Source: Bryobacterales bacterium
GTDB taxonomy: Bacteria; Acidobacteriota; Terriglobia; Bryobacterales; Bryobacteraceae
Reading direction: 5' to 3'
Assembly (NCBI GenBank): GCA_947446025.1
Contig: CANFEY010000034.1
Coordinates: 1-49,009, forward strand
DNA: 49,009 nucleotides
Made by a program: the position numbers and the translations under genes. The notes under the pieces are model-generated. The model saw only the letters and a program-made list of their open reading frames with translations. It did no database searches and was not told where the DNA came from. Every line of letters starts with the position of its first letter. Within the stretch, counting starts at the first letter, position 1. Positions 1 to 49,009 of this stretch are shown in pieces.

Positions 1-147
1 AACGTTCTCCTTGGTGCGCGTCACGAAGAACGCCGCGGCGAGCGTCAGCCGGTACAGTCGCTCAAAGTCGAGATACCCACGATCCATCACGTAGAAGGCG
101 CCGGCCTCTGGCGAGATCTGATCCAGGATGTTCACGTCATGCACTTT
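1..147 (-). pseudogene. IS4-family transposase fragment (window-edge remnant)
   Basis: Read on the minus strand, bases 144 to 1 form 48 open codons that look like the catalytic core of an IS4-family DDE transposase: a VHDVNILD segment, then GAFYVMDRGYLDFERLY and FFVTRTKEN. The DRGY-x-DF-x-x-L stretch is characteristic of that family. The match fades at about base 145, exactly where the PA14 domain of the plus-strand gene begins. The N-terminal part of the transposase is therefore missing, and no terminal inverted repeat is visible. The fragment continues out of the window to the left. It is either an IS remnant left by a deletion or a misjoin in the assembly. Confidence 0.7.
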
Positions 148-3100
148 GTAGAGGCGCCTGTCACGGGCGCCTACAAGTTGGCGACGTACTCCAACGCAGG
201 CATCCGCGTTTGGCTCAGCGGAACTCTGATCATCGACAACTGGCCCACTCACAAGACCACGAGGAATGCTTCGGCCCCTCTGAATCTGACCGCGAACCAG
301 CAGTACGACCTCAAGATCGAGTATCACGAGAGCGAGGGCTCCGCCGTAGCAAAGCTGCTGTGGAGTTATCCCGGTCAAGAAGAGCGAGTGATCCCGCAGG
401 CGCGCCTGCATTCGGATGCGGTCACACCCGCGGGGGCACCGCTCAATCTCAGCGAACTCGATCCCGTGCTCAGTGAAAACGGCTGGGGCCGCTATGAAAG
501 GGACCGCAGCAACGGAGAATCGCGCTACCGCGACGGACGCACCATTGAGATCAATGACGTGCAATACGGACGCGGCTTAGGCGTGCATGCAAAGTCCGAT
601 CTGCGCTACCAACTGTTCGGCAAGTTCAAGTCGTTCCTGGCCGACGTGGGCGTGGATGACGAAGTGGGACCAGGCGGAAGCGTGATCTTCGAAGTCTGGC
701 TGGATGGGACCCGCAAATTCGTCAGCCCCTTGCTCAAGGGAACTGACCCCGCAGTTCCGGTGTCCTTGGACCTGACCGGTGTAAACGAGCTGAAGCTCAT
801 CGTGCTCGATGGCGGCGACGGCATCACACGCGACCATGCCGACTGGGCAGGCGCGCGCGTGTCCATGGCTTCCATCCAGAATCCGAATCCACCGCCGCAA
901 CCCCCCGGAACCCCCACCGGCCTCACCGCTGCACCCGGCAACGCACAAGTCTCTCTGGCCTGGAATACGGTGACCGGAGCCACCAGCTACGCAGTCTTCC
1001 GCGGGCCGTCTGCCGCCACCACGGTCCCCTATGCTTCCGGAATTGCGCTGGCTAGCTTCAAGAATCTCAACGCCACCAACGGCACGATGTACTACTATCG
1101 CGTGGCCGCTGTGAACGGCAACCTGATGGGTGTTGCCTCGGCACCTGCGAACGCGATGCCGCAAGGCGCGCCCGTGCCCCCGCCTCCAGCCATTCCAACA
1201 GGCCTGGCCGCCACCGCGGGCAATGCGCAAGTCTCCTTGCAATGGAACACCGTGACGGGAGCCACCGGCTACCGCCTCTTCCGCTCTATGTCCTCCAGCT
1301 TGCAGGGCGATCAGATTTGGTCCGGTGCGGCCGCCACGTTCCTGAACACTGGCCTGACCAACGGCACCATGTATTTTTATCGGGTCGCGGCCACCAGCGC
1401 GAACGGCAGCAGCACTCCCTCCGCTCCGGTGAATGCGATGCCCACTGCGCCGCCCGCTCCGCCTCCTCCAGCCATCCCCACAGGCTTGGCCGCCACCCCT
1501 GGCAACGCGCAAGTCTCCCTGCTGTGGAACCCCGTCAGCGGTGCCACCGGCTACACGCTGTTCCGCTCCACCGTGCAAGGCACGCAGGGCGCGGCGGTGA
1601 TCAGCAACCAGCCCGCCACAACCTTCCTCAACACCGGGCTGACCAACGGGACCACGTACTTCTATAGCGTGGCCGCCGTGAACGCAAACGGCAGCAGTCT
1701 GGCCTCCGCGCAAGTCACTGCGAAACCGGCGGCACCCCCAGCCCCCCCCGCGCCCACCGGCCTCACCGCGACCCCGGGCAATGCCGAGGTCACCCTGGTC
1801 TGGGCCGCATCCACCGGCGCGGTCAGCTACAACATCTACCGTTCCACGGTCACAAACGGACAAGGCGACGTCCCCGTGGTCACCGGAATCACCGCGCTCA
1901 CCTTCAAGGACACTGGGTTGGTCAACAACACCACCTACTACTACAAGGTGTCCGCCGTGAACGCGAATGGGACCGGTCCGCTATCCGCGCAGGCGAGTGC
2001 GAAGCCCGTGCTGCCGCCCGTTCCCGTGGCACCCACTGGCCTGAGCGCCACCGGCGGCAACGCGCAGGTGACGCTGAGCTGGATCGCGGCACCCACCGCC
2101 GTTACCTATAACGTCTACCGCGGCACCACCACCAACGGCCAGGGCGATGTGCCGCTGGCTTCCGGACTCACCGTGCTCAACTATCTGGACACCACGGCGG
2201 TGAACGGCACCACGTACTACTACAAGATCGCCGGCGTGAACCCCTCCGGCATCGGCGCGCGGACCGCGGCAGTCAGTGCCGTGCCCACTCCGCCCGCCAC
2301 CGTGCTCACCCCCGAACAGATGAGCGCCTTCAAATTCCTGCGCCAGTCCACCTGGGGTCCCACTCCCGCGCTCATGAACCGCGTGGTCCAAGTGGGCAAG
2401 AGCGCCTTCCTTGACGAGCAGTTCGCGCTGCCCGCAACCGCGTATCCGCAGGCGCTGGTAACCATGCCGAACATGGAACTGGTCAGCGAGCAGTTCTTCC
2501 AGAACGCGCTGCAAGGCCCGGATCAACTGCGCCAGCGCGTGGCCTGGGCACTCAGTCAGATCTGGGTCGTGAGCGCCATCAAGGTCGATAACACCCACGC
2601 CATGGTGCCTTACATCCGAATCCTGGAGAACGGAGCCTTCGGCAACGTGCGTACCGTGCTGGAGCAAGTCACCCTCAGCGCGGCCATGGGTGAGTTCCTC
2701 GATATGGTCAACAACCGCAAGGCCTTCGGCACGGCACCCAACATCGTGATGCCGAACGAGAACTTTGCACGCGAGTTGCTCCAGTTGTTCACCCTCGGCT
2801 TGACCGGCCTTGGTCAGGACGGCACGCCGACCGCAACGCCAGCCTACACCCAGGACGACATCCTGGAACTCTCCCGCGTCCTTACAGGCTGGACCTACGG
2901 CGGCACCACTACGGACACCAAGTGGGAACTCCCCATGATCCCCGTGCCCAGCCGGCACGACATGGGAGCCAAGACCGTCCTAGGCGCGACTTTCCCTGCC
3001 AACCAAACCACGGAGGCGGATCTGAGACAGGCACTTGATCTGATCTTCAACCATCCGAACATGGGACCCTTCCTCTCCAAACAGCTCATCCAGAAACTGG

Positions 3101-3717
3101 TGAAGTCGAACCCCAGCCCCGCCTACATCGGACGCGTATCGGCGGTCTTCGCCAACAACGGCCAAGGCGTGCGCGGCGACCTGAGGGCAATTGTCCGCGC
3201 GATCCTCATGGACGCGGAAGCCTCCGCCGTTCCCAACTCCGGCAAGTTCTCCGAACCCGCGTTGTTCCTCACCACGCTGGCCCGGGGACTCAACTCCACT
3301 GTCATCGATCATCCCTACATGACCGACTTCTCACAGGACATGTCGCAGCGCATCTGGTTCGCGCCCAGCGTGTTCAACTACTTCTCGCCCAGCTACCGCC
3401 TGAACGGCGTCCTGGGACCCGAGTTGCAGATCTGGTCCACCGCCACGGCGATGACCCGGTCGAACTTCGTCGCGGCGCTGGTCAACGGCGGCTTCGGAAC
3501 CAATTTCACTGTGGATCTGACCCCGTACCTGGCCGTGGCTGGGAATCCGGCGGCGCTGGTGGATGAAGCCAACGCGCGGCTGATGGGCGGAACCATGGGC
3601 CCGGAAATGCGCCAAGCCATCCTTACGGCGCTGCTTCCGGTTACCAACAATACAAGCCGCGTCCGCACCACACTCTACCTGGTCGCGTCTTCCATGCAGT
3701 ACCAGGTAGAACACTAG
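139..3717 (+). CDS. DUF1800 surface protein with partial PA14, NPCBM and five FN3 domains
   Basis: This is a large secreted-type protein (1192 residues from the first ATG). The domains in order are a PA14 C-terminal part (about 4-95), an NPCBM-like carbohydrate-binding domain (about 103-245, with GLGVHAKSDLRY), five fibronectin type III repeats starting near residues 260, 353, 447, 540 and 632 and joined by Pro-rich linkers, and a C-terminal DUF1800 domain from about 722. DUF1800 hallmarks are STWGPTP, NENFARELLQLFTLG and LTGW. There is no signal peptide: the PA14 start and the leader are replaced by transposase sequence, and the frame stays open to the window edge, so ATG 139 may not be a natural start. 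The DUF1501 partner follows 28 bp downstream. DUF1800 has no proven activity. Such pairs are common in Acidobacteriota and Planctomycetota and are probably involved in envelope or polysaccharide functions (inference). Confidence 0.85.
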   Translation: MHFVEAPVTGAYKLATYSNAGIRVWLSGTLIIDNWPTHKTTRNASAPLNLTANQQYDLKIEYHESEGSAVAKLLWSYPGQEERVIPQARLHSDAVTPAGAPLNLSELDPVLSENGWGRYERDRSNGESRYRDGRTIEINDVQYGRGLGVHAKSDLRYQLFGKFKSFLADVGVDDEVGPGGSVIFEVWLDGTRKFVSPLLKGTDPAVPVSLDLTGVNELKLIVLDGGDGITRDHADWAGARVSMASIQNPNPPPQPPGTPTGLTAAPGNAQVSLAWNTVTGATSYAVFRGPSAATTVPYASGIALASFKNLNATNGTMYYYRVAAVNGNLMGVASAPANAMPQGAPVPPPPAIPTGLAATAGNAQVSLQWNTVTGATGYRLFRSMSSSLQGDQIWSGAAATFLNTGLTNGTMYFYRVAATSANGSSTPSAPVNAMPTAPPAPPPPAIPTGLAATPGNAQVSLLWNPVSGATGYTLFRSTVQGTQGAAVISNQPATTFLNTGLTNGTTYFYSVAAVNANGSSLASAQVTAKPAAPPAPPAPTGLTATPGNAEVTLVWAASTGAVSYNIYRSTVTNGQGDVPVVTGITALTFKDTGLVNNTTYYYKVSAVNANGTGPLSAQASAKPVLPPVPVAPTGLSATGGNAQVTLSWIAAPTAVTYNVYRGTTTNGQGDVPLASGLTVLNYLDTTAVNGTTYYYKIAGVNPSGIGARTAAVSAVPTPPATVLTPEQMSAFKFLRQSTWGPTPALMNRVVQVGKSAFLDEQFALPATAYPQALVTMPNMELVSEQFFQNALQGPDQLRQRVAWALSQIWVVSAIKVDNTHAMVPYIRILENGAFGNVRTVLEQVTLSAAMGEFLDMVNNRKAFGTAPNIVMPNENFARELLQLFTLGLTGLGQDGTPTATPAYTQDDILELSRVLTGWTYGGTTTDTKWELPMIPVPSRHDMGAKTVLGATFPANQTTEADLRQALDLIFNHPNMGPFLSKQLIQKLVKSNPSPAYIGRVSAVFANNGQGVRGDLRAIVRAILMDAEASAVPNSGKFSEPALFLTTLARGLNSTVIDHPYMTDFSQDMSQRIWFAPSVFNYFSPSYRLNGVLGPELQIWSTATAMTRSNFVAALVNGGFGTNFTVDLTPYLAVAGNPAALVDEANARLMGGTMGPEMRQAILTALLPVTNNTSRVRTTLYLVASSMQYQVEH

Positions 3718-3745
3718 AGCAGCTACTCAAAAGGAGAAAACAACT

Positions 3746-5119
3746 ATGAAATCACGACGTGAATTCCTCAAGAAATGCTGCGCGCTAGGAGCAGCCGGCA
3801 CCGCCGCGCACATCACCCGCTTCGGCCTGATGACCGCCAACGCCCAAACCGGTACGCCTTACAAGGCGCTGGTGTGCATCTTCATGAACGGCGGCAACGA
3901 TTCGAACAACATGATCGTGCCGCTCAACACCAATGCGGCGCTGCATCCCGCCACCACGGCCAGCTACGCCGCCGCGCGCGGTGCCATTGCGCTGAGCCCC
4001 GCCAGTGTTCTGCCGGTCACCGGCGGAGCCTTGCAATACGGATTGCATCCGGCCTTGACCAACATCCGCAATCTGTACACTGCCGGCAAGGCCGCCGCGG
4101 TCCTCAACGTCGGCACGTTGGTCGGGCCGATGACCGTCGCCCAGGCCAGGTCAAGCACGCCGCCCTTCCCCATTCCGCGCAACTTGTACTCGCATTCCGA
4201 TCAAACCCAGCAGTGGCAAACGGCGAATCCCACCGTGGCTGGGGGAACCGGCTGGGGCGGTCGCATTACCGACGCCATCGCGGTCGGCACGCCCTTCCCC
4301 GCCGGCGTCTCGGTGTCCGGCAACTCCGGCTTGCTCACCGGCGTGCAAACCAGCGGCGTGACCATCGCCCCCGGCTCTAACTTCGGACTCAACGGCTTCG
4401 GGACCGATGCCGCCTCGCAAGCCCGCTTCACCGCCATGCAGCAGATTCTCACCTTCGATAGCGGCGTGCAGCTGATCTCCTCCAGCGCGGGCGTGTTAGG
4501 CAGGGCCGTGACCTCCGCTGTCGAAATCAACCGGGCGCTCACAGGCGGCACCCCTCTCACCACCGTTTTCCCGAACTCCGGCCTGGGCCAGCAACTCTCC
4601 CAAGTGGCGAAGATCATTCAGGTCCGCGGCGCGCTCGGCATGGACCGTCAGATCTTCTTCGCCAGCATCGGCGGATTCGACAATCACAGCAACCTGCTCA
4701 ATGATCAGCAGGGCCTGCTGGCCACCATCGACGCCGCTGTGGGCGCGTTCCAGGCAGCACTGGTCGAACTCGCCATCGAACAGAACGTCGTCACCTTCAC
4801 TGAATCCGAATTCAACCGCACCATGAATTCCAACGGCACCGCCGGCAGCGACCACGCCTGGGGCGGCCACCACTTCATCATCGGCGGTCCGGTCATAGGC
4901 AACAACGTCTACGGAACGCTTCCCAACCCCGCCCTGGGCGGCCCCAGTGACATGGGCAATCGCGGCCTGTGGCTGCCGACGCTTTCGCTGGACCAGTACG
5001 GCGCCACCCTGGCCTCCTGGTTCGGCGTCCCCGACGCCGCGCTTACCGGGACGCCCACGGCGGTGTTCCCCAACCTCGTGAACTTCCCCGTGGCATCCCG
5101 CAAGCTAGGGTTCCTGTGA
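3746..5119 (+). CDS. DUF1501 family protein, Tat-exported
   Basis: The 457-residue protein starts with a twin-arginine leader (SRREFLKK, then an Ala/Gly-rich stretch and TANAQ at about 30-34), so it is probably exported folded. The rest matches DUF1501, a family with an alkaline phosphatase/sulfatase-like fold. Visible family motifs are CIFMNGGNDSNN near residue 45, YSHSDQTQQWQ, FFASIGGFDNHSN, and TESEFNRTMNSNGTAGSDHAWGG, which carries likely metal ligands. A strong Shine-Dalgarno sequence (aaaggag) precedes the ATG. It is encoded just after the DUF1800 gene, the standard family pairing, and is probably translated from the same transcript. The substrate is unknown. Confidence 0.88.
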   Translation: MKSRREFLKKCCALGAAGTAAHITRFGLMTANAQTGTPYKALVCIFMNGGNDSNNMIVPLNTNAALHPATTASYAAARGAIALSPASVLPVTGGALQYGLHPALTNIRNLYTAGKAAAVLNVGTLVGPMTVAQARSSTPPFPIPRNLYSHSDQTQQWQTANPTVAGGTGWGGRITDAIAVGTPFPAGVSVSGNSGLLTGVQTSGVTIAPGSNFGLNGFGTDAASQARFTAMQQILTFDSGVQLISSSAGVLGRAVTSAVEINRALTGGTPLTTVFPNSGLGQQLSQVAKIIQVRGALGMDRQIFFASIGGFDNHSNLLNDQQGLLATIDAAVGAFQAALVELAIEQNVVTFTESEFNRTMNSNGTAGSDHAWGGHHFIIGGPVIGNNVYGTLPNPALGGPSDMGNRGLWLPTLSLDQYGATLASWFGVPDAALTGTPTAVFPNLVNFPVASRKLGFL

Positions 5120-5137
5120 TGCCGCTAAACTGGTGAC

Positions 5138-5842
5138 ATGAATCTGAAGAACGCAACAGCTCTAGTCACCGGCGGCAGCTCAGGCATCGGACAAGGAATC
5201 GCCGAAGCCCTCATCGCCGCAGGCGCGCGCGTCGCCATCACAGGACGCAACAAAGCGCGCCTCGACGAAGCCGCAAAATCCATAGGAGCCGTCGCCATCC
5301 ACGCCGACGTCTCCAAGGAAGCCGACGTCCAACGCACCATGCAAGAGGCGCTAGCCCAATTCGGCCACCTCGACATCCTTGTCAACAACGCTGGCCTCGG
5401 AACATTCAAGCCGCTGCTTGAAATGGACCTGGCCGGCTTCGAACGCACCTTCGCCACCAACGTCACCGGTGCCATGCTGATGGCCCGCGAAGCCGCGAAG
5501 CACTTCGCCGAGCGTAAGCAAGGCAACATCGTCAACATCGGCTCCACTGCCTCCCATCGCGGCGCGCCCAACGGCACCGCCTACTACGCCAGCAAGTTCG
5601 CCCTCCGCGGCATGACCGAATGCTGGCGCGCCGAACTGCGCAAGTTCAACATCCGCGTCATGCTAGTCAACCCCTCGGAAGTCATCACCAACTTCGGCGC
5701 GGCGGCAGGCATCGCCATGAAGCCGAACCCAAGCAAGTTGCAGTCTTCCGACATAGGCCACGCCGTCCGCCAGGTCCTAGAAATGGACAGCCGCGGCTTC
5801 ACCACCGAACTCACCGTGTTCGCCACCAACCCAATCGACTAG
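5138..5842 (+). CDS. SDR-family NAD(P)-dependent oxidoreductase
   Basis: This is a classical short-chain dehydrogenase/reductase of 234 residues. Visible are the Rossmann motif TGGSSGIG (residues 11-18), NNAG (83-86), a catalytic Ser in NIGSTAS (136 or 139) and YxxxK (Tyr149, Lys153). The length fits a single-domain cytosolic enzyme. GRN after the second strand (residues 37-39) suggests NADP(H) preference through the Arg, which is an inference. The gene lies 18 bp after the DUF1501 stop on the same strand but has no functional link to it that I can see. The FabG/3-ketoacyl reductase-like type is likely, but the substrate cannot be assigned. Confidence 0.85.
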   Translation: MNLKNATALVTGGSSGIGQGIAEALIAAGARVAITGRNKARLDEAAKSIGAVAIHADVSKEADVQRTMQEALAQFGHLDILVNNAGLGTFKPLLEMDLAGFERTFATNVTGAMLMAREAAKHFAERKQGNIVNIGSTASHRGAPNGTAYYASKFALRGMTECWRAELRKFNIRVMLVNPSEVITNFGAAAGIAMKPNPSKLQSSDIGHAVRQVLEMDSRGFTTELTVFATNPID

Positions 5843-5877
5843 CGGTCCCCCCGGCCGCTCCCCCCCCAGCCGGCCCC

Positions 5878-5917
5878 CCCCAGCACTGAACGGCGACCAT
5901 AAGGGAGCCGACAGACG
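5878..5917 (-). repeat. Dispersed approximately 40 bp repeat, copy A (inverted)
   Basis: The minus strand here matches two plus-strand copies at 34264-34303 and 45140-45179. It shares CGTCTGTCGGCTCCCT and GGTCGCCGTTCAGTGCTGGG, with two mismatches between those blocks. The copy lies between the SDR gene and the small hypothetical gene and ends one base before the latter's ATG (5919). The preceding 5843-5880 holds several runs of 6-9 cytosines (ccggccgctcccccccc type) with no coding sense. Confidence 0.75.
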
Positions 5918-5918
5918 G

Positions 5919-6374
5919 ATGCTACTCATCCAAATCACCAAACGACCCGACGGCGCAGGCCTCCTCCGCTGCACCCGCCCCGACGGCTCCGTCACTTGGC
6001 AGAAGCAAAACCGTCACGCCGCCCACTTCGCACTCCACGACCTAACCCACTACGCCGTGGAAACCACCCTAAGCGCAAGACGAGGCTTCTTCGGCCTGGT
6101 AGCCGAAGGCTGGGAAATCGAAGACACCACCGGCAAAGGCACGCGCGGCCCCTTGCCCCCCGAAGCCCTCGAGATCGAACAAATCGTCGGCCTCTTCGAC
6201 ACCGAGCGCGCTAGCGGCACCATCTGGGCCCTGGTCGAATTCCACGAATTCGGTGGCGAAGCCGCGCGCAGGTTGACCGCCGAACAAATCGCCGCCATCC
6301 GCACGAAGCGCAGTGAGTTGTTCCACCGATGGGCCGAAGTTCCTGCCGGTGACGCCCTGGATCTCACCATCTAG
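5919..6374 (+). CDS. Hypothetical protein (151 aa)
   Basis: I do not recognise a named domain. The protein is a soluble alpha/beta-looking 151-residue chain. It begins with a beta-rich segment (LLIQITKRPDGAGLLRCTRP), then has HFALHDLTHYAVET with closely spaced His/Asp residues that could bind metal, a central EGWEIEDT segment, and a helical C-terminus. It has no signal peptide or membrane segment. The start is uncertain: there is no Shine-Dalgarno sequence, and the ATG sits at the edge of a dispersed repeat. Its stop codon shares the bases CTAG with the stop of the convergent ankyrin gene. The amino-acid composition and frame look like a genuine gene. Confidence 0.65.
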   Translation: MLLIQITKRPDGAGLLRCTRPDGSVTWQKQNRHAAHFALHDLTHYAVETTLSARRGFFGLVAEGWEIEDTTGKGTRGPLPPEALEIEQIVGLFDTERASGTIWALVEFHEFGGEAARRLTAEQIAAIRTKRSELFHRWAEVPAGDALDLTI

Positions 6375-6925
6375 CCGGTCGCAGGTCCGGAACCTGCGCC
6401 ACCCAACATCTCAATCACCTGCTCGTGCAAGCCGCCCGGCTTGCGCGCAGCCATTCCATGCTGAGCCCACCCCAGCGGCGTGGCCTTGTAGCGCCCATCC
6501 GCCACATCCGCCCGAGCCCCCGCATCCAGCAACCCCTTCACCAACCTAGCCAGCCCCATGTGCGCGGCCCAATGCAGCGGAGTCTCCCCCGTTGATCCAA
6601 TCCGATTCGGGTCCGCGCCCGCCTCAAGCAACCGCAACCCCACATCCTCCACGCCAAGACTCGCCGCCGCATGCAGCGGAGTCTCGTTGTTCTCCACGCT
6701 CCCGTTCGAATCCGCGCCCGCGGCCAGCAGCGCCTCCGCCAACGGCAGCGCGGCCTCCTTCGCAATCGATCCATCAAAGCACTTGTCACAGACATAGTGC
6801 AGCGGATGCGTACGTAGATGTCCGCGGATGCCCCACACGATCAACTCATTCGCCGACCCAGCCGCCGCCAGAATCTCCCGCAGAGCCGCCGCGTCCCCTC
6901 GATCAATCGCGTTCTTCACGCTCAT
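6371..6925 (-). CDS. Ankyrin-repeat protein
   Basis: This 184-residue protein is built almost entirely of ankyrin repeats. The clearest are about 79-111 (ETPLHAAASLGVEDV..LLEAGADPN), 112-144 (ETPLHWAAHMGLARLV..LLDAGARAD) and a partial one from 145. A degenerate repeat lies at about 36-75, containing HYVCDKC. It has no signal peptide, so it probably acts as a cytosolic protein-binding scaffold. The start ATG overlaps the stop of the DDAH-like gene (ATGA), indicating translational coupling as the last gene of the M20 - DDAH - ankyrin operon. The binding partner is unknown; the upstream hydrolase is the obvious candidate (inference). Confidence 0.85.
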   Translation of the reverse strand: MSVKNAIDRGDAAALREILAAAGSANELIVWGIRGHLRTHPLHYVCDKCFDGSIAKEAALPLAEALLAAGADSNGSVENNETPLHAAASLGVEDVGLRLLEAGADPNRIGSTGETPLHWAAHMGLARLVKGLLDAGARADVADGRYKATPLGWAQHGMAARKPGGLHEQVIEMLGGAGSGPATG

Positions 6926-7683
6926 AGGCTTGCCTCAAACAACAAGCTCATGCACGTCACACCCGCATCCGCCTTGATCAACTCCGACGTATCCACCGTG
7001 CGCACCGCGTAGCCCCGAGCTTCCAGCATCGCCTGCGTCTGCGGATAAGAGGTCGGCATCAGCAGCGTGGTGCCCACACGCAGCACATTCGCGGCATGCG
7101 GCTCCACTACGTCCACGAACTGCACGCCGCAGAACGCGTCCATGTCCAGCCACGCCCGATTCGCCAACACCACGCCGTCACCCAAATGGCAGCACGCGCT
7201 CTTCAAGTGCAGACAGCCGCGCACCTCCACCGGCGTCACCCAATACCCGAACGGAGCGGTCAACTGCGCCAGCTGCTGCAAGCCCGCGATGTTGGTCCGC
7301 TGCGACAAGCCCACGTACAGCGTCTTGCCGATCCGCATCATGTCGCCGCCCTCCAGCGTGCCGGGTGCCTTTATTCGCAGTAGCTCCCGGTACCCTGCAA
7401 CCGCCTCGGCCAGGCCGGCTTCTTCTCCCCGCCGCGACTCCGCTCCCAAGCGCGTCACAATCGCGACTTCATCCAGCACCACGACAGGATCTTCCACGAA
7501 CACGCAGTCCGGGTGCTCGTCCAGCGCTGGCAAGGCCTCCACGCGCCAGCCCAGTTCCGCCAGGGCAGCTTCGTACGCCGCGTGTTGCGCCCGTGCCAGT
7601 GCCACATCAATCGGCTGCCGCTCTTGAAACGAAACCTCGCATTTCGCCAGTTTCGAACTCACGCCCCGCGTGATGGCGAGCAT
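6922..7683 (-). CDS. Dimethylarginine dimethylaminohydrolase-like (DDAH) amidinotransferase-fold enzyme
   Basis: The 253-residue protein belongs to the guanidino-group-modifying superfamily with the DDAH/arginine deiminase fold. Expected DDAH features are present: FVEDP (Glu64/Asp65), LEGGD (110-114), a catalytic His in GCLHLKSAC (His159) and the nucleophilic Cys near the C-terminus in AGVTCMSL (Cys244). DDAHs hydrolyse methylated arginine to citrulline plus a methylamine, and related bacterial enzymes act on other guanidines. The exact substrate here is inferred only from family size and motifs. The ATG directly abuts the TAG of the upstream M20 peptidase, and the stop overlaps the ankyrin start, so all three genes are one operon. 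Confidence 0.87.
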   Translation of the reverse strand: MLAITRGVSSKLAKCEVSFQERQPIDVALARAQHAAYEAALAELGWRVEALPALDEHPDCVFVEDPVVVLDEVAIVTRLGAESRRGEEAGLAEAVAGYRELLRIKAPGTLEGGDMMRIGKTLYVGLSQRTNIAGLQQLAQLTAPFGYWVTPVEVRGCLHLKSACCHLGDGVVLANRAWLDMDAFCGVQFVDVVEPHAANVLRVGTTLLMPTSYPQTQAMLEARGYAVRTVDTSELIKADAGVTCMSLLFEASL

Positions 7684-9075
7684 CTACTTCGACACCGCCA
7701 CCTGCGTGATGATCTCCCAGGTGAACCGCGCCAAGCGGTGCAGCGACGCCTCAGGAATCCGCTCCACGTCGCTATGCGCGCCATAGTTGATGGAGTCTAG
7801 TTCCTCCAGCGCTGGACCGATGCCGTAGCTCTGGATTCCTTTGGCGCGGAGCTGTGCCATGTCCGTAGCGCCGGTCAACATCGTCGGCAGCGTGGTGGCC
7901 GCTGGATACAGCCGCTTGGCCGCGGCCTCGATCGCGCGGAACATTTCGGTATCCAACCGCGACGGCGGCGTCGCCGTGCGCGCACCGGCCGACAGCGGCT
8001 CAATCCGCACCGCCGGATCATTTACTATCCTTCGCATCTCCTCAAAAAACGCCGGGACATTTTCATCCGGCAGCACGCGGATATCCAGCGTCGCCTCCGC
8101 CTCTGACGGGATCACGTTCATCCGGAACCCTGCCTGCAGAATGGTGGGCACCACCGATGTTCGCAGCATGGAATAGTGCGCCGGCTCGCTTTCCGCCAAG
8201 TAGCGCTGGATCGCCGCCGACCTCGCCGGGTCCAACAAGCCGTTGTAGCGTGCCGCCTGCGTGGTGTTGCTGATGGTGGCCAGCCGTTCGAAATACGTCC
8301 GCGTGGTGTCATTCAAACGCATCGGCGTTTCCCACGTCCCCAGCTTGAACACCGCGGCCGACAGCTTGATCAACGCGTTGTCCACGCGCGGAACTGACCC
8401 GTGCCCCGATGTCCCGTTCACCACCAGCCGCGCCCGCCGCGGCAATTTCTCCGCCGTCGCAACCGTGACCAACGTTACCTGGCCCCCGAAGAGCCTCGCT
8501 CCGCCGCCTTCGGTGATCGCGAACTCGGCGTCGATCTGGTCGAAGTGTTCCCGCACCATGTAATCGATACCCGGACCCGTATCGCTTTCTTCACCCGACT
8601 CCGCCAGGAAAATTACATCGCGGTCCAGCTTGGCCCCGCTCCGCTTCAGCCACAGCATCAGCATCAGGTTCGACGCCAGCTTATCCTTGTCATCCACCGT
8701 GCCGCGGCCCCATACGTAGCCGTCCTTCAGCACCGCGCCGAACGGCTCCACCGGCCACTTTTCGCGCTGCACGCCCACCACGTCCGTATGCGCCATCACC
8801 AGCACCGGACGCTTGCTCCCGTTGCCCCGGATGCGCGCCACGATGTTCGCACGGGTCGGCTCCATGGCGAAGATGCGGTTCTCAATCCCCGCTGCGTCGA
8901 AGGTCTGCTTCAAGTAGTTCGCCACCGCGGTTTCATTGCCCGGCGGATTGCTGGAGTCGATCTGCACCAGGGCGCGGAAGTGACGCAGCGTCTCCGCCTC
9001 CTGCGCTTTCCAATCCATCGTGGGAACCTGCGCGGACAATGCCGCGGCAGCCAGCAGAAGCGGGGTGAATCGCAT
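7684..9075 (-). CDS. M20-family metallopeptidase, secreted
   Basis: This is a zinc-dependent M20 peptidase/deacylase of 463 residues from the chosen start. ATG 9075 was chosen because it begins a clear signal peptide (MRFTPLLLAAAALSAQ); the longer frame from 9141 would bury it and overlap the divergent gene. Metal-site motifs are VLVMAHTDVV (His, Asp), GRGTVDDKDKLAS, and AESGEESD (catalytic Glu pair), followed by a dimerisation domain with GTSGHGSVPR. It probably cleaves dipeptides or N-acyl amino acids outside the cytoplasm. It is the first gene of an operon with a DDAH-like enzyme and an ankyrin protein. A -10-like TATAGT lies 6 bp before the ATG, so the mRNA may be leaderless. Confidence 0.88.
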   Translation of the reverse strand: MRFTPLLLAAAALSAQVPTMDWKAQEAETLRHFRALVQIDSSNPPGNETAVANYLKQTFDAAGIENRIFAMEPTRANIVARIRGNGSKRPVLVMAHTDVVGVQREKWPVEPFGAVLKDGYVWGRGTVDDKDKLASNLMLMLWLKRSGAKLDRDVIFLAESGEESDTGPGIDYMVREHFDQIDAEFAITEGGGARLFGGQVTLVTVATAEKLPRRARLVVNGTSGHGSVPRVDNALIKLSAAVFKLGTWETPMRLNDTTRTYFERLATISNTTQAARYNGLLDPARSAAIQRYLAESEPAHYSMLRTSVVPTILQAGFRMNVIPSEAEATLDIRVLPDENVPAFFEEMRRIVNDPAVRIEPLSAGARTATPPSRLDTEMFRAIEAAAKRLYPAATTLPTMLTGATDMAQLRAKGIQSYGIGPALEELDSINYGAHSDVERIPEASLHRLARFTWEIITQVAVSK

Positions 9076-9081
9076 GAAGCT

Positions 9082-9112
9082 ACTATACCGCTCCCGCGTG
9101 ACTGTAGGACAA
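9082..9112 (-). promoter_or_regulatory. Candidate promoter of the M20 operon
   Basis: On the minus strand TTGTCC (9112-9107), a 19 bp spacer and TATAGT (9087-9082) precede the ATG at 9075 by 6 bp. The predicted transcript start would coincide with the start codon. The -35 match is weak (4/6) and the spacer long, so this is tentative. Confidence 0.35.
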
Positions 9113-9119
9113 TCAATGT

Positions 9120-10514
9120 TTGCCCCCCGAAGCACAATCATTCTCCGTCAAACGCGCGCAAGTGGAGTTTCACAACTTCGCGTCCTTCGGCGAGCCCGAA
9201 ACCAACCTCCGCATCTACGCCGAAGAGAACACCCGCCGCGGCACGGTGATCCGCAGGCACGCGGAATTCATTGGGCCCATGACTCCGTTCCTCGAAATCG
9301 GCGCGAACGCCGGACACACCAGCTACATGCTCGCGAACGAATTCGGAGCCAGTGGATATGCGCTCGACATCTCCGCCGATTCCCTTCGCCACGGGCGGCA
9401 CCTCATGGACGCGTGGGGGCTGCGCAAAGCGCCCATCCGGCTCGCCGGGGACGCCGTGAATCTGCCCTTCGCCGATGCCTCCCTGCGCTTCGTCTGCACG
9501 TTCCAAACCCTCAGTCAGTTCCAGGATATGGAAGCCGTGTTCCGCGAAGTGGAGCGTGTGCTGCAACCCGGAGGCGTGTTTCTGTTCGCCGAAGAACCTC
9601 TGCTGCGCAAGCTGTCTCTGCGGTTGTACCGCTGTCCCTACTACAATTCCATGAAGCCATGGGAGCGCAAGCTCTTCGATTGGGGCTTGCTCGGATACCT
9701 GGTGCGGGACGTGATCGGCGCGCATCAGGAAGAGAGTTTCGGAATCCGCCAGAACCACACCATGGGGATGAGCGAGTGGGACGCCATGGCGAAGAAGTAT
9801 TTCGCTGCGCAGGAGTACGATGCGTTTGTTCCCGAACGCGGCTGGGGAGAGCGCATCGTCAAGCGGGCGGCCCTGTCGAATGCACGCGCGGCGCGCTGGC
9901 TCGGCGGGACGCTGGCGGGGATTTGTAAGAAGGCAGGCGAATCGCCTGCCCTACCTTCCGCTCCGTTTCAGAGTTTGCTGCGCTGTCCGGATTGTAAGGG
10001 TTCACTGTCCCTGGACGCGTCCACGCTGCGTTGCAAGTGTGGATACACAGCCGCGAACGAAGAGGATGTCTACAACCTGCTGCCTTCGGCGGAACGCGCC
10101 GAGCTCTACCCCGGCGAGCGCGATGACATCATCGACTTCTCACTCCCCGGCCACGAACAGCGCTTGCTTGGCGAGTGGTCCCCGCTCGAAGGTGTGCACG
10201 GCAACAAGTACCGCTGGATCGGCGCGCGCGCCGATGCCCGCCTGCGCCGCGTGAAAGCGGGACCCCAACGCCTTCGCATCCGCGCCCACGCGCAACAGCA
10301 AGGCGTGCCCGGCGAAGTCCGCATCGTGGTCAACGGCGCACCCGTGCAAACGTTCCCCATCGACCGCACCGGCCTCTACATCCTCGAAACCGATCTGCCG
10401 GATGCGCAAGAATACACCGTTGAGATCCACGCCTCGCCCACCTGGCAGGTATCCACAGACCCGCGCACGTTGAGCCTGACGATCAGCATGATCCGCCTAG
10501 TGCCCGCGAACTAG
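9120..10514 (+). CDS. Class I SAM methyltransferase with zinc ribbon and C-terminal beta domain
   Basis: The 464-residue protein has a SAM-dependent methyltransferase domain (about 50-170) with the glycine-rich FLEIGANAGHTSY motif, an acidic YALDIS and DAVNLPFADAS. A linker and a zinc ribbon (CPDC...CKCG, about 290-312) follow, then a beta-rich C-terminal domain of about 110 residues. The arrangement recalls methyltransferases carrying a Trm112/UbiE-like zinc ribbon, often found in glycan or secondary-metabolite modification, but the substrate is not visible. The start is TTG 9120; GTG 9162 (VEFHNFASFG) is an alternative. The linker KKAGESPALP is encoded by a perfect palindromic repeat (9932-9950), evidently inserted in frame. 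Confidence 0.75.
   Translation: MPPEAQSFSVKRAQVEFHNFASFGEPETNLRIYAEENTRRGTVIRRHAEFIGPMTPFLEIGANAGHTSYMLANEFGASGYALDISADSLRHGRHLMDAWGLRKAPIRLAGDAVNLPFADASLRFVCTFQTLSQFQDMEAVFREVERVLQPGGVFLFAEEPLLRKLSLRLYRCPYYNSMKPWERKLFDWGLLGYLVRDVIGAHQEESFGIRQNHTMGMSEWDAMAKKYFAAQEYDAFVPERGWGERIVKRAALSNARAARWLGGTLAGICKKAGESPALPSAPFQSLLRCPDCKGSLSLDASTLRCKCGYTAANEEDVYNLLPSAERAELYPGERDDIIDFSLPGHEQRLLGEWSPLEGVHGNKYRWIGARADARLRRVKAGPQRLRIRAHAQQQGVPGEVRIVVNGAPVQTFPIDRTGLYILETDLPDAQEYTVEIHASPTWQVSTDPRTLSLTISMIRLVPAN
9932..9950. repeat. Perfect GGCAGGCGA palindrome inside a reading frame
   Basis: GGCAGGCGA-A-TCGCCTGCC is a 9 bp inverted repeat with a one-base centre, lying inside the methyltransferase gene at the boundary between the catalytic domain and the zinc ribbon. 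The same GCAGGCG/CGCCTGC core occurs twice just downstream at 10546-10618, so this belongs to a dispersed REP-like family. Confidence 0.7.
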
Positions 10515-10545
10515 TATCCTGGCAGGGCTGCCGTGAATCCGAAAT

Positions 10546-10618
10546 GGCAGGCGAAACCGCCCGCCCCACCATCGCAAACAGCCGATTGTTCGTGGTAGCG
10601 CAGGCGAAACCGCCTGCG
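10546..10618. repeat. Pair of REP-like palindromes between convergent genes
   Basis: Two stem-loops sit in the 135 bp between the methyltransferase stop and the carB stop. The first is GGCAGGCG-AAAC-CGCCCGCC (10546-10565, one mismatch). The second is CGCAGGCG-AAAC-CGCCTGCG (10599-10618, perfect 8 bp stem). Both share the AAAC loop. They could also serve as a bidirectional terminator, though there is no T tract. Confidence 0.7.
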
Positions 10619-10649
10619 ATCTGCGGTTTTTCAGCAGCCCGCTGGCACA

Positions 10650-13910
<3,261 letters not shown>

Positions 13911-14068
13911 TTAGCGGACCTCCATCAAACGTGTGGACACACAAAAACGGGTCCCCGTGAAGACGCGCGTGTCTCCCAGGGCGAGGGCTGCTTGCTTCAA
14001 TCGGGTAATGCCTCCGGAACAGGGGGTAAATCCTATTTGACCACATTGGAGCGGTGTTAAGCTGAGGC

Positions 14069-14467
14069 GTGCGCAAATTTCTGCTCGTCGTTCTCCTGCT
14101 CTCTTCCTGCCGCGCCACCCTGCGTCCCGACTTCGTCAAAGTAGTCGCGCTGCTGGGCAAGCCCTCCGGCGTCGATGCGGGCAACTGCAAGTCTCCCGAG
14201 AAGCTCAAGGCCGCCTACGATGCTGAAATGGCCAAAGGCCGCCTCGCCGACGTGCTGCTCTCCTTCGCCCAACGCGCCGCGCCAATTTGCCCCGGCTCCC
14301 AGGTCTTCATCCGCGCCGAAAACATCACGGACCTGCGCACAATCGCGGCTCTCATCGGAGCCCCCGCCTTCGCCGGCGATGGCCGCATGCAACTGGAGCC
14401 CTGGCTGTGGCTCCGGGTAGCGGGCGGATCTGTCATCGGGCTGGAACTGGAGTTGGATCGCACCTAG
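14069..14467 (+). CDS. Small putative lipoprotein (132 aa)
   Basis: A GTG start gives a 132-residue protein with a short lipoprotein signal: a charged MRKF start, a Leu/Val core and the lipobox LLSSC (Cys14). The mature part contains FVKVVALLGKPSGVDAGNC and a C-terminal beta-like tail. It has no recognised domain. Two further Cys residues (about 40 and 74) could pair outside the membrane. It sits on the plus strand between carA and carB, which are both minus, so it interrupts the usual carAB pairing. Function unknown. The lipoprotein signal supports it being a real gene. Confidence 0.6.
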   Translation: MRKFLLVVLLLSSCRATLRPDFVKVVALLGKPSGVDAGNCKSPEKLKAAYDAEMAKGRLADVLLSFAQRAAPICPGSQVFIRAENITDLRTIAALIGAPAFAGDGRMQLEPWLWLRVAGGSVIGLELELDRT

Positions 14468-14545
14468 CCGTCTGCGTCGCAAGTCATGTTCGGGAACAGT
14501 CCCCTTTTGCCCCGTCGAATTCCTCCAACGAAGAAGTAGGGAAGG

Positions 14546-15688
14546 CTATCGATCCGCCATCAACTTCACAAAGTCATCGAACAAATACAGCGAATCGTGC
14601 GGACCCGGCGCAGCCTCGGGATGATACTGCACGCAGAACAGCGGGAGGCTCTTGTGGCGGAAGCCTTCCAGCGTCTGGTCGTTGAGGTTAATGTGCGTGA
14701 TTTCCAGGTCGTTGGCATTGAGCGAATCCGGATCCACAGCGAAGCCGTGATTCTGCGCAGTGATTTCGACGTGGCCGGTCAGTTTGTTCAGCACGGGATG
14801 ATTCCCGCCGCGGTGGCCGAATTTCAACTTGAACGTCTTGCCGCCGAGCGCCAGGCCTAAAATCTGATGTCCCAGACAGATGCCGAACATCGGAACCTTG
14901 CCGATCAGCTTGCGGATCTCCAACGCCGGACCGTTGAGCAGCGGCTCGGGATCGCCAGGGCCGTTCGAGAGGAATACGCCGTTCGGTTTCAGCGCCAGCG
15001 CATCGGCAGCCGATGTCCCAGCGGGCACCACGGTTAAGCGGCAACCCCCATGCGCAAGCCTGCGCAAAATGTTGCGCTTGATGCCGAAATCGTAGGCGAC
15101 TACGTGATACTTCTGCTCCGCCGGCGCGCCGAAATCTTCCGAGGGAGAGCAACCCACCACGGGCTGCGTCCACGGGTACTGCTTGGTTGTGGACACGCGC
15201 GTCGCAAGATCCAGCCCTGCCATCGACGGAGAATTCTTCGCCCGCTCCACCAGCGCCGCGGTATCCGTGGACAGCGTGGAGAGCACGCCGCGCATCACGC
15301 CCCGCGAGCGGAGATGCAGCACCAGCGCACGCGTATCGATGCCGGAAATGACCGGCACGCCCGCGTTGGTGAGAAAAGCCTGCGCCGATTCGTCCGCCCG
15401 CCAGTTGCTGGCCAGCGGCGAAAATTCGCGCACGCACAAGCCTTCGATGAACGGCTTGACCGACTCGTTGTCCGCTTCCGCTGCTCCGTAATTGCCGATC
15501 TGCGGCGCGGTCAGCACCACGATCTGGCCGGAGTACGACGGGTCCGTGAAAATTTCCTGGTAGCCGGTGATGGAAGTATTGAAAACAACTTCGCCGGTGC
15601 GTTCAACGGGCGCGCCAAAACTGCTGCCTTCAAAGATGGTGCCGTCTTCCAGGGCGAGGACTGCTGTGCTCAATGGGTTGTGCTCCAA
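14546..15688 (-). CDS. carA: Carbamoyl-phosphate synthase small (glutamine amidotransferase) subunit
   Basis: The 380-residue protein matches CarA. An N-terminal domain opens with AVLALEDGTIFEG and the C-terminal class I glutamine amidotransferase domain has the nucleophile in MFGICLGHQILG and the His/Glu of QYHPEAAPGPHDS. It releases ammonia from glutamine for CarB. The start is uncertain: TTG 15688 gives an extra MEHNP, while TTG 15673 would have a GGAG about 9 nt upstream and fits the family N-terminus better. It lies 30 bp after the TonB-dependent receptor gene on the same strand, so read-through from that promoter is possible. Confidence 0.95.
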   Translation of the reverse strand: MEHNPLSTAVLALEDGTIFEGSSFGAPVERTGEVVFNTSITGYQEIFTDPSYSGQIVVLTAPQIGNYGAAEADNESVKPFIEGLCVREFSPLASNWRADESAQAFLTNAGVPVISGIDTRALVLHLRSRGVMRGVLSTLSTDTAALVERAKNSPSMAGLDLATRVSTTKQYPWTQPVVGCSPSEDFGAPAEQKYHVVAYDFGIKRNILRRLAHGGCRLTVVPAGTSAADALALKPNGVFLSNGPGDPEPLLNGPALEIRKLIGKVPMFGICLGHQILGLALGGKTFKLKFGHRGGNHPVLNKLTGHVEITAQNHGFAVDPDSLNANDLEITHINLNDQTLEGFRHKSLPLFCVQYHPEAAPGPHDSLYLFDDFVKLMADR

Positions 15689-15718
15689 GGTGTGGCTTTA
15701 ACTTCCATTGAAACACAC

Positions 15719-18433
15719 TTAGAAAGAAACGCGAATCCCTCCCCAGATCGTCCGCGGCGCGCCGGGTGCGTAGAACGTCGATTGCCGCACCGGAAAATCG
15801 GCTCCAATGGCGGGCAGCGGACGGGCGATGAAGTTGCCGTTGTTGTCGAAACCCATCGGCCCCAACTGCGCCCCGCTTGAGTATTTGCGATCAGCCAGGT
15901 TGTTGATCTGCCCGAACAGTTGTAGCCGCTTGCTCCACTGGTAACGCGCCCCGAAGTTCATCACGGCGTAGCCGCCGGATTTTCCGGGACCCAGGTAGAC
16001 CACGCCGTCCGCCACGTGCTGGTTGTTCTCATTGCCGCGCGCGTAGCTGCTGCCGAACGCCATCATGCTCAGATTGGCGGAGAGCTTCTTGCTCACCTGG
16101 ATATCGGCGAACGCCTTGCCCAGATGCCGCGGCGTCATCGGTACCCGGTTGCCCGGTTCGATTTCGATGGTGCTATCGAGCCCCTTGCGGCCGGCAAGCG
16201 CATCTTCGTTCGTGCTGTTGCCGACGCCGTTGACTTCCTCTTCGCTCTGGAACGTCGCATCCAGCAAAGTGTAGTTGAAGCCCAGATTCACGCGGCGGAT
16301 CTGCGTGCCAAGGTCCAGCTCCAGCCCCTGACGGCGCGTCCTGCCGAAGTTCTTAAAGTAGCCGTAGCCGCTTTGCGGGGATGAGACGAACATGATGTCG
16401 TCGCGGTTCTCGGCGCGGAACCAGCCGGCGCTCCAGTGCGCGCGGCCTTCGATGGAGCCGCGATAGCCCGCCTCCCACGTCTTCGCCACCACTTGCTTCA
16501 GCGGAGGATCGCCCGCCATCGCGTTGGGCAGCTTGCACGGTACGTCAGGATCGGCGCAACCGAGTTCGATGGATGTAGGCGCGCGGTTGGCTTCGCTGTA
16601 CCGGGCGTAGACATTGAGCAACGTTGCGGGATTGTACGTCACGCCGATGGCGGGATTGAACCGGCTGAAGCTATGCGCCCCGTCGAGCGAGCCCGGTCCG
16701 CCGCCAGGATTGATGCGGTCCGCGTTCGTGATCGAGGTGCGGTTGAAACGCCCGGAGAGCGTCACGTTCCACGCGCGGCCGATGGAAATCGTGTCCGTCG
16801 CGTATAGACTGCCCGTGCGGATCACGCCGTTGAGATCGATGCGGGCGTCGTAGGGTTCGTCGTCGACCACGCCGCCGTTCTTGCCGTCACCGAAGGATTG
16901 GATCGGCGTCACGCTGCGATCAGGGTTGAGGTAGCCGAGTTGTGTGTTGAGCCCGAAATTGACGCCGCTGCGGTCCCATGCTCCGCCTGCCGTGAACTGG
17001 TGGCGGTTTTCGCCGAACGAAGCCAGCCGCGTCATCTGCGCTGAGAAGCCGGCGTTGTGCTGCTGGCTCCGCGCTCTGTTCAGCAGGCCGTTGCACTTCT
17101 CCGCCGGCTCGTCGTTGATCAGCCCGTTTGCGATGCAGCGCAGGGAGGGGAAGGGCGTGTTGGCCGCGTTCAGCCCCGCCGCCGGGACGTTGGTGATCCC
17201 GAACGCAGCCAGCGCCGCCCGTTCAGCCGCACCGGGCTGGTAAACCGACTGGTCCAGCGAGTCTTCGTTGATATCTGCATTGAACGTGCGCGTGCTGATG
17301 TAGCGGTAGTACGCATTGCCGAAAAAGGTGAGATTCTCATTCACCGAATGCCGCCCTGTGAAATTCAAGAACGGTGAGCGGTTCCCGCTCACGTCCGGCT
17401 TAGTGTACAGGCTCGTGTAGTCGCGCCGAAGGAGGCTCTGCTCCTGCAGACCGCCGCCGTTGAGCTGATTATTGGCGTAAATGGCGGTAGCACCCAGCAT
17501 CGTCTTCGCGCCCTGAAAGCCGAGCTTGCCGATGAATTGCCGCACATTCGACTGCGACGCCTCACGCCAGCCGTCTTCAAAGTACAGATTGCCCGCGCCG
17601 TACCAGTTCAGGCGTCCGCGCGAGCCGCCGTTTTCGAACTCCGCGGCTCGGCGTCCGTAGCTGCCGCCGGAAATCTGTAGTGAGCTGCCGGGGTTGGTGT
17701 AGCCGTCTTTGGTACGCAGCGAAAGCGCTCCCCCCAGCGTGTTCAGCCCGAACAGCGGATCGGAGCCGGGGATCAGCGTCGTCTCCGCAATCGCCACGCG
17801 CGGCAGCAGGTCCCAACTCACCACGTCGCCGAAGGGTTGATTCAGCCGTACCCCGTCCATGTAGATCGAGATCCCCTGCGGCGTACCCAGCAACGGCGAC
17901 GCCGTGTAGCCGCGGTAGTTTACGTCGGGCTGGAAGGAGTTTCCGGCAACTTCATTCAGGAACACGCCGCTCAGCCGCTGGTTGAGAGCGTCCGAAATGT
18001 TCACCGCGCCGGTGCGCAACATATCCAGCGCGGTCACCGTCTGAATCGGCGAAGCGATCTGCTCCAGCAGCAGCTCCACTCCAGGCAGCGGCGTGGCCGC
18101 CACAACATCTACACGCGTGGTATCTGAGCCGACCTGCAACGTGATCGGCAGCTCCACCGGCATATCGGAATCCACATCCACCAGCAGCGCCTGCGAGGCA
18201 AACCCCTGCGCCACCACTTCCAGCCTGTAGCGCCCCGGCGTCAGCCCGCCGAACATGTAGTGGCCCTGCGCATCCGTTTCGTAGCTTTGTGTGAGTCCAG
18301 CGGAGAGACGCGACAGCGTCCCTGAGGCAGATGCAGCCGCGCCAGACGGATCTTTGACATCTATACGGACTTGGCCCGTCTGCGCCAACGCGGATAGAGA
18401 GAACACAAGGAGAAAGCTGAGGTTGCGAGACAT
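15719..18433 (-). CDS. TonB-dependent receptor with carboxypeptidase-regulatory N-terminal domain
   Basis: This is a 904-residue outer-membrane receptor. It has a signal peptide (about 1-18, ending SALAQ), a carboxypeptidase-regulatory-like beta-sandwich (about 20-105), a plug domain (about 110-235, with [18 protein letters not shown] and [14 protein letters not shown]) and a C-terminal beta-barrel ending in a terminal Phe (IRVSF). The family imports scarce ligands (siderophores, cobalamin, glycans) using TonB energy. The ligand is not readable here. It lacks an obvious STN signalling domain although an ECF sigma/anti-sigma pair is divergently encoded 85 bp away. A perfect palindrome in that gap overlaps its candidate -35 box, suggesting regulated expression. 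Confidence 0.92.
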
Positions 18434-18444
18434 TTTATACTGTG

Positions 18445-18473
18445 AGTATTCCAGGTGGCTGCGATTTGTTCAA
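18445..18473 (-). promoter_or_regulatory. Candidate promoter of the TonB-dependent receptor
   Basis: On the minus strand TTGAAC (18473-18468), a 17 bp spacer and AATACT (18450-18445) lie 11 bp upstream of the receptor ATG. The -35 hexamer is embedded in the left arm of the 18462-18492 palindrome, so a protein bound there would block or recruit polymerase. Confidence 0.45.
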
Positions 18474-18492
18474 TCTTTCTGTGAACAAATCG
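18462..18492. promoter_or_regulatory. Perfect 11+11 bp palindrome: putative operator
   Basis: CGATTTGTTCA - 9 bp - TGAACAAATCG is a perfect inverted repeat of 31 bp total, in the short gap between the divergent receptor and sigma-factor genes. The arms are AT-rich against a GC-rich background and about two helical turns apart centre to centre, as expected for a dimeric repressor or activator. There is no T tract, and the position is 5' of both genes, so it is not a terminator. The binding protein is unknown. Confidence 0.7.
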
Positions 18493-18518
18493 TCTTCTTG
18501 AGGACTCTTCATATAAAG

Positions 18519-19067
18519 ATGCACGCGCGCACTGATACCGCCGTTCCGCTGTCCGGGGTGAGCCGCGCGGACGGGCCGACGCCTCTTGAATCCGAGGTCA
18601 CGCACCTCTTCGATGAATTGCGCCTGCCGCTGTTGCGGTACCTCAGCTCCTTCGGGCTGGCGGCGCAGGATTCCGAAGAGGTGGTGCAGGAGGTGTTTCT
18701 CGCCCTGTTTGTGCATCTTCGCGACGGCAAGCCCCGCACTAACATTCAGGCGTGGTTGTTCCGTGTGGCGCACAACATCGGGTTGAAGCGATGTTTGTCG
18801 AATCACAAGCAGCCGGTGGTAGAAGCGGTTTGGCCGGCCGATACTGCCCTGAACCCGGAACAGCTGGCAGTCAGCAGTCAACGCCACCAGCGGCTGCTTT
18901 CCGTGGTCCGGGCGCTGTCTGAACAAGACCGGCGGTGTCTGTTTCTGCGGGCGGAAGGCCTGCGCTACCGCGAAATTGTCGACGTGCTCGGCATGTCCTT
19001 GGGCGCCGTGGCGCAATCGTTGGAACGAAGTCTTGAGAAATTGAACAGACTGGATCGGCAACTATGA
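18519..19067 (+). CDS. ECF-type RNA polymerase sigma factor
   Basis: From ATG 18519 this is a 182-residue ECF sigma-70 factor. Region 2 spans about 30-90 (LLRYLSSFGLAAQDSEEVVQEVFLAL, then IQAWLFRVAHN) and region 4 about 125-180 (LSEQDRRCLFLRAEGLRYREI, then MSLGAVAQSLERS, the helix-turn-helix). The longer frame from 18291 overlaps the receptor gene and was rejected. A TATAAA immediately before ATG 18519 raises the alternative of GTG 18558. The stop overlaps the start of the next gene (ATGA), which encodes its likely anti-sigma factor. The divergent receptor is a plausible regulon member. Confidence 0.85.
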   Translation: MHARTDTAVPLSGVSRADGPTPLESEVTHLFDELRLPLLRYLSSFGLAAQDSEEVVQEVFLALFVHLRDGKPRTNIQAWLFRVAHNIGLKRCLSNHKQPVVEAVWPADTALNPEQLAVSSQRHQRLLSVVRALSEQDRRCLFLRAEGLRYREIVDVLGMSLGAVAQSLERSLEKLNRLDRQL

Positions 19068-19882
19068 AAGATCAACACATTTCGCACAGCGAGTTGGTGG
19101 CGGCAGCCGATGGCGAGTTGTCGGTCGCGCGCGCCGCCCAGGTCCAGGAGCACTTGGCAGCCTGCTGGACTTGCCGCACGTCTGCGAAAGAGATCGAAGA
19201 CGCCATCGCCGAATTCGTACACGCCCATCAGGAGTCCGTGCCCGCCCAGCCCGTGGAAGTGCCCCGCGCCATGTTGCGGGCGCGGCTTGCGGAACTCGCG
19301 GCGCAACCCGCCCCCGGATGGCGTGACCGCTTCGCTGACTACTTCATGCAAGGCAACCGCGTGGCCTACGTGGCAGGTGCCATGGCCGGGCTCACCGCGA
19401 TTCTGTTTATGGTCGGTGTCATCCAAGTGTCCCGGCAGCAATTCCGGCTGGTTCCAGATCCCAGGCTGACGCCCGGTGCCACGGCGGCCATTTCGCAGGA
19501 ACAGATCTGCCGCATGTCCGCCACCGAGTCGCGCGTCATCCCCGCCAGCGTCGGCCGCCAGGTTTTCGATCACTATGGCATTGACCGTCCCGCCAAGCGC
19601 GCCTACGAACTCGACTACCTCATCGCGCCGGAGCTGGGCGGGGCCGATGATCCGCGCAACTACTGGCCGCAGCCCTACGGTGTTTCCGAATGGAACGCCC
19701 ACGTGAAGGACGCCCTCGAAGACCGCCTCCACGCGCTGGTCTGCGAAAACAAGCTCAGCCTGCGCACTGCGCAAGAGGACATTTCCAAGAACTGGATCTT
19801 GGCCTACCAGAAATATTTCCGCACCAAGGAACCTATGCTCGCCCATCGGACCTTCACCAAAGACATGCCCTGGGAGCCGTAA
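19064..19882 (+). CDS. Membrane anti-sigma factor with degenerate HNH-like C-terminal domain
   Basis: The 272-residue protein has an N-terminal anti-sigma zinc finger (His30-x3-Cys34-x2-Cys37), one transmembrane helix (about 98-122) and a C-terminal domain of about 140 residues, predicted extracytoplasmic. That domain resembles the HNH-like family with D-H-L-I...ELGG...N-x-WPQP...NAH-x-KD...LH-x-x-VC. Here the sequence reads ELDYLIAPELGGADDPRNYWPQP, so the catalytic His is Tyr185, while Asn199 and His213 remain. Cys149 and Cys227 may form a disulfide. I infer that a catalytically dead nuclease fold serves as a sensor controlling the sigma factor whose gene overlaps this one by 4 bp. Confidence 0.75.
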   Translation: MKDQHISHSELVAAADGELSVARAAQVQEHLAACWTCRTSAKEIEDAIAEFVHAHQESVPAQPVEVPRAMLRARLAELAAQPAPGWRDRFADYFMQGNRVAYVAGAMAGLTAILFMVGVIQVSRQQFRLVPDPRLTPGATAAISQEQICRMSATESRVIPASVGRQVFDHYGIDRPAKRAYELDYLIAPELGGADDPRNYWPQPYGVSEWNAHVKDALEDRLHALVCENKLSLRTAQEDISKNWILAYQKYFRTKEPMLAHRTFTKDMPWEP

Positions 19883-19892
19883 CCCACCCCAT

Positions 19893-19923
19893 TTGCGGTA
19901 TCATTAAAGATTCCAAATAAAAT
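19893..19923 (+). promoter_or_regulatory. Candidate promoter of the transhydrogenase operon
   Basis: TTGCGG (19893-19898), a 19 bp spacer and TAAAAT (19918-19923, 5/6 match) lie in the AT-richer 68 bp gap before the pnt genes. The start codon is 27 bp further, preceded by GGAG. The spacer is longer than ideal. Confidence 0.4.
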
Positions 19924-19950
19924 CACTCACCTCGTTGGTGCGGAGCGCTA

Positions 19951-21114
19951 GTGCCTAGAACAGTTGGGGTCCTCAAAGAGACCTTCCCCGGAGAGCGGTG
20001 CGTGGCTATTGTGCCCAAATCCGTGGAAGTTCTAAAGAAAGCTGACATGACGGTGATGGTGGAGCCATCGGCGGGCGCCGAAGCGGGCTACACCGATGAC
20101 CAGTACACGGCGAAAGGAGCAACGCTCGCCTCACGCCAGGAGATCCTTGCCCAATGCGACGTTCTCGCCCAGTTCCGCAGCGTCGGCGCGAATCCTGACG
20201 CGGGCCGCGCGGACCTGGCTGGCATGCGCAAGGGGCAGATCGTGCTTGGGCTGGGCGAACCCCTCACCGCGCTCAAGGAAGCCGGCGATCTTGCCGCGAC
20301 GGGCGTATCGTTCTTCGCTCTGGAGCTGATTCCGCGCACCACACGCGCGCAAAGCATGGACGTGCTCAGTTCGCTGGCGACGATCTCCGGTTATGAATCC
20401 GTGTTGCTGGCGGCATCGACACTGCCGCGCATCTTCCCGATGTTGATGACTGCCGCGGGTACGCTGACGCCGTCGAAGGTCTTCGTGATCGGCGCGGGTG
20501 TGGCTGGCTTGCAGGCCATCGCGACTGCGAAACGGCTCGGCTCCGTGGTCAGCGCTTATGACGTGCGCAGCGCGGTCAAGGATCAGATTGTCAGCGTCGG
20601 CGCGAAGTTCGTCACGGTGGACGTCGAAGGCAGCCAGGCCGAAGGCGCGGGTGGCTACGCCAAAGCCATGGATGAAGCGTTCTACAAGCGCCAGCGCGAG
20701 CTGATGCTCAACGTCATCAAGGAACATGACGTCGTCATCACCACTGCGGCGGTGCCCGGCAAGAAGGCTCCAGTGCTGGTCACGCGCGCGATGGTGGAGG
20801 CGATGGTGCCCGGCTCGGTGATCGTCGACATCGCGGCGGTGCGCGGCGGCAATTGCGAACTCACCCAGCCTGACAAAGTGGTCCGCCACAACGGAGTGAC
20901 CATTCTGGGTCCCACGAACTTTGCCTCCATGGCCCCGCACCACGCCAGCCAGATGTTCTCCGCGAATGTCGTGACGTTCCTGAAGCACTTGGCCGGATTT
21001 CTGCCCTTGGACAAAATCCCTGAAGATGACATCGTGGCCGAGACGCTTGTAACGCATGCGGGCGCGGTCACCAACGCGCGCGTGAAAGAAGCAATCGCCG
21101 GAGGAAAAGCCTAA
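19951..21114 (+). CDS. pntAA: NAD(P) transhydrogenase subunit alpha part 1 (dI, NAD-binding)
   Basis: The 387-residue soluble dI component of the proton-translocating transhydrogenase shows the alanine dehydrogenase/PNT N-terminal fold (VGVLKETFPGERCVAIVPKSV), the RAQSMDVLSS loop and the NAD-binding VFVIGAGVAGLQAIATAKRLG (about 174-194), followed by AYDVRSAVKDQI. It carries hydride between NAD(H) and the dIII domain on PntB. The start is GTG with GGAG five bases upstream; ATG alternatives lie inside conserved sequence. It is the first gene of a three-gene operon in which alpha is split into soluble and membrane parts, as in Rhodospirillum rather than E. coli. Confidence 0.93.
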   Translation: MPRTVGVLKETFPGERCVAIVPKSVEVLKKADMTVMVEPSAGAEAGYTDDQYTAKGATLASRQEILAQCDVLAQFRSVGANPDAGRADLAGMRKGQIVLGLGEPLTALKEAGDLAATGVSFFALELIPRTTRAQSMDVLSSLATISGYESVLLAASTLPRIFPMLMTAAGTLTPSKVFVIGAGVAGLQAIATAKRLGSVVSAYDVRSAVKDQIVSVGAKFVTVDVEGSQAEGAGGYAKAMDEAFYKRQRELMLNVIKEHDVVITTAAVPGKKAPVLVTRAMVEAMVPGSVIVDIAAVRGGNCELTQPDKVVRHNGVTILGPTNFASMAPHHASQMFSANVVTFLKHLAGFLPLDKIPEDDIVAETLVTHAGAVTNARVKEAIAGGKA

Positions 21115-21115
21115 C

Positions 21116-21424
21116 ATGCAGTCCTACGAAATCGGATTGTACGTATTCATGCTCGCCGCTTTCTTAGGGTTTGAGCTGGTAAAGAAAGTTTCGCCGCTGT
21201 TGCACACGCCGCTGATGTCGCTCTCCAACGCGATTTCGGCCATCGCGGTGGTCGGCGCGATCCTGGTTACCGGACAGAAGGACGCCAGCGAAATGACCAA
21301 GTGGCTCGGCTTCGCCGCCGTGATCTGCGCGAGCCTGAACGTGTTCGCCGGCTACCTCATCACGGACCGGATGTTGAAAATGTTCAAGAAGCGGGAGCCG
21401 GCCCAGACGGGGAACGACAAATAA
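21116..21424 (+). CDS. pntAB: NAD(P) transhydrogenase subunit alpha part 2 (membrane)
   Basis: This small 102-residue membrane protein contributes the alpha half of the dII proton channel. About three hydrophobic helices are visible: IGLYVFMLAAFLGFELV, LSNAISAIAVVGAILV and WLGFAAVICASLNVFAGYLI. The THSNAISAI-like motif (here LMSLSNAISAI) is typical of the family. The ATG follows the pntAA stop by one base, and its own TAA abuts the pntB ATG, so the three genes are co-translated. The C-terminus is basic and cytosolic. Confidence 0.92.
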   Translation: MQSYEIGLYVFMLAAFLGFELVKKVSPLLHTPLMSLSNAISAIAVVGAILVTGQKDASEMTKWLGFAAVICASLNVFAGYLITDRMLKMFKKREPAQTGNDK

Positions 21425-22795
21425 ATGATCGAGACGATTCTACCCGTTATCTACCTGCTCGCATCGGCGGGCTTCATTCTGGCGGTGAAGTGGATGAACC
21501 ACCCCGCTACCGCGCGCCGAGGCGTCATCATCGGCGAAATCGGCATGGTGCTCGCCGTGGTGGGTACGATCCTAGGCGTCGAAGCGAACTATTCGCTTAT
21601 CTTCTTGGGACTCGGTATCGGCGCTGCCATCGGTATTCCGCTGGCGTACAAGACTCCTATGACCGCCGTGCCGCAGCTGACCGCGCTTTCGCACGCCTTC
21701 GGCGCAGTGGCCTCGGCGCTGATCGGCACCGCGGAGTTTTACGAAAAGGCGCCCACCGGCTTCACCATGGCGGCGCTCGGCACGGAAACATTCCTGGGCT
21801 TCCTCACCACCACGGCCTCCATCATCGCGTTCGCCAAGTTGCAGGAGCTGATGCCGGGCCGCCCGCTGACGTATCCTGGCCAGAACTTCATGAGCCTGGG
21901 CACCGCCGCTGCCGCAGTGATCCTCGTCGCCATGATGGTCTTCGGTACCCCCGCTCCGTGGATGTTCCCGGTGTTCATCGCGCTGTCACTCGCCTTCGGC
22001 ATCTTGCTGGTCATCCCCATCGGCGGCGCGGATATGCCCACCGTCATCGCGCTGCTGAACTCCTACGCGGGCGTCGCGGCGGCGGCCATGGGCTTCGTGC
22101 TCGATAACCGCCTGCTCATCATCGCGGGCGCGCTCAACGGAGCCGCCGGCCTGATCCTCTCCATCATCATGTGCAAGGCCATGAACAGGTCGTTCTTCAA
22201 CGTTCTGTTCGGAGCCTTCGGACAAGTCGCCGCCGGCGCTGCAGGCAAAGTGGAAGCCCGCCCCGTGCGCTCCGCATCCCCCGAAGACGCCGCCTCCATC
22301 CTCGAAAACGCCCAGAGCGTCATCATTATTCCTGGGTACGGAATGGCCGTGGCGCAGGCCCAGCACAAGGTGCGCGAGCTGTACGACATTCTTACCAAAA
22401 AGGGCTGCGAGGTTCGTTTCGCGATTCACCCGGTTGCCGGTCGCATGCCGGGCCATATGAACGTGTTGCTGGCCGAAGCCGACATCCCCTACGACAAGCT
22501 GCTCGAAATGGACGAAATTAACGGCGACTTCCCGAACACCGACGTCGCTTTGGTGATCGGCGCCAACGACGTAGTCAACCCGCTGGCCCGCACCGACAAG
22601 ATCAGCCCCATCTACGGCACACCGATTCTCGACGCCGACAAGGCCCGCACCGTGATGGTGATCAAACGCTCCATGGGCGTGGGTTTCGCCGGCATCGACA
22701 ACGAACTCTACTACATGCCCAAGACCCAGATGCTGTTCGGCGACGCCAAGGGTTTCGTTGCCGGTATCGTCAAGGAATTACAGGGCGGACATTAA
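21425..22795 (+). CDS. pntB: NAD(P) transhydrogenase subunit beta
   Basis: The 456-residue PntB has an N-terminal membrane domain of about eight or nine helices (residues about 1-265, with TALSHAFGAVASAL and IPIGGADMPTVIALLNSYAG) and a C-terminal NADP-binding dIII domain (about 280-456). Family motifs in dIII are IIIPGYGMAVAQAQ, HPVAGRMPGHMNVLLAEA, IGANDVVNP and the conserved KRSMGVGFAG. The complex uses the proton gradient to make NADPH from NADH. It is the last gene of the operon; no clear terminator hairpin is visible before the next promoter at 22841. Confidence 0.95.
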   Translation: MIETILPVIYLLASAGFILAVKWMNHPATARRGVIIGEIGMVLAVVGTILGVEANYSLIFLGLGIGAAIGIPLAYKTPMTAVPQLTALSHAFGAVASALIGTAEFYEKAPTGFTMAALGTETFLGFLTTTASIIAFAKLQELMPGRPLTYPGQNFMSLGTAAAAVILVAMMVFGTPAPWMFPVFIALSLAFGILLVIPIGGADMPTVIALLNSYAGVAAAAMGFVLDNRLLIIAGALNGAAGLILSIIMCKAMNRSFFNVLFGAFGQVAAGAAGKVEARPVRSASPEDAASILENAQSVIIIPGYGMAVAQAQHKVRELYDILTKKGCEVRFAIHPVAGRMPGHMNVLLAEADIPYDKLLEMDEINGDFPNTDVALVIGANDVVNPLARTDKISPIYGTPILDADKARTVMVIKRSMGVGFAGIDNELYYMPKTQMLFGDAKGFVAGIVKELQGGH

Positions 22796-22840
22796 CCGAA
22801 TTGTAGTCAAAAAGGGCTGGTATTTCCCGTGCGCCACGGA

Positions 22841-22846
22841 TATAAT
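22841..22846 (+). promoter_or_regulatory. TATAAT -10 box just upstream of the MBL gene
   Basis: A perfect TATAAT ends 11 bp before the ATG at 22858, predicting transcription to begin about 5 nt before the start codon. No convincing -35 is visible at 16-18 bp (TGGTAT), and there is no Shine-Dalgarno sequence, consistent with a near-leaderless mRNA. Confidence 0.45.
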
Positions 22847-22857
22847 CGGGGCCACCT

Positions 22858-24309
22858 ATGCCGGAAACCGCTTTCGCAGCCTACCCGAGACAGATCTTGC
22901 GTGATGAGGCGGGTAAACCCGTCCGCGAACTGCTGTGGGGCGATTTCGTCTCCGTCCTTGGTGTAGCCGGGGACAAATTGAAGGTCCGAAGCCGCGGCTC
23001 AGATGGCTTCCTCACTCCCGCACAAGTTCAGGACAGCCGCCTTCTCGAAGTGAATTTCGTCGATATCGGCCAAGGCGACGGCACCTTTCTGGTGATGCCG
23101 GATGACCGCAAGATGGTGATCGATGCCGGTGAAGCCGACAACATGTTCCGCTTCCTGAGTTGGCGCTTCAACCTGCGGGCGAGCCCGGACCGCGAGGTAA
23201 AGATCGACGACGTTGTCATCTCGCATCCGGACATGGATCACTACAAAGGATTCACGCCGATTTTCGGAAGCGAACAGTTTGCCTTCGGTACCGTCTACCA
23301 CAACGGTATCGTGGAGCAGATCGGCGCGAATACAACCCTAGGCACCAAGACCGGCAAGTTCCTGACGAGCGTAGTCCCGGACCGAACCGCGCTACGCCAA
23401 ATCACGACGGACCCCGCGCGAACCGGGAGCAAGCTGTATCCGAACTTGCTCAAGAAGCTGGACGAAAGCGGCCGCTCTGGAGATATCCGGATGATCTCGG
23501 CTTCCGACGGCTTCCTGCCCGGCTACGAAGCGGACAAAGAGGTCAGTATCCGCGTTCTGGGCCCGGTGTTGAGTCCGTCGGGTGGGCAGCCCGCTTACAA
23601 ATGGTTCGAGGATCCTGGTAAGACCAAAAATGGCCACTCCGTCGTTCTTCGATTGACCATAGGCAGCGTGTCGATCCTGCTGGGTGGAGATCTAAACATC
23701 CCGGCGGAACGGCACTTACTGGAACACTACACCGGCCTCGGAATCGAAGCGTCGAATGAAGAAACTCTGGTCCAGGCGGCGCGGCAGACATTTCAGGTGG
23801 ACATCGCCAAGGCCTGTCATCACGGCTCGGCCGACTTCTCCACGTCGTATCTGCGGGCGGTGAATGCACTCGCGACGGTAATCTCATCCGGTGACGCGGA
23901 GTCGCACGCGCACCCGCGGCCCGATGCCCTGGGAGCATTTGGAAAATACAGCCGCGGCGTCCGTCCGTTGATTTTTTCCACCGAACTAGCCCGGTCCTCC
24001 AAGGACAAGATCAAACATCCGCAGGCTCTGCGTGATGAGATCCAGAAACTACAGGAGAGGATCGACGTGGCCGACGGTGCCGAAAAAGCCGCGCTGCAGG
24101 AGAAATTCACCAAACTTCTCGCAACCATTGAACGATCCGTGTCGGTGTACGGCATGATCACCCTCCGCACCGACGGCACCAAGGTACTCATGGCGCAGCG
24201 CCTCGAAGAGCGCCGCGTCGGCCCGAGTTCGGTGGCGGATTTTGATACGTATCAGTTGGAGCCGGACCACAACGGAGTTCTTCAGTACACTTCCAAGCAC
24301 GAAGAGTAG
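22858..24309 (+). CDS. Soluble ComEC/Rec2-type metallo-beta-lactamase-fold protein
   Basis: The 483-residue protein has an N-terminal SH3-like segment (about 18-60, GDFVSVLGVAGDKLKVRS) and a metallo-beta-lactamase domain of the ComEC/Rec2 subtype. Motifs are FVDIGQGDGTFLV, the metal site SHPDMDHYKG (H-x-D-x-D-H rather than H-x-H-x-D-H), ILLGGDLN, KACHHGSADFS and ISSGDAESHAHPRPDALG. No ComEC membrane domain or signal peptide is present, so it is probably a cytosolic nuclease or phosphodiesterase. The last 110 residues include a charged helical segment (EIQKLQERIDVADG...) that may be a coiled coil. It lies in an accessory stretch near an ATPase/TOPRIM pair, so a defence role is possible but unproven. 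Confidence 0.78.
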   Translation: MPETAFAAYPRQILRDEAGKPVRELLWGDFVSVLGVAGDKLKVRSRGSDGFLTPAQVQDSRLLEVNFVDIGQGDGTFLVMPDDRKMVIDAGEADNMFRFLSWRFNLRASPDREVKIDDVVISHPDMDHYKGFTPIFGSEQFAFGTVYHNGIVEQIGANTTLGTKTGKFLTSVVPDRTALRQITTDPARTGSKLYPNLLKKLDESGRSGDIRMISASDGFLPGYEADKEVSIRVLGPVLSPSGGQPAYKWFEDPGKTKNGHSVVLRLTIGSVSILLGGDLNIPAERHLLEHYTGLGIEASNEETLVQAARQTFQVDIAKACHHGSADFSTSYLRAVNALATVISSGDAESHAHPRPDALGAFGKYSRGVRPLIFSTELARSSKDKIKHPQALRDEIQKLQERIDVADGAEKAALQEKFTKLLATIERSVSVYGMITLRTDGTKVLMAQRLEERRVGPSSVADFDTYQLEPDHNGVLQYTSKHEE

Positions 24310-24332
24310 CGCTCTCTCGCTATAATAGAGCG
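24310..24332 (+). promoter_or_regulatory. TATAAT box within an inverted repeat upstream of the amidohydrolase gene
   Basis: CGCTCT (24310-24315) and AGAGCG (24327-24332) form a 6 bp inverted repeat enclosing a perfect TATAAT (24321-24326). The ATG follows at 24336, 9 bp after the -10 box, leaving almost no 5' leader. The repeat could be an operator over the -10 element. Confidence 0.45.
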
Positions 24333-24335
24333 TTC

Positions 24336-25337
24336 ATGAGAAAAATCGACATCTTCAACCACATCTTCCCGCAAGCCTTCTTCGACAAGTACATTGAAAA
24401 CGGTCTGCCCGACATCGGCAAGCGCGTAAAGAACATGCCGAGCATCGTCAACCTCGACGTGCGCTTCAAGATCATGGACGAGTTCGGCGACTACTGCCAG
24501 GTCATCTCGCTCCCCGCGCCCACCATTGAAGCTCTGGGCGACGCGAAAGCCAGCCCGGACATCGCTCGCCTGGCCAATGACGGCATGGCGGAGCTGGTCG
24601 CGAAGCATCCGGAACGCTTCCCCACCTTCATCGCGTCGCTGCCGATGAACAACCCGGACGCCATCACCAAGGAAGCTCTGCGGGCGGTGGACACGCTGGG
24701 CGCAAGCGGCGTGCAGATCTTCACCAACGTGAACGGCGTGGCTTTGGATGCGCCCGAGTTCACCGACTTCTTTGACACTATGGTCAAGCGCGACATCGGC
24801 ATCTGGATGCACCCGGCGCGCGGCGCCAACATGCCGGATTACAAGACCGAGCCCAAGAGCAAGTACGAAATCTGGTGGACCTTCGGCTGGCCCTACGAAA
24901 CCAGCGCCGCCATGGCCCGCATGGTGTTCAGCGGATTCTTTGACCGCTGGCCCACCCTGAAGCTGCTCACGCACCACATGGGCGCGATGGCTCCGTACTT
25001 TGAAGGCCGCGTGGGTTACGGCTGGGATGCACTCGGCAGCCGCACCTCCGACGAAGACTACACCGTGATCCTGAAGACGCTCAAGAAGCGCCCCATCGAC
25101 TACTTCCGTATGTTCCACGCCGACACCGCGCTGTTCGGCGCAACCGCCGGCACCAAGTGCGGCCTGGAATTCTTCGGCGAAGATATGTGCATGTTCGCCA
25201 GCGACGTTCCCTTTGAACCCGCCCCCGGCCTCTACATCCGCGAAACCATCCGCGTGATCGAATCGTTGGGCTTGAGCGACGCCAGCAAGGAAAAGATCTA
25301 CCGTACCAACGCTGAGCGCTTTCTTCAGCACAAATAG
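24336..25337 (+). CDS. Amidohydrolase-2 family protein (ACMSD-like)
   Basis: The 333-residue TIM-barrel protein is of the amidohydrolase-2 family (metal-dependent decarboxylases and hydrolases such as ACMSD and gamma-resorcylate decarboxylase). Likely metal or catalytic elements are IWMHPAR near residue 165, LLTHHMGAM near 210 and FASDVPFEP near 290. The first family motif, normally H-x-H or E-x-H, reads DIFNHIFP here, so one expected ligand is Phe. It is transcribed from a near-leaderless promoter and converges with the TOPRIM-like gene 6 bp away. The substrate is not identifiable; an aromatic or dicarboxylic acid decarboxylation is a family-based guess. Confidence 0.82.
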   Translation: MRKIDIFNHIFPQAFFDKYIENGLPDIGKRVKNMPSIVNLDVRFKIMDEFGDYCQVISLPAPTIEALGDAKASPDIARLANDGMAELVAKHPERFPTFIASLPMNNPDAITKEALRAVDTLGASGVQIFTNVNGVALDAPEFTDFFDTMVKRDIGIWMHPARGANMPDYKTEPKSKYEIWWTFGWPYETSAAMARMVFSGFFDRWPTLKLLTHHMGAMAPYFEGRVGYGWDALGSRTSDEDYTVILKTLKKRPIDYFRMFHADTALFGATAGTKCGLEFFGEDMCMFASDVPFEPAPGLYIRETIRVIESLGLSDASKEKIYRTNAERFLQHK

Positions 25338-25343
25338 GCTTCG

Positions 25344-25967
25344 TCAGGCACGTAGGTTAGGGTGTGCGTCCAGTACCCGTGCCAGTTCCTGTCGGAACGC
25401 AAGGAAGCCGTTCAGTCTGTTGAGGGCTGAATAGTCGGTTATATAGTGGGCCACCCGGTGTATTGCCGCGCTGGGATCGAACCGCCTACGACGAGACAAT
25501 CCACTTGCCTGCACAAGGAAATTGCACAGCACTTCTTTCGGGTCCGGGAGATTCTCGACGCTTTGCAAGCGTGGCAGATTCAGGCGGATGCGCCCGCTCG
25601 GGTTACTCGCCGCATGTCGGATTGCCACCTCGTCGTGCAGCAACCACGCCTCCGTCATTCGAACAGGAACCACGTGGACAGGAACGCTTCCACAGACCCC
25701 GGATTCTTGCCAAGCAACCTGGATCTCTCTGAACCGGTTTGCTTGCGGCTCGGCCTCCGCATCTCGGTGAACGAACAGGCAATCACATGGGTAAAGCTCG
25801 ACAGCCAGCCGAATCCTCTCGGTAAGGCTTGCGGGTGGCGTGCGTAGGTGCCGGAAGTCAGCCCACTCCCCTTGAATCGCTGCGACGCCTTCCTGTTTCA
25901 AAGTCCAATCCAAGACCGGCACAAGCGCTCGATCCGAAGAACCGTCGGAAAGGAGAGTGTACTTCAC
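25344..25967 (-). CDS. TOPRIM-like protein partnered with ATPase (putative defence module)
   Basis: The 207-residue protein opens with LLSDGSSDRALV, resembling the TOPRIM E-G-x-x-D start with the Glu replaced by Asp. It continues with CLFVHRDAEAEP (the D-x-D/E metal region) and VPVRMTEAWLLHDEVAI, resembling the E-A-W-L-L-x-D motif of DUF4276/RloB-type TOPRIM-like nucleases. The start codon overlaps the stop of the upstream ATPase (ATGA), so the two are translationally coupled. AAA ATPase plus TOPRIM-like pairs include AbiL, PARIS (AriA-AriB) and other phage-defence systems. I infer nuclease activity but cannot assign a named system. Confidence 0.68.
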   Translation of the reverse strand: MKYTLLSDGSSDRALVPVLDWTLKQEGVAAIQGEWADFRHLRTPPASLTERIRLAVELYPCDCLFVHRDAEAEPQANRFREIQVAWQESGVCGSVPVHVVPVRMTEAWLLHDEVAIRHAASNPSGRIRLNLPRLQSVENLPDPKEVLCNFLVQASGLSRRRRFDPSAAIHRVAHYITDYSALNRLNGFLAFRQELARVLDAHPNLRA

Positions 25968-27409
25968 TTCTTACCTGCGCCAAACAACGAGTACTGGTGG
26001 ATGTCCTGACGATCCACTACCCGGCGGTAGGAAGATTCTCGAACTGGGTGCATAATTACCGGGTTGAGGTAGGCTAGTAGCCTCCCCTTGGAAACGGGTC
26101 TCAAGAACTTGTGTTCATCACGCCATGTTTCGCTCATGCAGGCGAAGGAGAGCACTCTGGGGTACAGGCCATCCTGCTCGGTTTCAATCAATTCCGCCAG
26201 CAATAGGCTGTCGTCCGGAACTTCCATCACAACTCCCGGCGAATGGGTATTGATTATTACCTGCCGTAGAGGATTCTCCGGCCCCACCGGAACGGAGGTG
26301 TCGACGGAGAGGTCTTCCAATAGACGAATCATTGCTGGAATCCGATCAGGGTGGATTCCGTTTTCAGGCTCCTCTAAACAGAGCAACCCTTGGTTTTCCG
26401 GGTCCAGCTGAAGCACAGCAAGCGCGAGAAATCTGAGCGTCCCATCCGAGAGGGCACGCGCCGGGTGTGATGTACCATCGCGACCGCGGACCAGCAGCGT
26501 CAAGAGTTCCCGTTTGTCGTCCTTCTCTACGCGGACATCGCGGACATCGTCGATCAACTCCGCCAGAGTGTTCGCGATCTCTCCATAAGCCCTCCCGGCG
26601 GCACTGCTGGCTCCGTTCCCGTTTTGCCGTTGGGCCAGCCTGTAGAGAGTGGCCGCAAGATGCGCGCCATCTTGCCCAAGCCGCGCTGGCGCTGCGAAGT
26701 CATCCGGCCTCCGTAGGGCAGAGGGTTCCAGTTGTAAAAGCCGCCAAGACTGCATCTCGCGTCTCGCTAGGGTGGCGGTTGGACTCTCCGCGGCATTCGT
26801 GACTGACAGGGCGGTACGAGGAAGACTTGCGGCTAGCAGAGCATTCCAACGCCCATGACTTCCTCCATCTTGATGGACCCGGATGATCCCGCTGTCGGTT
26901 GAGAAATAGGGCGTCCCGCGTCTCCCTGAGACCGTGGATTTTCTCCACACTGCGTCGTTGGGGAAACAAAGTCTTGCGGGAGCTTCGCGGAGTTTTATGT
27001 GGGTGAGCACTTCACGAACAAGCTCAAGTGACCTTCCGCCGTCGTCCTCCCTGCGCCGGATCGTCACACCGTATTCAACAAATGTCGTGGTTGCTTCTGC
27101 CCGCTGACCCAGATCGTCGATTCCCTCGTGGGGAATGATCATCTCGACATCGAAGCTCATCTCAGCTGCGTAGCGGCCCCCGACATGATGGAAGAGACTA
27201 CGGATGTCCCCGAATCTTGCTCCTTCGTCACGGACGGACAGTGCGGCATCCATCAATGACTTGCTGGCCAATGCACTCAGAAAAGAGATGGCGTCGAATA
27301 AATTCGACTTGCCGACACCGTTTGCCCCCGCAATACACGTGAACGGTCCGAAGCGGAGATCGACATTCGCTAGATTCTTGAAGCCGCGAACGCGCAAACG
27401 AGTAAGCAT
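25964..27409 (-). CDS. SMC/RecF-like AAA ATPase (AAA_21 type), putative defence module
   Basis: From ATG 27409 this is a 482-residue ABC/SMC-like ATPase. MLTRLRVRGFKNL is the usual family start; Walker A is GANGVGKSNLFDAI (about 29-36 for the core), the signature-like LSDGTLRFLALAVLQL lies near 330, Walker B is LLCLEEPENGIHPDR near 355, and the switch His is in INTHSPGVV. A Shine-Dalgarno AAGGA sits 6 nt upstream; the longer TTG start at 27472 has none. Base composition is visibly less GC-rich than neighbours (32 of 60 bases G/C in the line at 25981), supporting acquisition by transfer. The coupled TOPRIM-like gene follows. Such ATPases act as phage sensors that license the partner nuclease (family knowledge). 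Confidence 0.8.
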   Translation of the reverse strand: MLTRLRVRGFKNLANVDLRFGPFTCIAGANGVGKSNLFDAISFLSALASKSLMDAALSVRDEGARFGDIRSLFHHVGGRYAAEMSFDVEMIIPHEGIDDLGQRAEATTTFVEYGVTIRRREDDGGRSLELVREVLTHIKLREAPARLCFPNDAVWRKSTVSGRRGTPYFSTDSGIIRVHQDGGSHGRWNALLAASLPRTALSVTNAAESPTATLARREMQSWRLLQLEPSALRRPDDFAAPARLGQDGAHLAATLYRLAQRQNGNGASSAAGRAYGEIANTLAELIDDVRDVRVEKDDKRELLTLLVRGRDGTSHPARALSDGTLRFLALAVLQLDPENQGLLCLEEPENGIHPDRIPAMIRLLEDLSVDTSVPVGPENPLRQVIINTHSPGVVMEVPDDSLLLAELIETEQDGLYPRVLSFACMSETWRDEHKFLRPVSKGRLLAYLNPVIMHPVRESSYRRVVDRQDIHQYSLFGAGKK

Positions 27410-27559
27410 GAACTGTTCCTTGAGTATCGTACCAGTTCCCCGATGAACAAAACTTGTCAATTCAGGCCACAAGTACTTGCCTGAAGCGGTATCCTAGGAA
27501 AGGACCAAGTCGGTACCGGTCCCTGAGCGTTGCGAGCCACCGGGAAAAGAGGCGAATCT

Positions 27560-27874
27560 TTGGACGACCAACTGAAGGATCTGATGCAGGAACTGGGCAA
27601 CGCGATCAATGAGTCGCTGTCTGATTCCGACCGCATCGCCGCCGCCATCGGAGAGATCAAGCGGTCCGGCTACGATGTGTTCCTGGTGCTGGAAGCCACC
27701 ATCGGCTTCAATAAGCGCAACGAGGATTCGGACGAAGATTCCGAAGAGCAGTTGGAGATGGAAGCCCCCGCGCCCAAGAACCGCCGCAAACAACTCAGCG
27801 GAAAAATCAGCTTGACCTCGCAAGACCAGAAGTTCCTGCGCGCGCTGAAAATCTCCATCGACGAAGACCGTTAG
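27560..27874 (+). CDS. Small acidic helical protein, hypothetical
   Basis: TTG 27560 gives 104 residues and has AGAGG seven bases upstream; TTG 27530 adds ten residues without a visible Shine-Dalgarno sequence. The N-terminal half is helical and acidic (DDQLKDLMQELGNAINESL), followed by FLVLEATIGF, an Asp/Glu-rich stretch (NEDSDEDSEEQ) and a basic linker (PKNRRKQ). The C-terminus SLTSQDQKFLRALKISIDED resembles a short conserved tail. It has no signal, membrane segment or recognised domain. It lies 13 bp before the penicillin-acylase-type gene, probably in the same transcript. Function unknown. Confidence 0.6.
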   Translation: MDDQLKDLMQELGNAINESLSDSDRIAAAIGEIKRSGYDVFLVLEATIGFNKRNEDSDEDSEEQLEMEAPAPKNRRKQLSGKISLTSQDQKFLRALKISIDEDR

Positions 27875-27887
27875 CCGGAGGCGCCGC

Positions 27888-29240
27888 GTGCTGCTGTTGC
27901 TTCTGCTGCTCGCAATCCCCGCAGCGGCGGAGAGCGTGGAAATCCTCCGCGACCGATACGGCACTCCGCACATCTACGCCGAAACTCCCGCGGGGGCGGC
28001 CTTCGGAGCGGGCTACGCGCAGGCCGAAGACCGGCCGGAGGCGCTGCTCAAAAACCTTTCCCTGCCAGAGGAATCCATCGCGCTGAACCCGGAGGTCCGC
28101 GCTCTGGTAGACGCCTACGCGGCGGGCGCGAACCGCGTCTTCGGAGAAGCTCGCGTGACGGCTGCGCAGGTGGCCGCGTTTTCGCGCCGTGCCTACACGT
28201 GGATCCATGGATCGAACGATCTGTTTCTGCCCCCATCGCGGACCGCTTCGAAATCTGTTCTCGCGATCCTTGACCCCATTGCGGATTGGGACGCGCCGGA
28301 TCGTCCCTATGAAATGTCGCTTTATGCGGGCGGGTTGGCGCTGGCAGGTGTCGCGCCGGTGGGAATGCCGTTTCCAGTGGTTGGCCACTCCCGGCATGTC
28401 GCGATCGCGTGGTCGGGAGATGCCGAGCTGGCTGGACCGCGCGCGCTGGAGGAAACATGGGCGCTTCTGACAGCGCGTTCGATGGAAGATATCCAAAGCG
28501 CCGTGGCGATGGCCCAGATTCCGGGCCGTCTCGCTTGCGGGACTTCGGCTGGCGAATTGTGCGCACAAGGCGCGCGAACGATGGTTCAAGAAAAGCTGCG
28601 TGTGCAACAGACATGGTCCTTCGCGAACGTGGAGGCGCTGGCGTTCAACACCGAGGTAGACAAGGCCGACGTGTGGCAGCGCTTGCTCTCTCGCGTCGCG
28701 CCAACGGACCGCTTCGCGCGCGTGATCACCAACTGGAATCGCCGGGCCGAAGCGAGTTCGCGCGGGGCATTGGCGTTCTACCTGTTCAAAATGGAGTTGG
28801 GGCGCGATGCCAGCCAACCTGAGCCGTCTGATTCCCTCAGCCCCGCCCGCATCCTATCGGCGCTGACGCGCGCGCAGGACCGCCTTGAAACGCAGCTCGA
28901 CTTCAACGCCACGTGGGGATCGGAGTTTCGCATAACACGCGACGGCTCGCGGACATCGTATGCGGCGAGCGGAGGCAATCTTCCCGAAGCCGGCATCGCA
29001 ACGCCGCGCGCGCTCAACTTCACCGGCAGCCGGGCACACGCGGGTCAAGCAGCCCCGCGCATTGTGGAGTTGTCGGCGACTCCGAATGCGACGTCGTTGC
29101 TGTTGCCAGGACTCACGGATGATCCGGGCTCGCAGCACTTTGAAGATCAAGCGGGCCTGGTGAAGCCGAAGCCGACGTACTTCGGCAACCGCCGTGAGTT
29201 GGAGCGCGCGGCAAGTTCGCGGAAGCTGCTGACGTTTTGA
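27888..29240 (+). CDS. Compact penicillin-acylase-family (S45) Ntn hydrolase, secreted
   Basis: A GTG start preceded by GGAGG (spacing 6) gives 450 residues with a signal peptide (MLLLLLLLAIPAAAES). The S45 fold is indicated by EILRDRYGTPHIYAET, GAGYAQAEDR and HGSND, whose Ser109 would be the N-terminal nucleophile after autocleavage, then RTASKSVLAILDPIADW. Typical acylases are 700-800 residues with a roughly 200-residue alpha chain; here the alpha part is only about 95 residues and the beta part is also short. The protein is therefore a minimal or degenerate member. Possible substrates are N-acyl amino acids or acyl-homoserine lactones, by family only. Its stop codon lies just before the mazE promoter. 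Confidence 0.75.
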   Translation: MLLLLLLLAIPAAAESVEILRDRYGTPHIYAETPAGAAFGAGYAQAEDRPEALLKNLSLPEESIALNPEVRALVDAYAAGANRVFGEARVTAAQVAAFSRRAYTWIHGSNDLFLPPSRTASKSVLAILDPIADWDAPDRPYEMSLYAGGLALAGVAPVGMPFPVVGHSRHVAIAWSGDAELAGPRALEETWALLTARSMEDIQSAVAMAQIPGRLACGTSAGELCAQGARTMVQEKLRVQQTWSFANVEALAFNTEVDKADVWQRLLSRVAPTDRFARVITNWNRRAEASSRGALAFYLFKMELGRDASQPEPSDSLSPARILSALTRAQDRLETQLDFNATWGSEFRITRDGSRTSYAASGGNLPEAGIATPRALNFTGSRAHAGQAAPRIVELSATPNATSLLLPGLTDDPGSQHFEDQAGLVKPKPTYFGNRRELERAASSRKLLTF

Positions 29241-29241
29241 C

Positions 29242-29270
29242 TTGACGCTCATGCAGGTGTGGAATAACAT
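29242..29270 (+). promoter_or_regulatory. Promoter of the mazEF-like operon
   Basis: TTGACG (29242-29247), an exact 17 bp spacer and TAACAT (29265-29270) begin two bases after the upstream gene's stop. The GTG start of the antitoxin is at 29281, 10 bp after the -10 box, so transcription would begin about 3-5 nt before it, giving a near-leaderless mRNA. Confidence 0.6.
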
Positions 29271-29280
29271 TGTTAGTACA

Positions 29281-29544
29281 GTGAGAGCGATTCACGTCAG
29301 CATCCGCCAGATTGGCAACTCACAGGGGGTGGTAATCCCAAAGCCGGTTCTCGCTCAGTTGGGCCTCAACCGTGAGGAAGGTGCGGAGATGAGCATTGAG
29401 GCAGGTGCCTTGGTCTTGCGTCCGTCGGCCAAACCGGTCCGTGTTGGTTGGGCCGAAGCGGCCAAGAAAATAGCCGAGGCTGGTGACGACGAACTGGTGA
29501 TGGGCGAGTTCGGGAACGCGGACGATGAGGAGTTGACTTGGTAA
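29281..29544 (+). CDS. mazE: MazE/AbrB-type antitoxin
   Basis: From GTG 29281 this is an 87-residue antitoxin with an N-terminal AbrB/SpoVT swapped-hairpin DNA-binding domain (IRQIGNSQGVVIPKPVLAQLGL) and an acidic C-terminal tail (FGNADDEELTW) expected to wrap the toxin. The longer frame from 29242 would run through the predicted promoter and was rejected. It overlaps the toxin gene by 7 bp. Such antitoxins bind their own promoter, so autoregulation is likely. The symbol denotes family; the pair could equally be called PemI/ChpI type. Confidence 0.85.
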   Translation: MRAIHVSIRQIGNSQGVVIPKPVLAQLGLNREEGAEMSIEAGALVLRPSAKPVRVGWAEAAKKIAEAGDDELVMGEFGNADDEELTW

Positions 29545-29858
29545 GGCGGGGTGAAATTTGGCTGGTCAACCTTGACCCCACCGTCGGCAGCGAAATCAAG
29601 AAGACTCGGCCCTGTGTGGTAGTTTCGCCCGAGGCAATGCATGACTTCTTGCGCACGGTGATCGTGGCTCCGATGACGACCAAAGGCCGTCCGGCTCCAT
29701 TCAGGATCGCCGCAATTCACGCGGGAGAAAAGGGACTCATCCTGTTGGATCAGATGCGTTCCGTCGACAAGATGCGGCTTGTGCGGAAACTGGGAATAGT
29801 CCCAGCCAAGACGCTTGCGTCGACACTGACCACGCTGCAAGAAACGTTTGCCGCGTGA
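29538..29858 (+). CDS. mazF: MazF/PemK-type endoribonuclease toxin
   Basis: This 106-residue protein has the MazF/PemK toxin fold. RRGEIWLVNLDPTVGSEIKKTRPCVVVSP carries the catalytic Arg (TRP) and substrate loop, TVIVAPMTTK the conserved Thr region, and LLDQMRSVDKMRL the C-terminal family motif. It cleaves mRNA at specific short sequences. The start is TTG, overlapping the antitoxin end, a usual way to keep toxin translation below antitoxin translation. Full length, with no visible disruption, so the module looks functional. Confidence 0.88.
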   Translation: MVRRGEIWLVNLDPTVGSEIKKTRPCVVVSPEAMHDFLRTVIVAPMTTKGRPAPFRIAAIHAGEKGLILLDQMRSVDKMRLVRKLGIVPAKTLASTLTTLQETFAA

Positions 29859-29916
29859 GTGGACGCTAGACCCGCCGATGGCGCGGTTGCTACGATAGCC
29901 TCTGGAGTCCTCCTTA

Positions 29917-30372
29917 ATGATCCGATTCAAAGTGAACGGGCAGAGCCGCGTGTTCGACGGCGATCCCGAGATGCCGCTGCTGTGGTACTTGCGCGATGAA
30001 GCGCAGATGACGGGAACCAAGTTTGGGTGCGGCATCGGCCAGTGCGGGTGCTGCACGGTGCTCAACAACGGTAAGGCGGCGCGCAGTTGCGTGACCACGA
30101 TGAAGGACGTGGAGAACGCCAGCGTCACCACCATCGAGGGACTCAGCAAGAATGGGCAGCATCCGGTGCAGAAGGCCTGGAAGCAGGCTAACGTGCCGCA
30201 GTGCGGATACTGCCAGAGCGGGCAGATGATGCAGGCTGCTTCGCTGCTGGCGGAGAAGCCCAAGCCGACCGATCAGGAGATCGACGCGGCGATGCAGGGC
30301 AACATCTGCCGCTGCGGGACGTATCAGCGGATACGGCAGGCGATTCACATCGCGGCAGGGGTGCGCGCATGA
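29917..30372 (+). CDS. Molybdenum hydroxylase [2Fe-2S] subunit (isoquinoline 1-oxidoreductase alpha-like)
   Basis: The 151-residue small subunit binds two [2Fe-2S] clusters. The plant-ferredoxin-type site is [10 protein letters not shown] plus Cys58 (Cys38, 43, 46, 58), and the second cluster uses [10 protein letters not shown] and GNICRCGTY. It passes electrons from the molybdopterin subunit encoded next, whose ATG overlaps its TGA. No FAD subunit gene follows, as in the isoquinoline oxidoreductase (IorAB) and related aldehyde-oxidising group, where electrons go to a membrane cytochrome or other carrier. GGAG lies about 10 nt before the ATG. Confidence 0.92.
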
Positions 30373-32609
30373 ACTCGATTCAAAAAGTCTCCCGGCGATC
30401 TTTCTTTGAAGGGATTTTCTCCACAGGCGCGCTGATTCTGGGCGCGCAGGTGTTGCCCGAATCGTTGCTTGCGGGCGACGTGGACAACGCCACCTGGCAT
30501 CCCAGCGTGTACTTAGGCATCAATCCGGACGGCACCGTGATCGCGCTGACGCATCGGTCGGAGATGGGCACAGGCATCCGCACTGCACTGCCGATGGTGC
30601 TGGCTGATGAGCTGGAAGCGGACTGGAAGCATGTCCGCATTGAGCAGGGCATCGGCGACAAGAAGTACGGAGATCAGAATACGGACGGGTCGTGCAGCAT
30701 CCGCGACTTCTACACGGCGTTCCGCGAGGCGGGCGCGTCGGCTCGGCTGATGCTGGAGCGCGCGGCGGCGGCGAAGTGGAATGTGCCGGCGGCGGAGTGC
30801 AAGGCGCAGTTGCATCAGGTGGTCCACAAGTCGGGCAAGAAGCTCGGCTACGGAGAACTGGCGGCGCTGGCTGCCAAGCAGGCGGTTCCGCAGAAGGCAG
30901 AGCTGAAGCTGAAGACGCCGGCGGAGTTCCGCTACATCGGCAAGGACGTTGCCATCACGGACATGGACGCGATCCTTACCGGCAAGGCGGTCTTCGGCAT
31001 GGACGCGCGGGTGCCGGGTATGGTGTTCGCGTCGGTGCAACGCTCGCCTGTGTATGGCGGAACGCTGGTGTCGTTCGACGATACCGAAGCCAAGAAGGTC
31101 AAGGGCGTTTCGGGGACGGCTACCATTGAGCGCTTCAAGGCTCCGCACAATTTCCAGGCGTTGGGAGGCGTGGCGGTGATCGCGGACAGCACGTGGGCCG
31201 CGATGCAGGGGCGCAAGAAGCTGCAAGTGAAGTGGGACTCCGGCACCCACGCGGGGTTTGATTCGGCGGCGTACAAGGACGAACTGCTGGCCACGGCGCG
31301 GCAGCCGCAGAAGGTGATGCGCGCGGTGGGCAACGTGGACGCGGAGTTCGCCAAGGGAGGCAAGACGCTGGACGCCAGCTACTATGTGCCGCTGCTCTCT
31401 CACGCTCCCATGGAGCCGCCGGTTGCGGTGGCGGACTTCAAGAACGGCAAAGTTACGGTGTGGACGTGCACGCAGAATCCGCAGGCGGTGCAGGACACCG
31501 TGGCGGGCGCAGTGGGCATTAAGCCGGAAGACGTGACCTGCAACGTGACGCTGCTGGGCGGCGGCTTCGGGCGCAAGTCCAAGCCTGACTACGCGGCGGA
31601 GGCTGCGATCCTATCGAAGCAACTCGGCAAGCCGGTGAAGGTAGTTTGGAGCCGCGAGGACGACATCCAGCACGACTTCTATCACTCCACCGGCGGCATG
31701 TATCTAAAGGCGGCGGTGGGCGCGAACGGCAAGCCCACGGCATGGCTGCAGCGCAGCGTATTCCCGTCCATCGGCAGTACCTTCGATGACACGGCGCAGT
31801 ACGCGATGGACCTTGAGATGGGGCTGGGCTGGATCGATCTGCCGTTCGACATCGCGAATCATCAGGCGGAGAACGGGCCGGCGAAGCACCATGTGCGCAT
31901 CGGTTGGATGCGGTCGGTGGCGAACATTTACCACGCGTTCGCGATTCATTCGTTTGTGGATGAACTGGCTGCGGCGGCGGGGCGGGACCGTGTGGAGTAT
32001 TTGCTGGACCTGATCGGGCCCGGGCGCAAGATCGACATCAAGACTACGCCTCCGTATTGGAACCACAACCAACCGCAGGAGAAGTATCCGGTGGATACAG
32101 CGCGTCTGCGGCGGGTAATCGAAGTGGCGGCGGAGAAGTCGGGCTGGGCGAACAAGAAGCCCAGCAAGAATCGCGCGCTGGGGATTGCCGCGCATCGTAG
32201 CTTCCTGACGTATGTGGCCACGGTGGTGGAGATCGAAATCGACGACCAGGGCAGGCTGACCATTCCGGAGATGCACTTCGCGGTGGACGCGGGGCAGATC
32301 ATTCACCCGGAGCGTGCGCGGGCGCAGATGGAAGGCTCGGGCGTGTTCGGAACTTCCATCGCGATGATGGGCGAGATCACGGCGAAGAACGGCGCGATCG
32401 AACAGTCCAACTTCAACAACTATCCGGTGGCGCGCATGCCGGAGGCTCCGCGGCAGGTGCACGTGCATCTGATCCCGAGCAACGAGCTCCCGGCGGGCAT
32501 CGGCGAACCGGGTGTTCCTCCAGTGGCCCCAGCCATCACCAACGCGATCTTCGCGGCCACGGGAAAGCGCATCCGCGAGTTGCCGGTGCGTAAGACCAAG
32601 CTCGTCTAG
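30369..32609 (+). CDS. Molybdopterin-binding subunit (isoquinoline 1-oxidoreductase beta-like), Tat-exported
   Basis: From ATG 30369 this is a 746-residue catalytic subunit of the xanthine dehydrogenase superfamily, IorB subgroup. A Tat leader ([11 protein letters not shown], then a hydrophobic stretch) indicates periplasmic location, co-exported with the iron-sulfur partner. Molybdopterin motifs include the GGGFGRKS segment, [13 protein letters not shown] near 350 and [15 protein letters not shown] near the C-terminus with the probable catalytic Glu (GIGEPGVPP). The longer frame from 30201 lies in the small-subunit gene and was discarded. The substrate is probably an N-heterocycle or aldehyde; this cannot be refined from sequence. 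Confidence 0.92.
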
Positions 32610-32610
32610 G

Positions 32611-32629
32611 TAGGCTCGCCTAGTTAGGC
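32611..32629. terminator. Small alternating hairpin after the molybdenum hydroxylase genes
   Basis: TAGGC-TC-GCCTA-GT-TAGGC directly after the stop at 32609 can form two mutually exclusive 5 bp hairpins. There is no T tract and the stems are short, so a weak terminator or processing site is only a possibility. Confidence 0.25.
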
Positions 32630-32678
32630 GGTGGCAAGCCTGGGCCTCATCGGCTATGATGACCGGGAGGTATTTCCC

Positions 32679-33929
32679 ATGAAACTCGCATTCCGTTTGA
32701 TCCTGTTCACTGTGGCCGTGTCTGTGACGGCCGCATCGTTGCCTAGCGCGAAGCCGGAAGACGTCGGCATGTCGTCGGAGCGTTTGGTACGTATCCAGGA
32801 AATGCTGCAGCGCCGCATTGCCGCGGGAGAAATGGCGGGCGCGTCGGCGGTGGTGGTGCGCAAGGGCAAGGTGGTGTACCAGACCTATCAAGGCGTCATG
32901 GATCTGGAGTCCAAGAAGCCGGTGACTGCGGACACCATGTTCCGCGTGGCGTCGATGACCAAGCCCATCACCAGCGCGGCGCTGATGATGATGGTGGAGG
33001 AGGGCAAGGTTCATCTGAACGATCCGGTGTCGCGCTATATTCCGGAGTTCAAGAGCTTGAAGGTGGCGGTGCAGTCGGGGCCCGCGGCTCCGGCAGCAAC
33101 TACGGGCGGTCGCGGGGGAGCGCCGCAGTTCTATACGATGCCTCCGACTCGCGAGGTCACGGTGAAGGATCTGCTCACGCACGTTTCGGGCTTGGCCAGC
33201 GGCACGATGAGCAACAGCACGGTGCAGACGATTGCCCGCAAGCAGGGCGAGAAGCTGGCGGATTACATCCCGAGGCTCGGTGTCACGGCGCTGGAGTTTC
33301 AACCCGGCACACGTTGGGCGTACAGCGCGCAGGCGGGGCATGACACGCTGGGGCGCATCGTGGAGATCGCGAGCGGGATGCCGCTGGACAAATTCTTCCA
33401 GACGCGGATTTTCGATCCGCTGGGCATGAAGGACATTGCCTTCTGGCCGAGCGACGCGAACTGGCCGCGCGTGGCGAGCGTATACAATCTGGCGCAGGGT
33501 AAGCTGAACAAGAATGCGAATCCGAACGGCATGTCGAGCCCGATCTACTTCATGGGCAGCGGCGGGTTGATCTCGACGCCGCTCGACTACATTCCATTCG
33601 GCGCGATGCTGGCGAATGGCGGGTCGCTGAACGGCAAGCAGGTGATGGGCAAGAAGACGGTAGAGATGATGAGCGCGATGCACGTGCCGGATACGCTGCC
33701 AGGGCGCGGGCCCGGCGAGGGCTATGGGCTCGGCGTGCGCGTGGTCACCGATCACGCGAAGAATGGGACGATGCTGTCGAACGGAACGTTCGGATGGAGC
33801 GGGGTTTACGGCACGCACTTTTTCGTGGACCCGGTAGAGGGCGTGGTGGGCGTGCTGATGGTGCAGACGGCGAACCAGGAAGTGAACCGGGATTTCGAGA
33901 ACTTGGTGGCGCAGGCTATTGTGCAGTAG
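32679..33929 (+). CDS. Serine hydrolase, class C beta-lactamase/esterase family, secreted
   Basis: ATG 32679 was chosen because it follows GGGAGG and starts a signal peptide (MKLAFRLILFTVAVSVTAAS); the GTG at 32631 has no Shine-Dalgarno sequence. The 416-residue protein has the SxxK motif (Ser92-M-T-Lys95), a Tyr motif in RWAYSAQAG in place of canonical Y-x-N, and FGWSGVYG in the HTG/KTG position, the pattern of EstB-type esterases rather than true beta-lactamases. A loop rich in Gly/Pro/Ala (about 147-165) interrupts the domain. It probably hydrolyses small esters or peptides in the periplasm. A TATGAT box at 32655-32660 may be its -10 element. Confidence 0.88.
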   Translation: MKLAFRLILFTVAVSVTAASLPSAKPEDVGMSSERLVRIQEMLQRRIAAGEMAGASAVVVRKGKVVYQTYQGVMDLESKKPVTADTMFRVASMTKPITSAALMMMVEEGKVHLNDPVSRYIPEFKSLKVAVQSGPAAPAATTGGRGGAPQFYTMPPTREVTVKDLLTHVSGLASGTMSNSTVQTIARKQGEKLADYIPRLGVTALEFQPGTRWAYSAQAGHDTLGRIVEIASGMPLDKFFQTRIFDPLGMKDIAFWPSDANWPRVASVYNLAQGKLNKNANPNGMSSPIYFMGSGGLISTPLDYIPFGAMLANGGSLNGKQVMGKKTVEMMSAMHVPDTLPGRGPGEGYGLGVRVVTDHAKNGTMLSNGTFGWSGVYGTHFFVDPVEGVVGVLMVQTANQEVNRDFENLVAQAIVQ

Positions 33930-34340
33930 GTCGGTTTTGGCGGCTGTAAACGGGATGTGATTGAGAAAGCTGGGGTTGCGGGGCTGCGGAGAGCGGAAAG
34001 TTCGTTTTGTAATTTTGCATGTTGCTCGCGCGGCTCGTGGGTGGCCGGGGCGGTTGAGGGCGCTCATTTCGGGATGAGTATAGCGGGTCCCAGTGGCGGG
34101 GCGGTGTGAGAATTTGGGGAAGTGTACGAAATGAACCGAGAAAGTTCGTTCGCGAGGCGGGTTTAGGCATCACGGCGGCCATCCTGTTCTTGGTTCGCAA
34201 GGCCGCCGGCTTCATATTCAGACTATTATTTGTGGCGTTCATTTCCATTTGGGAAATCAAGAGGCGTCTGTCGGCTCCCTGACGGTCGCCGTTCAGTGCT
34301 GGGTAGCTTGGTGGTGCTGCTTCGGTAGGCACACTACGGT
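33930..34340. other. 411 bp intergenic region without a supported gene
   Basis: The convergent gap between the serine hydrolase and the GT-C-like membrane protein contains no convincing reading frame. It holds the dispersed repeat copy B (34264-34303) and an 11 bp direct repeat, GAAAGTTCGTT, at 33996-34006 and 34140-34150. A minus-strand TATACT lies 9 bp before an ATG at 34067, but the frame behind it is antisense to the hydrolase. It looks like degraded former coding or repeat sequence. Confidence 0.5.
34264..34303 (+). repeat. Dispersed approximately 40 bp repeat, copy B
   Basis: This copy matches copy C (45140-45179) at 39 of 40 bases and the inverted copy A (5878-5917) with two internal mismatches plus the first base. 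The core contains an imperfect hairpin, CTGACGG-TCG-CCGTTCAG (one bulged T). Confidence 0.8.
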
Positions 34341-36086
34341 TCACGGCTGCTGGGCTGCCGGGCCAGAGGTGAATCGATAGGGAACAGTGGCGCGGGGGTC
34401 CCGATCCGGCTCCACGACGACGGCTTGGCGGTCGGGGAAGTGGCGGACCAATGCATCGGTCTCGGGTCCCAGGTCGCGGGCCCAGATGACCTTGGCTTGG
34501 CTGAGATTCGCTTCGTTGTACACCCACTCCCTATCGATATTGTGATCGTTGGCGTAACGAACAATCACCAGGAATTTGCCAGGGCCGCTACTGAGGCTTG
34601 ATTGCACAGCGGCCCGGTCGTAGTCACCAGGCATGGAGGCACTCCAGTCAAGGAACGTCGACTGAAGCTCCAGCTCCAATGGCCGCGCAAGAACCCGGAC
34701 GCCAACCATTGCGACGGTAACCGCGACGATTCCCCGCACGAGGAAACGTCCCAACGGACGATCCCGCCACTTCCATTCCCACAGACGGCTCATGGCCAGG
34801 ACCACTACAGCATAGAAAGAACATGCCGCGGGCCCGAAGTAGTGCGGCCGGATTGCCCAGGCGATGCACATGTGTCCAACCGCCAGCACCAGGGCACCCA
34901 AGAGCGGCAGCCCCAGCTTACGATTCCACAAAACCGAGGGCGCGAGGATCAGCGGAACAGCCAGCACGGGACCGAGATAAAAATAGGAGATCACTTGCGC
35001 TTTTATAAAAAGCGTTTTCAATACATCCAGAAAGGAGTGCGGCGTGTCGACAAAGGCAAGTGATCGGTCGAGGTAGAAGACTCTCATCGTGTCGTTATTG
35101 TATTCGTGAGCAGGGGGGGCCTTGCTCCAATAGGTCAGGCCCTGCGCGCTGTACAAGCGGATGTTGAGCATTTGCGGAGTTTCGAGCGCGTTCCCCGTGA
35201 CCCGCCAGTTGTAATAGGCGAGAGCTCCCGCTCCGGCGAGTAATACCAGACAGAGCGGAAGAATCTGCCGGATCCGTTGGTCGCGCAGGTCCCGGTCGCG
35301 AAGCAGCCAAACAAGGAGGGCAATGCCGAAGGGAAGGCTATACAACAGGCCCTCGAGCGGTCGGCTGGCGGCAAGAAGGATGAGACCCAGACCGAAGAGC
35401 ACCGCGTCTCCGGGGTTTTGCCGCCGGAAGATTCGAGGAAGGCTGCCGGCAACAAGCGCTCCCCCGATGGCACCCGGAGCACCTCCCCAGTAACTGTTCA
35501 TCCAATAGCTGAACAGGCCGAGGCGCAGGACCGCTAGAGAGGCACCCAAGAGGGCCCAGTGCGGCGGTAGCCATCCCCGAAGCATCCAGAGGAGGGCTGC
35601 GCAGAGCAGGCCCATGCTGAGCAGGACTCCGGCCCACGGGCGTCCGGTGAGGAAACTTCCTGCGGCCAGAAAGATTCCCTGGGCGGGGGGATACATGGAC
35701 GCATAGGTGGGCTGTTGAAGAGTGTGGAAGCTCTCAAAAAACTTCCAGAATGGGTCGGGCGGGTTGGTTACTCGCCCATGCAGAAACGTGTCCCCGGCCA
35801 GCAGATAACTGTACTCGTCATGGATGGACGGTTGCGGCGTACCCAGGAGGGGGTGAACTGCCAGACGCAATAGGACCGGAGCCACGGAGATCAGCAGCAG
35901 CGAGAGAACGGGCCGTCCCGCCAGTTTTCGGAAGAACGCCTCTAAGGGTTGGAATACGCGATCAAAGCCGCGAGGCAGGACCAGGGCCACGGCAATCGCA
36001 AGCACGACGGCGCAGCATTCCCAGAACCGAATGGACGCGGAGGCTTCCAGCCAAACGAGGTCGAGCCAGCCAAACCAATCGGTCAT
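34341..36086 (-). CDS. Polytopic membrane protein, GT-C glycosyltransferase-like
   Basis: The 581-residue protein has about ten hydrophobic helices and a C-terminal soluble domain of about 110 residues (from about 470). An early loop, SIHDEYSYLLAGD, with an acidic pair after the first helices, resembles the catalytic loop of GT-C glycosyltransferases (the GT39/PMT and ArnT type), followed by TYASMYPPAQG. The usual donor would be a polyprenyl-phosphate sugar. The match is by architecture, so activity is tentative. It starts 16 bp after the MFS transporter gene on the same strand, suggesting co-transcription without obvious functional connection. Confidence 0.65.
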   Translation of the reverse strand: MTDWFGWLDLVWLEASASIRFWECCAVVLAIAVALVLPRGFDRVFQPLEAFFRKLAGRPVLSLLLISVAPVLLRLAVHPLLGTPQPSIHDEYSYLLAGDTFLHGRVTNPPDPFWKFFESFHTLQQPTYASMYPPAQGIFLAAGSFLTGRPWAGVLLSMGLLCAALLWMLRGWLPPHWALLGASLAVLRLGLFSYWMNSYWGGAPGAIGGALVAGSLPRIFRRQNPGDAVLFGLGLILLAASRPLEGLLYSLPFGIALLVWLLRDRDLRDQRIRQILPLCLVLLAGAGALAYYNWRVTGNALETPQMLNIRLYSAQGLTYWSKAPPAHEYNNDTMRVFYLDRSLAFVDTPHSFLDVLKTLFIKAQVISYFYLGPVLAVPLILAPSVLWNRKLGLPLLGALVLAVGHMCIAWAIRPHYFGPAACSFYAVVVLAMSRLWEWKWRDRPLGRFLVRGIVAVTVAMVGVRVLARPLELELQSTFLDWSASMPGDYDRAAVQSSLSSGPGKFLVIVRYANDHNIDREWVYNEANLSQAKVIWARDLGPETDALVRHFPDRQAVVVEPDRDPRATVPYRFTSGPAAQQP

Positions 36087-36102
36087 GTTTCAGGCCGATC
36101 CT

Positions 36103-37308
36103 TCATGCTGCGCTACTTTCGGGCTCAGTCTCCCAGGGCTTGCTGAGCTGCCACCAGGCCAGTGTGCCGAGCGCGGGGAGCAAGCTCATGGAGACGAAGC
36201 ACCAGGTGTGCCAGCCGCCGTCGAACCAGCGGCCGTAGAGGGGGAGGATTAGGAGTTGCACCGCGCCCCAGGAGCCGCTGCCGATGCCGGCTACCATGCC
36301 GGTTTGTTCCTTGGGGAAGATGCGGGAGCCGACGCGGAGGCTCATGACTACGAAGCCGTCGGCGATGAAGGTGGCCCAGAAGAAGAGTGCGATGGTGATG
36401 GGGACGCTGCGGGTCATCGTCACGAACGCGATGGGGAGGCTGAGGACGGTCAGCAGAAGGAAGATGTTCTTGGGGCGGCTGGTGTGGGCGGCGTAGCGGT
36501 CGGCGATCCAGCCCCAGAAGAAGTAGCCGATTTCCCAGCCGACGAAGGGTATCCAGACTACGCGGCTGACTTCAATTTGCGAGAGGCCGAGGACGCGGTT
36601 GAGGTAGAGCGGGCTGAGGTAGCCGACTACGCCGAGGGCCATGCCTCCGAGGCCGAAGCTGGACATGATGACCCAGGTGCGGCGGTCGGCGAAGTTGGGC
36701 CAATCGATCTTGAGTTTGGCGCGTTTGTTGTGGACGGGCAGGAACGGGGGGCGCGCGACGAATTGCCACAGCACCAGCCAGACTAGGCCGAATGCGCCGG
36801 TGATGAGAAACGCGGACTGCCAGCCGTAGGCTAGGGCGATGGGGGTGACGATGAAAGGCGTGATGAGCGCTCCGAGGGAGGCTCCGCTGTAGCAGAGGGC
36901 CATGCCTCGGGATTGCTTGGTGGGTGGAAGGGCTTCAACGGCGGTGCGAAGGGCTCCGGGGAAGGCGGCTCCTTCGCCGAGGCCGAGGAAGCCGCGTGCG
37001 ATGGCGAATCCGAGGAAGGTGCCGACGTAGGCGTGGGAGGCGCTGGAGGCGGTCCAGAGGGCGACGGCCATGAGCATGCCGAGGCGGAGGCCGAGGTAGT
37101 CGATCACGGAACCCCATAGCGGGTTGGTGATCATGTAGGTGAGCGAGAAGACGGAGACGGCTTGCGCGTATTGGGCTTGAGTGAGGCCGGTATCGGCGAG
37201 GATGGTGGGGGAAAGAACAGCGAGCACTTGGCGGTCAATGTAGCTGAGCAACGTACACACCATCATGGTGGTGGGGGCTACCCAGATTCGCCAGCCGGAT
37301 TGATTCAT
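36103..37308 (-). CDS. MFS transporter (anion:cation symporter family-like)
   Basis: The 401-residue transporter has twelve predicted helices. Family motifs are the first-half SYIDRQVLAVLSPTI, the loop-2 motif WGSVIDYLGLRLGM (a G-x3-D-x2-G-x-R variant) and LGLGEGAAFPGALRT, all typical of the ACS/hexuronate (ExuT) group of organic-anion symporters. The substrate could be a sugar acid or another carboxylate. A minus-strand TAGACT lies 9 bp before the ATG. The gene is divergent from the dehydratase gene only 25 bp away, so the two share a very short control region. Confidence 0.88.
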   Translation of the reverse strand: MNQSGWRIWVAPTTMMVCTLLSYIDRQVLAVLSPTILADTGLTQAQYAQAVSVFSLTYMITNPLWGSVIDYLGLRLGMLMAVALWTASSASHAYVGTFLGFAIARGFLGLGEGAAFPGALRTAVEALPPTKQSRGMALCYSGASLGALITPFIVTPIALAYGWQSAFLITGAFGLVWLVLWQFVARPPFLPVHNKRAKLKIDWPNFADRRTWVIMSSFGLGGMALGVVGYLSPLYLNRVLGLSQIEVSRVVWIPFVGWEIGYFFWGWIADRYAAHTSRPKNIFLLLTVLSLPIAFVTMTRSVPITIALFFWATFIADGFVVMSLRVGSRIFPKEQTGMVAGIGSGSWGAVQLLILPLYGRWFDGGWHTWCFVSMSLLPALGTLAWWQLSKPWETEPESSAA

Positions 37309-37333
37309 TGTCCGGTCAGTCTATCATGTACAG

Positions 37334-38140
37334 TTGGGCTACGAAAATTGGATTGGGAAAACCGAGACGTGCCAGGACTTGATTACCCGATGGCCGCTGA
37401 CTGCACTGGCGGCGACGTTGGATCGCGAAGGGCCGGGGGAGATCGTGCCTCCGCTGTGGCATTGGTTGTATTTCTTGCCGGTGCATCGGCAGAGTGAGTT
37501 GGGTCGAGATGGGCACGGGCGGCGTGGCGAGTTCCTGCCGCCGGTGGAGCTGCCTCGGCGCATGTGGGCGGGGGGGCGGTTTGAATTTTTCGATGCGCTG
37601 CGGGTGGGGGATGAGCCGGAGCGCACGTCGACGATTTTGAGTGTGCAGGAGAAGCAGGGCCGTTCGGGGGCGCTGGTATTTGTCGTCGTGCGGCATGAGG
37701 TGCGGACGGAACGCGGCTTGGCGTTGAGCGAGGAGCACGATATCGTGTATCGCGAGCATGCGGCAGGGGACGCGCCGGTGCAAGAGGCTCCGCCGGATTT
37801 CGAGTGGGAACGCGTGGTGCATCCGGATGACGTGCTGCTGTTTCGCTACTCGGCGCTGACCTTCAACGGGCATCGGATTCACTACGATCGGCGGTATTGC
37901 ACGGGGGTGGAGCACTATCCGGGCCTGGTGGTGCATGGTCCGCTGGTGGCCACGATGCTGTTGGGGTTGGTGCCGGAGGCGGTGACGAAGTTCAGTTTCC
38001 GGGCGGTGAGTCCACTGTTCGACACGGAGGCGTTCCACGTGCGCGGGCGGCGCGAGGGCAACGGGGCTAGTCTATATGCTGGTACAGCGGCGGGACGGCT
38101 GGCCATGATGGCTTCTGCGGAGTTCGCTGCTCGTCGATAA
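37334..38140 (+). CDS. MaoC/HTD2-type acyl-CoA dehydratase
   Basis: The 268-residue protein is of the HTD2/mesaconyl-C4-CoA hydratase type. An N-terminal FAS1-like dehydratase half (WIGKTETCQDLITRWPLTALAATLDRE) and a C-terminal hot-dog half with the R-YSALTFNGHRIHYD motif near 195-208, whose Asn/His are the expected catalytic residues, then GLVVHGPLVATMLL. It hydrates or dehydrates a CoA thioester. The start is TTG with no clear Shine-Dalgarno sequence, and a TATCAT lies 6 bp upstream. Its 3' end overlaps the convergent DUF898-like gene by 74 bp, and both C-termini look intact. Confidence 0.85.
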   Translation: MGYENWIGKTETCQDLITRWPLTALAATLDREGPGEIVPPLWHWLYFLPVHRQSELGRDGHGRRGEFLPPVELPRRMWAGGRFEFFDALRVGDEPERTSTILSVQEKQGRSGALVFVVVRHEVRTERGLALSEEHDIVYREHAAGDAPVQEAPPDFEWERVVHPDDVLLFRYSALTFNGHRIHYDRRYCTGVEHYPGLVVHGPLVATMLLGLVPEAVTKFSFRAVSPLFDTEAFHVRGRREGNGASLYAGTAAGRLAMMASAEFAARR

Positions 38141-38810
38141 AGCCGTCCCAATCGGTATCGACGCCTCGGATCAGGACGATGTTGCCGATCAGCCAGCGTC
38201 CAAACCACAGGATGAGAAATGGCATGGGCACAATGAGGCAACTGCCCAGGGCTGTGACCAGGCCGCGCCACAGGAATTCAAGGCCGGTTGCGCGGAATTC
38301 GACGGCGATGCCGTCTCCTTTGATGTTGCGCGCCATCCATTGATACATGGCCACGGCGACCCAGGCCCAGCCGACGATGGTGATGCAGGATAGCAGCAGC
38401 GCTACATACCAGCCGAGCAAGTTGATGTAGGATCCAGTGAAGGCCAGATGCGGGCCGGGGTTCAGGCGGAGGTTGTAGACGAACCAGTTGAGCAGCATCA
38501 GAACGACGCCGCTGATGAGGACGTAGGTGAGGCCGAAGATGGCTGCCGGTGGATTGAGAGCGTTCTCTCCGAGCATGACCAGGAACAGCAACACGTGCCA
38601 GACGACGACTTCGCCGCCGGTGCCGCGGAACTCGGCTGTGCTGCCGTCGCTGAACGTCGTGTTGCGGCAGATCCAGCGGATCATTGCGGCGTTGACCCAG
38701 GCTAGGGGGATGGCGGCGAGCAGACCGGCGAGGATCGATGCGGCGATCCAGCCGAGGGTTTGCAGGGCTGAGCCGGTGAACTGGAGACGAACTTCGTGCC
38801 GAGCGGTCAT
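38067..38810 (-). CDS. DUF898 (YjgN-like) membrane protein, last gene of the dab operon
   Basis: ATG 38810 gives a 247-residue membrane protein starting MTARHEVRLQFTGSALQTLGW. Two related halves each have an L-x-FTGSxxxxLGWxxA-type segment and two or three helices (RLQFTGSALQTLGWIAAS and HLAFTGSYINLLGWYVAL), and extra-membrane WICRNTTFSDGSTAEFRGTGGE and WMARNIKGDGIAVEFRATGLE are clearly duplicated. This resembles the DUF898/YjgN family of unknown function. The ATG lies one base after the stop of the NuoN-type gene, making it part of the bicarbonate-uptake operon. It may be an accessory subunit (inference from position only). Confidence 0.7.
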   Translation of the reverse strand: MTARHEVRLQFTGSALQTLGWIAASILAGLLAAIPLAWVNAAMIRWICRNTTFSDGSTAEFRGTGGEVVVWHVLLFLVMLGENALNPPAAIFGLTYVLISGVVLMLLNWFVYNLRLNPGPHLAFTGSYINLLGWYVALLLSCITIVGWAWVAVAMYQWMARNIKGDGIAVEFRATGLEFLWRGLVTALGSCLIVPMPFLILWFGRWLIGNIVLIRGVDTDWDGFIDEQRTPQKPSWPAVPPLYQHID

Positions 38811-38811
38811 A

Positions 38812-40116
38812 TTATTCGAGGATCTTGGCAAGAGCGGCGGCGGCAGGAGCACGCAGGGCTATGGGGGCGCTGGGGAGCAGTCCGAATACGACGAGTGCAG
38901 CGACGGCGGCAGTTAACGGCCAGCGTTCGCGTGGGAATGCGTCGGGTACGGGCGAGACGGCGGACGGGGCGCGGCCCAGGAAGAGTGTGGAAAGCAGGCG
39001 GAGGATAGTGATCGCGTTGCATGCGGTGGCCACGGGAAGGGCCAAGCCGAGCCAGGGGTTGGATTGGAGCGCTCCATGGAAGAGCAAGTCTTCGGCGAGG
39101 AAGCCTAGCGTGCCGGGAATGCCGACGAGAGCGAGTCCGCACATGCCGAAGAGTACGGCAAGACGAGGGACGCGTGCTCCAAGCCCGAGAAAGCCGTGGG
39201 GATTTTCGACGGTCGCGTAGCGGACCTCAATCGCCCGATAGGCGGCCACCAGTCCAGTGCTGGCGAGGGCGACGACGATCCAGTGGAGCAGTGCGCCGGT
39301 GATGCCCGCTTCGTTGCGATTTTGAATGCCGGCGAGGATGAACGACGCCTGACTCACGGTGAGCAGGGCCAGGATGCGGCGGGGTTTGGTTTCGGCGAAG
39401 GCGGTGAAGGAAGCGTAGATGGCGGTGAAGAGTGCGATGGCTGCCATCCATGGGAGGGCCTCGCGGGCAACTTCGCTATAGCGGGGGATGGCGAAGCGGA
39501 TGATGAGGAAGGCCCCCAGGTGCCCGTTGAAGAGCAGCGCAGGGGCTTGCGGGGGGCCGGATTCAAAGGCGGAGGAGACCCACGCGTGGAAGGGGAAGGC
39601 TCCTTTTTTTACCAGCGCGGCGAACATCAGCAGGACGAAAATCCAGCGGCCATCGGTGCCTGTGGTCTCGAGAATTGCAGCGGTGCCCAACAAGAGCGCT
39701 CCGAGGGCCAATGCGATGCGTGGGCGGCTCCACAGGGGAGTGGGGTTCAAGGTCTGAAAGCAGTTACTGAAGAAAGGGGCGACGGTGATGGTCCAGGCGG
39801 CAAAGTAGAGCGTGAGAGAAGGAGCGGCGTAGGCGGCCATGGTTCCACCGAAGATCAGCAGCATTCCGGCGAGCGGCGGGCTTTGCACATCGCGGGGAGG
39901 CGCGCTGGCGAAGGTGATGAGGGCGACGGAGGAGAACAGCAGCATGGGGATGGCGCTGTAGGTTTCCATGCCGCTGGCCGCGGAGCTGATGGAGCAGGCG
40001 AGTGCGATGGCGGCGGCTGCAATGGCCCACCAGCGTGCGTGCGGGCCGTCTGTCTTGTAGACCGGAGTCGCGGCGAGGAGGGGAGCCGCGAATGAGCAGA
40101 TCAAGAGCGCCGTCAT
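38812..40116 (-). CDS. NuoM/NuoN-type proton-conducting subunit in dab operon
   Basis: This 434-residue protein is of the complex-I antiporter-like family (PF00361) with about 12-13 helices. The conserved lysine helix reads AALVKKGAFPFHAWVSSAFE, followed by the ETKPRRILALLTVSQASFILAG segment with a second conserved Lys and a late GLALVGIPGTLGFLAEDLL. It resembles NuoM/N more than NuoL and carries no quinone-oxidoreductase neighbours, so it is not part of a nuo operon. The start overlaps the NuoL-type gene by 4 bp. In characterised DAB systems one such subunit (DabB) suffices; a second is unusual. Confidence 0.82.
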   Translation of the reverse strand: MTALLICSFAAPLLAATPVYKTDGPHARWWAIAAAAIALACSISSAASGMETYSAIPMLLFSSVALITFASAPPRDVQSPPLAGMLLIFGGTMAAYAAPSLTLYFAAWTITVAPFFSNCFQTLNPTPLWSRPRIALALGALLLGTAAILETTGTDGRWIFVLLMFAALVKKGAFPFHAWVSSAFESGPPQAPALLFNGHLGAFLIIRFAIPRYSEVAREALPWMAAIALFTAIYASFTAFAETKPRRILALLTVSQASFILAGIQNRNEAGITGALLHWIVVALASTGLVAAYRAIEVRYATVENPHGFLGLGARVPRLAVLFGMCGLALVGIPGTLGFLAEDLLFHGALQSNPWLGLALPVATACNAITILRLLSTLFLGRAPSAVSPVPDAFPRERWPLTAAVAALVVFGLLPSAPIALRAPAAAALAKILE

Positions 40117-41471
40117 CGCGTCTCCGTTGCGGGGCGCGTGGCCGGGGCCGGGTCGCTTTCGGCGGGACGGGCTGGGCGCTCAAAGTAGAGCAAAATCCAG
40201 GCCAGATTGAGTCCGGGTTCGATCAGGAAGCGGTCGGTGAGAGAGTCGAGGAAGCCGCGTTCGAGTCCGGCGCGATAGAGCCAAGCGCGGGCCGGAGCGG
40301 GAACGAGTTTTTCCCAGTGCAGGCCGGTAGGTTCAAGGTGCCCCCCGGCGGCGGCGTGGAGGCCGTGGTGGTCATGCAGCAGCGAAGGCGCTCGCAGGAA
40401 CTGCATGGTGCGGACGCAGGCATGTCCCACGATGTGCAGCAGAGCGAGCCAAGTAAAGCCGAAGCCGATTTCCATGAAGATGACGCCGAGTTGGGTCATG
40501 GCGGCGTAGGCGAGGGAGGTCTTGACGTCGTTCGATGTGCGATGCGCGAGGGTGCCCAGCAGCGCGGTGGCGCAACCCACAAGGACTACGGCGGCGGCCG
40601 CGAAGGGGGCCTGGCGCAAGACGGGTTCAGAGCGGAGCAGAAGGTAAGCCCCGATGTGTACGGAAATGGCTCCGTAGAAAATCGCGCTGGAAGGCGTGGG
40701 GCCTTCCATGGCTCGCGGCAACCAGCCGGAGAAGGGGACTTGCGCGGATTTACCGGAGGCTCCGAGTAGCAGCAGCAATCCTGCGAGCGTGGCGGCACCG
40801 GTGTTCAGAGCCGAGGTTTGCGCGGGCCAAACTCCTTGGAAGAGCGTCGGATAAAGCGCGGAACCGGCGCTATGATGGAGTACGAAGACGGCAGTCATGA
40901 GGCCGAGGTCGGCGATGCGATAGGTGGCAAAGACGCGGATCGCGTTGCGCACGGGTTCGCGGCGGCCGGTGAAGAAACCGATGAGGAAGACTGAGGTGAA
41001 GCCCACCAGCTCCCATCCGCCCAGCAGCAGGTCGTAGGATCCGGCGGTGAAGACCAGCAGCGCGCCGAACGCGAACAGGTGCATCAAGAGGAAGAAGCGG
41101 AGGAAGCCCACATCGCGGTGCAGGTAGCGCACGGAAAAGGAACCAGTGATCCCGACCAGGGCTACGGTCAGCAAGATCAGCGGCAGGGACAGGCGGTCGA
41201 CGAAGATGAGCAGCGGGAAGGAATATTCGCCCACGCGGAACCAGGCTCCGTGCATGACGTAGAGGGAGTCCTGTCCGGCGCGCAGCATCAGCACGCACAA
41301 CACAACCACGGCGGCGGCCATGGCGGAGTACAGCGCCGCGGCGGTGCGGGCGATGAAGCGTTCGGGCGGGGTCCAGCCGAGCAGCCACAGCGTCGCGATG
41401 GCCAGGAAGAGGACACCGGGGGCCACCACGATGGCGGTGAGCAACGGTTCCAAAATGAAGAGTGTGTCCAT
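40113..41471 (-). CDS. dabB: DabB: NuoL-type membrane subunit of the inorganic-carbon transporter
   Basis: The 452-residue protein is NuoL-like, with about 12-13 helices. The conserved charged residues are present: Glu in LGGWELVGFTSVFLIGFF, Lys in LLGASGKSAQVPFSGWLPRAMEGPTPSS, and Lys in NDVKTSLAYAAMTQLGVIF. The usual HAATMV segment is altered to YGAISVHIGAY. In DabAB/MpsAB systems this subunit supplies cation flux that energises the DabA carbonic-anhydrase-like site. It starts two bases after the dabA stop and overlaps the next gene by 4 bp. Only about 450 residues: it lacks the long amphipathic C-terminal arm of NuoL, as expected for DabB. Confidence 0.88.
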   Translation of the reverse strand: MDTLFILEPLLTAIVVAPGVLFLAIATLWLLGWTPPERFIARTAAALYSAMAAAVVVLCVLMLRAGQDSLYVMHGAWFRVGEYSFPLLIFVDRLSLPLILLTVALVGITGSFSVRYLHRDVGFLRFFLLMHLFAFGALLVFTAGSYDLLLGGWELVGFTSVFLIGFFTGRREPVRNAIRVFATYRIADLGLMTAVFVLHHSAGSALYPTLFQGVWPAQTSALNTGAATLAGLLLLLGASGKSAQVPFSGWLPRAMEGPTPSSAIFYGAISVHIGAYLLLRSEPVLRQAPFAAAAVVLVGCATALLGTLAHRTSNDVKTSLAYAAMTQLGVIFMEIGFGFTWLALLHIVGHACVRTMQFLRAPSLLHDHHGLHAAAGGHLEPTGLHWEKLVPAPARAWLYRAGLERGFLDSLTDRFLIEPGLNLAWILLYFERPARPAESDPAPATRPATETR

Positions 41472-41473
41472 TT

Positions 41474-44344
41474 TTATCGGACTCCCGCCAGACTTTCAAT
41501 GCGGGCCACGGGCAAGTGTTCCATATGGCCCTGGTACCATTCTACGGACGAAGCAGCGGTAGGCAAGGTTTCATCGGTGCCGCTGACAGGTTCAAATACG
41601 CCACTTCCACGATACATCTGGATACCGGCGCCGGCTGGATCGAGGACGGCAAGACGGATCCAGCGGTTCTCCAGAAATTCGGTCAACAGCGGACTCGCGT
41701 GGATGGTGGTCAACACGCGTTGCGGCGTGGATTCGACAATAAACAGGTTACGCACTGGCTCGTGGATTTCGACCATCTGCCAGGGGAGGCCTGTGCGCAG
41801 ATCGCTCTCATAGCCGTTCATGACGCCGTGCAAGCCGGTGATGTTGTGCGGGAGCTTAGTTCCGCAGCCGTAGCCTTCGTTATCGACGAACGAGAAGTAG
41901 TATTCGAGGCTGATGCCGCCGCAGACGGGGATGACGGCTCCCAGGACCTTGGCCAGGTTGCTATCGTCGGGATCAATGGTTGGGTCGTAGGAAACCAGAA
42001 AGGCGCGGCGGTCGAAGAAGAGGCCCTTGGTGGCGGCGCGGCGTCCGACGATGGTCACGGCGTTGGTGCAGTGGCCGTATTCGGGGCGGGGTTCGGCCAG
42101 ATGCTCGGCGCGTTCCTGCATGTGGCGAAGGGCGGCGGCGGGGGTGATGGTGCCGGACGCGGCTTCGAAGAGGCGGGCGCGTTCATGGGCGCTCCACTGG
42201 CGGGCGAGATCGAGAGAGGCGCGCACGCGGGCTAGCTCCTGGGTGTGCGTGGAGGGGACCAGGTGGAGGTCCAGCAGGTCGGCGTCGTCGTTGCAGGTAT
42301 CGTGGTAGCCTCCGACGAACCAGGTGTCTTGCGGGATGTAGACGCCTTTTTCAAGCAAGCCGGCCCGGACTTGGGGGTGGTTCGCCATGGCGGCGAAGAG
42401 CCGGGCATTGGGGCCGCCGCGGCGGCCGCCGCAGGCTCCACAATCGTGGGCGGATTCGTGAGGGTTGTTCAGGCTGGTGGAACCGTGGCCTAAAATGAGC
42501 ACCAGGCGGGACATGTCTTTTACCAGACCGGCGGCTGCCAGAACGCCCGCCACGCGTTCCACTTTTTCCGTGATGGTGAAGCCGGGCAGCAACCCTTCGG
42601 GGTGCTGCTCGGGAGCGCGGTGGAAGGCGAGTTCGGTGCGTGGCTCCGGCAGGAGCCACTGGTTCAACTGGTGGATCAAACGAGCGTAGTGGCGCGGCGA
42701 AAGTACACGAGCCGCGAGCGGGATCAAGGAAAACACGCCGAGTACGACGGTGCTGAGCCAGCCCCGGAAGAGAGTGCGTGTAGAGATACCCGCTCCGCGC
42801 TGCCAGCGGGAGAGGCGTTTGCGCAGCAGCCGGCGGCGTGCCAAAGTGTGGGCGTGACCTTCGGCGGGGCGCTCATGCACCTTATGTTGGGGCTTGACGA
42901 CCACGGGGCACAGTGCCACGCCGTGCGCATCGTCCACGCCGCAGTAATCCATGGCGACGCCGAAGAAGCCTGCCGCGCCAAAGGTTTCAATGGTGGGGTC
43001 GAGTTCTTCCCATTGGCGGCGAATGGATTCCTCGCGCTCATCAATGCAGAAAAAAGCCTGGGCCGAAGGCCGCTTGGCGGCCGGCGGGCCGGTCCCGCGC
43101 TGGCGGTGTTGACACAAAGGAAGCAGGATCTGGCGTTCGTGGCGGCGCTCATAAGCGAGTTGCAGGATTCGGCGGCGCTCCAGATCACCGAATTCAAACA
43201 CCTCGCGGTGAAACAGGGTCATTTGCCGGCGCGGCAGGTTTTCCAGAACCTCGGCTGGGATGCCTGCGCTTTTCGCGGCTTGAAAGAAGGTAGCGTCGCG
43301 CAAAAGACGCTGGGCCTTGGACGACTTGCGCGCGATGGGTGACTGCCAGATGCGTGGATGCCCGTCCACTCCGGAGACCGCGGCCAGGACCAGTGTCATG
43401 CGGACGGCCAGGAATTCCATCAGCACGGAGGGAAGAGGTTGGTGGGGTGCGAGTTCAGGCTCCTCCTGTAAACGCCAGATCATACCGGCCCAGCCGGGGA
43501 GCGCGAGGAGTTCACCGCGCAGGAAGTTTTCCCAATCATGGCTGACGGCACCGAGAGCACGGAGCGCTTCACCCACAATGGTTTCCGCGTTCAGCTGGGC
43601 CGCATCGTGCCAGCGCAGGATCACCGGCAAGAGATGGAGTCCCTTGGGCAAGACGCAGTACGGCTGCCGAAGAGCGGCGTAAGCCGCGTGCAGAAACCCT
43701 CGCTCCCGCTCCGGCATGGGCCAATAGGCAACGCCCTGATCCAGGAACGCGCCCGCAAGCCGGGTGAGCAGTGGATTCACCATGCCATCCAAGTCGATGC
43801 CGAAGTGCGCCAGCATGCCGTCGTGAGGACGCTGAGGGATTTGCGGATCACGCTCAGACTCCAGTTCGGGGCGGGAGCAGGCAGAGAACAGGCGGCTGTC
43901 CGCGGCGGACTCGATCAGGCCGCCTTCTGAGAGATGCCACTCGATGGTGTCCTCCGCCGTGGGGCGCATGCCGGGCAGAATCATCGCTTGACGCAGCCCT
44001 CGCCTGTCCAGGGGAGACGGTCCTGTAAGGATGGGTACGTTTGGCTCCAGGTCGAGGATCGCGGTGATGTCTTCGGTACGAATCCGGCCGTTGGCGATTT
44101 GGGCGCGGAACGCCTCCTCGGTCATATAGGGCTGGGTGCCGTAAATGGCGGATGCCTCGACCACGGCCTGCTCAAAGGGCAAGTGCTGGAAGGCGTGCAG
44201 TGTGTTGTGGTGGATAAAGACGCCGATGGGGCCTTGGGCGGGCAATAAGTGGGCCAAGTGGTTCACCACATGGCGCAAGTGTCCGTGGTCCCGGTCGGCT
44301 GTGTAAAAGATGGAGACGGCCTCGGTGCTTCGATTATAGCTCAT
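41474..44344 (-). CDS. dabA: DabA: DUF2309 (UPF0753) inorganic-carbon transporter subunit
   Basis: The 956-residue protein matches DabA. N-terminal IHHNTLHAFQHLPFEQAV is the family signature; the beta-carbonic-anhydrase-like metal site is Cys433-x-Asp435 (AFFCIDERE), His620 (LILGHGSTSLNNPHE) and Cys635 (HDCGACGG). DabA is cytosolic and membrane-associated, converting CO2 to bicarbonate unidirectionally, driven by DabB. It is first in a four-gene operon. The start is divergent from terC, 34 bp from that gene's start. It is longer than the roughly 830-residue Halothiobacillus protein. In heterotrophs the pair supplies bicarbonate for anaplerosis, fatty-acid and carbamoyl-phosphate synthesis. 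Confidence 0.92.
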   Translation of the reverse strand: MSYNRSTEAVSIFYTADRDHGHLRHVVNHLAHLLPAQGPIGVFIHHNTLHAFQHLPFEQAVVEASAIYGTQPYMTEEAFRAQIANGRIRTEDITAILDLEPNVPILTGPSPLDRRGLRQAMILPGMRPTAEDTIEWHLSEGGLIESAADSRLFSACSRPELESERDPQIPQRPHDGMLAHFGIDLDGMVNPLLTRLAGAFLDQGVAYWPMPERERGFLHAAYAALRQPYCVLPKGLHLLPVILRWHDAAQLNAETIVGEALRALGAVSHDWENFLRGELLALPGWAGMIWRLQEEPELAPHQPLPSVLMEFLAVRMTLVLAAVSGVDGHPRIWQSPIARKSSKAQRLLRDATFFQAAKSAGIPAEVLENLPRRQMTLFHREVFEFGDLERRRILQLAYERRHERQILLPLCQHRQRGTGPPAAKRPSAQAFFCIDEREESIRRQWEELDPTIETFGAAGFFGVAMDYCGVDDAHGVALCPVVVKPQHKVHERPAEGHAHTLARRRLLRKRLSRWQRGAGISTRTLFRGWLSTVVLGVFSLIPLAARVLSPRHYARLIHQLNQWLLPEPRTELAFHRAPEQHPEGLLPGFTITEKVERVAGVLAAAGLVKDMSRLVLILGHGSTSLNNPHESAHDCGACGGRRGGPNARLFAAMANHPQVRAGLLEKGVYIPQDTWFVGGYHDTCNDDADLLDLHLVPSTHTQELARVRASLDLARQWSAHERARLFEAASGTITPAAALRHMQERAEHLAEPRPEYGHCTNAVTIVGRRAATKGLFFDRRAFLVSYDPTIDPDDSNLAKVLGAVIPVCGGISLEYYFSFVDNEGYGCGTKLPHNITGLHGVMNGYESDLRTGLPWQMVEIHEPVRNLFIVESTPQRVLTTIHASPLLTEFLENRWIRLAVLDPAGAGIQMYRGSGVFEPVSGTDETLPTAASSVEWYQGHMEHLPVARIESLAGVR

Positions 44345-44378
44345 ACGGATTCAGGACATAATGGTAGGAACTGCTCCC

Positions 44379-45131
44379 ATGTCCTTTCTGACCTCCCCTG
44401 AATCCTGGATCGCGCTGCTCACGCTGACGCTGCTTGAAATTGTGCTGGGTGTGGACAACATCGTGTTCGTCAGCATCCTTGCCGGGAAATTGCCGAGGGC
44501 GCAGCAGGCGAAGGCTCGGACGGTGGGGCTGGCGCTGGCGATGGGCACACGGATTCTGCTGCTGCTGTCATTGACCTGGGTGATGGGGCTGACGCAGCCG
44601 CTGTTTACCGCGATGGATCACGGGGTCTCAGGGCGCGATTTGATCCTTTTAACTGGCGGCCTGTTCTTGATGTGGAAGAGCACGCGTGAGATTCACGAGC
44701 GGCTGGAGGGGCAGGAGGAGACGCAGCACGCGACGAAGAAGACGTATTCCTTCGCGGGGGTTCTGGTTCAGATCGCACTGCTGGACATCGTTTTTTCGCT
44801 GGATTCGGTGATCACCGCGGTGGGCATGTCGGGGGAAGTTCCCGTGATGGTCCTTGCCATCATGATCGCTGTGGCGTTTATGATGTTCACGTCGGGGATG
44901 GTGAGCGCCTTTATCGATAAGCACCCGACGATCAAGGTGCTGGCGCTGAGTTTCTTGCTGCTGATTGGGACGGCCTTGATCGCGGAGGGATTTCATCAGG
45001 AGATCCCGAAGGGGTACATTTACTTCGCCATGGCGTTCAGCGTGTTTGTGGAGATGATCAACCTGCGGGTGCGCAAGAGCGGTGCCCCGGTGGATTTGCA
45101 TCCATCGGGGCGGGATCCGGAGAATCAGTAG
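44379..45131 (+). CDS. TerC/Alx-family membrane protein
   Basis: From ATG 44379 the protein has 250 residues and starts MSFLTSPESWIALLTL, the usual family N-terminus; ATG 44361 with a closer AGGA would add six residues. About seven helices carry the family motifs EIVLGVDNIVFVSILAGKLP and ALLDIVFSLDSVITAVGM, whose acidic residues in the membrane are thought to handle metal ions (Mn2+ in Alx and TerC homologues). It is divergent from dabA with only 34 bp between, so expression may be co-regulated. A dispersed repeat and a strong hairpin follow the stop. Confidence 0.9.
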   Translation: MSFLTSPESWIALLTLTLLEIVLGVDNIVFVSILAGKLPRAQQAKARTVGLALAMGTRILLLLSLTWVMGLTQPLFTAMDHGVSGRDLILLTGGLFLMWKSTREIHERLEGQEETQHATKKTYSFAGVLVQIALLDIVFSLDSVITAVGMSGEVPVMVLAIMIAVAFMMFTSGMVSAFIDKHPTIKVLALSFLLLIGTALIAEGFHQEIPKGYIYFAMAFSVFVEMINLRVRKSGAPVDLHPSGRDPENQ

Positions 45132-45139
45132 GCTGCGGA

Positions 45140-45179
45140 GCGTCTGTCGGCTCCCTGACGGTCGCCGTTCATTGCTGGG
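45140..45179 (+). repeat. Dispersed approximately 40 bp repeat, copy C
   Basis: This copy begins 8 bp after the terC stop and is identical over 32 bp to copy B (34264-34295), with one mismatch in the following eight bases. It contains the CTGACGG-TCG-CCGTTCAT hairpin core. Confidence 0.8.
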
Positions 45180-45192
45180 GTGCGGTGAGAAG

Positions 45193-45217
45193 GCTGGGGT
45201 GCGGGCGGCACCCCAGC
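45193..45217. terminator. Perfect 10 bp stem-loop between convergent terC and transketolase genes
   Basis: GCTGGGGTGC-GGGCG-GCACCCCAGC is a perfect 10 bp GC-rich stem with a 5-base loop in the 100 bp gap between convergent genes. It lies where a bidirectional terminator is expected. The T tract is weak or absent on both strands (CCTTCTC on the minus side). Confidence 0.6.
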
Positions 45218-45231
45218 GTGCGTGGGAGACG

Positions 45232-47724
45232 CTACCCGAGGGCGGACCTCAGGTGGGACATGCGCTTTTCGCGGTCGGTGGCGAAGCGGTGGATGGCGGT
45301 TTCGATGGACTTGGCGTCCAGGTGTGCTTCGGCGATTACGTCGGGTTCGAGGCCGCCGGTTAGCCACTGGTTGTCCCAGTCCGAGGTGAGCGAGTATTCG
45401 TCGGTCATGGGACCCACGTTCTTCAGGGGCCACATGCGGCGGGTGCCGGTGCTGACGATCATCAAGTCGTAGTAGGCTTCGGGGGGCAGGACTGAGTTGC
45501 GGTATTCCTCAGACTGGCGGTCGAAGAGTTCTTCGCTGATCGCCGCAATCACCTTGACGTTGATGCCGGCGGCTTCCAGCTTGGGCAGCGTGTTCACCAG
45601 GTTCACTGTTGAGCTGGAACCTTGTGTGACGACGTAGCCGTGGCGTGGGCCGGGGGCGAAGTCACGGATGACGTAGAAGCCTTTGGCGGCTGCCATGAGA
45701 TCGGCGTCGGCGAACTTGGAGCGGTCGGCGACAGGGAAATCCGGGCGCGCGACTTCTAGCGAGATGATGCCGACCTTTTGCTCGCGCGCGGCGATTTCCG
45801 CGGCGGCGAAGTAGGCGGGGGCGACGTCGTTGTAATCCCAGAAGCTGAGGTGGATGGTCTGGTTGCGGGGGAATAGCTTCCACACTTGCGGGCTGAAGAT
45901 GCCGAAGTGAGTACGGGCGTCGGCGGCGGTTTCGGGGCCGGAGTGGCCGGCGAGAATGTGCAGCACGCCCATGCGGAAGACGCTGTCCTGATTCTGCTGG
46001 CTCCACACGCGCGCGGGGAGATACATGAGCGGAGTGAAGGCTCCGTAGGTTCCGCTAATGGCCCACACGCCGGCGAACTTGGTGGGATCGACGGAGGCAT
46101 TTTGTCCGACCAGGCCGATCGCCGTGGAGACGTTGCCCGCTTCCTGGATCGCCGCCTTGAGGCGCGTTCCCGCAGGGTTGGTTTCGGGGTCGTAGTGGCC
46201 CCACAGGTTGCCGTGTTCTAAGTTGATGGACTCCGAAAGATCCGCGGCGATGGTGAGGAAGCGGTTGTCGGTGACGTAGTTCATCCACTTCAGGATTTCG
46301 GAGATGCCTCGGCGCGTGCCTGCGACTTCGCCGGGTTTGCGGAAGAGGGTGACGCTGACTTCTTTCTGCTCGCCGGAGACGGGGTTCTTCACCGTGATCT
46401 TCTGCGGCTCGATGGGCAGGTTCTTGACGCGCAGGCGCTCGTCCTGGAACGGGTCGATCGTGTTCTGGACACGCAGCGGGAAGTTGTCGGTGATGGTGTC
46501 ACCGATGGAGACCAAGCGGTCCGCCAGCCAGTCGCCGAGGCCGTCCTTGTCGAGCACGGACATCGCAACGTCCATGTTGGTCTTGAATTGGATGAGGCGG
46601 GCGCGGGTGTCTTTCGGTGCGCCCTTCTTGATGTCGACGAACTTGACGCCGAAGCGCTTCTCAAACGTTTTCGCGAGCGTGAGGAAGTGCTCGGAGTTCA
46701 TCTTGAAGCCGTAGGGATGGCTGGGGTAGCCGACGATGGGCGTCTTCAGCTTGGTGGGCCACCAACCTTTCACGGTCTTGCCGATCAGCACCATGGGGCG
46801 GCGGTCGGTGGGGTCCCAGTCTTCCATCGCCTTCATCGCGGCGACCACTTGTTTGTAGTCGTTGCCGTTCTTGATGGTGAAGACGTTCCAGCCGTAGGAG
46901 GTCCATTGATCGACCAGGTTGTAGCCGGTAAACTTAGCGTCGATGACGCCGCCGATGAGCGAATCGTCGATGCCGGCGTTGTTGTCGGAGACCCAGATGC
47001 GCAGGCGCTTGCCGTTCTTGAGCGCGAGGGCTTGCGTCTTCAATTCCTGCGCGTGGCCTTCGCAGAGGGCGAATTCGCCTTCGAAGGCGATGACTTTGGG
47101 TCCGGTAATGGGGGAGCCCATCACGTCCCAGAACGCGGCTTTACCCGCGGCGAGGGCGAGTCCGACGCCGGAGGGTCCGCCGTTCACGTCATTGGTGACA
47201 TCGATGGATTCGGCGTGGCCCGAGAGCGAGCGGATGCCTCGGGCTTTCGCCTGTTCGAACAGCGGATGATCGCTGAGGTTGTTGTCTTGGAGCAGTGTTG
47301 CCAGTGCGCCCGCGCCGCGGCGGAACCCGAGCGCGTCCACGCTCAGCATGGCGACTTCGGGATCGACGAAATACTTGCGGTCGCCGGTGGCCTTGAACTT
47401 ACGCTCCATCGCTTCGCCCATGGCGATCCACAGGCCGTAGCAGGTGGGGATGCAGTGTCCGCCGGCGAGCATGAATTTATCGCAGCCGGGGTGCTTGGGG
47501 CGGCGGTAGTCGTAGCGCAGGCCGCCGAACTCGGGTCCCGCGAGGTGGACGGCGACGTTGTAGGGGGTGTAGGCAAGCGGTCCGCCGTAGTGGCCTGTCT
47601 GGGCGTAGTTGCCGAGCAGGGACAGCGTCATGGCGGTGAGGAAGCCGACGTCTTCGAGGCGTTGCTGGTCAAAGGGTTCGGTGAGCGGCTTGACTTGAGT
47701 CGGCTTGCTGGAAAAAGAAGACAA
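45232..47724 (-). CDS. Transketolase-family thiamine diphosphate enzyme, unusually long
   Basis: TTG 47724 is chosen because GGAGGT lies 6 nt upstream; ATG 47766 has none. The 830-residue protein shows transketolase features: a GHYGGPL start, the His of LAGGHCIPTCYGLW, a thiamine-binding region reading EGEFALCEGH...VSDNN (Glu instead of the usual Asp in GDG), and a pyrimidine domain with ILAGHSGPETAADART. The C-terminal domain matches transketolase (KVIAAISEELFDRQSEEYRNSVLP). Ordinary transketolases are about 660 residues; the extra length is mainly in the middle. The reaction is presumably ketol transfer, but a specialised substrate is possible. Confidence 0.83.
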   Translation of the reverse strand: MSSFSSKPTQVKPLTEPFDQQRLEDVGFLTAMTLSLLGNYAQTGHYGGPLAYTPYNVAVHLAGPEFGGLRYDYRRPKHPGCDKFMLAGGHCIPTCYGLWIAMGEAMERKFKATGDRKYFVDPEVAMLSVDALGFRRGAGALATLLQDNNLSDHPLFEQAKARGIRSLSGHAESIDVTNDVNGGPSGVGLALAAGKAAFWDVMGSPITGPKVIAFEGEFALCEGHAQELKTQALALKNGKRLRIWVSDNNAGIDDSLIGGVIDAKFTGYNLVDQWTSYGWNVFTIKNGNDYKQVVAAMKAMEDWDPTDRRPMVLIGKTVKGWWPTKLKTPIVGYPSHPYGFKMNSEHFLTLAKTFEKRFGVKFVDIKKGAPKDTRARLIQFKTNMDVAMSVLDKDGLGDWLADRLVSIGDTITDNFPLRVQNTIDPFQDERLRVKNLPIEPQKITVKNPVSGEQKEVSVTLFRKPGEVAGTRRGISEILKWMNYVTDNRFLTIAADLSESINLEHGNLWGHYDPETNPAGTRLKAAIQEAGNVSTAIGLVGQNASVDPTKFAGVWAISGTYGAFTPLMYLPARVWSQQNQDSVFRMGVLHILAGHSGPETAADARTHFGIFSPQVWKLFPRNQTIHLSFWDYNDVAPAYFAAAEIAAREQKVGIISLEVARPDFPVADRSKFADADLMAAAKGFYVIRDFAPGPRHGYVVTQGSSSTVNLVNTLPKLEAAGINVKVIAAISEELFDRQSEEYRNSVLPPEAYYDLMIVSTGTRRMWPLKNVGPMTDEYSLTSDWDNQWLTGGLEPDVIAEAHLDAKSIETAIHRFATDREKRMSHLRSALG

Positions 47725-47866
47725 GGTACAACCTCCATTACACGTTTCGGCGATGCGATCAAGCATAGCCCAAATGCGGGCAGGCCGGACGGGAGTCGAG
47801 GCCGATGGGTGATCGAATTCCTAGTGTAGTACGAATTGGTCAGCGCGCACTTGGTACAGGCAGAAT

Positions 47867-48313
47867 CTAGTCAAGGAATGTACTGCTCGTACCCCACCAC
47901 GCTTGATACACGATTGCCAGCCATCCTATGCCGATGGATGTGATGATGGCTCGATAGGCCGACGTCTGACGACCGGCTGAAAATTTCAAATCAGTGTGCT
48001 GTCTCATCGTACCAAGCTGTGCCTCGATCTTCTTGCACCGTGCGTATTTCTGGTTCTTGACCGACCGCAACCCGTCCTGAACGGCCCACTGAAAGTAAAG
48101 AACGACGATTCCAACAACTGCTACAAACGTTGATAGAACGGGTTTCCTCACATTCGTGAAGGCAAAGTTCAACATTACGCCGCTAAGAGCCCATGTAATT
48201 GCGGTGGATGCCCAAACCAACTGGTCGTGAAATTGCGCCGAATCTTGGGCCTTCTGATACTTGACGAGAAGAAGCTTGGACTTCTCGTCATCCTTGGTTT
48301 CAGGGTGGCTCAT
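47867..48313 (-). CDS. Small three-helix membrane protein, hypothetical
   Basis: The 148-residue protein has three predicted transmembrane helices (about 33-53, 58-77 and 120-140) and a cytosolic basic loop with QKYARCKKIEAQLG between the second and third. A strong Shine-Dalgarno AAAGGAGG lies 6 nt before the ATG. The sequence is visibly more AT-rich than the main window. The topology recalls small SLATT-type membrane proteins seen in defence loci, but I see no diagnostic motif, so no function is assigned. It is preceded on the same strand by another hypothetical gene. Confidence 0.7.
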   Translation of the reverse strand: MSHPETKDDEKSKLLLVKYQKAQDSAQFHDQLVWASTAITWALSGVMLNFAFTNVRKPVLSTFVAVVGIVVLYFQWAVQDGLRSVKNQKYARCKKIEAQLGTMRQHTDLKFSAGRQTSAYRAIITSIGIGWLAIVYQAWWGTSSTFLD

Positions 48314-48365
48314 CTTGAACCTCCTTTGCCTGGGCGGTAGGCGTCATCGCGCCGCCCTTGATTCC

Positions 48366-49009
48366 TCACTGATTCCCGGGTCGGCCGCCAGACCCCGAGT
48401 TCTCGGGCTGAAGCGGCAAATTGCCCTGCAAGTGTTCGACGCGCACTATGCTTATTCGGCTGGGCTTTAGATTCTGATCGAAGTCGGTGTCACAGGTCAC
48501 TCTGACGAGTCCACGCCGGGCAAAGTCGTTGTGAAATGAATATGGATCTCGGCCATGGTACTCGTAGGGTACGCTTGTCCCGTCGAGCAGGCGAAAGGTT
48601 CCCCGGTTCTTCTCCTTATTCAAAGAGATTAGATTGCCTTCAATTTCTGCTCCCTTTGAGCTTGTAACTGTTCGTGTAACTACTTCCTGGAAGTATTCTT
48701 TGTCCGGTTCCGTTATCTCGGCCTCGATTCGTCCACCTATTCCGTCAGAGACGATTTCGGCCCTATCAATACTCTTAGAGCGCAATGGGCTGGCAATACG
48801 GCTTAGGTCGCTATCCAGAGCTCCGCGTGTCAAAAGTCCCATCAGTTCCTTTGGGAGTTCCCAGTAGTGTCCGGCTATAAGTCGAACAGATTCAGCTGGT
48901 TGAAAAATGGGTCTGATTTTTCTCCGGTATGTTGTAGCTGAAGGGCCTGTAGAATGGGCGTCCGCTCGAAAATGGTGACGCTGACAACCTGTAGGATTTG
49001 GTAGAGGCT
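48366..49009 (-). CDS. Hypothetical protein, probably partial at the right edge
   Basis: From ATG 48842 the frame gives 158 residues, with AAAGGA four bases upstream. However, it stays open without a stop to the window edge (another 55 codons), including a protein-like AESVRLIAGHYWELPKELMG, so the gene may start outside the window. The middle has a beta-rich segment (RGTFRLLDGTSVPYEYHGRDPYSFHNDFARRG, here split by family-unknown loops) and RVEHLQGNL, followed by a disordered Pro/Gly/Ser tail. It has no recognised domain. It reads on the same strand as the small membrane protein and may form an operon with it. Confidence 0.5.
   Translation of the reverse strand, partial: PLPNPTGCQRHHFRADAHSTGPSATTYRRKIRPIFQPAESVRLIAGHYWELPKELMGLLTRGALDSDLSRIASPLRSKSIDRAEIVSDGIGGRIEAEITEPDKEYFQEVVTRTVTSSKGAEIEGNLISLNKEKNRGTFRLLDGTSVPYEYHGRDPYSFHNDFARRGLVRVTCDTDFDQNLKPSRISIVRVEHLQGNLPLQPENSGSGGRPGNQ

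Follow-up and report, generated by a model that had tools for sequence, protein, structure and literature searches.

Among the systems that couple a DabA subunit to a NuoL-like membrane protein, the closest to be described is DAB2 (DabA2–DabB2), the structure of which (PDB 9rd0, Halothiobacillus neapolitanus) places the coupling acid on a membrane finger of DabA, where Glu444 is essential; Leu658 of DabA2 has been reported as strictly conserved among 150 homologues (PMC13144422). In 2017, the COGNAT survey took the DabA homologue for the enzyme of an unknown exergonic reaction and described a clade C, in which COG3002 lies upstream of nuoL together with SulP (COG0659) and NuoM (COG1008) (PMC5700660). 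The original prediction took a single NuoL-like partner to be the rule in known systems and so left out of account this NuoM beside DabA–NuoL. The clade probably includes the three-gene systems analysed here (dabA, dabB and G3, hereafter the trio), which likewise have dabA before a nuoL-like gene, a NuoM-like gene and, at some loci, putative SulP permeases nearby; its description appears to give no analysis of helices, coupling residues or fusions such as is presented below. DabA and DabB homologues are also found in a heterotroph, Staphylococcus aureus, but there the system is described as MpsAB or MpsABC, unlike the trio.

The locus

The window (the whole stretch of DNA analysed, 49,009 nucleotides) carries the following genes:

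41474..44344, (-), dabA, zinc beta-carbonic-anhydrase-like subunit (PF10070), 956 aa, assigned by Pfam, zinc ligands and dyad
40113..41471, (-), dabB, NuoL-like subunit with helices 1-11 plus a C-terminal tail, 452 aa
38812..40116, (-), G3, NuoM-fold (NuoM-like) subunit, 434 aa
38067..38810, (-), DUF898-like gene, membrane protein, 247 aa from an inner ATG, 1-bp gap to G3

These four genes, their junctions (a 2-bp gap for dabA/dabB, a 4-bp overlap for dabB/G3 and a 1-bp gap for G3/DUF898-like) and the zinc ligands had all been predicted, and they stood when coordinates and residues were rechecked. The match to the Pfam DabA profile is full-length (761.8 bits, E 1.2e-228, profile 1-747 of 747), and Proton_antipo_M is found in the products of both dabB (E 4.7e-38) and G3 (E 1.9e-32); the foreseen pairing of a DabA-type protein with two antiporter-like subunits is thus present, and relatives keep it. 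The host is probably a heterotroph, as also supposed, since its genome has no match to the RuBisCO large subunit.

Conservation of the gene order

Conservation of the order in relatives, the check proposed with the prediction, holds for three of the genes, dabA–dabB–G3 recurring across phyla, but not for the fourth. Among 100 relatives, all nine that bear G3 have this order (dabA of G040 is cut by a contig end, and DabB of L039 was read separately from the automatic gene picking). Among the 71 loci collected, 68 are usable after removal of L117 and L118, which lie at contig ends, and of L122, an ordinary NDH-like locus. These are titled to several phyla; G3 comes after dabB in 67 of them, and the remaining one has the two fused. 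The loci having been found through G3 itself, this count tests the company of G3 and not how often DabA occurs without it. Some loci are incomplete: L063, L077, L082 and L101 leave the contig before dabA, as does the matched copy of L066 (the DabA fragment of L066 belongs to its second copy); dabA is cut by the contig end in L090, L092, L093, L111 and L115; DabA is reduced to a 76-aa fragment in L104 and lies in four pieces in L105; DabA of L072 and DabB of L073 are each split in two ORFs. Judged by sequence, dabA, dabB and G3 form a conserved unit, and the recurrence of their order across phyla argues against chance.

The DUF898-like gene had been proposed as a further subunit. Its Pfam DUF898 match (20 bits, E 4.1e-4) lies below the 28-bit gathering cut-off, no phmmer match at E 1e-3 was found beside the trio in the 71 loci, and in the nearest relative with such a gene (G014) it lies on a different contig from the trio. 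Not being conserved beside the trio, it was set aside as a subunit and is judged, on these sequence comparisons, an incidental neighbour. Putative SulP-family permeases occur near the trio as one BLAST cluster across 28/68 loci (Pfam SulP in 3/4 members tested); a scan of nine proteins surrounding the trio in the window found none.

DabB, a truncated NuoL-like subunit

40143..40346, (-), DabB tail, residues 376-443, helices 12-15 absent
41010..41012, (-), DabB Glu154 in helix 5, which the three-gene form keeps

NuoL-like helices 1-11, shared with DAB2, are present in the window DabB, and its predicted structure consists of 11 membrane helices plus tail helices (pLDDT about 60-84 in the tail block). 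The tail of 102 aa has no hydrophobic segment. As sequence and model indicate, DabB ends after NuoL helix 11, and helices 12-15 of DabB2 are absent. In the relatives, where helix counts are based on hydropathy, two-gene DabB continues after the helix-11 His for 156-194 aa with 3-4 hydrophobic segments (8/8), or 151-205 aa with 3-4 segments in eight further proteins; in trio DabB, 86-121 aa follow this His, with no hydrophobic segment in 55/64 and one in 9/64, and five further members have 85-125 aa with none (three) or one (two). The tail helix 405-431 may weakly resemble the start of the NuoL lateral helix (an unfiltered scan gave E 0.004, and the VIA range reaches NuoL residue 579). Also unlike DAB2, trio DabB has the helix-5 Glu, which is found in 77/77 trio or fused proteins, in 0/16 two-gene DabB and in 3/3 NuoL-like proteins of the SulP–Mrp type; helix-5 Glu and helix-7 Lys are each present in 65/65 DabB.

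G3 and the fused forms

39061..39168, (-), G3 helix 12 (broken), residues 317-352, bearing the conserved acids Glu342 and Asp343
38818..39477, (-), G3 helices 9-14, its second half, which DabB–G3 fusions keep

The extra subunit, which DAB2 does not have, is predicted to adopt the full 14-helix NuoM fold with broken helices 7 and 12 and, like NuoM/Nqo13 and MrpD, it carries an acid in helix 12. A G3 without its first helices, hinted at by short relatives (L034, 380 aa), was considered and dropped, the window protein being modelled with all 14. In a set of 64 G3 (the window and 63 loci; L080, L104, L105, L108, L113, L117, L118 and L122 left out), an acid is found at 342 or 343 in 64/64, and three other coupling residues of NuoM/Nqo13 and MrpD are missing: the Glu of helix 5 and the His of helices 10 and 11 each score 0/64. 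The corresponding numbers in 22 NuoM/MrpD-type references are 21, 22 and 19, with 19 for helix-12 Glu. Helix-7 Lys is mostly replaced by Arg (Arg in 62 and Lys in one of 64) and helix-8 Lys by His (58/64), a residue that ND5 likewise carries at this position (PMC10212512). The window G3 has Thr109, Lys170, His199, Gln256 and Val282 at the coupling sites, only the helix-7 Lys being kept. Because the positive residue of helix 7 and mostly the helix-8 His are retained, G3 could still have a weak proton path to itself. DabB and G3 look complementary, since the former is without helices 12-15 and the latter without the Glu of helix 5 and the His of helices 10 and 11.

Two different fusions occur. 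In L113, DabB is fused to about helices 8-14 of G3 (676 aa; one MAG contig, for which an assembly error is possible, although the fusion is in frame; the near relative G704 is unfused). As this fusion is without most of the helix-8 region, what all forms can share is limited to helices 9-14. In a clade of seven genomes (two nearly identical), a 622-aa-class protein joins DabB to a NuoM-type second half, and DabA has no finger acid. A 928-aa fusion suggested for G704 by the match table proved on inspection to be two separate ORFs and was not counted. In MAFFT alignments with the fusion, G3 helices 7-11 fell on its DabB half, and so did the whole G3 rows when shorter rows were used, in each of three modes.

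DabA: zinc site, finger and His758

42641..42790, (-), DabA membrane finger, residues 519-568
42071..42073, (-), DabA His758, equivalent to DabA2 Leu658, the beta-CA transition-state Gln/His site

The window DabA has all four zinc ligands (Cys433, Asp435, His620 and Cys635) and the dyad Asp435–Arg437. The ligands are unvarying in nine aligned trio DabA, and the Cys, His and Cys ligands together with the Asp–Arg dyad are found in 62/62. His585 of DAB2 is also kept (60/62), as is a hydrophobic finger, but Ser356 is replaced by Glu (60/62). The DabA table leaves out contig rows shorter than 800 aa and L167-L169, whose genomes are those of L061, L113 and L112, keeps L146, a 571-aa partial, and includes L095 and L157, which are one sequence; its 18 two-gene members are DabA2, eight proteins picked by hand for taxonomic spread from 123 plasmid records and nine loci.

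DabA also differs from DAB2 at two further positions. The finger acid is Glu in 18/18 two-gene DabA and Asp in 7/7 of the SulP–Mrp type, and it is absent from the trio (0/62) and from the fused type (0/7), versus 25/25 in the others; the window DabA has no Asp or Glu in the finger stretch aligned to DabA2 434-454. At the Leu658 position, His is found in 61/62 trio DabA (one Pro) and 7/7 fused-type DabA, against Leu in 25/25 others. On the DabA tree, loss of the finger acid is a single change (branch SH-aLRT 100); the tree is a quick one, in which long branches (mostly two-gene rows) and one suspect join (can_Halobac with L165) were flagged by the program. Since the co-varying traits all changed on the same branch, they represent one historical event and not replicates.

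A useful comparison is offered by the SulP–DabA–Mrp clusters (family f3 of the same taxonomic order, seven loci among L043-L050; L043 has MnhE-, MbhD/E- and MnhB-like genes), which would equally fit the COGNAT clade C description. They share with the trio the zinc site of DabA and nearby NuoL- and NuoM-like genes, but Leu658 is kept along with the finger Asp (7/7 each), and the NuoL-like protein has 675-726 aa, with later hydrophobic segments in the three examined. Neither helix-5 Glu nor NuoM-like genes alone thus predict loss of the finger acid, since these clusters have both and keep the Asp.

Proposed mechanism and alternatives

The gene order, missing helices, lost and retained residues, their co-segregation, the fusions and the predicted DabB and G3 folds are the observations from which we infer complex formation, a proton route and its direction, with CO2 as substrate by analogy with DAB2. 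The reading preferred here, to which about an even chance is given, is that of a three-subunit carbonic anhydrase linked to the proton motive force, with one composite proton path and not two. DabA, with an intact zinc site and a beta-CA-like His, would hydrate CO2 in the cytoplasm. DabB (helices 1-11, Glu154 and helix-7 Lys241) would give the cytoplasmic half of a NuoL-type channel, being without the helices to form a periplasmic half of its own, which would be given by helices 9-13 of G3 with the helix-12 acid Glu342/Asp343. Protons would pass from the periplasm through G3 helix 12 and DabB helix 5 to the cytoplasm, driving CO2 hydration. At the G3–DabB interface they would hop from the acid of helix 12 to the Glu of helix 5, a step like that put forward between NuoM and NuoL in complex I (PMC10212512). 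With such a path, the finger acid of two-gene DAB would be unneeded, in keeping with its absence.

Two ion-flux paths per DabA had been suggested in the original prediction. Such a reading, with a complete path in each of DabB and G3 and a higher ion-to-CO2 ratio, would agree with the suggestion in the COGNAT survey that ion number tracks subunit number (PMC5700660), with Proton_antipo_M in both proteins and with the full NuoM fold of G3, its helix-7 Arg or Lys and mostly retained helix-8 His; it is nevertheless improbable, as DabB has lost helices 12-15, the finger acid that replaces those helices in DAB2 is absent, G3 has lost its helix-5 Glu, helix-10 His and helix-11 His, and fusions retain only the second half of G3. 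Somewhat less improbable, though still unlikely, is a G3 that acts as structural filler sealing DabB, with DabA a carbonic anhydrase independent of the proton motive force or freely reversible, aided by His758. The near-perfect segregation of this His with trio and fused DabA fits such a role, and Leu658 is thought to contribute to the low basal activity of DAB2, but its replacement by Gln did not yield self-sufficient CO2 hydration (PMC13144422), and the invariant helix-12 acid of G3 and helix-5 Glu and helix-7 Lys of DabB would be needless under sealing.

The system might also run in reverse, dehydration of bicarbonate or another exergonic reaction exporting ions (as in the COGNAT proposal), or be coupled to Na+, as argued for MpsAB. 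The beta-CA-like His could serve both directions, and the SulP-family permeases clustered at 28/68 loci are possible carriers of bicarbonate or other anions; the relatedness of zinc site and sequence to DAB2, a CO2-uptake system, makes this an unlikely reading too. That G3 is an incidental neighbour is highly improbable: descent alone can conserve gene clusters, but G3 keeps its company in 68/68 usable loci of several phyla (found with G3 itself), it is fused in two different ways and the losses in DabA, DabB and G3 are complementary.

Significance

The arrangement itself has probably been in print since 2017, as COGNAT clade C, but a literature search of open-licence PMC papers found no paper on the residue pattern of the trio, and the joint change of DabB, the DabA finger and G3 appears undescribed. 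More tentatively, and less likely than not, the trio may form a separate class that keeps the beta-CA His, has a competent or reversible active site, relies on an inter-subunit hop from helix 12 to helix 5 and is redox-free; the active site may be competent, even reversible, because the classical His is kept. If so, this would be a minimal redox-free natural system built round an inter-subunit proton hop. The trio is without the finger acid and Leu658 yet keeps the zinc site, which bears on how proton flux is coupled to CO2 hydration, and its added subunit has an acid at a position of a kind matching that lost from the finger. It would offer a three-protein redox-free model for the NuoM-to-NuoL proton step proposed for complex I, which the natural 622-aa-class fusions would cut further, to two chains. 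A soil bacterium thus seems to have a CO2-capturing enzyme in an under-described three-protein form, with a proton route shared by two membrane proteins, and a route split in this way would put ideas on what drives such enzymes to a clear test.

Window locus and conservation of the trio

The locus consists of four genes on the minus strand:

44344-41474, minus, dabA
41471-40113, minus, dabB
40116-38812, minus, G3 (NuoM-like)
38810-38067, minus, DUF898-like gene

The junctions are those of the original prediction, namely a 2-bp gap between dabA and dabB, a 4-bp overlap between dabB and G3 and a 1-bp gap before the DUF898-like gene. A TerC-family gene (44361-45131, plus) is divergent from dabA, and since 16 bp (44345-44360) separate the listed start codons, there is little room for a promoter. 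An 844-aa protein (45232-47766, minus) gives only weak matches to transketolase N- and C-terminal domains. At the other end, a gene with a FAS1_DH_region match (37334-38140, plus) converges on the DUF898-like gene, the two sharing 74 bp at their 3′ ends. The genome (4.43 Mb, 99.88% complete) encodes a single DabA and has one beta-carbonic anhydrase match, and a search of it for the RuBisCO large subunit gave no match.

Among 100 relatives, nine other genomes carry a close G3 (E ≤ 9.3e-69; next match 2.5e-26), all nine with DabA at the same place (cut by the contig in G040) and with the order dabA-dabB-G3, referred to here as the trio. A G3 profile search of GTDB contigs yielded 71 loci, with titles including Acidobacteria, Verrucomicrobia, Planctomycetota, Bacteroidetes, Elusimicrobia and Myxococcales, among others; the title Bordetella parapertussis of locus L052 looks mislabelled, and L058 is titled Akkermansia muciniphila. 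After removal of L122 (ordinary NDH-like) and L117 and L118 (contig ends), 68 loci were counted. In 67 of these, G3 comes immediately after dabB; in the remaining one (L113) the two are fused. A DabA match lies on the same contig in 64/68, a count that includes two fragmentary DabAs (L104 and L105) and one belonging to a second copy (L066), and the contig ends first in the other four. Locus L066 itself has two dabB-G3 pairs in opposite orientation on a single 6.8-kb contig. The system is uncommon: any DabA occurs in 7/347 Acidobacteriota genomes (five trios, the rest two-gene) and in 8/240 genomes of the phylum of the L062 genome (two trios, the rest two-gene).

The proposed order DUF2309-NuoL-NuoM/N-DUF898 is conserved for its first three genes and not for the fourth, DUF898 having no match at E 1e-3 or better in any of the 71 loci. 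In seven relatives, G3 is followed by a gene for a HisKA_3 histidine kinase (five), a cupin (one) or a protein without Pfam match (one). DUF898-like proteins occur in 5/61 genomes, the window's own counted, and the closest other one (G014, 64%) is encoded on contig 27, away from the trio on contig 8. The DUF898-like gene, put forward earlier as a subunit, is adjacent to the system and not a shared part of it.

Other neighbours recur. In most of 11 loci (L067, L075, L078, L084, L085, L094, L098, L103, L106, L110 and L120), the gene ahead of dabA is short, typically 113-118 aa, and the one tested, from L094, encodes an ArsR-type HTH. A histidine-kinase cluster touches 18 loci, and a five-member cluster contains a response regulator (one member tested).

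Relation to described gene neighbourhoods

In the COGNAT 2017 study, COG3002 precedes a nuoL homologue in neighbourhoods that also have NuoM and SulP, and the number of membrane subunits is tied to the number of ions (PMC5700660). The view that known systems use one NuoL-like partner leaves this study out of account. SulP lies near many trios (a BLAST cluster at 28/68 loci; of four members tested, three are Pfam SulP and one is a short ORF without match), so that the gene arrangement was already known. For the residue and helix changes described below, no published account was found in the open-licence PMC literature searched.

DabB and G3 structure

After the helix-11 His, two-gene DabB continues for 156-194 residues and has three or four hydrophobic segments there (8/8), and eight more gave 151-205 residues, again with three or four segments. 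The corresponding stretch of trio DabB is 86-121 residues long, with no hydrophobic segment in 55/64 and one in 9/64; five more have 85-125 residues (none in three, one in two). For the DabB of the window, an AF2 model (pLDDT 87.8, from a 43-row alignment) predicts eleven membrane helices and, at lower confidence, a C-terminal helix (405-431); NuoL-type chains make up 48 of the 50 structure matches listed. The helix-5 Glu is present in 77/77 trio and fused DabB and in 3/3 NuoL-like proteins of the SulP-Mrp type (below), and is lost in 16/16 two-gene DabB. G3 possesses the helix-12 acid and is missing the helix-5 Glu.

The two proteins are also found joined. In L113, DabB and about helices 8-14 of G3 share one 676-aa frame, and a near relative, G704, has them separate. 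Seven genomes of the same family (two nearly identical) carry a separate, much diverged fused type (622-624 aa in six genomes, a longer ORF in the other one), in which DabB helices 1-11 and a tail precede a NuoM-type helix 9-13 half. The latter best matches G3 (49.7 bits), with ordinary NuoM nearly equal (43.5), and matches none of the eight two-gene DabB in the set.

DabA active site and finger

Trio DabA keep the zinc ligands and the Asp-Arg dyad throughout (62/62), in agreement with the metal ligands noted earlier. Glu444, on the membrane finger of DabA2 from the two-gene Halothiobacillus neapolitanus system DAB2, abolishes activity when changed to Ala or Gln (PMC13144422). Its position holds Glu in 18/18 two-gene DabA and, in trio DabA, Ala, Thr, Ser, Val, Leu or Phe (acid 0/62); in the fused type, examined after the fusion had been found (n = 7), it holds Gln or His (acid 0/7). 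None of 57 trio DabA tested has an Asp or Glu in the columns aligned to DabA2 434-454. DabA2 Leu658, which the DAB2 study reports to be strictly conserved in 150 homologues and to stand in for the beta-CA transition-state Gln/His (PMC13144422), is His in 61/62 trio DabA (one Pro) and in 7/7 of the fused type, and Leu in 25/25 others. A simple reading of this His is opposed by the Leu658Gln variant reported there, in which DAB2 still does not hydrate CO2 by itself (PMC13144422). The position of Ser356 is Glu in 60/62 trio DabA.

Proposed mechanism and history of the traits

In complex I, as described in a review, the N- and C-terminal repeats form the cytosolic and periplasmic half-channels, respectively, and protons are passed from subunit to subunit at the interface, between helix 12 of NuoM and helix 5 of NuoL (PMC10212512). 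Trio DabB has the cytosolic half with the helix-5 Glu and is without helix 12, and G3 has the acid on helix 12. The simplest reading of these sequences would be a single proton path common to DabB and G3 and divided between them. For complex formation, direction and substrate, we infer by analogy with DAB2 what would hold for the trio.

A nearby NuoM-like gene is insufficient for loss of the finger acid, since the SulP-Mrp type (SulP-DabA-Mrp clusters) has such a gene and, unlike the trio, keeps a finger Asp (7/7 loci). Its NuoL-like protein, in contrast to trio DabB, also retains the later hydrophobic segments (3/3 examined). DabA of these loci (among L043-L050, from family f3 of the same order) stands in an operon-like run, which in L043 comprises DabA, SulP, MnhE, MbhD/E, MnhB, a NuoK-like gene and three NuoL/M/N-type genes, by its gene content a SulP gene with a nearly complete Mrp antiporter.

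A quick tree of 94 DabA rows, built with the finger columns left out, shows a single change of the finger acid; the branch concerned (SH-aLRT 100) splits trio and fused types (69) from two-gene and SulP-Mrp types (25), so that the traits changed together, in one step. The association, though strong, represents one event and is not replicated. The two fusions fall at separate places on this tree.

The trio of L067 (KB906767.1, Acidobacteriaceae bacterium KBS 96) lies in a record whose title does not call it a MAG, and this strain is a possible cultured source for experiments. Genome G448 (L061/L167 and L166; record title Prosthecobacter) encodes DabA of both types, one from a trio and one of the two-gene type with the finger Glu, the latter on a contig too short to reach its dabB, and thus offers a natural side-by-side comparison within one genome.
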